Made by a program: the position numbers and the translations under genes
Origin: a virus
DNA length: 35,676 bases
Direction: 5' to 3' (one strand)
Virus record (IMG/VR): IMGVR_UViG_3300032278_000047
Span: 1 to 35,676 of that record
Part shown: piece after piece, positions 1 through 35,676 of the stretch
Numbering within the stretch: the first letter of the stretch is position 1
Layout: every line of letters begins with the position of its first letter
The notes under the pieces: model-generated
What the model was told of the DNA's origin: nothing
What the model saw: only the letters and a program-made list of their open reading frames with translations
Databases searched by the model: none

Positions 1-2
1 AA

Positions 3-710
3 GCAGTATTCGGTGGAATTGCAAAAATCATATCATCCATCGGAAAAATAATCAAAGTTGTTTCTGGTGCTATTGTAAATCTAATGGAAGGAATCACAGA
101 GAACCTAATCAAACTAACAAAAGTTCCGTTCATGGACTATATAAAATTAGCAGGAGCATTCGTTGCCCTTGGAGCAGGATTATTCTTCTTTGGTACAACG
201 AGTTATGTAGCAATCCCAGCACTACTAGCCCTTGGAGTAGCATCTCTTGGATTAGCACAACTTCTAAAGGTATTACCAGCAGATCAAATGTCACTAATGG
301 CCAAAGGTTTTCACCAATTAGCTAAAGCAGTAAAACACTTTGGACTCAATTCCCTATTCCTAGGCCCGGCAGTAGGATTACTAACTGCCCTGAGCATGAT
401 ACCCTTTGCAAATAAACTAATAGATATTGCACTTCTTAAAGGTAAAGTAACAAGAGATTCATCACCAGAAGTATTCAAAGCTGATACAATGGTTGTAGGA
501 TCAGTAAGAGGAGCTGCTAGTCAAGCCCTAATGTCTGGATCAGATAGAGCTATGCAAGCAAGAATAGAGAACGATTACCAGGCAGAAAAAAGTGGTGGTA
601 ATAATAATATCACCACCACTGCTGTTAGTAACAATGAAACCTTCAACATCTTAAAGCAAACTGCTCAAGATGTAGGTCTACAAAATTCTATAATTAGTGT
701 AGTACACTAA
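3..710 (+). CDS. C-terminal part of a large hydrophobic virion protein, possibly tail tape measure (partial)
   Basis: This is the only plus-strand gene. The frame is open from base 3 and the first ATG (84) has no clear Shine-Dalgarno, so about 235 residues of a longer protein are visible. Counting from base 3, a long Ala/Gly/Leu/Phe-rich hydrophobic stretch lies at about residues 46-89 and a second at 114-139. A polar, Asn/Thr-rich tail follows. Helical, glycine-rich hydrophobic segments near the C-terminus are common in tape measure proteins, but no diagnostic motif is visible; another membrane-interacting virion protein is possible. Its stop codon overlaps the stop of gene 32 on the other strand, so it marks the border between a plus-strand (probably structural) module and the minus-strand replication and accessory module. 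Confidence 0.5.
   Translation, partial: AVFGGIAKIISSIGKIIKVVSGAIVNLMEGITENLIKLTKVPFMDYIKLAGAFVALGAGLFFFGTTSYVAIPALLALGVASLGLAQLLKVLPADQMSLMAKGFHQLAKAVKHFGLNSLFLGPAVGLLTALSMIPFANKLIDIALLKGKVTRDSSPEVFKADTMVVGSVRGAASQALMSGSDRAMQARIENDYQAEKSGGNNNITTTAVSNNETFNILKQTAQDVGLQNSIISVVH
694..710. terminator. Hairpin at convergent gene ends, candidate bidirectional terminator
   Basis: A perfect 7-bp stem, TTAGTGT/ACACTAA, with an AGT loop covers the last codons and TAA of the plus-strand gene and the TAG of gene 32. On the minus strand it is followed by TTATAGAATTTT, which is moderately U-rich; on the plus strand there is no U-tract. It is the only structure between the convergent units, so a role in stopping minus-strand transcription is likely but not proven. 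Confidence 0.4.
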
Positions 711-1639
711 CCATTAGCTAACTTTTCAAAATAAGAAACAGTATCACCTTTAGAATCAGAATCGTCAGTAGTCGTATACTTATCGTCAACCTCTACTGTA
801 CTAATAGATTCTGATTCTTTAGTATCAAAACTAGGTTTACCTTCCCAAGGCAATTTTACATCCTCAGCCGTATCAATCTTAGGTTCAACCGAATCACCAC
901 TCAATCCCAATACGCGAGTCATCTTGGTTTTTAGTTCCTCATAAGTCTTAAATCTACCACCATCAGGATCAGTAAATTCAGTCAACTTATACTGCTTATT
1001 CCAAAGAGCTTCCATTTCTTCATCGGTATCTAACAATTGACGTGGTTTATCAAATTCTGATTTATCATAGTTGACAAATCCATCATATCGACGAACCTTC
1101 AATTTGAAGTCAGCACCTTCCCATAGATCAAAACAATAGATCGGCTCTTCATCTTTAAATTCTGGATACATAATCTCCATAATTTTATCATGAATTCGTT
1201 TGCCATACTGATATAACCTGACTTGACCTTCACTCTCTGGTCGTGCTGGATCTTCCAATACTAAAATGTTAGACACATAGCGAAGACGACGCTTCTGTTT
1301 ACGTGCTTGTTCCTTACCTGCTTCCGTACCATTGTTCCACAACTCTGTATTAAATTCTGATACAGGATCTTGCTTACCAATAGTAGTCAAACTATTCTCA
1401 ATATACCATCCACCCGGGCCTTGAAATCCGTGATCCCAAAACTTAGCCCATGGTAAATCTTCACCTTCTGCTGGTGGTAAAAACCTAATTACTGCATATC
1501 CGTTATCCGACTTATCACGTTGAACATTCCACATTCTATCATCACCAAACCCACGTTCTTGGTTCTGTGACTTCTGGATTTCGTCTGTTAGTTTCTGAAT
1601 GTGCTGCTTTCGATTCGTTCTTAAACTGTTAAAACTCAT
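707..1639 (-). CDS. 32: Single-stranded DNA-binding protein, T4 gp32 family
   Basis: Cooperative ssDNA-binding protein of phage replication, recombination and repair. The basic N-terminal B domain (about residues 1-20) is followed by an OB-fold core with the gp32 signatures GYAVIRFLPP (47-56), WDHGFQGPGGWYIE (68-81) and NILVLEDPARPESEGQV in the middle. Past residue 255 there is an acidic Asp/Ser/Thr-rich tail, as in T4, where it recruits partner proteins. The 310-residue length matches T4 (301). The T4 zinc site is not conserved: the histidine is present (H70) but the three cysteine positions are S83, D91 and S94. It follows the gene 59 homologue by 17 bases and is the last gene of the minus-strand unit. 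The start has an AAGGA about 12 bases upstream. Confidence 0.95.
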   Translation of the reverse strand: MSFNSLRTNRKQHIQKLTDEIQKSQNQERGFGDDRMWNVQRDKSDNGYAVIRFLPPAEGEDLPWAKFWDHGFQGPGGWYIENSLTTIGKQDPVSEFNTELWNNGTEAGKEQARKQKRRLRYVSNILVLEDPARPESEGQVRLYQYGKRIHDKIMEIMYPEFKDEEPIYCFDLWEGADFKLKVRRYDGFVNYDKSEFDKPRQLLDTDEEMEALWNKQYKLTEFTDPDGGRFKTYEELKTKMTRVLGLSGDSVEPKIDTAEDVKLPWEGKPSFDTKESESISTVEVDDKYTTTDDSDSKGDTVSYFEKLANG

Positions 1640-1656
1640 ATTCTTGTATCCTTGTA

Positions 1657-2244
1657 TTACTGTATAATTGTATTTTTCAATATTGTTGTATACTTGTGTA
1701 TATCAATATCTAAGAACTTAACATACTTCAGACATCGTTTCTCTATATCAGGCCACCGATAAGTATCATCTAACTCACGATTGAACTGCGGAAAAAAGTC
1801 CAAAATATGATTCATAATCACAAATGTTTCAGTCGAAACATCTTCTCGATAAAACGATTTCAAAACCATTGGATCTTGACCATCGCTAATTATAAATAAT
1901 TTGTCAAAGTGACTCACACTGTTAATCAAATCAGTTACTTCACTGGTAAATCTATACGTTATACTTTGCATTCGTTTCTTCCACTCTATGTGGATTGTAG
2001 CACCATCCGAAATATACAAACCGCCGTATGAATCACCATTGACAAAATTTGAGAGAAAGTATTCTACTACTTCCTCATCCGTATACTTTTCACCAAGCTT
2101 GGTGAAAAGCCACCTATCTTTACGTTTATAAAACGTCTCTGGCTTAACTCTCACTCTACCATTACTACGAAAATAATCATAGCCTTTAGAAGTGAAATGT
2201 TGTTTCAATGCCATATAAGCAACATAGGTTTCTAACGCATCCAT
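1657..2244 (-). CDS. 59: Replicative helicase loader, T4 gp59 family
   Basis: Loads the gp41-type helicase onto gp32-coated forks. The identification rests on the N-terminal pattern YMALKQHF...RVRV..ETFYKRKDRWLFTKLGEKYT, which aligns with T4 gp59 (YLMIKQHM...YQKRRDKYFFQKLSEKYK), then FLSNFVNGDSYGG against FISNLVANQDAW. Its length of 195 residues compares with 217 in T4. The ATG at 2244 overlaps the TGA of the gene 33 homologue (TGATGG); the upstream in-frame TTG is less likely. Position between genes 33 and 32 is the same as in T4. Confidence 0.9.
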   Translation of the reverse strand: MDALETYVAYMALKQHFTSKGYDYFRSNGRVRVKPETFYKRKDRWLFTKLGEKYTDEEVVEYFLSNFVNGDSYGGLYISDGATIHIEWKKRMQSITYRFTSEVTDLINSVSHFDKLFIISDGQDPMVLKSFYREDVSTETFVIMNHILDFFPQFNRELDDTYRWPDIEKRCLKYVKFLDIDIHKYTTILKNTIIQ

Positions 2245-2621
2245 CAAATAGGTAGTACTCCACCTCTAGGGAGAAAATTCAATTGAACTGCTTCAGCTTC
2301 AAGTTTCTCTTTAAGATTGTTCGTAATTAAACTATCCACAATATTAAGTTCAATATCATGTTCACCGCAATAATAAATAATAGAATCAATATACGAAATG
2401 TCAAAAGTCTTTCGTATTTCCTCAACAGCTGAAGTAAATCTAGTTTGATTCTGAATCACCTGCTCCATTAACTGTTCTTCCACTGACAATGTTTCGTCTG
2501 TAGTCCTAATAGTACTTTTAGGAGTCGATGTTATATCTCCGTATATATCTAAATCCGGCATATTCCAAAATTTCCTATATCCAATCCTTTGTTTTAAATC
2601 AGCTAGCTGTTCCTCAGTCAT
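2244..2621 (-). CDS. 33: Late promoter transcription co-activator, T4 gp33 family
   Basis: In T4, gp33 bridges host RNA polymerase and the sliding clamp to activate late promoters. The C-terminal half here, ISYIDSIIYYCGEHDIELN followed by a KEKLEAEAVQLNFLP segment, matches the T4 layout (MSYLEATTAFLEENSIPE...IEKIQSEAIDENLLRP). The protein has about 125 residues (T4 112) and a divergent N-terminus. I prefer the ATG at 2621 because GAGAG lies 5 bases upstream; an ATG at 2633 is also in frame. Placement directly before gene 59 supports the call. Its presence implies that the phage uses clamp-coupled late promoters. Confidence 0.82.
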   Translation of the reverse strand: MTEEQLADLKQRIGYRKFWNMPDLDIYGDITSTPKSTIRTTDETLSVEEQLMEQVIQNQTRFTSAVEEIRKTFDISYIDSIIYYCGEHDIELNIVDSLITNNLKEKLEAEAVQLNFLPRGGVLPI

Positions 2622-2718
2622 CAATACTCTCATACATTTCTACTTTGAAGGTATACCGCACGCCATCTATTTCTACCTCACACCAATAGGTAGCATACGG
2701 TATACTGTAGTATATCAT
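2614..2718 (-). CDS. Small protein of 34 residues between flagellin and gene 33
   Basis: The ATG overlaps the flagellin stop (GGATGATAT, ATGA type) and the stop lies 8 bases inside the gene 33 homologue, so translation is probably coupled on both sides. It is rich in aromatic residues (MIYYSIPYATYWCEVEIDG at the start). I do not recognise the family. The tight junctions are the main reason to call it. Confidence 0.45.
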   Translation of the reverse strand: MIYYSIPYATYWCEVEIDGVRYTFKVEMYESIDD

Positions 2719-3563
2719 CCTTGTAAAAGTTGTAATACATTCGCAGATAACTGTTGTGCTTGAGCCATCAATGCGATTGCTGTTTGTTGTTCAATTCTAT
2801 AACTAGTCAATTTAGCCATTTCCGATGCTTCATCAAAATCATTGATAGTCGCAACAGATTCTTCATTCATACTAATCATACGATTCATATGAGAAATAGT
2901 AAAATCAAATCTTTCGATCTTAGCCAACTGATTAGATCGTTCACCTTCCAAAGTTGCAAGAGCAGCTTCCAATCGAGTCACTGCATCCTCAGCATCAGCA
3001 ACAGTATCCAATTTAGATACGGCTACTGCACCACCATTAGCATCGGTATAAGCACCAAGTTGTATTCCTTCTAATGTAAGATCACCTAATACAACACTAA
3101 CTGTCTGATCAACACTAACACCATCAATGATAAAACTTTTGGTTCCAAAAGTACCATCAATCAATTCCGTACCATCATATTCTGTATTTTTAGCAACATA
3201 ATCAATCTCTTTAGCCAACTCATTGTATTCATCCATCAATGCCTGACGTTGTGTTCCTGTCAACTGATCATCCTGTGCTTCGGCTGCAACCTCTTTCATC
3301 TTATTGACAACAGCTGTGATAGCATCAGTTCCAGCGAGTGCTGACTCTAACAAATCTTGATTTTGTTTGACCACTTTGTTTGCTGTCTGTAAGGTATGAA
3401 TAGTATTGTTAATCCTACCAACCTTAATTCTATCAGCAGATCCAAGATCTGCTGTTCCAGACGCCAACCTTGACATCGTTTCCTCAACCATTCTTGTCGC
3501 TTCCTGATACCTACCCAACGTTTTCGCTGTCAATCCACTTAACATACAATTTACCTCTTTCAT
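2715..3563 (-). CDS. Flagellin-family protein
   Basis: Flagellin is the subunit of the bacterial flagellar filament; finding it in a phage replication neighbourhood is unexpected. The N-terminal D0/D1 region shows EETMSRLASG (like ERLSSG of flagellins) and, near residues 110-140, ALMDEYNELAKEIDYVAKN then TEYDGTELIDG, the classic sequence before the variable region. The C-terminal D1/D0 region shows an R..Q..KIE segment, then ATINDFDEASEMAKLTSYRI, then QTAIALMAQAQQLSANVLQLLQG split over the end. The middle (about 140-200) is short, so the protein keeps mainly the conserved polymerising domains. Canonical SRIxDxD and SAxDDAAG motifs are altered. The ATG at 3563 gives a canonical N-terminal length; the ATG at 3545 has a better GAGGT site. 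Two small genes precede it in the same unit. It could be a captured host gene, an adhesin or decoy, or a virion fibre protein. Confidence 0.9.
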   Translation of the reverse strand: MKEVNCMLSGLTAKTLGRYQEATRMVEETMSRLASGTADLGSADRIKVGRINNTIHTLQTANKVVKQNQDLLESALAGTDAITAVVNKMKEVAAEAQDDQLTGTQRQALMDEYNELAKEIDYVAKNTEYDGTELIDGTFGTKSFIIDGVSVDQTVSVVLGDLTLEGIQLGAYTDANGGAVAVSKLDTVADAEDAVTRLEAALATLEGERSNQLAKIERFDFTISHMNRMISMNEESVATINDFDEASEMAKLTSYRIEQQTAIALMAQAQQLSANVLQLLQG

Positions 3564-3569
3564 TTTCCA

Positions 3570-3779
3570 TTATGCTTTAACATCTAAGTTAGAACCCCAT
3601 TTCCGTGGAGCCATAACATTTGAAGTTTCCGATTTAGAAACCTCATGCTTATTCCTTTCATGAGTAGATATTTGAGTTTTCATATGAGTTCTAGCTAACT
3701 GTTTAGCTGACTGAACTTCTTGGAATACTCTATAATAATCCATCGCACTCATTTTCTTTACGCCATACGTGTCTATCAT
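3570..3779 (-). CDS. Small basic protein upstream of flagellin
   Basis: 69 residues, Lys/Arg/His-rich, without cysteine or membrane segments. The ATG lies in GGATCTATGATAG, overlapping the stop of the preceding 55-residue gene by 4 bases and served by GGAGAAGGA. It ends 6 bases before the flagellin start, so the three are probably co-translated. I do not recognise it. A flagellin-related helper (chaperone or assembly factor) is suggested only by position. Confidence 0.7.
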   Translation of the reverse strand: MIDTYGVKKMSAMDYYRVFQEVQSAKQLARTHMKTQISTHERNKHEVSKSETSNVMAPRKWGSNLDVKA

Positions 3780-3943
3780 AGATCCTTCTCCTTGTCGATA
3801 TATTCATTAAACATTATGGTCAAAGATTCCGAAATCCATTTAGCAATAATATCTGGATCTTCGGTTCCTAAATATTTCACAATTCTATCATAAATTTCAT
3901 CCTCTATTTCAAGTTCTACTTCTTCAAACTGTTCTTCATTCAT
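3776..3943 (-). CDS. Small acidic protein, first gene of the flagellin operon
   Basis: 55 residues, very acidic at the N-terminus (MNEEQFEEVELEIEDEIYD). It has a good GGAGAT ribosome site 5 bases before the ATG at 3943, and its stop overlaps the next start. No family recognised. It is the first gene downstream of the family A promoter at 4058-4099, after an untranslated leader of about 110 bases. Confidence 0.7.
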   Translation of the reverse strand: MNEEQFEEVELEIEDEIYDRIVKYLGTEDPDIIAKWISESLTIMFNEYIDKEKDL

Positions 3944-3983
3944 AATATATCTCCAACATCGTGCCGACCAATTGTATCATATC

Positions 3984-4034
3984 GGAAGATCGGCTTTCCT
4001 TACCATATTCGCTTTGGGTACGGTGGGAATATGG
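3984..4034 (-). promoter_or_regulatory. Structured leader of the flagellin/33/59/32 unit
   Basis: Between the family A promoter and the first gene lies a leader of about 110 bases. It contains an 8-bp perfect inverted repeat, CCATATTC/GAATATGG (4003-4010 with 4027-4034, 16-base loop). A shorter GGAA/TTCC repeat at 3984-3999 encloses a direct repeat of ATCGG. Most other intergenic gaps here are under 40 bases, so a post-transcriptional control element is plausible. There is no U-tract typical of a terminator. Confidence 0.35.
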
Positions 4035-4057
4035 GTTTCTTTTCGTCCTTAATACAT

Positions 4058-4099
4058 ACACTATATTAGACGTATGCCAGCCGAAAAGGTTTAGGTTAA
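4058..4099 (-). promoter_or_regulatory. Family A promoter-like element (copy 1)
   Basis: Minus strand: TTAACC, then TAAACCTTTT, an 11-base variable part, then CGTCTAATATAGTGTA. The TAATAT at 4063-4068 would be the -10; no TTGACA-like -35 exists. The stop codon of the upstream 137-residue gene is the TAA of TTAACC. Predicted to drive the flagellin-33-59-32 unit. The same element recurs at 19240, 23167, 25666 and 32017. Confidence 0.6.
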
Positions 4100-4509
4100 T
4101 TTCGTTTTTCTCTAATTTTTTTCATTAAATCTGCTTGCCATTCTAATGGTTTCATATCTTCTATTTTAGGTTCTGCTTCAGGTGGACTAGTAGCATATTT
4201 TGATTCCTTTTTCCGTTTCCGTTCAGAAACAATTTTCTCAACATATTCTTTATGATCATCCTTATTAATCTCATCCTGTTCTGCATAAATATCCTGAACA
4301 GCTATACCCACTCTAGCTATTTTCAACAATATTGAAAATACAGTAACCGCAGCAGTTCCACCCATAACCATAAACACATTTTCACCAAGACCTTCAAATT
4401 CACTTAATATAGGAAGTGCTAAAGCAAACAACGAATGTAGACCACCAAATCTAAGCCATTCGCTGTCGTGAGTTTCCTTAATTCGTTTCTTGAGAAGTTC
4501 TTCAGACAT
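4096..4509 (-). CDS. Membrane protein with two spans, holin candidate
   Basis: 137 residues from the ATG at 4509, which directly follows the previous stop (TGATATG); an upstream ATG at 4554 lies inside the preceding gene. Two hydrophobic segments (about residues 22-37 and 43-65, around LHSLFALALPILSEF and VFMVMGGTAAVTVFSILL) are followed by a long charged Lys/Glu tail. Two close spans plus a charged C-terminus is compatible with a holin. An endolysin lies at 6787-7326 and a lipoprotein immediately upstream, but none of this proves a lysis role. The stop is embedded in a family A element. Confidence 0.65.
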   Translation of the reverse strand: MSEELLKKRIKETHDSEWLRFGGLHSLFALALPILSEFEGLGENVFMVMGGTAAVTVFSILLKIARVGIAVQDIYAEQDEINKDDHKEYVEKIVSERKRKKESKYATSPPEAEPKIEDMKPLEWQADLMKKIREKRN

Positions 4510-4510
4510 A

Positions 4511-4897
4511 TCATTTTTGTCGTTTTGTCCTTCGTCTAATAGTCTTTCGTCCATTCATAGGTCTACGAGGCGTTATAGGTTTTACTGGTGCCTGTCTTTC
4601 AATTTTATCATAAAGTCTTTTGGGAATTTTGCGAGGAGATATACGCCCCCTCAAATCCTGATATGGAATATATCTATACGGCTCATCGTACCACATACCA
4701 TCCCACCGATACAGAGGCCTAGGCCTATATCTAGGAACATAGACATATTCTACATAGCCATCTACTCTAATAATAGTATCAATAGGTTCATATCTTAATG
4801 GAATAGGCCGGTGATAAATCACCGGCACACATCCAACAAAAATACTAACACATAGTAGAAAGGTCGCCTGTTTGACAATCTTCTTCAAGATCTTCAA
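4511..4897 (-). CDS. Proline/arginine-rich lipoprotein
   Basis: A basic n-region (KILKKIVK), a hydrophobic core (ATFLLCVSIFVG) and a cysteine form a lipobox (FVGC), predicting export and lipid anchoring in the envelope. The mature part is rich in Pro, Arg and Tyr (repeated YxPRxRPRP-like pieces) and ends strongly basic. I prefer a TTG start at 4897 with GAGGTG 6 bases upstream, giving a normal-length signal peptide; ATGs at 4918 and 4945 are in frame but have weak ribosome sites and lie deeper in the preceding gene. Proline-rich lipoproteins next to membrane proteins can be outer-membrane spanins; that is only a possibility here. Confidence 0.65.
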   Translation of the reverse strand: MKILKKIVKQATFLLCVSIFVGCVPVIYHRPIPLRYEPIDTIIRVDGYVEYVYVPRYRPRPLYRWDGMWYDEPYRYIPYQDLRGRISPRKIPKRLYDKIERQAPVKPITPRRPMNGRKTIRRRTKRQK

Positions 4898-5213
4898 GGG
4901 AAACACCTCTAATAACATCACGTAATCTTTCCAATCCTTTAGCATGTATTACCCAATCATTAAGGTAAGCACGCTCTTCTTTTTCCATAACTTCTGTTAT
5001 CATCTCAATGACAGTAATACTATCCTGAGTTGGATGTTCAGATCTAATATTATCAATCATCTTATCATAATTATTATGCTCATCAACTAGATATAAACCT
5101 TGACCATCCATATAAACATAAGCCATAAACTCGGAAACACTACAATTAACACCTTGTAAATGTTTCGCAACCGTTTCTCTCAATGCATCTTTATCGTCTA
5201 AATATACTGGCAT
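4845..5213 (-). CDS. Unknown protein, 122 residues
   Basis: Soluble, acidic and mostly helical in appearance, with three scattered cysteines. The ATG at 5213 has GGGGTAAC just upstream and follows the protease gene by 10 bases. Its end overlaps the lipoprotein gene by about 50 bases. No family recognised. Confidence 0.7.
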   Translation of the reverse strand: MPVYLDDKDALRETVAKHLQGVNCSVSEFMAYVYMDGQGLYLVDEHNNYDKMIDNIRSEHPTQDSITVIEMITEVMEKEERAYLNDWVIHAKGLERLRDVIRGVSLEDLEEDCQTGDLSTMC

Positions 5214-5223
5214 AAGTTACCCC

Positions 5224-6057
5224 TTATGAAGTCTCAGCAACGTCAACCTTATCAGCATCCTTTTCTTCTATGAATAGATGACGGAGTGATTTACGTTGAC
5301 GTTCCTTGCGACGTTCCTGTGCATCATAATAATCCGAGCCATCATAGATAAATTGTAGTTCATGATGCTCGAAAAACTCGTATAATCTCGATGGATGCGT
5401 ACCAAAACCCATCCACGTCATAACATCAATACCGAAACCTAACTGAATATTCGTAATACGTGAACACAAACCTAACAATGTTCCATTACCATGAAATACA
5501 CCACCACCTGAGTTACCAAAGATAGATGGAGCATTATACATAATATAAGACTTCTGGTCAATCATCTCTCGCAGATATGTCAATTCACCCTTATTAGAAA
5601 AAGGATCATGTAACAAGCTACATCCACTTGTCCATACCTCATCAAATAATTGTAGATTATCAATATCATCTTTCGGATAGACTGACGCAATATGCTCTTG
5701 TGGTCTTGAATTATGTAACTTAACAGCTGCAAGATCATGTCCTTTATCATAAGCAATTATCTCAGCCTGTGAACTATTGGCCGATGAAATTTTAGAACCA
5801 TCATAGTCAAAAACTTCTACAGAAACTTCTTCCATAATGTCCTTTTTAATTTCCCTTTTAAGTAGTGAATCCCATTCATCCTTAACCGAAATGGAACCAT
5901 CAATAACGTGCTGACAAGTCAATACAATATTAATATGTTTTCCACTATCTTCTGGATCTGGTTCACTATATACCAAAACACCCGAACCTCCAGCTTTACC
6001 AGCTTTTACTCTGGTTACTGGATACAATACCTTATCATGTAATTCATTTTGATTCAT
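5224..6057 (-). CDS. Trypsin-like serine protease
   Basis: A chymotrypsin-fold protease with the complete triad visible: H50 in LTCQHVIDG, D108 in GHDLAAVKL and S183 in FGNSGGGVF. The GSGVLVY segment near residue 25 is the usual first strand. No signal peptide is present, so it should act in the cytoplasm or inside particles. The C-terminal 60 residues are charged and lack a PDZ domain, unlike DegP/HtrA. The start at 6057 (ATG, AAGGTGAT about 6 bases upstream) overlaps the stop of the nuclease gene. Possible roles are cleavage of host proteins or processing of phage proteins. It is not related to the usual T4 prohead protease (gp21, an assemblin-type serine protease). Confidence 0.85.
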   Translation of the reverse strand: MNQNELHDKVLYPVTRVKAGKAGGSGVLVYSEPDPEDSGKHINIVLTCQHVIDGSISVKDEWDSLLKREIKKDIMEEVSVEVFDYDGSKISSANSSQAEIIAYDKGHDLAAVKLHNSRPQEHIASVYPKDDIDNLQLFDEVWTSGCSLLHDPFSNKGELTYLREMIDQKSYIMYNAPSIFGNSGGGVFHGNGTLLGLCSRITNIQLGFGIDVMTWMGFGTHPSRLYEFFEHHELQFIYDGSDYYDAQERRKERQRKSLRHLFIEEKDADKVDVAETS

Positions 6058-6058
6058 A

Positions 6059-6802
6059 TCAATCACCTTTTTTATAATTATCTATCAATGCTAATAATGG
6101 TTCCGCCCATGTATCTCGTTTTTCCCGAAATACCTGTACTTTCTTCTGTTGTTCGTTTGCATATTCAGGAGTCCATCTCCTGATATTTAGTTCAGCATCA
6201 CCTGGCAACGGCTCAACCGAAACCAAAACTACTAAACTATCCACTGGCATTCCCGTCAATTCTTCCCACATAATAGAATAAGCACAAGACTGCATAAAGT
6301 AATCAGAAATCCATTCCCACTTTTTAAGTTTTCGTGAACTCTTAAAATCTATAACAGAAGTTACTCCATCCCACTCTGCAATACAATCTACTGTTCCTGC
6401 CAAGCCAAGATGATGCGAAAATAAACGTTCTTCCAATCCATAAATATCTGTGATATTTTCTATGAGTTGACCTTTCATAACATTAAACATTTCTAGGGAA
6501 TCGGGTTTAACCCGTTCCCCCTTATCTGTTTTTGTATGATCTTCGCCCCTAAGAAACCTTTCAGCTATGTCATGCATTCTAGTACCACGACTGGACGCAG
6601 TATTCATAATGTAATCAGCTTTATCATCACCAACTCTTTCCCGCCATTCCTTCAAACCCTGTTTCTTGCTCGGTAAAGAACCTGTAACCCTAGTTACTGA
6701 TGGATATTTTTCACCATCACATAAATAATATCTCTTTCCGCCTTTAGGATTTTTCTGTTCAATCTTAGGCAATTCTACAGGTGGCCCTACAAATCGAAAC
6801 AT
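6059..6802 (-). CDS. PD-(D/E)XK nuclease, RecB-like exonuclease family
   Basis: Core motifs appear in order: GTRMHDIAE (73-81), an E-rich segment before GLAGTVDCI (D139), VIDFKSS (D152, K154) and a Q-x3-Y-like QSCAYSIMW (171-179). This is the RecB-type nuclease arrangement also seen in Cas4 and AddB-like proteins. At 247 residues it is a stand-alone nuclease. A role in recombination, end processing or host DNA degradation is likely. Its start overlaps the endolysin end by 16 bases. Confidence 0.82.
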   Translation of the reverse strand: MFRFVGPPVELPKIEQKNPKGGKRYYLCDGEKYPSVTRVTGSLPSKKQGLKEWRERVGDDKADYIMNTASSRGTRMHDIAERFLRGEDHTKTDKGERVKPDSLEMFNVMKGQLIENITDIYGLEERLFSHHLGLAGTVDCIAEWDGVTSVIDFKSSRKLKKWEWISDYFMQSCAYSIMWEELTGMPVDSLVVLVSVEPLPGDAELNIRRWTPEYANEQQKKVQVFREKRDTWAEPLLALIDNYKKGD

Positions 6803-7326
6803 CTACGAATCCACCCCCGAATGAACTTAACCTGAGCAGTACGTTTCGTATACTTAGCTCCATCGTAAACCAAATTCCAATAAAATCCAGAACGTTCAAC
6901 TCTCAGTTCCCAATCTTGAAGTTTAGATGCAGCTCGAATAGTATTAGGGCCAATACCGCCATCTACATCAATCTGATTATCTGGTTTACGTTTATTGTTA
7001 CAAGCCTGTTGCAAAATCTTTACTGCTCCACCTTGACCATGATTCACACACATATCAAAATAGGTCTGACGAATTTCCGGCGGAAGTCTTTCAGCCTTAG
7101 ATGGTTTCCAATATTTTTCAAAATAAATCTCTTCCGCAACTTCCTGTGTCATACTCTTGATTTCTTCTTTATCACAAGAATAGCCAACATACGCTTCATA
7201 GACCTTTTGTGTAACACCCCAATTAGTAGCTCCGCCTCGATCATCTGGATCATCTACATATCCACCCTCATGTTTCAAAACCACTTTGATAATGTCATCA
7301 AATTCAGTCAACTTTTCTTCACTCAT
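6787..7326 (-). CDS. Endolysin, GH108-type muramidase with peptidoglycan-binding domain
   Basis: Cleaves the glycan backbone of peptidoglycan at lysis. Residues 17-39 contain KHEGGYVDDP and RGGATNWGVT, the glycoside hydrolase 108 (ZliS) signature, with E20 as the catalytic acid. VDGGIGPNT (about 121-129) is the hallmark of the C-terminal PG_binding_3 domain. 179 residues is the usual length. No signal peptide or anchor is seen, so it needs a holin; candidates are the two-span proteins at 4096-4509 and 8318-8767. The start has GAGGT upstream and follows the zinc-ribbon gene directly. Confidence 0.92.
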   Translation of the reverse strand: MSEEKLTEFDDIIKVVLKHEGGYVDDPDDRGGATNWGVTQKVYEAYVGYSCDKEEIKSMTQEVAEEIYFEKYWKPSKAERLPPEIRQTYFDMCVNHGQGGAVKILQQACNNKRKPDNQIDVDGGIGPNTIRAASKLQDWELRVERSGFYWNLVYDGAKYTKRTAQVKFIRGWIRRCFDL

Positions 7327-7327
7327 A

Positions 7328-7606
7328 TTATACCTCAGTTATATTTTCAGTATACCGAACATCCTTTTCAGCGCCCGGCATACCTTTTGTTATATTCTTC
7401 AAATGATTCTGGAAAGCTGGATCAGGTTTCTTTATTCCCAATCTTACAGGATCACCAATCGCCGGAGCTCCTACCATCAAAATGATAGTGAGCTCGTCAC
7501 ATTCTGTACACGTATGTTTAGTAGGTTCAAGTCGATCAGCAATAGAAAACTGTTGATCTGGATAAATCCGACCACAACTCTTACATTTATAATCGTAATA
7601 AGGCAT
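7328..7606 (-). CDS. FmdB-type zinc ribbon protein
   Basis: The N-terminus MPYYDYKCKSCG, with a second pair CTEC at 33-36, is the FmdB-family zinc ribbon (C8, C11, C33, C36). The C-terminal half is polar. The family is common in bacteria and phages, with no firm function beyond metal binding and possible regulation. Two related zinc ribbons are encoded at 10816-11019 and 13566-13766. The start is coupled to the preceding stop by TAATG. Confidence 0.8.
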   Translation of the reverse strand: MPYYDYKCKSCGRIYPDQQFSIADRLEPTKHTCTECDELTIILMVGAPAIGDPVRLGIKKPDPAFQNHLKNITKGMPGAEKDVRYTENITEV

Positions 7607-7950
7607 TATTCTATTCCAAATTCCTCATCGTCTAATTCCTCTGTCTTGATATTCATATCAAGAACACGTTCCTCATCTTCGCCGTCATCTCCCAACTCAA
7701 TATCAACTTCACGACCAGTAAGTGCTTCAATAATTTCCTCAATTACTGCTTCAGTTACTTCCTCAATAATATCATCAATAAGAGAGCTTTCACGAACAGC
7801 TTCAATAACAGGTTCAACAACCCTTTCAATAATGCCATCCAGAAGTCCATCATCCGCACCAATAGCATCCAGTACTTTTTCTACTACACCATCAGTCAAT
7901 CCCGATCCCAAATTCTGTAACGATGCTAATCTCTTTCTCAATCTTGCCAT
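7606..7950 (-). CDS. Acidic helical protein, 114 residues
   Basis: After a basic first 10 residues the protein is a long succession of Val/Ile-Glu-Asp repeats (IIERVVEPVIEAV, IIEEVTEAVIEEII), giving amphipathic helices with a strong negative charge, and ends DDEEFGIE. No family recognised. The pattern suits a helical bundle or a nucleic-acid mimic, but that is a guess. Confidence 0.7.
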   Translation of the reverse strand: MARLRKRLASLQNLGSGLTDGVVEKVLDAIGADDGLLDGIIERVVEPVIEAVRESSLIDDIIEEVTEAVIEEIIEALTGREVDIELGDDGEDEERVLDMNIKTEELDDEEFGIE

Positions 7951-7957
7951 AATATAT

Positions 7958-8098
7958 TTACCTCAACTCATTAATTAAATAAAATCTAAACTCTTTTTCG
8001 GATTTCTTATTATCAGTCTTCTTAGACTGTACTACAGGTTTTACTTTCTTTGGCATTAACCAAGACCATATAACCTTTTCAACTCTCTGGACTCTCAT
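7958..8098 (-). CDS. Small basic protein, 46 residues
   Basis: Lys-rich and soluble. Its ATG overlaps the stop of the 63-residue gene (AAATGAGAG), the local coupling pattern, and it ends 8 bases before the next gene. No family recognised. Confidence 0.55.
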   Translation of the reverse strand: MRVQRVEKVIWSWLMPKKVKPVVQSKKTDNKKSEKEFRFYLINELR

Positions 8099-8286
8099 TT
8101 ATGACGCCTTCTTCTTTGATTATGTGTAGCTACCCAATTTAGTGCCAATGGTTTACTCTGCATAGCTGTAACAAATTCATCAGTACTCTTTTCTCTAACC
8201 ACATACATCTTAACTTTTCTACTGAACCATTCCTTTTTGACTTTATAACAGTCGTCAGGAGGCTCAGGTTCTTCTGGTAGTATCAT
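8095..8286 (-). CDS. Small basic protein, 63 residues
   Basis: Starts at the ATG at 8286, which has AAGGAGAAG just upstream; longer in-frame extension overlaps the preceding gene and is unlikely. It has a Pro/Glu-rich N-terminus and an Arg-rich C-terminus (QRRRRHK). No family recognised. Confidence 0.65.
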   Translation of the reverse strand: MILPEEPEPPDDCYKVKKEWFSRKVKMYVVREKSTDEFVTAMQSKPLALNWVATHNQRRRRHK

Positions 8287-8317
8287 ATTTCTTCTCCTTG
8301 TAATGTAATAGTATTTA

Positions 8318-8767
8318 TCAATCCGTATCCTTTGCATTATTATTTTTTGATGGAGGGCCGTTTCCATTTCCATTTCCGTTTCTACCGCTAATAGTGAAGT
8401 TCCTAATATCAAAGAAACTACTAACAGCTCCACCCACAATACCAATCAGAACCAAAAGGATACGTTCAAAGAAAGCCATCTCTCTTTCTATTGTTGTCTG
8501 CTTGGTAAACCATCCGACCAGAACCAATGCACCCATCATCATAATCAAAGAAATTACACCCCAAAATACACTCTTTAATATTCCATGCTGGGCTGACAAC
8601 TTCTCATGCATTGCAAGTTGTTGGGTAGTATCCATATGACTATTCTGCGAATACTCTAACCTATCCTCTACATCAATCGCATGCGAAGTTAGTTCCTCTA
8701 TTTCTTTTTTGAGTAGAAGTATTAGTTCATGATCATTTTCAACCTTATCCTTTAAATCTTCTGTCAT
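8318..8767 (-). CDS. Coiled-coil membrane protein with two spans
   Basis: Residues 1-45 are predicted coiled coil (KDKVENDHELILLLKKEIEE). They are followed by hydrophobic segments at about 65-87 and 102-122 and a Gly/Asn-repeat tail (GNGNGNG near 130-136). The ATG overlaps the previous stop (AAATGACAG). The topology would allow a holin or a membrane scaffold. It lies a few genes upstream of the endolysin. Confidence 0.7.
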   Translation of the reverse strand: MTEDLKDKVENDHELILLLKKEIEELTSHAIDVEDRLEYSQNSHMDTTQQLAMHEKLSAQHGILKSVFWGVISLIMMMGALVLVGWFTKQTTIEREMAFFERILLVLIGIVGGAVSSFFDIRNFTISGRNGNGNGNGPPSKNNNAKDTD

Positions 8768-9009
8768 TTTCTACCCTTTCCATAACAATGCTTACAGTAC
8801 TCAATATCATCCTTTAAAAAGTAAGCCACCCATTGCTCAACATCTTTATAAGGAATCGTATATCCCTTACGATTGACACTATCGTAGACATTCTGAACAT
8901 ACCACTGCAAAGGCATATTGGAAAATATGTCTCGATAGGTAAGTGTACATTTATGTACCACTTGCTGTTCACTAACATAATCTGTGTGATGTCTGCTATC
9001 ATTGTTCAT
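8764..9009 (-). CDS. Unknown protein, 81 residues
   Basis: The ATG at 9009 overlaps the thyX stop (AAATGAAC); a further upstream ATG (9027) lacks a ribosome site. It ends with CKHCYGKGRK, a CxxC pair that could bind a metal with other residues. No family recognised. Confidence 0.6.
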   Translation of the reverse strand: MNNDSRHHTDYVSEQQVVHKCTLTYRDIFSNMPLQWYVQNVYDSVNRKGYTIPYKDVEQWVAYFLKDDIEYCKHCYGKGRK

Positions 9010-9644
9010 TTCCTTAACGCCTTCCATGATACAGGAAATTCAGCTGACGATATTTCATCAATTTGGTCTGTAATGAGTCTGGTTTCTAATTGTGCGTCTG
9101 GTTTACATCTTAGATTACAGACCCTAGCAAAAGCCATTAGGGTTCCTGACCAATACCATTCTGTTTTCATAGACTGTGGTAAAATCATCCGAGCTTGTTC
9201 AGGACATATATTCAATGCATTGACCCAATACAAATATTTATTTCTTGCATCAAGACAAAGATTATCATACGCAATACTAGGATCATCTACAGTATCACCT
9301 TCCCATACCTCATCACTACTTCCCTGCTTCTTATCTTCAGCCTTCAATCTCCATTCTTCTGGTTTATAAAATTCTGGTTCCGAGTCCACATACCTTCTGC
9401 TTATCTCATTCCAGACCAATCCGACCTGATGTTTTACCAACTGCCTAGCAACAAATACTGGAGCCACGACATGAAACTGTAAACTACAGTGGCCAAAAGG
9501 AGTCCAATGATTGTGCCTAGCAAGGTAGTCAATAAGTTTACCATCCTGTTTAGTAAACTTAGTTTTCTTTTTTCCAAAACTCACCCTCGCTGCATTGACC
9601 ACTGTTAGGTCAGTACCCATTTTCTCTACTAATGTTACATCCAT
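9006..9644 (-). CDS. thyX: Flavin-dependent thymidylate synthase
   Basis: Converts dUMP to dTMP using methylene-tetrahydrofolate, FAD and NADPH, supplying thymidine for phage DNA. The core FGHCSLQFHVVAPVFVARQ followed by WNEISRRYVD (79-87) is diagnostic. The ThyX signature normally reads RHR-x7-S; here it reads K71-H72-Q73 with S82, so both arginines are substituted while S82 and R83-R84 remain. At 212 residues it is in the usual range. The start is coupled to the ligase stop by TAATG, placing nucleotide synthesis and DNA joining in one unit. Confidence 0.92.
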   Translation of the reverse strand: MDVTLVEKMGTDLTVVNAARVSFGKKKTKFTKQDGKLIDYLARHNHWTPFGHCSLQFHVVAPVFVARQLVKHQVGLVWNEISRRYVDSEPEFYKPEEWRLKAEDKKQGSSDEVWEGDTVDDPSIAYDNLCLDARNKYLYWVNALNICPEQARMILPQSMKTEWYWSGTLMAFARVCNLRCKPDAQLETRLITDQIDEISSAEFPVSWKALRK

Positions 9645-10816
9645 TATTCATAATCCCTAAACGCCAGAGCAAAAGGAAATCTCGGAATCCCATCTGGTGT
9701 AAGGTTAGCAAACTGTATAGTCACCATCTTTCCAATGTAGTCATCCTTGTTGTCTAGTAACTCTGCATACCATTCAAAGGTTCCTTTGATATTACTATTG
9801 AACACCTTACCCGTATCTACATCTTTACAGACAAGATGCTTGGCAGTTCCTGATCTATTACCATCACCTTCATCTATCCCAATTACTAAATATTCAGCAT
9901 CTTTAAATTCCTTGTATTTGAGAAGTGACTTAGATCGACTCGTTTCATATCCTTTATTTAGACGAACCATAGAACCTTCATATCCGCCAGCAACATGATT
10001 ATCATATACCTGAGATACTCTTTCAGCATCATCACACCACCATGTCTGAACCAAACGTAAATTATCTGGCCACAGATCAGTAGTCTTAAGCTCATGTACA
10101 AACTCAACAGTTCGTGTCCAATATTCTGTATCCATATCCTCTGGGCCGTTGACCTGCGGAATATCGTATACATGATACTGGAGTTTATCTCTAGCTTCGT
10201 CTAGTACATCCATCCAATCTGAATCCACACTAGTCGGCTGTTTTTTACGAACCAAAGAAATGATCTTATTGAAATCCTCTTTGAGGTTATGATTGTAAAG
10301 CTCACCATCTAATATCAGTTCTGGATACTTTTTAAAAAGTGGCTCTAAGTCGTTCAGCATATAAACCAATGTATCAAACTCTTTACCATTACGTGAACGA
10401 GCTACTATACGAGTAGACTCTCTACGGATAATACAACGAATACCATCCAACTTTGGCTGCACCATAAGTGGGAACAAACCATCAACCGCCTTCTCACTAT
10501 ACTTCTCAGCTAACATTGGTTGTAAAAATTTCTTTGTTTCTCCAACTTCTTTACGTGCAGACTTTACAGTAAGTCTATGACCACGTTCAAAACGACTATC
10601 CCAAACTCTACGTGCTTCTATCTGAGTTTGTTCCTCAGCCGTTTTGTAGTTTACTTTACCAACATTCTTTTCTTTTATTTTCTTAGGCTTAGTTTTCGTT
10701 ACCTTATACTCAGAACCAACAAGACCAGACTCAGTATGATAAGAATCACCATTGACAAAAATAGACCAGTGACGTACCTTATCTCTGGAATCAATACTGT
10801 AAAGAGTTTCTAACAT
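9644..10816 (-). CDS. ATP-dependent DNA ligase with an N-terminal WGR-like domain
   Basis: Seals nicks during replication. Motif I KLDG (K122, adenylated lysine) lies in VQPKLDGIRC, followed by motif Ia-like SRNGKEFD (141-148), motif III LDGELY (169-174), motif IV YEGSMVR and motif V LLKYKEF, then an OB-fold domain. Residues about 14-82 (HWSIFVNGDSYHT, then VGKVNYKTAEEQTQIEA and a W..R...GH end) resemble a WGR domain, as found in PARPs and some bacterial proteins, although the WGR tripeptide itself is not conserved. The ATG overlaps the preceding stop (AAGTAATG). Confidence 0.92.
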   Translation of the reverse strand: MLETLYSIDSRDKVRHWSIFVNGDSYHTESGLVGSEYKVTKTKPKKIKEKNVGKVNYKTAEEQTQIEARRVWDSRFERGHRLTVKSARKEVGETKKFLQPMLAEKYSEKAVDGLFPLMVQPKLDGIRCIIRRESTRIVARSRNGKEFDTLVYMLNDLEPLFKKYPELILDGELYNHNLKEDFNKIISLVRKKQPTSVDSDWMDVLDEARDKLQYHVYDIPQVNGPEDMDTEYWTRTVEFVHELKTTDLWPDNLRLVQTWWCDDAERVSQVYDNHVAGGYEGSMVRLNKGYETSRSKSLLKYKEFKDAEYLVIGIDEGDGNRSGTAKHLVCKDVDTGKVFNSNIKGTFEWYAELLDNKDDYIGKMVTIQFANLTPDGIPRFPFALAFRDYE

Positions 10817-11019
10817 TACTTTCCTTTTTTCTTATAATCATTTTCATAAAATCCAGATCCAACAAACCTAACCGCAGGAGTACCCAACCGTAGAATAACC
10901 TGCCCAGAGATATTACACTCTGGACAAGCTTGTTCTTTTGGTTTGTATCTATCATCCACTGTCTGTTTATCACTGAATTCATAACCACAGGATTTACACC
11001 TATACGCGTAGATCGGCAT
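10816..11019 (-). CDS. FmdB-type zinc ribbon protein
   Basis: MPIYAYRCKSCGYEF with C8, C11, C32 and C35 (CPEC) is the FmdB zinc ribbon. The GTPAVRFVGSGFYENDY ending is also typical of the family. 67 residues, close to the minimal domain. AAAAAGGATT precedes the ATG. Paralogue of 7328-7606. Confidence 0.82.
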   Translation of the reverse strand: MPIYAYRCKSCGYEFSDKQTVDDRYKPKEQACPECNISGQVILRLGTPAVRFVGSGFYENDYKKKGK

Positions 11020-11051
11020 AATCCTTTTTCCACTCTTGACGCTGAGCAGAT

Positions 11052-11282
11052 CTAGTCTTTCGCTTGTGTTTCGGAATTATCACAATCCCCTCTGGAGCGT
11101 TCTGATGTCGCGTCCTGATTTGATTCTTCTTTTCTTGACTGCGAATACTGGTGTACTTTCTGTTCCGTTTCGTCATTGTTAAACCTTTGATTGTAATCTA
11201 AACCGTAATAGAAATCGTAGAGAGCTTGATGCTCTCTACGAAACTCAGTCCACTCATCACTCCTGATCTTGAACGATTTCAT
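11052..11282 (-). CDS. Hydrophilic protein, about 76 residues
   Basis: The N-terminal half is Arg/Tyr-rich and the C-terminal half is low-complexity Gln/Ser/Glu/Asp and probably disordered. The start is uncertain: ATGs at 11282 and 11294 both lie inside the end of the preceding gene and have weak ribosome sites. No family recognised. Confidence 0.5.
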   Translation of the reverse strand: MKSFKIRSDEWTEFRREHQALYDFYYGLDYNQRFNNDETEQKVHQYSQSRKEESNQDATSERSRGDCDNSETQAKD

Positions 11283-11490
11283 TAATTCTTGCATAACTTG
11301 GTACTACCACATCAAATAACTGGTCATTAAGCCAGTCAATCAACATAACCTTAGCGTCAAGAGTATTCCTAACTCCTGCTTCAGTTATTAATTCCATAAC
11401 ATTAACTTTTCCCTTAGTCACTGGACGACTATCTAAATACTCTCTAGCACTATTAACTTCTATCGGCGTTGCTTCTACGTAGCGATTCAT
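11257..11490 (-). CDS. Early protein, 77 residues, unknown
   Basis: First gene behind the family B promoter at 11524-11553. The ATG at 11490 has GAGGAAAAG in the standard early leader. Soluble, Val/Asp-rich, with no motif recognised. Being directly behind a near-consensus sigma-70 promoter, it should be made immediately after infection; early proteins of this size are often host-takeover factors. Confidence 0.7.
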   Translation of the reverse strand: MNRYVEATPIEVNSAREYLDSRPVTKGKVNVMELITEAGVRNTLDAKVMLIDWLNDQLFDVVVPSYARINEIVQDQE

Positions 11491-11523
11491 AATTCTTTTC
11501 CTCAATTGTGTTTAATATACTAT

Positions 11524-11553
11524 ATTATACCATTTTTGGTATAGCAAAGTCAA
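11524..11553 (-). promoter_or_regulatory. Family B early promoter, sigma-70 type (copy 1)
   Basis: Minus strand: TTGACT (11548-11553), 18-base spacer, TATAAT (11524-11529) preceded by TGG (extended -10). AAATTAACC flanks the -35. The transcript leader ends in AACACAATTGAGGAAAAG before the ATG of the 77-residue gene. Confidence 0.85.
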
Positions 11554-11561
11554 GGTTAATT

Positions 11562-11870
11562 TCACTTTACTCGATAATTTTTTAAAGAATACCGACCAGG
11601 CACATCTAAAAAATCATCAGGCAAACAATACTCTAGTTTAGTATAAGGATCAGTGTAATGACCCTTCCTACATGCTTCATGTACATCTACAGGATTATCT
11701 ACATGAACATCTTTATTTGTCCAAATAATCTTTGCGGTTTCTATACCATCTTCCGTCACCATTCCCCATGACCAGCCTTTGTCATATTCTGTACTACATC
11801 CCATAGCTAACATTGCTATAGCCATAATTAAAACCCATACCCAAAATCCCAACACATATTTACTTTTCAT
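11562..11870 (-). CDS. Small lipoprotein
   Basis: MKSKYVLGF followed by a hydrophobic core ending AMLAMGC is a signal peptide with a lipobox (cysteine at residue 25), so the 78-residue mature protein should be lipid-anchored. Two further cysteines in the mature part could form a disulfide. Phage lipoproteins of this size include outer-membrane spanins and superinfection-exclusion proteins; the sequence does not decide. AAGGATA precedes the ATG, which overlaps the upstream gene by 11 bases. Confidence 0.75.
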   Translation of the reverse strand: MKSKYVLGFWVWVLIMAIAMLAMGCSTEYDKGWSWGMVTEDGIETAKIIWTNKDVHVDNPVDVHEACRKGHYTDPYTKLEYCLPDDFLDVPGRYSLKNYRVK

Positions 11871-12105
11871 TATCCTTTAAATAACCAACTACTAACTTAT
11901 CAATAAAATCCTTGATTTCATCCTTGTCATCTACACCGATAAAACCAACTATCCTTTGATGTAATCCTTCCCCCAAATCAATCTTCCATTTCTTTTCCTT
12001 GCTATCATTATCAAGAATATCCCAAATAAGCACATACAACGCACTACCCATCATCATAAAAATAGAAATTGTTACGGCTGTAAAAACTTGTTCCATACTA
12101 TTCAT
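11860..12105 (-). CDS. Single-span membrane protein, 81 residues
   Basis: The ATG at 12105 overlaps the end of the preceding gene (ACGAATGAATAG). One membrane span at about residues 8-30 (FTAVTISIFMMMGSALYVLI) is followed by a charged cytoplasmic-type tail. It pairs by overlap with the lipoprotein gene downstream, an arrangement like inner- and outer-membrane spanin genes, but it lacks an obvious periplasmic coiled coil. Confidence 0.65.
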   Translation of the reverse strand: MNSMEQVFTAVTISIFMMMGSALYVLIWDILDNDSKEKKWKIDLGEGLHQRIVGFIGVDDKDEIKDFIDKLVVGYLKDNEK

Positions 12106-12514
12106 TCGTCCTAAACAAATTTTCGGACTCTCTATACTCAAGTATCTTTGGCTCAGTCCAGAGAAGCTCACCCTTACTAAATAAACTCTCAAACTCAATC
12201 CAATAGTAAGACTTAACCGCAGTCAACATCATCTCTAGCTCATCATTCTCTACTAGCTCAATTTCATCATCAACCGTTGTATAGAAATTCAGCAGACCAC
12301 TATACGGCCATTGAATATATTCATCGTTTACCATTCGCAACATTTCTCCATGCGGTGTCACACGATAATACTCCAATAGCTTATCCAGACTCTTGGTCTG
12401 AAAAACTTCTTTGTTGTAGTCTACTGTAACCACAAAGGTTTCGTTTTCCCTCTCCAGATCAGGAAATTGATCCGGCAATTCTTTGATATAATAAACGTAA
12501 TCGAATAATCCCAT
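12098..12514 (-). CDS. Unknown protein, 138 residues
   Basis: Soluble, acidic and rich in Glu/Leu/Tyr. Start coupled to the SET gene stop by TAATG. No family recognised. Confidence 0.7.
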   Translation of the reverse strand: MGLFDYVYYIKELPDQFPDLERENETFVVTVDYNKEVFQTKSLDKLLEYYRVTPHGEMLRMVNDEYIQWPYSGLLNFYTTVDDEIELVENDELEMMLTAVKSYYWIEFESLFSKGELLWTEPKILEYRESENLFRTNE

Positions 12515-12882
12515 TAGTCTGCCTCCAAGTCATACAGCGTATAGCTGCACGTGATTTCTTCCCCCTGATTTATGTTCTTAATAGTAAACAATCTCTTTAC
12601 TAAAAAGAATGAAGTAGCTTCTTTAATTTTTGGTTCTGGCCAATACTTTACATAATCATGGTGTACAATATCAGTACCAGAAATTAACTTACAATTAGGA
12701 TCATCACTATGATTGTAGAACCCGCCTAATGGAGTTCTACAATACCCCTGTGGAAATCCTTCTAACTTAATATGAGCTATACCCAAATCAATACCTGAGT
12801 ACAAATCTCTAGTCGCGAAAATTCCCAATCCATGTATGCCCGAGTCTCCAATCGTCAGACATTCTGGTAGTGGTTTATACAC
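12514..12882 (-). CDS. SET-domain protein, putative protein lysine methyltransferase
   Basis: SET domains transfer methyl groups from S-adenosylmethionine to lysine side chains. The motifs are present in order: SGIHGLGIFATRD (14-26), the NHS core FYNHSDDPNC (55-64) and GEEITCSY (107-114) with the terminal tyrosine. At 122 residues it is a minimal SET domain without the pre- and post-SET cysteine clusters of eukaryotic enzymes. A GTG start at 12882 follows the previous TAG (TAGTG). The target could be a host or phage protein. Confidence 0.82.
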   Translation of the reverse strand: MYKPLPECLTIGDSGIHGLGIFATRDLYSGIDLGIAHIKLEGFPQGYCRTPLGGFYNHSDDPNCKLISGTDIVHHDYVKYWPEPKIKEATSFFLVKRLFTIKNINQGEEITCSYTLYDLEAD

Positions 12883-13094
12883 TATGCTTTCTTCACCTTT
12901 TTTAACCTTTTCTTTAGTTTCTTAATTTTTTTGATTTTCTTCTCATTTCTCTTTTCTAGGTTTTCCAGTACTCCTTCTAATGCTTCAATTTTTTTGTCCA
13001 ATTGTTCGCTCCTCTTATTAGCTAACTTCAATTCATCCTCTATTAATGTTCGCTTTACTACATCTAAAAACCAATCGTGCTTCCTTTTCAACAT
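12882..13094 (-). CDS. Basic coiled-coil protein, 70 residues
   Basis: After MLKRKHDWFLDVV almost the whole protein is a charged helix with heptad spacing (LDKKIEALEGVLENLEKR) ending in a run of Lys (KKIKKIKKLKKRLKKVKKA). The strong positive end suggests nucleic-acid or membrane contact. No family recognised. Confidence 0.65.
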   Translation of the reverse strand: MLKRKHDWFLDVVKRTLIEDELKLANKRSEQLDKKIEALEGVLENLEKRNEKKIKKIKKLKKRLKKVKKA

Positions 13095-13100
13095 ACAGAC

Positions 13101-13181
13101 TTACCCACATACTGATACACATAGGCCTAATATAATCATTAGACCTATTCCTACTATCCAATAATACCCTTCGCTGACCAT
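13101..13181 (-). CDS. Membrane micropeptide, 26 residues
   Basis: MVSEGYYWIVGIGLMIILG and a short remainder form one membrane span. The ATG sits one base after the stop of the glutaredoxin-like gene, and the gene ends 7 bases before the next. It is supported by spacing and by the many similar micropeptides in this genome. Confidence 0.45.
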   Translation of the reverse strand: MVSEGYYWIVGIGLMIILGLCVSVCG

Positions 13182-13182
13182 C

Positions 13183-13563
13183 TTAAAAGCACCTATAAAA
13201 ACTGGTATCACGAACAGAAATTCCCTGAACAGGTTGCCGAGCTGCTTTCTCTTTTCGTTCCATTTCTTCGTGCTCCTCATCAGTACAAGACTTATCTAAT
13301 GGAACATCACTAGTATCATCCTTATACTCATATCCATTCGCTACCAAATAAGTTTCTAGTTCCTCACCGCTAATATCAGTTAGCATATAATCTTCGTCTA
13401 TCTGAACACACGGCTGATTTGTCTGGCCAGTTTTATCTACCATCTCATGAAAGTTTACTGGATCGTGTATTTGCTTTTCTTCATACTCAATCCCGTACTT
13501 ACCTAACACCTCTCTCACTCCACGACTCCAACCACATTCTCGTTTTAAGTATGCTGTAACCAT
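13183..13563 (-). CDS. Glutaredoxin-like protein
   Basis: A thioredoxin-fold pattern: an N-terminal strand, then C10-G-W-S13 where glutaredoxins have CPYC or CGFS, an EYEEKQIHDP strand, then TNQPCVQID with the cis-proline (P51) and ML.DISGEELE, where glutaredoxins have GG.D.L. It is monothiol-like because the second active-site cysteine is a serine. A 45-residue acidic extension carries two extra cysteines. A role in thiol-disulfide exchange, for example for ribonucleotide reductase or Fe-S cluster handling, is possible. AGGAG precedes the ATG. Confidence 0.75.
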   Translation of the reverse strand: MVTAYLKRECGWSRGVREVLGKYGIEYEEKQIHDPVNFHEMVDKTGQTNQPCVQIDEDYMLTDISGEELETYLVANGYEYKDDTSDVPLDKSCTDEEHEEMERKEKAARQPVQGISVRDTSFYRCF

Positions 13564-13565
13564 AG

Positions 13566-13766
13566 CTAATTCTCCTTTACTGTTGAATATACTTTTTTAA
13601 CTACTCCCATGCCTTGCAATTCTCTAGCTGGAGTATACAGGTGATTGCACCCAATGTAATATTCCATCTGACAATGCTCAGCACAGAACTTTAAATCCTG
13701 ATCTACTTCATGTAGGATTTCAAACCTTTTCATACAAAGTAAACACCGATAATTATGTAGTGGCAT
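13566..13766 (-). CDS. Zinc ribbon-like protein, third FmdB-type paralogue
   Basis: From the ATG at 13766 the protein begins MPLHNYRCLLC, matching the MPxYxYxCxxC start of FmdB proteins, with C28 and C32 as a second (CAEHC) pair and C40 nearby. The start overlaps the preceding gene's end. The four-ligand site is looser than in the two paralogues. Confidence 0.65.
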   Translation of the reverse strand: MPLHNYRCLLCMKRFEILHEVDQDLKFCAEHCQMEYYIGCNHLYTPARELQGMGVVKKVYSTVKEN

Positions 13767-13965
13767 TTTCTTCTTCAATCCTATCCTCTAATTCTCTAAT
13801 CTCATCTTCTAATTCTTTAATCCGTTTTTTCTTCCATTCTACCAACACCCAATTAGAAATGCCGGGATGAGTAGAATCACCTTCTCTGTTAGGTTCTATA
13901 TAATAATCTGAAACTTGTCTTAATCCAGCCTGTAATGCTGCGTGTCTATACTGTAAATCTTTCAT
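13753..13965 (-). CDS. Small coiled-coil protein, 70 residues
   Basis: The C-terminal 25 residues form a charged coiled coil (KKRIKELEDEIRELEDRI). The N-terminal half is polar and globular-looking. GTAGGTAATA precedes the ATG. No family recognised. Confidence 0.65.
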   Translation of the reverse strand: MKDLQYRHAALQAGLRQVSDYYIEPNREGDSTHPGISNWVLVEWKKKRIKELEDEIRELEDRIEEENATT

Positions 13966-13967
13966 TA

Positions 13968-14594
13968 TTACCTACGACCCCTACGACCTCCGCCACGTTG
14001 ACTACGAAACTGTTCAATCATGCGTAACCTGTCTTCGGGCGAGGCACTTTCAAATTGCCTGGCTCTTTCCTGCCATCTTTCTCTTTGAGCAGACGACGCA
14101 TTTCGTCGGCCATTTCTACCTGACGCTTGAGCTGTTCCACGATTTGTACGTTCAGATTGACCACCTTCGCGTACCTGACTTTCAATGCTGCCAGTTCCGC
14201 TTGAAGTTTCTCTACCTGATCTTCCAGTTCTTCCCTTTTCATTCCCCAAAAATTCGACCGATTGCTGCTCATAAATAACTCCATTTCCGAGTATCACCTT
14301 GCGGTTGGTAATCTCTGTGACTATACTTCCATCAAATTCTACACCTTCCTTAATTACGGTTATTGCTCCACCCCGTGTAGGAGAATTAGACCTAGACATA
14401 TAAGCCCAGGTTCCTGTTAACGCGTCCTTACCTACCACTTTGGTTCCAAGAAGTTTATATTTCGGACTTCTGTCTGGAGTCTTCCATCCCAATGGACGAA
14501 ATAAATGACCTGACATCGTTATTGGTGAATAATGTTTCTTATCAGCTTCTGTCATCTCCATGTGTAATGCCATTAACATCGTTTCTAAAATCAT
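13968..14594 (-). CDS. Protein with Arg/Gly/Ser-rich C-terminal tail, 208 residues
   Basis: The N-terminal 115 residues look globular. The remainder is Arg/Gly/Ser/Thr-rich and ends RSQRGGGRRGRR, suggesting a disordered nucleic-acid-binding tail. I choose the ATG at 14594 (GGGGG 8 bases upstream, ATGA overlap with the previous stop); an ATG at 14603 is also possible. A second frame inside the tail (14018-14284) encodes a coiled-coil-like peptide, but third-base AT preference favours this frame. Confidence 0.7.
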   Translation of the reverse strand: MILETMLMALHMEMTEADKKHYSPITMSGHLFRPLGWKTPDRSPKYKLLGTKVVGKDALTGTWAYMSRSNSPTRGGAITVIKEGVEFDGSIVTEITNRKVILGNGVIYEQQSVEFLGNEKGRTGRSGRETSSGTGSIESQVREGGQSERTNRGTAQASGRNGRRNASSAQRERWQERARQFESASPEDRLRMIEQFRSQRGGGRRGRR

Positions 14595-14827
14595 CCGATA
14601 CATCCCCCACTACTATTGTCTGAAATAATTTCGTTTATCTTGTTTAACATATCAGACTTAGCTGTGATTGTATCTACCAAACAATAGACATCAGCTGCTA
14701 AATCAATATGTTCTCCGATACCGACAGGATTCTGTAACAAGACCTGTAGGTTAGCTTCCGCGATTGCGATTTCACCTTCTACTTTAGCTCTGGTAGCTTT
14801 CAACAAATTCATTCCTAACTTATTCAT
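14591..14827 (-). CDS. Small helical protein, 78 residues
   Basis: MNKLGMNLLKATRAKVEG start, mostly helical with a Val/Ile/Leu pattern; ends GGCIG. The ATG overlaps the stop of the membrane protein gene before it. No family recognised. Confidence 0.6.
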   Translation of the reverse strand: MNKLGMNLLKATRAKVEGEIAIAEANLQVLLQNPVGIGEHIDLAADVYCLVDTITAKSDMLNKINEIISDNSSGGCIG

Positions 14828-14981
14828 TTTCCCATTCCTCACGTAATCTATCTAAAAAGTTATCTACATACTCAGGAAAGAATAAACCTACTATTCCCAA
14901 ATAACCCATAATCAAGTAAGCCCATACCATTCCTGCTGTACCAAAACACCACATCAAGAATTTCCAGAACAATAACCTCAT
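14820..14981 (-). CDS. Small membrane protein, 53 residues
   Basis: A largely hydrophobic segment at residues 8-34 (including MWCFGTAGMVWAYLIM) and a charged tail ending REEWENE. ATGA overlap with the previous gene and overlap with the next. First of seven micro-membrane-protein genes in 14820-16324 counting from the left. Confidence 0.6.
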   Translation of the reverse strand: MRLLFWKFLMWCFGTAGMVWAYLIMGYLGIVGLFFPEYVDNFLDRLREEWENE

Positions 14982-15139
14982 TTCTTCCCTTTACTAAACA
15001 CTACACCTATTAGACGTTGAAACCAGCCTAAAGGTTTAGGCTGAGGTGAAGTTTTTTTCAATCTAATTCCAGTGTGAACATCTAAATCACCTGCTTCTAT
15101 TTTTCTTGAAACCGTATTCTTTCTCTTGAAAGTTCCCAT
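14978..15139 (-). CDS. Small basic protein, 53 residues, containing a degenerate family A element
   Basis: Lys-rich, with a hydrophobic patch near the end (GWFQRLIGVVF). The start is coupled to the preceding stop by TAATG and the stop to the next start by ATGA. Its codons for QPKPLGWFQRLIGVV contain CCTAAACCTTT and ACGTCTAATAGGTGTAGTG, closely resembling the family A promoter element with a 20-base instead of 19-base spacing. Confidence 0.55.
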   Translation of the reverse strand: MGTFKRKNTVSRKIEAGDLDVHTGIRLKKTSPQPKPLGWFQRLIGVVFSKGKK

Positions 15140-15453
15140 TATAGATTTTCAATTCGCATGTTAGTCCAACGTTCTAACATTTTTTCCTTTTCTCTTTTCT
15201 GATCTCTTTCCTCAATAGCACTGGTTTCTCTCCTGATAAAACCACCAGACCAAGGAGGGCCATCTTCGTAATAACCATGCATTCCTGTTCTTTCATCACT
15301 AGGTCTGATCTGAGCGTGAAGATCGTGTAGACGAATTTTCAGATCTTTATTCTCGGTTCCTAGTTCTATAACTTTTTTCTCTAGGATCTCTACATAGTTC
15401 CTAATCACTATAATAGCTTGATCTACTTCTGGCACTAAAACTGTATCATCCAT
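15139..15453 (-). CDS. Coiled-coil protein, 104 residues
   Basis: The ATG at 15453 lies just after the previous stop with GAGGTGG upstream. Residues about 20-50 are predicted coiled coil (NYVEILEKKVIELGTENK). The C-terminal half is Arg/Glu-rich. No family recognised. Confidence 0.65.
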   Translation of the reverse strand: MDDTVLVPEVDQAIIVIRNYVEILEKKVIELGTENKDLKIRLHDLHAQIRPSDERTGMHGYYEDGPPWSGGFIRRETSAIEERDQKREKEKMLERWTNMRIENL

Positions 15454-15454
15454 A

Positions 15455-15649
15455 TTAATTTTCCACCTCACCACTCGCCCACAGTTCTGTTAGTCTACGA
15501 TTATTTTCAACAGCTCGTAGCTTAGCTTCCAAACGTTCGATTTCCTGTTCCAATTTTTCAATATAGCTGATTGCCATTTCTCTGTTTATGGGAACCAACT
15601 CATTACCCGCTGTCAACTCATACGATTTTCCAATCCCATCTTTTTTCAT
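15455..15649 (-). CDS. Small coiled-coil protein, 64 residues
   Basis: The C-terminal half (YIEKLEQEIERLEAKLRAVE) is a coiled coil. Immediately follows a micro-membrane gene (TAGCTATG) with GGAGGA about 12 bases upstream. Adjacent to another coiled-coil gene, so hetero-oligomers are conceivable. Confidence 0.6.
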   Translation of the reverse strand: MKKDGIGKSYELTAGNELVPINREMAISYIEKLEQEIERLEAKLRAVENNRRLTELWASGEVEN

Positions 15650-15651
15650 AG

Positions 15652-15807
15652 CTAAAATAATCCTCCGCGTTCAATCACAGTCACCAGACCAATACCCGCC
15701 AACCATCCGAATACCCCAGCCAGAAACATTCCAGTAATGGTGGTATACCAGCCAAGAATTTTCCATGTCATTTCATTTCCCCAAACTCTCTTAATCAAAT
15801 TCATCAT
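15652..15807 (-). CDS. Small membrane protein, 51 residues
   Basis: A basic N-terminus (NLIKRVWG), then a Gly/aromatic-rich membrane span at about residues 20-45 (TTITGMFLAGVFGWLAGIGL). The ATG overlaps the previous stop (GGTATTAATGATG). Confidence 0.55.
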   Translation of the reverse strand: MMNLIKRVWGNEMTWKILGWYTTITGMFLAGVFGWLAGIGLVTVIERGGLF

Positions 15808-15917
15808 TAATACCCCATCATATCTAATGTATCAACCCACTGTAATAAAATACTAGCAATAACACAGACTCCTAAAAATAAAAGAGTTCCGACAATCCAC
15901 GCGAATATTCTTATCAT
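15807..15917 (-). CDS. Membrane micropeptide, 36 residues
   Basis: One membrane span (FAWIVGTLLFLGVCVIASIL) and a short acidic tail. Start overlaps the previous stop (GGATGATAAG); stop overlaps the next start. Family unknown. Confidence 0.5.
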   Translation of the reverse strand: MIRIFAWIVGTLLFLGVCVIASILLQWVDTLDMMGY

Positions 15918-16042
15918 CCTAGTAGTCCTATAATATATCTAATAATAATCAATGTGACTCCTAGGCCAAATAGCAGGACTAGAGAAATTCCTAGTCCTAC
16001 CCAAACCCACATAGCTGCGTAAACTTTGTTATTACGATTCAT
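15914..16042 (-). CDS. Membrane micropeptide, 42 residues
   Basis: Begins MNRNNKVYAAM, then one long hydrophobic span (VWVGLGISLVLLFGLGVTL). ATGA-type coupling on both sides. Family unknown. Confidence 0.5.
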   Translation of the reverse strand: MNRNNKVYAAMWVWVGLGISLVLLFGLGVTLIIIRYIIGLLG

Positions 16043-16197
16043 GACCGCTTGAACTGTTCCCATTTTTCATCAAAATCTTGATGCCATGCTCTATTCCTTT
16101 CTTCTGTTTTTCCCATACTACGACCCATCTTATAGGACACAGACATACATACGGAAATCAGCACAAGGTTAAAAACGAATAATCCTATCTCAATCAT
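16039..16197 (-). CDS. Small membrane protein, 52 residues
   Basis: An N-terminal span (IGLFVFNLVLISVCMSVSY), then a charged, Lys/Glu/Trp-containing cytoplasmic-type tail. Coupled starts and stops on both sides. Family unknown. Confidence 0.55.
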   Translation of the reverse strand: MIEIGLFVFNLVLISVCMSVSYKMGRSMGKTEERNRAWHQDFDEKWEQFKRS

Positions 16198-16324
16198 TCT
16201 TATTATAAATCTCCCTTACTTTATCCATGCCTTTGAATTCACCATGTATAGAACCTAAAAAGTAGGCCATTACTGATGTAACCGCGACTGTAACTAAGTG
16301 TATGATAATTTCAAACTTATCCAT
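16190..16324 (-). CDS. Small membrane protein, 44 residues
   Basis: One N-terminal span (IIIHLVTVAVTSVMAYFLG) and a polar tail. Its ATG is 3 bases after the preceding stop and its end overlaps the next gene by 8 bases. It is the first of the membrane cluster in transcription order. Family unknown. Confidence 0.55.
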   Translation of the reverse strand: MDKFEIIIHLVTVAVTSVMAYFLGSIHGEFKGMDKVREIYNKND

Positions 16325-16326
16325 TC

Positions 16327-16662
16327 CTAATGTTCCTCCGGCTTATGCCGTGTACTCGCCTCAAATAATCCACCTTCTCCGTGAACGTCCGCTGGATCAG
16401 GCGTACGATCTCTTTCTACACTACTAAAAGGCAACGGGCTGCCTTCGTCTATTAATGGATCAATTCCACCCGCACTGTCCGTCAATTTCAATTCCAGTGT
16501 ATCCTCTGTAACTTTCCTCTCAATATTATTTCGTTCCTTGTCAATCCTGAGAATGGTGTTGAAAAATCTTTTGGTATCTTCGACACTATAGCCAAAGATG
16601 TCGATCTCTAAAAGAGGATTCATAAACTTGACCTTGATTCTATTATTATTTAGGTTTTCCAT
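16327..16662 (-). CDS. Unknown protein, 111 residues
   Basis: The N-terminal 60 residues look folded. The C-terminal 50 are polar, Asp/Glu/Pro-rich and likely disordered. Starts 17 bases inside the preceding gene. No family recognised. Confidence 0.65.
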   Translation of the reverse strand: MENLNNNRIKVKFMNPLLEIDIFGYSVEDTKRFFNTILRIDKERNNIERKVTEDTLELKLTDSAGGIDPLIDEGSPLPFSSVERDRTPDPADVHGEGGLFEASTRHKPEEH

Positions 16663-17482
16663 AATTTTTAACTACCTTTACGTAATTCAGTTTGTTGATA
16701 CGAATTCTGTTTCCCTCTAAATCTCTGTCATAGGGAGATTCGATATGATCCTTGATCTTTGCTTCCAGAGTAAAGCAATCACCGACTTCGATTAAATGCT
16801 CTTCTATTGTTTTATTCTTGGTATAGAAGACGAAAAAATTTCCATCCCTATCGCGACACTTCAATCGTCCACTTTCAGATTCTTCCCCTTTGTCATATTC
16901 CATTACTTTCAGAAATAAATTATCAGCGACAGATTGACTAACTTTTCCTATGTACTCAGAATCCTTGACTGTTTCATCTAACTTCCGACTGTAGAAATAA
17001 ATGGGAATAGACGAAATTATGGTTCCTACTTTTGATATTGACAGAGATCCTGTATGATAAAGTTCCATACATTTTTTCTCATAGGGAGATTCACCCTGTT
17101 GAAAATATTCCAGACCCCATCGACAAATTTTCTCAGCTAATTCTGTATTTACGTTTCCGATATAGTCACCGAAATCATTAATCTCGTTTCTATAAAAATT
17201 CTCGATTAATTTTTTTACCTGATCGGTAGTACTGAGTAGCTCGGAATCTTTTACAGAATCAGGGGAGAGAAATGCTCCTGCATCTTCTTCGATTACCTTC
17301 AATCCTAGTCCGACTACCCACTCTATGGGTGTCAAGCATTCTCCATCTTCGGGAGGCGTTAATGGCTTGGAAGAAGATTGTGATTTTAGATCTTGGAAAT
17401 AACTCAAAGGATCTTTCCTCTTATTGTCTTGAAGTTTTTTGATCAGGTGCTGCCTTGATTGGATGTTGTGATCTTGATTCAT
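16646..17482 (-). CDS. Unknown protein, 278 residues, possible C-terminal OB-like fold
   Basis: A basic, Gln/Lys-rich N-terminus is followed by a mixed globular region. The C-terminal 80 residues have short alternating strands (FFVFYTK, DCFTLEAKIKDH, IRINKLNYVKVVKNYG) resembling an OB-fold nucleic-acid-binding domain, but no diagnostic motif is visible. It has a good ribosome site (AAGTAAGGA) and lies behind an unusual GC-rich intergenic segment. Confidence 0.7.
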   Translation of the reverse strand: MNQDHNIQSRQHLIKKLQDNKRKDPLSYFQDLKSQSSSKPLTPPEDGECLTPIEWVVGLGLKVIEEDAGAFLSPDSVKDSELLSTTDQVKKLIENFYRNEINDFGDYIGNVNTELAEKICRWGLEYFQQGESPYEKKCMELYHTGSLSISKVGTIISSIPIYFYSRKLDETVKDSEYIGKVSQSVADNLFLKVMEYDKGEESESGRLKCRDRDGNFFVFYTKNKTIEEHLIEVGDCFTLEAKIKDHIESPYDRDLEGNRIRINKLNYVKVVKNYGKPK

Positions 17483-17630
17483 CTCTCTATGTCCTTACTT
17501 CTGCGTATTTAGTATACTAGTGTTGTGTGCTGGGACTCCTAGGCAATCTTTTTTCTCAGGGGCGGCATGCAGGGGGAGGAGGAACCCCCAACACACCTGG
17601 CAAACTGCTCCTTTCGGTTTTGAGTAAAAA
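17483..17630 (-). other. GC-rich non-coding segment
   Basis: 148 bases without a plausible gene. The central part contains a GGGGG/CCCCC hairpin (loop TTCCTCCT, around 17558-17575) and runs of G/C that stand out from the AT-rich surroundings. On the minus strand, AGTATACTAAATA close to the next gene could serve as a -10 (TATACT), without a clear -35. It could terminate the AAA+ ATPase transcript, act as a leader, or be an origin or packaging-related site; the sequence does not decide. Confidence 0.4.
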
Positions 17631-18851
17631 TTAGAATGGTGTAAAATCAATTGTTGACTCATTGCCCGGCTCGCTATCTACTACTACTGTTTCATCATGT
17701 GCTGTGTACAATTCCATAAACGACGATTTGGTTTCTTCATCGAATCTACTAACACACAGATCAATCGCCAGTAACTTATCTTCAAAAATTCCAAAAGCTT
17801 TTACAATGTGAACCAATCGCCGTGTGCTGATAATTTCATCACAACCATCATCATAGTAGGTCTTGCGAATTGACTCCGCCCAGTTACTTAACTTCTCCGC
17901 AAAGCCATCATCTACTGCGTCAGCTTCAGCCATGTGTTTGAGTAACATTTTCTTCTCAGTCGCTGGCTGAGGATAGGACTGTTCTAGTGTAATCGCGAAT
18001 CTCTCTAAGAACGCTTCGTTGAGAATTTGAGTACCTACAAAAGAACCAGACTCAGAACCTTTACCTTTAGTATTCGCTGTCGCTAGGATTGTAAATCCTT
18101 TGGTAGGTTTGACCCACTGATTGATTTTTTTGAGAAATACACCCTTGCCTTCTAGCACTGGCTGTAGACACAAAATCTTATTACTAGCTAGGTCAATTTC
18201 ATCTAGTAGAAGAACCGCACCACGTTCCATCGCGTCTACCACAGGGCCTCTATGGAAAACTGTTTCACCATTGACTAACCTGAATCCACCTAGTAAATCA
18301 TCTTCATCAGTTTCGATTGTGATGTTGACACGAATACATTCACGTTTCAATTTCGCACAGACCTGTTCGATCATGAAAGTTTTTCCATTACCTGATAGTC
18401 CTGTAACAAAGGTAGGATAGAACATTTCAGACTTGACAATCTTTTCAACTTTGGAATGATGACCCCACTTGATATAGGTACTATCCGCGGATGGGATAAA
18501 ACTGACATCATCCATAGAGCCAACCAATTCGCCGCTAGTCTGACGAGCAGCTTCTGGAAGTACCGTAGTTACTGGGTCAATCGCGGGAACATTTTCGCCG
18601 CTATCTGACGAATCGCCATCCAAGACAGATCTGTCTACTACGTAGAACTGAACTTTACCTACTTTCTTACCCTTGACTGCTCCTGCTGAGACCTGATTCA
18701 TCTTTCTACTGCAATACATTCCGCGATTATCAAACACCTCGACCAACATTGGGTTACTAACCTCAATGGGTGGAGTATCATAATACCGATCCAGTTCTTC
18801 AACACTTTCTTTTGTACTCAGTCGATCAATTCGCGTCTTACTCAATGTCAT
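17631..18851 (-). CDS. cobS: MoxR/CobS-like AAA+ ATPase
   Basis: AAA+ ATPase of the kind annotated as CobS in marine T4-like phages. Walker A GLSGNGKT (151-158), Walker B AVLLLDEID (212-220), sensor-1 TILATAN (254-260) and arginine-finger region FLERF (281-285) are all intact. DEDDLLGGF and GAVLLLDEIDLASNKI are typical of the CobS/MoxR branch. CobS with CobT and CobN inserts cobalt in B12 synthesis; no CobN is present here, so a general MoxR-type chaperone or remodelling role with the VWA protein at 20654-22879 is more likely. GGAGAA precedes the ATG, and its own family B promoter lies 25 bases upstream, predicting early expression. Confidence 0.9.
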   Translation of the reverse strand: MTLSKTRIDRLSTKESVEELDRYYDTPPIEVSNPMLVEVFDNRGMYCSRKMNQVSAGAVKGKKVGKVQFYVVDRSVLDGDSSDSGENVPAIDPVTTVLPEAARQTSGELVGSMDDVSFIPSADSTYIKWGHHSKVEKIVKSEMFYPTFVTGLSGNGKTFMIEQVCAKLKRECIRVNITIETDEDDLLGGFRLVNGETVFHRGPVVDAMERGAVLLLDEIDLASNKILCLQPVLEGKGVFLKKINQWVKPTKGFTILATANTKGKGSESGSFVGTQILNEAFLERFAITLEQSYPQPATEKKMLLKHMAEADAVDDGFAEKLSNWAESIRKTYYDDGCDEIISTRRLVHIVKAFGIFEDKLLAIDLCVSRFDEETKSSFMELYTAHDETVVVDSEPGNESTIDFTPF

Positions 18852-18875
18852 TTCTCCAATTGTTTAATATACTAT

Positions 18876-18905
18876 ATTATACCATTTCTGGTAGGTCAAA
18901 GTCAA
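18876..18905 (-). promoter_or_regulatory. Family B early promoter (copy 2)
   Basis: Minus strand: TTGACT at 18900-18905, 18-base spacer, TATAAT at 18876-18881 with TGG before it. Drives the AAA+ ATPase gene; leader ends AAACAATTGGAGAAATG. Confidence 0.85.
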
Positions 18906-18911
18906 GGCTAT

Positions 18912-19088
18912 TTACTGATTAAATCGAAAAATAGTTCCATCTGGTAGAACATACTCAGAGTGACTATCAGTAGTCAACCCGCGACTCGCGAGATCTAATC
19001 GCGTGTAATGTAAACTCATTTGACCTGTCATTTTGACACGTACTACAACACTATCTGTGGTCGATTCGACCCATACAAAACTTCTCAT
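18912..19088 (-). CDS. Small early protein, 58 residues
   Basis: Starts at the ATG at 19088 (AAAGG 9 bases upstream) or at an upstream GTG at 19097. Arg/Val/Thr-rich, beta-strand-like, ending VLPDGTIFRFNQ. It sits alone between two early promoters and ahead of the AAA+ ATPase. No family recognised. Confidence 0.65.
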   Translation of the reverse strand: MRSFVWVESTTDSVVVRVKMTGQMSLHYTRLDLASRGLTTDSHSEYVLPDGTIFRFNQ

Positions 19089-19122
19089 TCGGAACACCTT
19101 TTCCTATTGTTTAATATACTAT

Positions 19123-19152
19123 ATTATACCATTTTTTGGGGGTGAATGTCAA
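19123..19152 (-). promoter_or_regulatory. Family B early promoter (copy 3)
   Basis: TTGACA at 19147-19152, 18-base spacer, extended -10 TATAAT at 19123-19128. The only copy here with a run of C (CACCCCC) in the spacer. Drives the 58-residue gene. A family A element lies about 90 bases further upstream, giving tandem promoters. Confidence 0.85.
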
Positions 19153-19239
19153 GACTAATTTCAAACTTTCTTTCAATCGTCGTAAACACCCCTGTCAACA
19201 GTGGGTACTCTATGTGTTTAGTTGTCCTTATTAACATAT

Positions 19240-19278
19240 ACACTATATTAGACGTTCTCCAGTGGAAAAGGTTTAGGT
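19240..19278 (-). promoter_or_regulatory. Family A promoter-like element (copy 2)
   Basis: CTAAACCTTTT, 11 variable bases, CGTCTAATATAGTGTA on the minus strand. It lies in the gene-poor stretch 19089-19400, which otherwise holds only a family B promoter (19123) and a terminator (19366). An open frame across it (to 19342) is judged spurious. Confidence 0.55.
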
Positions 19279-19365
19279 GTTTCTGAGATTTTTTGATCTT
19301 TTCTGAAAAATAATCGTCGTCCACTCGAAACCACAAGACCATATTTATTTGAGATTTCTCAAAGT

Positions 19366-19402
19366 GTCCAAAAATTGAACAGTGTCACTTTTGGGTGACA
19401 CT
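19366..19402 (-). terminator. Rho-independent terminator after the 50-residue gene
   Basis: Minus strand: an 8-bp stem AGTGTCAC/GTGACACT with loop CCAAAA, followed by GTTCAATTTTT. It begins within the stop codon of the gene at 19401-19553. Same stem sequence as the terminator at 19557-19591. Confidence 0.75.
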
Positions 19403-19553
19403 ATTTCTTCTTACCACGATCGCTCCAGCTATCCAAACACAGTTTCAAAAACTCGAAGAAAGTAAGAACAACTCCCCAAAGTTCCTTCAAGAGATAAATT
19501 ATCATTCCCAAAGCTATTACACATACCGTTACAGTTTCCCAATCAATTATCAT
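19401..19553 (-). CDS. Small membrane protein isolated between terminators, 50 residues
   Basis: Long hydrophobic N-terminal half (VTVCVIALGMIIYLL, then LWGVVLTFFEFLKL) and a basic end (SDRGKKK). It is preceded and followed by terminators with the same stem, leaving no room for an ordinary promoter of its own, so expression may depend on read-through. Family unknown. Confidence 0.55.
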   Translation of the reverse strand: MIIDWETVTVCVIALGMIIYLLKELWGVVLTFFEFLKLCLDSWSDRGKKK

Positions 19554-19556
19554 ATC

Positions 19557-19591
19557 TAAAAAAAGACAAAGTGTCACCCGAAAGTGACACT
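19557..19591 (-). terminator. Rho-independent terminator after the 187-residue gene
   Basis: Minus strand: stem AGTGTCAC/GTGACACT with loop TTTCGG, then TTGTCTTTTTTT. It lies 12 bases after the stop of the gene at 19604-20167. Strong stem and U-tract. Confidence 0.85.
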
Positions 19592-19603
19592 CTATCGTTA
19601 AAA

Positions 19604-20167
19604 CTAACTCTTACCTAAATCAAAGAAAACGATCGGTAATCCACTCTCTGTATACTGTACCCAAGCTTGTTTTGGAGTAAACTTCGCTATACATACTGAT
19701 TTTCTACCTTTACCTTTACCTCTAGAATGAGTAGTATTAGTAAGTTTACAATCACTCCAACTAGACTTCTTCGCCAAATCAGTTACAAATTGTCCAGTCT
19801 TAGCTGAACAAAAAACATAATTTTGGTCACGTCCTTCTTTATTACGCTTCATCGACTCTATTCGTAGTGAACTATCCAATCCAAATTCATCAAACGCCTC
19901 TGGTGATCCTAATAGGGCTGACATTGCATGGCCTGGAATCTCAAGTCTACCCGTTAGTAAAGCGAAGTTCAATTTAGACTCAGGTGAAGTATCCAATCTC
20001 GGGCAAGCTTGATCGAGGCCTCTGACTGAAGGTGAATTGTAATCAATCTTTCCTTTAGAATCAACCACTAACGCTACTTGTCCTCGCGAAGTAACTTTCT
20101 GTAGTCCAGCTGGATCAAAGTTAAGTGTACCTAAATCTATCAAGGTTCTCTCGGTAAGTTTTATCAT
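19604..20167 (-). CDS. Unknown protein, 187 residues
   Basis: Soluble and basic in its second half (HSRGKGKGRKSV), with four cysteines. The start is ambiguous: the ATG at 20167 has no Shine-Dalgarno, and a GTG at 20200 would add 11 residues. It is followed directly by a strong terminator, so it is the last gene of its unit. No family recognised. Confidence 0.7.
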   Translation of the reverse strand: MIKLTERTLIDLGTLNFDPAGLQKVTSRGQVALVVDSKGKIDYNSPSVRGLDQACPRLDTSPESKLNFALLTGRLEIPGHAMSALLGSPEAFDEFGLDSSLRIESMKRNKEGRDQNYVFCSAKTGQFVTDLAKKSSWSDCKLTNTTHSRGKGKGRKSVCIAKFTPKQAWVQYTESGLPIVFFDLGKS

Positions 20168-20172
20168 AATAA

Positions 20173-20259
20173 TTATTTTATAGTGGGCTCCATCACCCAC
20201 TCAATTACGAAAATATTTTGACCAAGTGTTAGTATAGGCCCTTGGTCTATTGCCATCAT
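20173..20259 (-). other. Short intergenic stretch with hairpins and a possible 28-residue frame
   Basis: Contains a perfect 7-bp inverted repeat GACCAAG/CTTGGTC (20220-20247, 14-base loop) and a 5-bp GTGGG/CCCAC hairpin (20183-20200) whose loop holds GGAG. A 28-codon ATG frame covers the stretch but has no good ribosome site. A regulatory leader for the downstream gene is as likely as a peptide. Confidence 0.3.
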
Positions 20260-20286
20260 CTTTAAAATAAAGATTTCTTTTGAAAT

Positions 20287-20406
20287 TTACAATTTCCATT
20301 TGTCTAAAAATCTACACCACATTGTGAGTAGTCCTGTTATCAATTCCCATCTGTAATATATCACTAGACCTACTACTAATAGTTCTATCCCTAGTAATAT
20401 TATCAT
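20287..20406 (-). CDS. Membrane micropeptide, 39 residues
   Basis: An N-terminal span (MIILLGIELLVVGLVIYY) and a Trp/Lys-containing tail. The ATG overlaps the stop of the 84-residue gene (GTATGATAAT). Family unknown. Confidence 0.5.
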   Translation of the reverse strand: MIILLGIELLVVGLVIYYRWELITGLLTMWCRFLDKWKL

Positions 20407-20657
20407 ACTTTCATCATATCCGCGGGATTTTTTGTCAGGTCATTGGGATCATTTTCTTCATCTTCTTCGCCCTTGACAGAGAATTGATAATCACCACTGA
20501 TTTTCCCTATGGTAAATGGTAGATTTGGAATCTGTTTCAACTGCTCGATATGATGATGAAGCAGCTGGGCAACCTGATCTCTATTGGAATCTTCGTTGAT
20601 TGTCAATTCCAATTCCAATAAGATCTCACAGATCGCATCTCTCTTGATATCGCTCAT
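20403..20657 (-). CDS. Small acidic protein downstream of the CobT-like gene
   Basis: 84 residues, a helical N-terminal half and an acidic, disordered-looking end (KGEEDEENDPNDL). ATGA overlap with the CobT-like gene indicates translational coupling, so it may work with that protein. No family recognised. Confidence 0.65.
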   Translation of the reverse strand: MSDIKRDAICEILLELELTINEDSNRDQVAQLLHHHIEQLKQIPNLPFTIGKISGDYQFSVKGEEDEENDPNDLTKNPADMMKV

Positions 20658-22879
20658 GAGATTACATCTACCAGTGAATTAAGTACCACTCTATTGGTCA
20701 ATCGAGCTTTGGTATGCTTTTTGAAAGCTGTGGTAATTCTACCTTTCTTTAATCCGCGTTCAATGTCAAATGTATCATTTTCCGTATCAAGATCTTTCTT
20801 ACCTGATTTCAGTACATAGTACTCAGAATATCCACGAACATCAGTAAACACCGCGGACTTGTTCTTATAGAAATCTTTGATCTTCTGATCATTTTCTTCT
20901 GTCTGAGGTAATTTGTAACGTAGGTTATACGCACGGCCGGGAGTCAAAAAGAATCCAACCGTTTCAATACCACAAGTATCCTTCAATGATTCAAGAAGGG
21001 CGTTGGTCATTTCATTACGATTTCCCGCGGGATACTGATTCTTAGTTGTTTTATTGGAAACGATTCTTTCTGAAGATGAATACATATTAGACGGACGTTC
21101 CATATCTTCAGGATAGTACCGTACATCATTACAATTTGATTCACCATCTGTCAACCAAACCGCGGTTACCTTTTCCAAGTTGTAGTGACTACGGAATTTT
21201 GGAATCAGATCATGTGCGATTACGATCGCTTCGTTCAACGGAGTCGAATTCAGGGAGTCATTATAGGGTACTGATCTCCAGTAGGTAGTATCCAAATTTG
21301 TCGCCATGGTGAACAGGTTGAACATCGCTTTATCAAAGGAACTGTTGTTCAATTTACTACTTAGTAATTCACGTAGACGGAAGTTTGAAATTGTCAAATC
21401 GCCGATGTCATAGTTGACCAAAGGATGACCATAGTTGATTGAATTTTGATGATCTGATTCATTTGGTTCTACAACGCCGGACATGATTTGACTAACTTTC
21501 ATACCCGCGTCAGTGAAGGAATAGAGGTGAAATGGAATGTCTACTTTCTTACAGAACATCGCGAGTGTCAGTGATTGACGGATAACCGCACCGATTGAAT
21601 CGGACATAGAACCAGACCAGTCAACGAACATCACCAGACCATGATTTTTCCCGCCAGGAATTGAGGTTACTCGACGAAACAGGTCATCATTGAACTTGTA
21701 TGAGTGAAGCTTGTTCACGTCGATTACACCAGTTTTGGAAATACTCGCACGTGACATCTGTTCTGCGTTTTTCTTCAATTCAAACTCTTTCGCCATGTAG
21801 TTGACTACCTTGACAGTATCTCGTTTGAATTTGGTGAATTCCTTACGTACCAAGTCAGCCTCTAATTCATTGGTGTAGTAAGCCTCGATTTGACCATGAA
21901 CTTCTTTCAGGTCTACCACAAATCCGTCAGAATTGATCTCTGGAATGTAGTAGTAGTTAGGAGAAGCTGATCTTCCCCACTGATTTTCTTCAACCATGTC
22001 ATCAAGTGAATCTTTCAGGTTATCAGACGTTTCAGAATTGAGTTTATCAGTCAGTTCATCCGCACCTTTTTGACCACCAGCATTCGGACTACTGGAATCA
22101 GAATCGGTTGAATTTTCTTCACTGGACTGATCTACATCGCCAGACTGGTCATTACCATCATCTTCTGGTGATTCTACCTTTTCGGTATCATTATTAATGT
22201 CAGATGATGGACTAGGAAACTGTTCATCATCGCCATCAGTCTGAGCTCTTACCATTCTATGTTCAGTGGAAGTCTCAGCTTCGTTCATTTCCTCAAGGGC
22301 TTTGTTCTTCGCGTATGAGTAGATTTCCTTGACCACTTCCATTACATCATCAAAGCTTTTGGTATTTTCTACTAGATTCAGGAAGGGCTTTTCTTCTGAG
22401 TTGAACGGTACACGGACATGGTTTCCAACCTTGAAAAACAGGTTGATTCTGTCAATCAGATTCATTTCTGATACATCGCGATCTTCAATTTTGAACTTAT
22501 CTTCTTCAACCAGAGTCTTATATCCGTTGAAAAATGATCTTTTCAGCCCGGGGAATTTGGTCTTGATCTCACGTTCAATACGTGCGTCCTCGACCACATT
22601 CATATACGTGTGGACTACCTGAGGGCGATCTTCATCAATATTAGTGAATACTGAATCATCATCTAATTGTGGTGTATTGAGTGCGTGACTTACTTCGTGA
22701 CCTACCAGTAAATTGTGAACGTCATTAGACGTATGTGACCAGTTGGGAAGTGACAAAACACGATTAACAGTATCGAAAACCGCGGTTTCAAATTCACCAT
22801 ACTCGACGGTGAGATTCTCTGTCGCCATTAGTTTGGCCAGCTTATCTTTGAAAATTTTGTTGTTGTTGGTCAATTTCAT
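20654..22879 (-). CDS. cobT: CobT-like protein with HExxH metalloprotease motif and VWA domain
   Basis: 741 residues in three parts. The N-terminal domain carries HEVSH (61-65) followed by NVVEDARIE (94-102), the zinc metalloprotease layout of HExxH with a downstream acidic ligand region. An acidic, Ser/Asp-rich linker spans about 215-300. The C-terminal von Willebrand A domain has the MIDAS motif D420-W-S422-G-S424, then TPLNEAI and WLTDGES. CobT proteins share the acidic linker plus VWA layout and partner with CobS-type AAA+ proteins; the partner here is 17631-18851. The ATG at 22879 has AGGAAAAGAGAG upstream. It has its own early promoter. Likely substrate: a protein remodelled or cleaved during host takeover; this part is inference. 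Confidence 0.88.
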   Translation of the reverse strand: MKLTNNNKIFKDKLAKLMATENLTVEYGEFETAVFDTVNRVLSLPNWSHTSNDVHNLLVGHEVSHALNTPQLDDDSVFTNIDEDRPQVVHTYMNVVEDARIEREIKTKFPGLKRSFFNGYKTLVEEDKFKIEDRDVSEMNLIDRINLFFKVGNHVRVPFNSEEKPFLNLVENTKSFDDVMEVVKEIYSYAKNKALEEMNEAETSTEHRMVRAQTDGDDEQFPSPSSDINNDTEKVESPEDDGNDQSGDVDQSSEENSTDSDSSSPNAGGQKGADELTDKLNSETSDNLKDSLDDMVEENQWGRSASPNYYYIPEINSDGFVVDLKEVHGQIEAYYTNELEADLVRKEFTKFKRDTVKVVNYMAKEFELKKNAEQMSRASISKTGVIDVNKLHSYKFNDDLFRRVTSIPGGKNHGLVMFVDWSGSMSDSIGAVIRQSLTLAMFCKKVDIPFHLYSFTDAGMKVSQIMSGVVEPNESDHQNSINYGHPLVNYDIGDLTISNFRLRELLSSKLNNSSFDKAMFNLFTMATNLDTTYWRSVPYNDSLNSTPLNEAIVIAHDLIPKFRSHYNLEKVTAVWLTDGESNCNDVRYYPEDMERPSNMYSSSERIVSNKTTKNQYPAGNRNEMTNALLESLKDTCGIETVGFFLTPGRAYNLRYKLPQTEENDQKIKDFYKNKSAVFTDVRGYSEYYVLKSGKKDLDTENDTFDIERGLKKGRITTAFKKHTKARLTNRVVLNSLVDVIS

Positions 22880-22908
22880 CTCTCTTTTCCTCAATTGTTT
22901 ATAGTACT

Positions 22909-22938
22909 ATTATACCATTTTTGGTACATCAAAGTCAA
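22909..22938 (-). promoter_or_regulatory. Family B early promoter (copy 4)
   Basis: TTGACT at 22933-22938, 18-base spacer, TATAAT at 22909-22914 with extended TGG. Leader ends AAACAATTGAGGAAAAG before the CobT-like gene. Confidence 0.87.
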
Positions 22939-22950
22939 GACTATTTTCAC

Positions 22951-23148
22951 TTATCTGAGAACTTTGTTTTGAGTGTTGTCAACAACATTTGTTGACGGTT
23001 CGTATTTGAATCCCATTGTAGAGCGACTAAAGTTAGGACTAAGCTGTTTCATCACATTCACTGGAATAATCTCAAACAGGTTACAATCTAGTGTGATTGA
23101 CAGATCTTGAATCCGTTTGATGGTTTTGAGTCGTTTCTTCTCTTTCAC
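22951..23148 (-). CDS. Small basic protein, 65 residues
   Basis: GTG start with AAGGAC 6 bases upstream. Begins with a Lys-rich helix (KEKKRLKTIKRIQDL). The gene starts about 15 bases downstream of the conserved part of the family A element, making it the closest gene to any of these elements. No family recognised. Confidence 0.6.
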   Translation of the reverse strand: MKEKKRLKTIKRIQDLSITLDCNLFEIIPVNVMKQLSPNFSRSTMGFKYEPSTNVVDNTQNKVLR

Positions 23149-23166
23149 TATTTGTCCTTCGTTCTT

Positions 23167-23208
23167 ACACTATATTAGACGTATTCCAGCCGAAAAGGTT
23201 TAGGTTAA
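23167..23208 (-). promoter_or_regulatory. Family A promoter-like element (copy 3)
   Basis: TTAACC, TAAACCTTTT, 11 bases, CGTCTAATATAGTGTA on the minus strand, almost identical to copy 1 including CGGCTGG in the variable part. Upstream sequence AAAAAAGTTCA resembles the A-tract found upstream of the other copies. Predicted to drive the 65-residue gene. Confidence 0.6.
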
Positions 23209-23219
23209 AATGAACTTTT

Positions 23220-23396
23220 TTACCCACAAACACTAAATAATATTCCAGTAAATATCACCATTCCCACGACCAAGCCCCATTTCTGAATTTTTGTTAGTGG
23301 TGATTCCTTATTCGCGACATATTTATCAATCACTTTCTTGGTTCCAACAAAGTAAAAAACTACTGCCACACACTTGATTATATCTCCTATTGTCAT
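23220..23396 (-). CDS. Small membrane protein with two spans, 58 residues
   Basis: Two hydrophobic segments (CVAVVFYFVG near 9-18, GLVVGMVIFTGILFSVC near 41-57) separated by a basic loop (KKVIDKYVANK). Lies between the tRNA cluster and a family A element. Family unknown. Confidence 0.55.
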   Translation of the reverse strand: MTIGDIIKCVAVVFYFVGTKKVIDKYVANKESPLTKIQKWGLVVGMVIFTGILFSVCG

Positions 23397-23417
23397 TTTA
23401 TTACTCCCTATGTGAAA

Positions 23418-23490
23418 AGCTGATGGTCGGAATCGAACCGACGACCTGAAGCTTACAAAGCTACTGCTCTGCCATCTGAGCTACATCAGC
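23418..23490 (-). tRNA. tRNA-Thr (anticodon UGU)
   Basis: A complete cloverleaf on the minus strand: acceptor GCTGATG/CATCAGC, D-stem GCTC/GAGC, anticodon loop TTTGTAA (UGU), T-stem GTCGG/CCGAC with loop TTCGAAT. One mismatch (U28-U42) in the anticodon stem. Discriminator T; CCA not encoded. Confidence 0.93.
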
Positions 23491-23492
23491 AT

Positions 23493-23568
23493 TGGCTGGG
23501 ATAGCTGGAATCGAACCAGCAACATTTTGGTTAACAGCCAAACGCTCTACCAATTGAGCTATATCCCA
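23493..23568 (-). tRNA. tRNA-Asn (anticodon GUU)
   Basis: A complete cloverleaf: acceptor TGGGATA/TATCCCA, anticodon loop CTGTTAA (GUU) on a 5-bp stem TTTGG/CCAAA, T-stem GCTGG/CCAGC. Discriminator G, and the 3' CCA is encoded, unlike the other three tRNAs here. Confidence 0.94.
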
Positions 23569-23575
23569 ATAATAA

Positions 23576-23648
23576 TGGAGACAGCCGGGATCGAACCGGC
23601 GGCCTTTGCCGTGCAAGGGCAACGCTCTCCCATCTGAGCTATATCCCC
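23576..23648 (-). tRNA. tRNA-Ala (anticodon UGC)
   Basis: Acceptor GGGGATA/TGTCTCC (two G-U pairs), anticodon loop CTTGCAC (UGC) on stem TTGCC/GGCAA, T-stem GCCGG/CCGGC. Discriminator A; CCA not encoded. First of the three clustered tRNAs in transcription order. Confidence 0.93.
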
Positions 23649-23662
23649 ATATGTTTATCAAC

Positions 23663-23779
23663 CTATTTTCTCCCCCATTTCTTACCCGTTACAGGATCTA
23701 TACTAGCTTTCAACATCTGTTCTCTACTACGTTTTCTCTCTAATCGCTTCTTGGTCAACTTTCGACGTTTTCTAGTCAT
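23663..23779 (-). CDS. Very basic small protein, 38 residues
   Basis: MTRKRRKLTKKRLERKRSR followed by a short GKKWGRK end. About half Lys/Arg. The ATG overlaps the methyltransferase stop (AAATGACTAG) and the gene ends 15 bases before tRNA-Ala. Likely nucleic-acid-binding; family unknown. Confidence 0.55.
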   Translation of the reverse strand: MTRKRRKLTKKRLERKRSREQMLKASIDPVTGKKWGRK

Positions 23780-24602
23780 TTGTATTCTCCATGAAATTTT
23801 CCAGTGGGGAAGGTTTATTAATCCATTTATATGCATGGTCAAAATACTCTTTCTCTAACTCTATCCCAATAAAATCACGATTGAGATTAAGACAAGCAAT
23901 TCCCGTAGAACCAGATCCCATACAGTTGTCTAAAACTACATCACCTTCATTTGTATATGTCTTAATGAAATATTCAGACAATTTAACAGGTTTTTGTGTA
24001 GGATGAAACTTTTTAGGATCATCATTGTTAGTAACGGGTATATTTTCCAACACCGCATATCCTTCATTAGGTATATCTAATACATTAGGTATATCTAATA
24101 CTGTTCTTGGATGACGGATTGTCGTACCGCCAGGATTTCCATCAGTAGAACCTATATGACCATAATTTCTCAAATTATCTGGTTCTGGTATGTCATTTTT
24201 AGGACTTACTGCATTCATTGGTTTATGACCAGATGTAAACTGAGGATTGTATGTAGGAAGTTTTTTATAAAAAACTAAAACATACTCATGGGCCTTCAGT
24301 GGCATTTTCTTAGAATTAAGATGTCCTGTCGCTTTATTCTTATGCCAAATCCAATCATATCTAAAATCATCCATATTAGACATCGCGAGAATTTTATCAA
24401 ATGGATTCGCTGCGGTCAATACAATCGCACCATTAGATTTAACTATACGAGAATATTCACTCCACAATAAATCCAAAGGAATTATACTATCCCATTTATT
24501 TCTAGTAGTACCATATGGAAGATCACAAAATACCATATCAACCGAATGATCCTCTAATTCCGACATAATTTTCAAACAATCACCATTGTGTAATCTATAC
24601 AA
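23772..24602 (-). CDS. DNA methyltransferase (amino-methyltransferase, adenine-N6 or cytosine-N4)
   Basis: The catalytic motif CDLPYGTT (26-33, DLPY) precedes the AdoMet-binding motif DNCMGSGSTGIAC (225-237), the beta-class order. The TQKP and IGIELEKEYF segments are also typical. Modifies DNA, either to protect phage DNA from restriction or as part of a modification system. A TTG start at 24602 with GGAG about 8 bases upstream is the best available, since no in-frame ATG lies near. The start overlaps the preceding 211-residue gene by 8 bases. An internal tandem duplication (VLDIPN twice) lies about two-thirds along. Confidence 0.9.
   Translation of the reverse strand: MYRLHNGDCLKIMSELEDHSVDMVFCDLPYGTTRNKWDSIIPLDLLWSEYSRIVKSNGAIVLTAANPFDKILAMSNMDDFRYDWIWHKNKATGHLNSKKMPLKAHEYVLVFYKKLPTYNPQFTSGHKPMNAVSPKNDIPEPDNLRNYGHIGSTDGNPGGTTIRHPRTVLDIPNVLDIPNEGYAVLENIPVTNNDDPKKFHPTQKPVKLSEYFIKTYTNEGDVVLDNCMGSGSTGIACLNLNRDFIGIELEKEYFDHAYKWINKPSPLENFMENTND
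24065..24101 (-). repeat. 18-bp tandem duplication inside the methyltransferase
   Basis: Two exact in-frame copies of an 18-base unit (plus strand ATTAGGTATATCTAATAC) encode VLDIPN VLDIPN. The duplication falls in the variable region between the catalytic and AdoMet motifs, where target recognition residues usually lie. Confidence 0.9.
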
Positions 24603-25230
24603 ATATCATCTCCACGCTTCGATCAAAGGATTTAGTATCTATATTTTCAACACTATCTACTGATAATGTATTATGAAAACTTTCTTTGGTATAATAATTA
24701 ATACCACTAAGATCATAACTCACTGTTCCAAAATAAACTTTACTCTTAACATCATCAGAAAATATATTGATATTATCAAGCAATTCGCCTAAATCAATAT
24801 AACTAGAATCCTTTTTATTCATTCTATTACATATATCACTCTTATAGTTAGGTACACTATTAGCAATATAGGTTACGAAAAATATGTTCACATCAGGATT
24901 GGCACCAAGAATACGACAAATTTCACCTATGCTAGTATTTGCATTATTTGCCCTGTTTTTCTGAACAGATGAAACGAATGCTTTACCCAAAATTACAGTA
25001 TGTAACTTTCCTGTATCTCTATCACATACTTTAATATCAACACTAAAAGTATTGCCATATACACAAGGTATTTTAGATTCATACTGAATACTAAATTTTC
25101 TATCAAAATCATCTACCTGACTAGAAATAATTGATGCAATACCTCTATGCAGTTCATCCGTTCTGTCTGATTTTCTCGATCCATTCCTACGAGTACCTTT
25201 ATGTAAGTGATTGTAAATAATTTCTTTCAT
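24595..25230 (-). CDS. Possible restriction-endonuclease-like partner of the methyltransferase
   Basis: 211 residues. The stretch NTFSVDIKVCDRDTG (D65) followed by HTVILGKAFVSSVQKNRANN has the layout of PD-(D/E)XK type II restriction enzymes (strand with D, strand with ExK, then a helix with N and R), but the expected acidic residue before the lysine is glycine (L81-G82-K83). Translational overlap with the methyltransferase gene fits a restriction-modification pair. If the catalytic acid is truly missing the enzyme may be inactive, or the family assignment may be wrong. Confidence 0.55.
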   Translation of the reverse strand: MKEIIYNHLHKGTRRNGSRKSDRTDELHRGIASIISSQVDDFDRKFSIQYESKIPCVYGNTFSVDIKVCDRDTGKLHTVILGKAFVSSVQKNRANNANTSIGEICRILGANPDVNIFFVTYIANSVPNYKSDICNRMNKKDSSYIDLGELLDNINIFSDDVKSKVYFGTVSYDLSGINYYTKESFHNTLSVDSVENIDTKSFDRSVEMIFV

Positions 25231-25234
25231 ATAC

Positions 25235-25408
25235 TTACCTAATTTTGTTGTTAATCAGTCTGTAAATACTTCCATCTCTTACTGGAGAATACATCAGGGC
25301 CAGGCCTACAACTCCACCAATGAAAGCTCCGATTGGGGTTAAAGTGCCCCATTCCATACCGCCACCAACACCGATAATTGTCAAAACGCCTACCATGTAT
25401 CGTATCAT
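25235..25408 (-). CDS. Small membrane protein, 57 residues
   Basis: Gly/Val-rich hydrophobic region (YMVGVLTIIGVGGGMEW and PIGAFIGGVVGLALMY), probably two short spans, and a basic end. Lies between the 66-residue gene and the restriction-like gene. Family unknown. Confidence 0.55.
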   Translation of the reverse strand: MIRYMVGVLTIIGVGGGMEWGTLTPIGAFIGGVVGLALMYSPVRDGSIYRLINNKIR

Positions 25409-25418
25409 CAAATACCCC

Positions 25419-25619
25419 TTACTGTAAGGTTAAAGACAGTATGTTGTACATTTCGCCTTTCCACGGCATTTGGAAAGCTTCCGATTCCGTCAACTCCGAC
25501 GCACCATAATCTGATTCATACGAACCTTCATGTGCCGGGATCGTGAAGTTCACTTCTATGTTCTCACCATGTTCTGACTTCAGTTCTTGTAATTGATCTA
25601 TCAGTTGTTGTAACGTCAT
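25419..25619 (-). CDS. Unknown protein, 66 residues
   Basis: N-terminal helix MTLQQLIDQLQELKSEHG followed by short strands. GGAGAT precedes the ATG. First gene downstream of the family A element at 25666. No function can be assigned. Confidence 0.65.
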   Translation of the reverse strand: MTLQQLIDQLQELKSEHGENIEVNFTIPAHEGSYESDYGASELTESEAFQMPWKGEMYNILSLTLQ

Positions 25620-25665
25620 TTCAAATCTCCAAGTTCGCGGGTTAATGGTTTAGTTCTTTGTTCTT

Positions 25666-25706
25666 ACACTATATTAGACGTTCTACAGTCTAAAAGGTTT
25701 AGGTTA
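25666..25706 (-). promoter_or_regulatory. Family A promoter-like element (copy 4)
   Basis: TTAACC, TAAACCTTTT, 11 variable bases, CGTCTAATATAGTGTA. The TAA of the upstream helix-turn-helix gene is part of TTAACC, and AAAAAAACTTCA lies just upstream, as in copy 5. Predicted to drive the 66-residue gene. Confidence 0.6.
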
Positions 25707-26099
25707 AACTGAAGTTTTTTTGACTAATTGATTTGACTGTTGATATAACCGAGTGATCATTCCGCAAGTGAATTTCCTACCAGTTTTAGTCTTCCATCCC
25801 ATTACGAATAACTTATCAGAAATTTCACTATTAGTCAATTTCTGTTCACGTAATTCACGAACCTTCATAACCAATTTAGGATCTTTTTCCGCATATGAAC
25901 GACGACCAGAATTTTTTTCTTCACCCTTGAGATCTATCTGATTATTCTTATACTGATTAGCCCAATCATAAAGTTCTAAAGTTTCTGGTGATAACTTAGC
26001 TAATTGCAAATGAGAACCCATTTCCAAAAGAGCTTTTTGAACTTTAAGACTATTTTCTACTGAACTTTGAATCATTCCATTGTGACCGTAAGTTTCCAT
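25704..26099 (-). CDS. Helix-turn-helix DNA-binding protein, early regulator candidate
   Basis: 131 residues. The C-terminal 55 residues (MKVRELREQKLTNSEISDKL, then GWKTKTGRKFTCGMITRLYQ) resemble the recombinase/resolvase-type HTH that reads DNA with a second helix ending in TxxxVxxL. There is no catalytic domain. It is the only gene behind the family B promoter at 26160 and sits directly before a family A element, so it could regulate later transcription; this is inference. GGAGAT precedes the ATG. Confidence 0.65.
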   Translation of the reverse strand: METYGHNGMIQSSVENSLKVQKALLEMGSHLQLAKLSPETLELYDWANQYKNNQIDLKGEEKNSGRRSYAEKDPKLVMKVRELREQKLTNSEISDKLFVMGWKTKTGRKFTCGMITRLYQQSNQLVKKTSV

Positions 26100-26159
26100 T
26101 TTATATCTCCAACTTTTCAGGTTAATCGGTTAGGAACCTTTCCCAACCCTTCAATACTA

Positions 26160-26189
26160 ATTATACCATTTTTGACATAGCTGTGTCAA
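26160..26189 (-). promoter_or_regulatory. Family B early promoter (copy 5)
   Basis: TTGACA at 26184-26189, 18-base spacer, extended -10 TATAAT at 26160-26165, drives the HTH protein gene. This copy has a longer leader (about 50 bases) lacking the CAATTGAGGAA sequence. Confidence 0.83.
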
Positions 26190-26205
26190 GGTTAATTTCA
26201 CTTTT

Positions 26206-26418
26206 TTACCCAAATTGGGGCCAATCTGGAAGATTTTTTCCATCTTGTCTCATTTTTTCTTCTGTGTCTAGCATTACTCTGATCTCGCGAAACATCATAT
26301 TCGGATGAGTCCAGACAAACCATTTTTCAGTTTCGGTTAATAGTCTACCAACCTCTTTCTCTGCTTGTTTCAGTAGTTCCATCTCAGTCATCATCGTTCG
26401 TGCTTCTCTGTTCAACAT
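26206..26418 (-). CDS. Small early protein, 70 residues
   Basis: Charged and helical, rich in Met and Glu, ending LPDWPQFG. GGAGATT precedes the ATG. It is the only gene between two early promoters, so an immediate-early function is likely; family unknown. Confidence 0.65.
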   Translation of the reverse strand: MLNREARTMMTEMELLKQAEKEVGRLLTETEKWFVWTHPNMMFREIRVMLDTEEKMRQDGKNLPDWPQFG

Positions 26419-26446
26419 TTCAATCTCCTATTCTTGATTATAGTAT

Positions 26447-26476
26447 ATTATACCATTTATAGAGTAGCAAAGTCAA
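26447..26476 (-). promoter_or_regulatory. Family B early promoter (copy 6)
   Basis: TTGACT at 26471-26476, 18-base spacer, extended -10 TATAAT at 26447-26452. Drives the 70-residue gene. Confidence 0.86.
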
Positions 26477-26505
26477 GGTTAATTTCACTTTTTTTCAAAC
26501 TTTTT

Positions 26506-26709
26506 TCAAACTTCCATCATATCAGGATTCTTTCTTACCTCATAATCCATCGCGAAACCATTGACGGTAAACCCGTCATATTTTTTCCTGATACGAATTT
26601 CATCCGCGATGATATTGACTACATGCTTAGGTTCTATTGTGTTATCCGTATCAACATCTAACTCGAAAACGAGATTAATCTTTAGTGTATTATTCCGTAA
26701 GTTCATCAT
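26506..26709 (-). CDS. Unknown protein, 67 residues
   Basis: Starts at one of two adjacent ATGs (26709/26706) overlapping the end of the previous gene. Strand-rich (KINLVFELDVDTD, then FAMDYEVRKN). No family recognised. Confidence 0.55.
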   Translation of the reverse strand: MMNLRNNTLKINLVFELDVDTDNTIEPKHVVNIIADEIRIRKKYDGFTVNGFAMDYEVRKNPDMMEV

Positions 26710-27016
26710 CAGACAGCTCCGATTGTGAATCCTTCTCATTTGGTTCATCAATAATATCATCGAACTCAGAAGCATCCCAGCCACTCTCATGATCTACCGT
26801 CATGATCTTATAGCCATTTTTAGTATCTACCCATATGCCATCTCCTAACAAAACATCAGTAATATTATCCTTGTAATGAGTCTTGAGAAGCTTCTTGGTC
26901 ATGTTGCGATATTTACACTCCATTCTCTTGAGAAGAGCTTCTTCATTCTGTAAGAGAAACCGAATTTCCTTATCGACTAGGGCGTGAATCATCTTTTTAC
27001 GTGAAATCTTTTTCAT
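26690..27016 (-). CDS. Unknown protein, 108 residues
   Basis: A basic helical N-terminal half and a very acidic C-terminus (DDIIDEPNEKDSQSELSDDE). GAGGT precedes the ATG. Directly follows tRNA-Pro. No family recognised. Confidence 0.65.
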   Translation of the reverse strand: MKKISRKKMIHALVDKEIRFLLQNEEALLKRMECKYRNMTKKLLKTHYKDNITDVLLGDGIWVDTKNGYKIMTVDHESGWDASEFDDIIDEPNEKDSQSELSDDELTE

Positions 27017-27033
27017 AATATATACCTCAAAAA

Positions 27034-27107
27034 TCGGGGTGGCAGGATTTGAACCTGCGACCTCCTGCTCCCAAAGCAGGCGTTCTGCCGGGCTGAACTA
27101 CACCCCG
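27034..27107 (-). tRNA. tRNA-Pro (anticodon UGG)
   Basis: A complete cloverleaf on the minus strand: acceptor CGGGGTG/CACCCCG, D-stem GTTC/GAAC, anticodon loop TTTGGGA (UGG) on stem CCTGC/GCAGG, T-stem GCAGG/CCTGC. Discriminator A; CCA not encoded. It stands 3.4 kb away from the other tRNAs, embedded between small protein genes. Confidence 0.94.
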
Positions 27108-27113
27108 TTATGT

Positions 27114-27230
27114 CTAATACTTGTCGTCACCACCACTTGTTAATTGTCTATAAAACATAATACCAAGAGCAATCATACCAATTCCCCACATAACACACGC
27201 ACCAATTACTACCCAATCAAGTTCTTCCAT
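27114..27230 (-). CDS. Membrane micropeptide, 38 residues
   Basis: A short acidic start (MEELDW), one span (VVIGACVMWGIGMIALGIMF) and a polar tail. Overlaps the previous gene by 22 bases. Family unknown. Confidence 0.5.
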   Translation of the reverse strand: MEELDWVVIGACVMWGIGMIALGIMFYRQLTSGGDDKY

Positions 27231-27421
27231 AACCAACCCCTTTCTGGCGACCACCATAAAAATCCAAACTCACCTGATATAAGTAGATGAGTAATCATTA
27301 ACATTACCATTGTTACAGTCACAGTGGTAATTAAAATCTGAAAGAACTCTACCATTGTAGGTCTATCAGTAATTATCCTCACAATTTTAGAATAGTCATA
27401 ATTTCGTATTCTAGCTATCAT
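27209..27421 (-). CDS. Small membrane protein, 70 residues
   Basis: The ATG at 27421 overlaps the preceding stop (ACTAATGATAG). A basic N-terminus, a span at about 27-50 (FFQILITTVTVTMVMLMI) and a Trp-rich end. Family unknown. Confidence 0.55.
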   Translation of the reverse strand: MIARIRNYDYSKIVRIITDRPTMVEFFQILITTVTVTMVMLMITHLLISGEFGFLWWSPERGWLWKNLIG

Positions 27422-27543
27422 TAGTCCATCCATTTTCCGTGTTTGACCAGATGTTCAAATCGATGCCTCAATACCTCAATCACCAATCCAATAAGATTAT
27501 CAGATTCGTATAATCCTTCTGGTACAATCAATTTGTATCGCAT
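27421..27543 (-). CDS. Small protein, 40 residues
   Basis: Soluble: MRYKLIVPEGLYESDNLIG, then a charged helix. It overlaps the preceding gene by 16 bases and its stop overlaps the next start. Called on tight packing only. Confidence 0.5.
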   Translation of the reverse strand: MRYKLIVPEGLYESDNLIGLVIEVLRHRFEHLVKHGKWMD

Positions 27544-27692
27544 TCTTCAAGATCCTTCATTTTCTGTTCAAGATTTTCAACCAATTGCTTACCTCTCTCC
27601 TTGTCAGGATAAAATCCCTGTTCTAAAGCTTCCTTGACTCGTTTTAAAAATCCACGAGCGACCAAGTATTCGTGATGTTGTTCATTTGTCAT
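27528..27692 (-). CDS. Small charged protein, 54 residues
   Basis: Helical with many Lys/Glu (YLVARGFLKRVKEALEQ). The ATG overlaps the end of the preceding gene and the stop overlaps the next. No family recognised. Confidence 0.5.
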   Translation of the reverse strand: MTNEQHHEYLVARGFLKRVKEALEQGFYPDKERGKQLVENLEQKMKDLEECDTN

Positions 27693-27933
27693 TATATTCA
27701 ATCTCCAATTCAGTATCCACTATATTCTGAGCTAATTTAGCACAGGAACCAATAGCATCAAATCCAAGTTTAACTCGTGCCATCATGATAGGTGAATTAT
27801 TGATAATTCCATCCCACTCCAATATATCAGAAATTTCTGATGATTCGTTCTTCATCCTGTCCAATAAATACCTAAATGAATCTGGTAAAATTATTTTTAT
27901 CGTAGGTGGTGTAACCATTTTCCAAACCCCCAT
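27682..27933 (-). CDS. Unknown protein, 83 residues
   Basis: Mixed polar and hydrophobic without membrane spans. Begins MGVWKMVTPP; an ATG at 27918 is an alternative start. AAAGGA precedes the first ATG. About 130 bases upstream (27934-28065) show no convincing gene. Confidence 0.55.
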   Translation of the reverse strand: MGVWKMVTPPTIKIILPDSFRYLLDRMKNESSEISDILEWDGIINNSPIMMARVKLGFDAIGSCAKLAQNIVDTELEIEYNDK

Positions 27934-28065
27934 AAATCCTTTACAAGCACAGAAAAGGGCGGTAACTTCCTAATCTGAAAGTCATCCGCCGGTATTCCAT
28001 AATATGTCTCAATTCTCCACAATATCCAATTTTTCTGAAATCTACCTTTCCAAAAAAGGTATCTA

Positions 28066-28485
28066 CTATACAGTATCAGTTCCTTCGCTATCGAAATGTT
28101 CCTCGAAAAGTTCCCAATCAAGCCCTTTATTCCTTTCGACTGGTGTAGAGAAAGCCATAACTTTACCGCCTTCATCTGAAGGTTTGGTATCATTGACTAA
28201 GATCCGAGGCCCTGATGGTAAGTTCATCAGGATATAATCAAATCTCAATCCATGGCGTTTGAGAGCTTTCTCAGTCATATACCGAAAAATACTAGGACGA
28301 GCCGTGGTAATCACAATATAATCCTGCTCTGGTATGTTATCCCACAAGTGAGCCACACCAGGCAAAATATTATCCAATTTCCACTCTTTATTGAATAACG
28401 CATCCAATAATTTGTAGTCCGATTGATGTTCAAAAATTGTACCGTCAACGTCTATAAACCAACATCTATTCATATCCAAACTCAT
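28066..28485 (-). CDS. HAD-superfamily phosphatase-like protein
   Basis: Motif I FIDVDGTIF (10-18; D12 nucleophile, D14) and motif II ITTARPS are clear. A later NDTKPSDE segment stands where the acidic motif IV lies. 139 residues without a large cap domain; resembles short HAD phosphatases acting on nucleotides, sugars or polynucleotide ends. Substrate unknown. Its ATG overlaps the preceding stop (ATATGAGTT). Confidence 0.75.
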   Translation of the reverse strand: MSLDMNRCWFIDVDGTIFEHQSDYKLLDALFNKEWKLDNILPGVAHLWDNIPEQDYIVITTARPSIFRYMTEKALKRHGLRFDYILMNLPSGPRILVNDTKPSDEGGKVMAFSTPVERNKGLDWELFEEHFDSEGTDTV

Positions 28486-28919
28486 ATAAGATCGGGAAAG
28501 GCTTTCTCAACCACCCGTTTTGTTAATCCTTTGTACTTAATTTTCTTCTTAACTCCAGACATCAACAGATCAGCTTCTGTTGGATGTAAACCTTCCAACA
28601 ACTGAATAAACAACTGTTCACGTCTAGTTCTGGTTATATCTCTACCCTGAAGTGGTGTTTGACCATCCACCTGAATAAACCTACCAATTTTTAACGCTTC
28701 CTGTTCTAACCTAGCTTCTGCTAGATCCCATTCTGGTGCATCATTCGGTTCGTATGGTGGCTTACTATCTGGTACTAACCATGTAACCTTATCATCAAAC
28801 ACACAACGTAAAAATATTTGTAATCCCTTTGAATCATGTTCCAGTAGGATCTCTGATTTCTTGTTGATAGATGATTCTTTAGACACTTCCGTAAAAATTT
28901 CATGTAATGATAATTCCAT
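28482..28919 (-). CDS. Conserved T4-like phage protein of unknown function, 145 residues
   Basis: The C-terminal half (QLLEGLHPTEADLLMSGVKKK, split at the L, followed by GLTKRVVEKAFPDLI) is a pattern I recall from uncharacterised proteins of T4-like marine phages; this recollection is not checked. The N-terminal half is acidic. GGAGATT precedes the ATG, directly after the RNase H gene. Confidence 0.7.
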   Translation of the reverse strand: MELSLHEIFTEVSKESSINKKSEILLEHDSKGLQIFLRCVFDDKVTWLVPDSKPPYEPNDAPEWDLAEARLEQEALKIGRFIQVDGQTPLQGRDITRTRREQLFIQLLEGLHPTEADLLMSGVKKKIKYKGLTKRVVEKAFPDLI

Positions 28920-28930
28920 AATATAATCTC

Positions 28931-29785
28931 CTAAAATTCATCAATTCTTTCCATTAACATTCTTAACTTATTTTCTACAAAATAGGGCATCATAACCGAT
29001 CTGTCTGTAGGTTTAAAATTTTTCCAACATTGAATAATATCACCAGACACATTATCTGGAATAACATCACTACTCAGTTGAACCATCTGCTTATTCCTAT
29101 GATAACCGACAGACATTTCGTAATTACAAAATATCTCCGGCTCCATATCAACCCATTTAGAAACTTTTGATTTGGATAATGGTACTTGTCTATTTCCAGA
29201 CACAAAGGTATCATCCGGGCTTAAAAAGTTGGGTACACCATCACCTTTATCACCACGCAATATCTGTTCCTTTAAAAATTTCTCTGGATTATCTATCTCG
29301 ACAAAAATCTTTCTCATAGGATTGAATTGATCCACATTATCGAATTTCTGTAATTGACCAAAATCCTTATCACCTGATAATATCAAAATCTGTTCTTCCA
29401 TTAAGATTTCTGTTAGTATTGCGATTACGTCATCTGCTTCAGCTCCCTCGACCTCAACCACTAGATAGGGAAAAACATCTCGAAGCTCTGACCTAATCTT
29501 ATTTAATGATTGAAAAATATTATTCCAATCAAGACTAGACTGTTCACGACCTTTTTTACGATGAGCTTTGTACTCTGGAAATACAGCCTTTCTCCAGTTT
29601 TTGTTATTGTCACAACAAATAATCAACTCACCATACTTATTTTTAAATTTAGTGCGATAGCTACGTAGACTATTCAACACCATATGTCTAACCAAATCTT
29701 CATCGGCTCTACCTGATATATGTATCTCAGGTTGTTTCATCAAATTCGCGATGAAGATTTGGTTGTAATCAACCAAAATTGCCAT
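28931..29785 (-). CDS. rnh: RNase H / 5'-3' flap exonuclease, T4 Rnh type
   Basis: Removes RNA primers from lagging-strand fragments. The FEN-family acidic clusters are in order: ILVDYNQ (D6), ICCDNNKNWRKAVFPEYKAHR split at 57-76 (D59), EGAEADDVIA (113-122), ILSGDKDF (135-142) and RGDKGDGVPN (177-186) for the helix-hairpin-helix/metal region. QFNPMRK matches T4 QWSPMQK. At 284 residues it compares with 305 in T4. In T4 this gene lies beside dsbA-33-59-32; here it is 26 kb away from that block. Confidence 0.92.
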   Translation of the reverse strand: MAILVDYNQIFIANLMKQPEIHISGRADEDLVRHMVLNSLRSYRTKFKNKYGELIICCDNNKNWRKAVFPEYKAHRKKGREQSSLDWNNIFQSLNKIRSELRDVFPYLVVEVEGAEADDVIAILTEILMEEQILILSGDKDFGQLQKFDNVDQFNPMRKIFVEIDNPEKFLKEQILRGDKGDGVPNFLSPDDTFVSGNRQVPLSKSKVSKWVDMEPEIFCNYEMSVGYHRNKQMVQLSSDVIPDNVSGDIIQCWKNFKPTDRSVMMPYFVENKLRMLMERIDEF

Positions 29786-29787
29786 TA

Positions 29788-30108
29788 TTAATCCTCTGTA
29801 TCAACGAAATCCATAACATCCTGTATAGGATGACTCAATCCCATTTGACGATAGATAGCTGATTTCATACAATCAATCGCATATCTAAAATCGACCTGAA
29901 ATTTCTTATCCTTTATGTCTATACCGTGAGAAGCATACTGATTCAACAAAGGAACAGTAGTTCCTTCTAATAGTTCATCAACAAAAGCAACCTTATTCAA
30001 ATGAATAGAACCAGTTGCCGTTAGTGATTCATTATTCTCATAGTCAGAAGCTAACTTCTCTCTCTGTTCTGACGATAAAGGAAACTGAATTACATTGTCA
30101 TCAGTCAT
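29788..30108 (-). CDS. Unknown protein, 106 residues
   Basis: Begins MTDDNVIQFPLS, helical, soluble. It sits directly before rnh and behind a possible late promoter (30145-30152). I do not recognise a domain. Confidence 0.65.
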   Translation of the reverse strand: MTDDNVIQFPLSSEQREKLASDYENNESLTATGSIHLNKVAFVDELLEGTTVPLLNQYASHGIDIKDKKFQVDFRYAIDCMKSAIYRQMGLSHPIQDVMDFVDTED

Positions 30109-30109
30109 A

Positions 30110-31183
30110 TTATTTATTAAATACCTTATAAATTATTGTATTGGTATTTATACGACCATTGGGTTCAAAATTCTTAGTTTTGATACTACCAAACCATCTA
30201 ATTCTATCATCAAAATTGTATTGACCTAATATTTCACCCAATTGTGTATCTGGATTTTTTAATTTTTTACTACCACTTCTACCATAATCCTGAATAGTAG
30301 TACCTCTGATAGACAATCCATTAGGCGAATAATAATATATCAATATGCGATGTTTAGTATTATAGAACCAAACTTCCTTCGCACCAATAATTTCTTCAGG
30401 CGGAATACTTATTAGAGATAGTTCCGAATGAGATTCTTGATATTTAACATTTTTAACTATTTGTTCAGGAGTCCTAGACCTAACTTTAACCACACGAGGC
30501 TTTCGTTTAGGTTTAGTCAAATGATTTTCACATTCCTGAATCCATCCTTCCAACATCTTCGCATAACGTTTCATTTGTGGTTTAGTGTAACTACTATACC
30601 CTTCGGACAAATCCTTATCCTTATCAGCAAGAGCTTCTTGTATTTCACCTAAAAGATTAGTAAACTGCAAAAGCATATACTTAATATCTTTCGGTTTTAC
30701 CTTGTGACCCTCTAACCACTTAGAAATGTCAAAATTCAAATTACGAAAAGAATCAGCAATTGCCACATCTATCTGAAATTCAATATCACCATACTTAGCA
30801 GCAAACTCATCATACTCAAGCACAGGATCTGCTAGTATAGCGTTAACAACCTTATTAGATTGGTCTGGTAATTCCATTTTAGCTTTCTGAATTTTATACC
30901 CAATATCATCAATCTGTTGATTGAAATTTTCTTCTGAAACTTCTGGAATACTATTTCCTTGTACAAGAACTCTAGCAACATATCCAGTACCAGCTTGAAA
31001 ATCATCATCATTCAGATGTTTGAGATCTTTCAACAAAAAGTTTGTCTTACCCCTTTCTGTAAGATACTCCGCAAGAAACTTTTTAGCTTCTTTCTTATTG
31101 GAATGTAGATTATAGTGATTAAGAGCTTTCAAAATACCCATTGTATCTAACTTCTGATTTTGAAATGGATCTTTCTTAGGCAT
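30110..31183 (-). CDS. Unknown protein, 357 residues
   Basis: The ATG at 31183 has GAAGGAG about 10 bases upstream. The N-terminal two-thirds are helical and charged. A basic linker (KPKRKPRVVKVRSR) near residue 228 leads into a strand-rich C-terminal domain (WFYNTKHRILIYYYSPNG, then SIRGTTIQDYG). I have no family name. A C-terminal domain that repeats IYYY/RGTTI strands might be a beta-sandwich. Length and position suggest a conserved phage protein. Confidence 0.7.
   Translation of the reverse strand: MPKKDPFQNQKLDTMGILKALNHYNLHSNKKEAKKFLAEYLTERGKTNFLLKDLKHLNDDDFQAGTGYVARVLVQGNSIPEVSEENFNQQIDDIGYKIQKAKMELPDQSNKVVNAILADPVLEYDEFAAKYGDIEFQIDVAIADSFRNLNFDISKWLEGHKVKPKDIKYMLLQFTNLLGEIQEALADKDKDLSEGYSSYTKPQMKRYAKMLEGWIQECENHLTKPKRKPRVVKVRSRTPEQIVKNVKYQESHSELSLISIPPEEIIGAKEVWFYNTKHRILIYYYSPNGLSIRGTTIQDYGRSGSKKLKNPDTQLGEILGQYNFDDRIRWFGSIKTKNFEPNGRINTNTIIYKVFNK
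30145..30152 (-). promoter_or_regulatory. Possible T4-type late promoter
   Basis: Exact TATAAATA on the minus strand (CGTATAAATACC) 37 bases upstream of the ATG at 30108. T4 late promoters consist of this single -10 element, and a gene 33 homologue is present. It overlaps the end of the upstream coding region, so chance is possible. Confidence 0.35.
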
Positions 31184-31508
31184 TATCTTCAATCTCCTTC
31201 GATTCTTCTATTAAAAGTGGATTTACCACTTCTGCAGATGGAACATAAGGAACATCAGGATTTTCCTGCTCCAATGCTAGTTTCTTAGCTTGAACCATAG
31301 TGTTGTAGAGTTCTTGTGCACGACCTTGCTTACGTTTGCTCATACCCTTCCATTCCCAAGATTTATCAATAGAATCTTCTGGTAAATTTTGAACCACCCA
31401 GGCAATCTGTTCGACTTCATCTGGTAACAATTCATTACCCATAGATAATCTACGATGTTTGGCTTGACGGATTCTTTCTAAACGATTCTTTTCTCTACGT
31501 GATTTCAT
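31176..31508 (-). CDS. Unknown protein, 110 residues
   Basis: A very basic N-terminus (KSRREKNRLERIRQAKHRR) followed by an acidic C-terminal part. Start coupled to the preceding stop by TAATG. Possibly nucleic-acid-binding; no family recognised. Confidence 0.65.
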   Translation of the reverse strand: MKSRREKNRLERIRQAKHRRLSMGNELLPDEVEQIAWVVQNLPEDSIDKSWEWKGMSKRKQGRAQELYNTMVQAKKLALEQENPDVPYVPSAEVVNPLLIEESKEIEDNA

Positions 31509-31675
31509 TATCTAGCTAACCTCATGTGCCGTCGTGTATGACGACCTACTTTACCTTTTCCACCAAAATCTTTATCTAACACCAACACCGAAAATCCAAC
31601 ATAAAGGGCGATACCAACTCCGACCGCCCATGCTGTTAGTGTAAGACCTATCATTACTTTAATCAACTTATTCAT
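31508..31675 (-). CDS. Small membrane protein, 55 residues
   Basis: An N-terminal span (IGLTLTAWAVGVGIALYVG) and an Arg/His-rich tail (GRHTRRHMRLAR). TAATG coupling on both sides. Family unknown. Confidence 0.55.
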   Translation of the reverse strand: MNKLIKVMIGLTLTAWAVGVGIALYVGFSVLVLDKDFGGKGKVGRHTRRHMRLAR

Positions 31676-31893
31676 TACCCAATACCAATCAAATCAGCAT
31701 CAGTAGGTGTAATTTCAATCTCTGACTCGTACAGTTCCAGAGAATTCAAATCTTCTAAAAAATTCATAATTGAATTTACTGTTTCTACATTAATATCAGT
31801 CAACTCAGCATCATTAGGATCACTTGGATCGTTAATCTCTGCTTCATATTCCCGAATCGCTTCATCTTCCATCTTTGTCCAATACTTTGCCAT
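31675..31893 (-). CDS. Small acidic early protein, 72 residues
   Basis: Rich in Asp/Glu (about a third of residues), begins MAKYWTKMEDEAIREYEAE. GAGGAAATG directly before the start, in the standard early leader. First gene behind the family B promoter at 31921. Acidic, small and early fits a DNA-mimic or host-inhibitor role, but there is no direct evidence. Confidence 0.7.
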   Translation of the reverse strand: MAKYWTKMEDEAIREYEAEINDPSDPNDAELTDINVETVNSIMNFLEDLNSLELYESEIEITPTDADLIGIG

Positions 31894-31920
31894 GTCATTT
31901 CCTCAATTGTTTATAGTACT

Positions 31921-31950
31921 ATTATACCATTTACGAGGTAGCAAAGTCAA
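31921..31950 (-). promoter_or_regulatory. Family B early promoter (copy 7)
   Basis: TTGACT at 31945-31950, 18-base spacer, extended -10 TATAAT at 31921-31926. Leader TATAAACAATTGAGGAAATG. A family A element (32017) lies about 70 bases upstream, the same tandem order as at 19123/19240. Confidence 0.87.
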
Positions 31951-32016
31951 GGTTAATTTCACCTTTTTTGAAACTTTTTTTACCCAACAACGGTTTAATC
32001 TTGTCCATTAACATAT

Positions 32017-32053
32017 ACACTATATTAGACGAAGCTGCTCAGAAAAGGTTTAG
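32017..32053 (-). promoter_or_regulatory. Family A promoter-like element (copy 5)
   Basis: CTAAACCTTTT, 11 variable bases, CGTCTAATATAGTGTA, preceded by AAAAAAACTTCA. The upstream gene's stop lies in GGACTAAACC. Here TTAACC is replaced by AGGAC, so the core of the family is the TAAACCTTTT box plus the 16-base block. Confidence 0.55.
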
Positions 32054-32223
32054 TCCTTTTGAAGTTTTTTTCGATTTTTTTTCCATTCAGGAATATTTTT
32101 TTGATCTCTACGCTCTTTCTTCATTTTTGGATCTTTCCTTCTCGGCTGGCGACCCTTGATAGTAATTCCATACTGATCCTCTAATTCTTGTAGATCTTCC
32201 ACTTCTATTTCATACTTACCCAT
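32050..32223 (-). CDS. Small very basic protein, 57 residues
   Basis: The ATG at 32223 has AAGGAT upstream and follows the previous stop directly. An acidic first 20 residues, then Lys/Arg-rich (GRQPRRKDPKMKKERRDQK). Probably nucleic-acid-binding; family unknown. Confidence 0.6.
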   Translation of the reverse strand: MGKYEIEVEDLQELEDQYGITIKGRQPRRKDPKMKKERRDQKNIPEWKKNRKKLQKD

Positions 32224-32227
32224 CTGT

Positions 32228-32644
32228 TTATCCTTCCGTCGCAAACCATCGCGACATAATATTGTTGTTATAGTATTTACGCGAACCATCAGAGAATTTG
32301 GACTCCAAGACATTTTCAGTAAATTGCATCCTAGTCTCATAATATCCTAAATCTCTCTTGGTCACACATAATTTTATAATTGTAAAAGTAAATTTCTCTT
32401 TACCCATACTTACGATTTCTTCATTTAAAAGCTCACAGGAGCCCGTGTACGTTCTCCAATCTGATTCACGCACAATCTTCTTACGGTTTTTCTTCCCTTT
32501 GATTTTTTTTCTGGTATATGAATGGAATTGTTTACGGCCGATGTAGGATCTTTTGGTCTGGATATTGGTGATTTTATAGACAAATCCAAAGTAGTCATCT
32601 ATGGAAAAATCCAAATCAGGTTGCCAATGTCCTAGATCATTCAT
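32228..32644 (-). CDS. GIY-YIG-like endonuclease-related protein
   Basis: GFVYKITNIQTKRSYIGRKQF (split: GFVYKITN 20-27, SYIGRK 33-38) matches the GIY-YIG core as VYK...YIG with the conserved R/K. WRTYTGS and a helix with E (NEEIVSMGKEKF) follow, then a YYETRMQFTENVL segment, as in phage relatives of this superfamily. At 138 residues it is a stand-alone nuclease domain. It could be a homing endonuclease remnant or a host-DNA-degrading enzyme like T4 DenA. ATGA overlap with the previous gene. Confidence 0.72.
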   Translation of the reverse strand: MNDLGHWQPDLDFSIDDYFGFVYKITNIQTKRSYIGRKQFHSYTRKKIKGKKNRKKIVRESDWRTYTGSCELLNEEIVSMGKEKFTFTIIKLCVTKRDLGYYETRMQFTENVLESKFSDGSRKYYNNNIMSRWFATEG

Positions 32645-33042
32645 AGTGTGATATTTGCACCTACCAAAAAACTTTCTGTTTCTTCTGGTTCATCTTTGGG
32701 TCTGACGTTAATAGCCATGAAAATATCTCCGTCAAGAAATTCTTCTGGCATCATTACTTCAAAAATATGGTGCGGATAGTGAAAAGGCTTATCTGGATTT
32801 TCAGCGGTTGGATGTACTTCTATCTTCCAAGAATCGTATACGTCTTGATCAGTATACTTTATAGTTCTCATATAAGAGTACCATGCATTTTGTGACATAA
32901 AATTGGTAGCGTTTGCAGTGAATACACGATGGCCAAACAGGGGTTCATAATTATGAGTAACGGCCATCAATTCCGATTTCAAAATTGGATTATTTCGTTC
33001 CCATCTCTCTCTATATTTATACTGTTCACTATTGAATAACAT
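32641..33042 (-). CDS. Unknown protein, 133 residues
   Basis: The ATG at 33042 with AGGTGAC 5 bases upstream is preferred. His/Tyr/Trp-rich segments (HPTAENPDKPFHYPHHIFEV) and an acidic C-terminal part. A TATAAATA inside the gene (33014-33021) is coding and not counted as a promoter. No family recognised. Confidence 0.65.
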   Translation of the reverse strand: MLFNSEQYKYRERWERNNPILKSELMAVTHNYEPLFGHRVFTANATNFMSQNAWYSYMRTIKYTDQDVYDSWKIEVHPTAENPDKPFHYPHHIFEVMMPEEFLDGDIFMAINVRPKDEPEETESFLVGANITL

Positions 33043-33046
33043 TCCG

Positions 33047-33472
33047 TCACCTGCGGAATGATCTTTTTTGAGTTCTTTCGGGTAATTCAACCAATATCAT
33101 TTTTGAATTACGTGCCATGTCCTCTATTTCAGTTACCTCTAATCTTCTTTTTTCTTCACCCACAGGAAATAGCTTTATCTCCTGCTCGTCCTCTATATGT
33201 TCTATCAACTCTCTAGCCATTATTACCTCATCCTGAATAATGGTAATATCCAGATCGCGATCTTTCTTCAAATCCCATACACCGACATGAATACCTAAAA
33301 TATTATCATCTTCATTGAAATACAACACTGCGTTATGAGTGCGTCTGAGAGTAATCTCTCGGATCAAACTACTACTAAATGTAATATTTCCGTATTGGTT
33401 TATATAAACGTGATGGGAACCAACAGTCTTTTTGACCTGCTTAAATCCCCTTTTTTCAATATTGTGCTTCAT
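33047..33472 (-). CDS. Unknown protein, 141 residues
   Basis: The ATG at 33472 has GGAGAG upstream and overlaps the preceding micropeptide stop (TTATAATG). Strand-rich first half (GSHHVYINQYGNITFSSS) and charged helical second half. No family recognised. Confidence 0.65.
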   Translation of the reverse strand: MKHNIEKRGFKQVKKTVGSHHVYINQYGNITFSSSLIREITLRRTHNAVLYFNEDDNILGIHVGVWDLKKDRDLDITIIQDEVIMARELIEHIEDEQEIKLFPVGEEKRRLEVTEIEDMARNSKMILVELPERTQKRSFRR

Positions 33473-33558
33473 TATAACTCTCCAAAACATAAATATAGAA
33501 TAAGTAAAAAACAAACAATTTTAAATAGCATTCTTAAAATACACCATTTAGTTGCCAT
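33472..33558 (-). CDS. Membrane micropeptide, 28 residues
   Basis: MATKWCILRMLFKIVCFLLI and a short end: a single hydrophobic span with basic residues before it. TAATG links at both ends place it neatly between the iscA gene and the 141-residue gene. Could act as a leader or membrane micropeptide. Confidence 0.5.
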   Translation of the reverse strand: MATKWCILRMLFKIVCFLLILYLCFGEL

Positions 33559-33899
33559 TACATACTAAAACTCTCTCCACAGCCACAGGTAGAATTAGCT
33601 TTTGGATTCTCTACGACAAAACCACTACCCATCAAACCATCCTGATAATTAACTTCTGAGCCAGCAATGTACAAAAACGACCTTTTATCCACAATTACAG
33701 GAAATTTTTCGTCCTCATCTTCTGCCCAAAACACCATATCATCATCGCTCCATACATCAAATGATAAATCATACTGAAAACCTGAACATCCCCCGCCTTC
33801 TACCTTCAAACGCAAACCACCATGACTTGAAGAACCTTCTTCAATTTCTTCCATCAACACTTTACATTTTTTTACCGCAACGTTACTTATACTTACCAT
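33558..33899 (-). CDS. iscA: A-type iron-sulfur carrier protein, IscA/ErpA/HesB family
   Basis: Carries Fe-S clusters to apoproteins. All three ligand cysteines are present: C38 in GGGCSGFQY and C105/C107 in TCGCGESF. 113 residues, standard length. The central part has a longer acidic loop (WSDDDMVFWAEDEDEKF) than bacterial IscA. It directly follows the NfuA-like gene, so the phage encodes two consecutive carrier steps of Fe-S delivery. Confidence 0.92.
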   Translation of the reverse strand: MVSISNVAVKKCKVLMEEIEEGSSSHGGLRLKVEGGGCSGFQYDLSFDVWSDDDMVFWAEDEDEKFPVIVDKRSFLYIAGSEVNYQDGLMGSGFVVENPKANSTCGCGESFSM

Positions 33900-33907
33900 T
33901 TATTCAC

Positions 33908-34492
33908 CTATGTATAATAAGGATTTTCTCCTTCCTCATGCTCTGTTAGATCATCAATTCTGGTTATTTCTGGAAACTGTGAGAATATTTGCTGTTCTAC
34001 ACCATACTGTAATGTATACTTAGACGATGAACAACCCTGACAGCCCCCATGCATAGTAATGTATAGAACTCCTGCCTCTACCCTAACCACTTCAATCTTA
34101 CCCCCATGTGATGCAATTTGAGGATTGACCGTAGAATCTAACAGAGCAGTTATTTTCTGTTCAATCTCACTCCGTTGAGGTACATTAGGATTATCTATCA
34201 CAAATCCTTCATTATTCAGCTCAGTCTTATAGTCAATGGTAGAACCGTTCAGAAAGTTTAGAGATTTCTCATCAATTATCATATCAAACGTATCCAAATT
34301 GAAAAAGGATTGAGCTGTAGTATACTCATCCTCTCTAAATTCCAACCCCATCTGATACTCAAACTCAGTAGAATTCTGGCCAGAAATCTTCAATCTAAAC
34401 AAAGTCTTATCAAGAGGCATTTCTTCTGATTCTATCACACTAGATATTTTAGCAATCGCCGAATCCGTAACCTCTAACTCAAAATTATCCAT
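33908..34492 (-). CDS. nfuA: Fe-S cluster carrier NfuA-like protein
   Basis: Two domains as in bacterial NfuA: residues 1-103 are a degenerate A-type carrier fold without cysteines (ending GFVIDNPN), and residues about 107-180 are an Nfu domain with ASHGGKIEVV and the cluster-binding CxxC at C151/C154 (HGGCQGCSSS). 194 residues, close to E. coli NfuA (191). NfuA protects and delivers 4Fe-4S clusters under oxidative or iron stress. Adjacent to iscA in the same unit. Confidence 0.92.
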   Translation of the reverse strand: MDNFELEVTDSAIAKISSVIESEEMPLDKTLFRLKISGQNSTEFEYQMGLEFREDEYTTAQSFFNLDTFDMIIDEKSLNFLNGSTIDYKTELNNEGFVIDNPNVPQRSEIEQKITALLDSTVNPQIASHGGKIEVVRVEAGVLYITMHGGCQGCSSSKYTLQYGVEQQIFSQFPEITRIDDLTEHEEGENPYYT

Positions 34493-34651
34493 CTAAAGCT
34501 CCTTGAGAATGTTATCACTAAATTTATTTTCTTTCTTTTTTGTTTTTACCACAGTCCTTTTCAGTGATTTACGACTATTCACTTTCTTTTTAGCTTCCCT
34601 CTCTTTCGTTTTTTGAGCAGCCACAAAAGTAGCTACTATTCTGCCTATCAT
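34493..34651 (-). CDS. Small basic protein, 52 residues
   Basis: Lys/Arg-rich (KTKEREAKKKVNSRKSLKR). The ATG overlaps the stop of the secreted protein gene (TGATGATAGG) and it ends just before nfuA. Family unknown. Confidence 0.6.
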   Translation of the reverse strand: MIGRIVATFVAAQKTKEREAKKKVNSRKSLKRTVVKTKKKENKFSDNILKEL

Positions 34652-35451
34652 CAGTTTTTAATCCTTTGACGTTTGACTTCCGCCCAACTAGTTACTAATA
34701 GATTTTTCAAATCTACTCTTAACTCATTACCCCAATAATTATATGTGACTTCCCATGGCTTCAATCTGGTGTTGTAGAGCTTAATATCATCCAATCTACC
34801 AGCATACCCATCACTGGCAAATTTTATCAACTGACTTCTGACTGGTGTTCTAGGTGTATGAATAACTCTGACACACTGAGTGTTTATCCATACTGAAACT
34901 CCATTATCTTCGGATCTCAATACCATGTGCTGGAAATCAAATGCACGTACATTACGTATCCTTACTATTCTCTGTCTATATTCAACTTCAACAATTCCAC
35001 GAAATTCATTATCACCATCTTTAAAATAAGTAACTCGTAAATCTCCCCATTCTACTACTATACCATCAACTATTTGCCCCTGATCTCTTTCATTTTCATC
35101 TGGATCTACTGAATGAGTGCCTATACCGAACTCAAAATCTAATGTCCAATTTTCAAACTCTTTATCAGTATATTTAGCTGGTATCTGGAATAGTGTAGTC
35201 GTATTCTTATCTCCGTGTAAATGAATTACCCCTGATTCTGGATTCTGAAACGATCTTTCAGGCGGTATCCATCTGATTTTACCTTGTGTAAACGCTTCAG
35301 CCCCTAATTTCCTATCAATTCTCCAACTATCCTTATTCTCAAAATCCCAAAAATATAACAAATCTCTACTGACATAACGATCAGCAGAAAATACAGTAGT
35401 CGCAACCAACATCAGGACAAAACATATTAGTTTTCTCATATTTTTATTCAT
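34651..35451 (-). CDS. Secreted protein with LamG/concanavalin-like fold
   Basis: The N-terminus has a clear Sec signal peptide (MRKLICFVLMLVATTVFSA, cleavage near residues 23/24), so the protein should leave the cytoplasm. The mature part starts with LLYFWDFEN and ends with RLDDIKLYNTRLKPWEV, the entry and exit strands of LamG/laminin-G-like jelly rolls, with FDFQHMVLRSEDNGVSVWIN in between (KID of ligand-binding sandwiches). Probably binds carbohydrate or a surface protein in the periplasm or outside. The GIRIR-type central strands support the sandwich fold. Overlaps its neighbours by a few bases on both sides. Confidence 0.72.
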   Translation of the reverse strand: MNKNMRKLICFVLMLVATTVFSADRYVSRDLLYFWDFENKDSWRIDRKLGAEAFTQGKIRWIPPERSFQNPESGVIHLHGDKNTTTLFQIPAKYTDKEFENWTLDFEFGIGTHSVDPDENERDQGQIVDGIVVEWGDLRVTYFKDGDNEFRGIVEVEYRQRIVRIRNVRAFDFQHMVLRSEDNGVSVWINTQCVRVIHTPRTPVRSQLIKFASDGYAGRLDDIKLYNTRLKPWEVTYNYWGNELRVDLKNLLVTSWAEVKRQRIKN

Positions 35452-35676
35452 CTGTTTTTGGATCTATAGTCGTTTTAGACCAATAGTTCTTCCTGTGTAC
35501 AGCTACTCCATTATATTTTTTAGGTGTTATATGTCTGCGTTGACCACTCCTATTAGGATTATAGGTATTTCTACCTATACCCAACTGTGGATTACGATAT
35601 TGTCTCATACGTCTAATTCGTTGCATTTTTACATTACCCATGGGCGGTAATATATCAAGTCGTTCTTCCCAAAATT
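35444..35676 (-). CDS. Basic protein, partial at window end
   Basis: Arg/Asn/Tyr-rich (RIRRMRQYRNPQLGIGRNTY). An ATG at 35641 lacks a ribosome site and the frame stays open to the window edge, so the gene probably begins outside. Its stop overlaps the start of the secreted protein. Family unknown. Confidence 0.5.
   Translation of the reverse strand, partial: FWEERLDILPPMGNVKMQRIRRMRQYRNPQLGIGRNTYNPNRSGQRRHITPKKYNGVAVHRKNYWSKTTIDPKTDE

What the first reader, a model, noticed from the sequence alone, without database searches (positions are those of the whole stretch)
17631..22879. CobS-like AAA+ ATPase paired with an HExxH/VWA CobT-like protein under separate early promoters
The pair combines an intact AAA+ motor with a protein that has a zinc-protease motif (HEVSH, NVVEDARIE), an acidic linker and a VWA MIDAS. 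Without a CobN gene, cobaltochelatase is unlikely as the sole role. A motor plus protease-adaptor expressed immediately after infection suggests a dedicated machine that remodels or degrades a host protein complex.
Basis: partly seen in the sequence, partly recalled or inferred. Interest (0 to 1): 0.72.

Follow-up and report, generated by a model that had tools for sequence, protein, structure and literature searches.

The report
Phage AAA+ motor with protease-like partner
A marine-type virus of bacteria carries a two-gene protein-remodelling machine that databases call a vitamin B12 enzyme; its intact protease-like site, its relatives' position beside DNA-copying genes and its presence in viruses of bacteria that cannot make B12 suggest it instead works on protein complexes, possibly those on the viral DNA.

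Summary
On the minus strand lie a CobS-like AAA+ ATPase (17631-18851) and a CobT-like protein (20654-22879) with HExxH, NxxEDxRIE, an acidic linker and a VWA MIDAS. Each has its own near-consensus sigma-70 promoter. The pair itself is known: it is core in T4-like cyanophages and was proposed to hijack host CobN (PLoS Biol 2021). What I add: (1) HExxH, the Glu/Asp of the second motif and the MIDAS Asp/Ser residues are invariant in 63 sequences, whereas 27 cellular CobTs lack HExxH. (2) The modelled N-terminal domain resembles minigluzincin/gluzincin metallopeptidases, but not at a significant E-value. (3) The pair also occurs in phages of hosts that do not make B12 (Pelagibacter, E. coli K-12). 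(4) Relatives place it between gp46/47 and gp45/44, or beside dnaE, polymerase/primase, or ssb/bet/exo. A cobaltochelatase role is therefore unlikely in general. Best reading: a MoxR/VWA-type remodelling machine with a probably active metalloprotease adaptor, most likely serving DNA replication/recombination. Protease activity and target are inferred, not shown. A host complex as target is not specifically supported.

The parts
17631..18851 (-). CobS-like AAA+ ATPase, 406 aa (phrog_249)
   Evidence: AAA_5 E=1.3e-16; phrog_249 E=2e-115; TIGR01650 CobS only 69.4 bits against cut-off 558.55
18378..18401 (-). Walker A GLSGNGKT
   Evidence: sequence; invariant in 7 aligned relatives
18198..18212 (-). 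Walker B LLLDE
   Evidence: sequence; invariant in 7 aligned relatives
18876..18905 (-). sigma-70 / early-type promoter of the CobS-like gene
   Evidence: 7 sites against 0.03 expected; context
20654..22879 (-). CobT-like protein, 741 aa from ATG (phrog_459 'peptidase')
   Evidence: phrog_459 E=2e-196; no Pfam or CobT model hit
22262..22876 (-). N-terminal minigluzincin-like domain
   Evidence: AlphaFold model pLDDT 89.6, pTM 0.84; top Foldseek hits jannalysin, selecase, abylysin, E 0.16 and weaker
22685..22699 (-). HEVSH zincin motif
   Evidence: H, E and H invariant in 63 of 63 sequences; absent in 27 of 27 cellular CobTs
22574..22600 (-). NVVEDARIE, putative third-ligand (Glu) motif
   Evidence: N, E, D, R invariant in 63 of 63
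21977..22261 (-). acidic low-complexity linker
   Evidence: 29% D+E, poorly conserved, 0.31 against 0.62 in the N-terminal domain
20927..21646 (-). VWA domain
   Evidence: Foldseek matches NorD VWA (E 9e-4) and MDN1 MIDAS (E 1.1e-3)
21608..21622 (-). MIDAS DxSxS (DWSGS)
   Evidence: D, S, S invariant in 63 of 63
22909..22938 (-). sigma-70 / early-type promoter of the CobT-like gene
   Evidence: 7 sites against 0.03 expected; context

Best explanation
The two genes encode a MoxR/midasin-class remodelling machine. The CobS-like AAA+ ring provides ATP-driven force. The CobT-like protein docks on it and grips a client through its VWA MIDAS. The acidic linker connects this to an N-terminal minigluzincin-like domain that is probably an active zinc metallopeptidase. 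Its most likely job is to unfold, extract or cut proteins in the element's DNA replication/recombination machinery or on its DNA, not to insert cobalt into corrins. Shown here: both proteins, intact catalytic and MIDAS residues, purifying selection, own promoters, linkage of the pair across relatives, recurrent DNA-metabolism neighbourhood, presence where cobaltochelatase is not expected to operate. Inferred: that the two proteins form one complex, that zinc is bound, that there is proteolysis, and the client.
For: HExxH, E96, D97 and MIDAS D/S residues are invariant in 63 sequences. The motif is also intact in distant partners from Ochrobactrum, Rhizobium, Vibrio ICP2, Klebsiella, Acinetobacter, Roseobacter, Pelagibacter, E. 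coli K-12 and conjugative-plasmid elements. HExxH is absent from 27 of 27 cellular CobTs that hit Pfam CobT; they show mostly H[DN] in place of HE while keeping the E..R.E motif. Top Foldseek hits of the N-terminal model are minigluzincins and other gluzincins. The VWA matches the AAA+-partner VWAs of NorD and midasin. Linkage: 73 of 79 loci found by CobS also hold CobT, and the other 6 are cut close to CobS. Neighbourhood: gp45/gp44 downstream in 62 of 63 and gp46/gp47 upstream in 58 of 62; dnaE beside the pair in phage-plasmids and phages; polymerase/primase in Zobellviridae; ssb/bet/exo or recT/exo in IncC and MOBH plasmids. The pair is in HTVC008M of Pelagibacter and PhiR41_1 of E. coli K-12; SAR11 is B12-auxotrophic (PMC9296465).
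Against: DNA-metabolism genes are the commonest recognisable genes in phage early regions, so adjacency alone is weak, and the dnaE lineages may share one ancestral cluster, leaving perhaps four independent cases. In the window itself the pair is away from the replisome cluster. In CRP-810 the neighbours are an endonuclease V and an integrase. The Foldseek hits for the N-terminal domain are not significant (best E 0.16). Two lineages (nickie, BUCTxx99) keep the pair with HExxH lost, so catalysis may be dispensable. No biochemical data exist.
Confidence: 0.5

Rival explanations
1. Viral CobST replaces the missing or ChlI/ChlD-derived subunits of host cobaltochelatase and drives host CobN to raise B12 output (the published view).
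For: Cyanobacteria have CobN and lack CobS/CobT (PMC9227772); a Prochlorococcus single-cell genome with the phage locus has CobN matches; proposed in PMC8651126.
Against: The pair is equally conserved in phages of hosts that do not make B12: SAR11, E. coli K-12. TIGR01650 equivalog cut-off missed by far; no CobT Pfam hit. No CobN in 18 related records. It leaves a strictly conserved HExxH unexplained, which cellular CobT lacks.
Confidence: 0.12
2. A cofactor-insertion or assembly chaperone for a phage or host metalloenzyme, like NorQD or CbbQO, with the HExxH domain as a binding module.
For: VWA closest to NorD and MDN1 MIDAS; CbbQ/NorQ chains match CobS; the motif is lost in two lineages that keep the pair.
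Against: No metalloenzyme partner gene is constantly linked; HExxH and third-ligand residues are invariant in 63 sequences.
Confidence: 0.18
3. A host-takeover machine that dismantles or degrades a host complex early in infection.
For: Own early-type promoters in this virus and in L005; the pair sits among small early-type genes here.
Against: Conserved linkage to the phage's own replication cluster elsewhere; related AAA/VWA sets are present on conjugative plasmids that do not take over hosts; such promoters are uncommon in the family.
Confidence: 0.15
4. The N-terminal domain is a catalytically dead zincin used only as scaffold; the pair is a pure unfoldase.
For: Cellular CobT and two phage lineages lack HExxH but keep the architecture; Foldseek match not significant.
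Against: Invariance of H, E, H and E96 in 63 sequences and retention in distant relatives.
Confidence: 0.25

Closest known systems
Cyanophage/pelagiphage CobS and 'peptidase' (CobT) pair (phrog_249 and phrog_459)
   Same: same families, gene order and motifs; core in T4-like marine phages (PMC8651126, PMC3037559)
   Different: in this virus the pair is separated by 1.8 kb of small ORFs, is not seen next to gp46/47-gp45/44, and each gene has its own promoter
Aerobic cobaltochelatase CobNST (CobS and CobT; PDB 9uka and others)
   Same: AAA+ of CobS type; partner with N-terminal domain, acidic linker and VWA
   Different: HExxH absent in cellular CobT; no CobN seen; far below the CobS equivalog cut-off; phages of hosts without B12 synthesis also carry the pair
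MoxR/VWA machines: NorQD, CbbQO, midasin (MDN1)
   Same: AAA+ of the MoxR/midasin clade paired with a MIDAS VWA
   Different: I know of no minigluzincin-like domain in these, and their clients differ
Minigluzincins (jannalysin, selecase, abylysin) and Wss1/SPRTN with Cdc48
   Same: HExxH plus downstream Glu, predicted fold; Wss1 works with an AAA+ ATPase on DNA-bound proteins (PMC4559962)
   Different: no SprT or WLM domain detected; MoxR-type rather than Cdc48-type AAA+; activity unknown

Membership tests
Aerobic cobaltochelatase CobS | TIGR01650 equivalog score at or above 558.55 bits | tested here: not met
   69.4 bits
Aerobic cobaltochelatase CobT | Pfam CobT (PF06213) and CobT_C (PF11775) match | tested here: not met
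   no hit for the window protein; distant phage partners do hit CobT_C
Aerobic cobaltochelatase | CobN subunit available | tested here: inconclusive
   none in the window fragment or in 18 related records; host of this virus unknown
MoxR/VWA AAA+ pair | AAA_5-type AAA+ with Walker A, Walker B and a conserved arginine (LERF) | tested here: met
   AAA_5 E=1.3e-16; motifs invariant in the alignment
MoxR/VWA AAA+ pair | linked VWA protein with MIDAS DxSxS...T...D | tested here: met
   D, S, S, D invariant and T in 62 of 63; fold match to NorD and MDN1 MIDAS; linkage
MoxR/VWA AAA+ pair | physical complex of the two proteins | not testable with these tools
   needs co-purification
Minigluzincin metallopeptidase | HExxH with downstream Glu ligand | tested here: met
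   63 of 63 invariant; ligand geometry not inspected
Minigluzincin metallopeptidase | minigluzincin fold | tested here: inconclusive
   best hits are minigluzincins but E is 0.16 or weaker
Minigluzincin metallopeptidase | zinc binding and proteolysis | not testable with these tools
   biochemistry needed
Wss1/SPRTN DNA-protein crosslink protease | SprT-like or WLM domain | tested here: not met
   no Pfam hit
Phage CobS/'peptidase' families (PHROG 249 and 459) | family profile match over most of the length | tested here: met
   E=2e-115 and 2e-196

The most novel reading that the evidence does not exclude
A metalloprotease-armed AAA+ machine of the replisome, shared by unrelated phages, phage-plasmids and conjugative plasmids, that clears proteins from their DNA in a way analogous to Wss1/SPRTN with Cdc48. 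Cellular cobaltochelatase CobT would be a relative whose protease site has been lost.
Probability: 0.2. Interest if true: 0.88.

Novelty: new variant of a known kind. Interest (0 to 1): 0.6.

Why it matters
cobS is one of the few core genes shared by T4-like cyanophages and is tabulated as a B12-synthesis auxiliary gene in ecological studies; papers state that its role in phages is unknown (PMC9983427, PMC11288001). If the pair is a protein-remodelling protease of the replication apparatus, those B12 inferences are wrong for a large share of marine viruses, and a conserved step of phage DNA metabolism has been missed. The E. coli K-12 relative PhiR41_1 makes the question testable in a laboratory strain.

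Tried and rejected
PADLOC: no defence-system match. PDB sequence searches with CobT or its N-terminal profile found no relative. The Staphylococcus phage 812 AAA protein (gp48) has no CobT-like neighbour with HExxH or a MIDAS motif among those checked; it was dropped as a relative of the pair. Acinetobacter phage AM24 encodes a CobS-like AAA protein without an annotated CobT neighbour. A Burkholderia megaplasmid VWA protein lacks HExxH and its role is unclear. Genome scans with a diverse CobT alignment or with the Acinetobacter CobT gave nothing. I considered that HExxH conservation was an artefact of searching with a HEVxHA pattern; loci found through CobS alone show the same motif. I considered that CobT is 'mistakenly' called a peptidase, as PMC8651126 says; the evidence here makes that annotation defensible. 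Profile-profile comparison of phage and cellular CobT aligned the motif region collinearly but with weak statistics (P about 0.015), so homology of that domain rests partly on intermediate sequences.
Full report
The window contains, on the minus strand, a 406-aa CobS-like AAA+ ATPase (17631-18851) and a 741-aa CobT-like protein (20654-22879). The first matches AAA_5 (E 1.3e-16) and phrog_249 'porphyrin biosynthesis' (E 2e-115). The second matches phrog_459 'peptidase' over its whole length (E 2e-196) but no Pfam family. Comparison with a sister virus (L005, 78-79% identical CobT) gives dN/dS near 0.15 and 0.19, so both proteins are under purifying selection.

The promoters are real features. 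The shared pattern TTGACTn7ACCAn4TGGTATAAT (up to 3 mismatches) occurs 7 times on the coding strand against 0.03 expected; one copy lies just upstream of each of the two genes. L005 also has a near-consensus promoter upstream of each gene. In the wider family such promoters are uncommon at these genes (5 of 123 CobT, 11 of 164 CobS), so the arrangement belongs to this sub-lineage. Early timing is inferred from promoter type only.

The virus is an uncultured T4-like phage: it has gp32 (best matches 50-56% to cyanophages and to Pelagibacter phage HTVC008M), and matches to a helicase loader, a late-promoter regulator, exonucleases, ligase, thymidylate synthase and endolysin families. Its host is unknown and the record is a 35.7-kb fragment.

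The pair is not new as such. In the phage collection CobT matches 365 Synechococcus, 61 Cyanophage and 24 Prochlorococcus records and CobS matches the same numbers. The PLoS Biology 2021 paper (PMC8651126) noted that cobST is widespread in tailed viruses and core in cyanophages, called the peptidase annotation mistaken, and proposed hijacking of host CobN. Other papers say the function in phages is uncertain (PMC9983427; PMC11288001).

Test 1, the zincin motif. Across 63 sequences H60, E61, H64, N93, E96, D97, R99 and the MIDAS D419, S421, S423 and D577 are invariant, and T545 is T in 62 of 63 (numbering from the residue after the ATG). Some relatives were found through a pattern that includes HEVxHA, but loci found through CobS alone show the same motif wherever the N-terminus is present. 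The motif is also intact in distant partners: Ochrobactrum HESAH, Rhizobium HEVGH, Vibrio ICP2 HECYH, Klebsiella HEVGH, Acinetobacter HEVAH, a MOBH plasmid HEIGH, E. coli K-12 phage PhiR41_1 HEVAH, Roseobacter CRP-810 HEAGH, Pelagibacter HTVC008M HEVGH. It is lost in Pseudomonas phage nickie and Stenotrophomonas phage BUCTxx99. By contrast none of 27 cellular CobTs from the family of a Rhodobacteraceae genome has HExxH; the first histidine is followed by Asp or Asn, the second histidine is often gone, and the E..R.E motif remains. AlphaFold gives the N-terminal domain with pLDDT 89.6 and pTM 0.84. Its best Foldseek matches are jannalysin, selecase and abylysin (minigluzincins), with ArdC, BlaR1, LTA4H and IrrE/PprI among the next, most of them metallopeptidases or zincin-like; none reaches significance (best E 0.16). 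The zincin reading is therefore well supported by conservation and only suggestively by fold.

Test 2, the VWA. The full model (mean pLDDT 73) matches NorD VWA and the MDN1 MIDAS domain (E about 1e-3), both VWAs that work with MoxR/midasin-type AAA+ rings. CobS matches midasin, CobS, CbbQ and NorQ chains. This supports the 'motor plus adaptor' class.

Test 3, cobaltochelatase. The CobS equivalog cut-off is missed by far (69.4 against 558.55 bits) and CobT models do not match. CobN is absent from 18 phage and plasmid records that carry the pair or a related ATPase. The decisive point is the hosts. The pair is in HTVC008M of Pelagibacter, and SAR11 and nearly all Flavobacteria are B12-auxotrophic (PMC9296465). 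It is in PhiR41_1 of E. coli K-12, a species that needed imported cobN, cobS and cobT to make B12 (PMC6249242). It is on a contig of a Nonlabens isolate whose assembly has no CobN, with the caution that the contig may be a phage sequenced alongside the host. More than a thousand plasmid records, mostly Klebsiella, Escherichia and Acinetobacter, match the distant CobT type, although some of these are weak VWA-only matches. Cyanobacteria do have CobN and lack CobST (PMC9227772), so hijacking remains possible there but cannot explain the family.

Test 4, neighbourhood. In relatives with enough flank, gp45/gp44 follow CobS within 6 kb in 62 of 63, and gp46/gp47 precede CobT in 58 of 62. In unrelated elements the pair is beside dnaE (Rhizobium, Stenotrophomonas, nickie, Acinetobacter and Klebsiella phage-plasmids, SSU5, PhiR41_1), beside polymerase and primase genes (ICP2, T5S1), or, as an AAA / DUF3150 / VWA set, beside ssb/bet/exo or recT/exo on IncC and MOBH plasmids. 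PHROG profiles tie these partners together. CRP-810 is an exception, with only endonuclease V and an integrase nearby. Because DNA genes are common and easily recognised in such elements, and the dnaE cases may be one lineage, I count this as moderate evidence. In the window and in L005 no gp46/47 or gp45/44 match is seen and each gene has its own promoter, which suggests that the pair moved out of that cluster in this sub-lineage.

Mechanism. I favour an AAA+ ring (CobS-like) that pulls on clients held by the CobT VWA, with a minigluzincin-like domain on the flexible acidic linker that can cut them, acting at phage DNA replication or recombination complexes. A close working parallel is the minigluzincin Wss1 with the AAA+ Cdc48, which clears DNA-bound proteins (PMC4559962); this is analogy only, since no SprT or WLM domain is present. 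Complex formation, zinc binding, proteolysis and client identity are all untested.

Verdict. An accurate observation of a known, widespread pair, whose standard B12 annotation is probably wrong in general, and whose intact zincin site, set against cellular CobTs that lack it, together with the replication linkage, gives a testable new reading.

Noticed in passing
window 11524-11553, 18876-18905, 22909-22938: Three of the seven early-type promoters carry a TACCA-n4-TGGTA palindrome overlapping the -10 box, a possible operator shared by the CobS, CobT and one further gene.
   Followed up: partly
window 19123-19152, 26160-26189, 26447-26476, 31921-31950: Further copies of the same promoter, most with an upstream GTGAAATTAACC-like box, define a likely early gene set in this virus.
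   Followed up: partly
window 23418-23649 and 27034-27107: tRNA-Thr, tRNA-Asn and tRNA-Ala cluster just upstream of the CobT-like gene, and a separate tRNA-Pro.
   Followed up: no
L175 3370-5454 and L169 3730-5715: Phages nickie and BUCTxx99 keep the CobT/CobS pair but have lost HExxH: natural variants lacking the motif.
   Followed up: partly
L173 and L174: IncC and MOBH conjugative plasmids carry an AAA / DUF3150 / VWA set beside ssb/bet/exo or recT/exo; the MOBH VWA protein has an intact HEIGH.
   Followed up: partly
L196 7354-10660: A relative with reversed order (CobS before CobT) still between gp46/47 and gp45/44.
   Followed up: no
window 28931-29785 and 28482-28919: A protein matching an exonuclease family (phrog_107) and, beside it, a 145-aa protein of unknown function (phrog_461) with a weak match to part of the ATP-dependent ligase family.
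   Followed up: no
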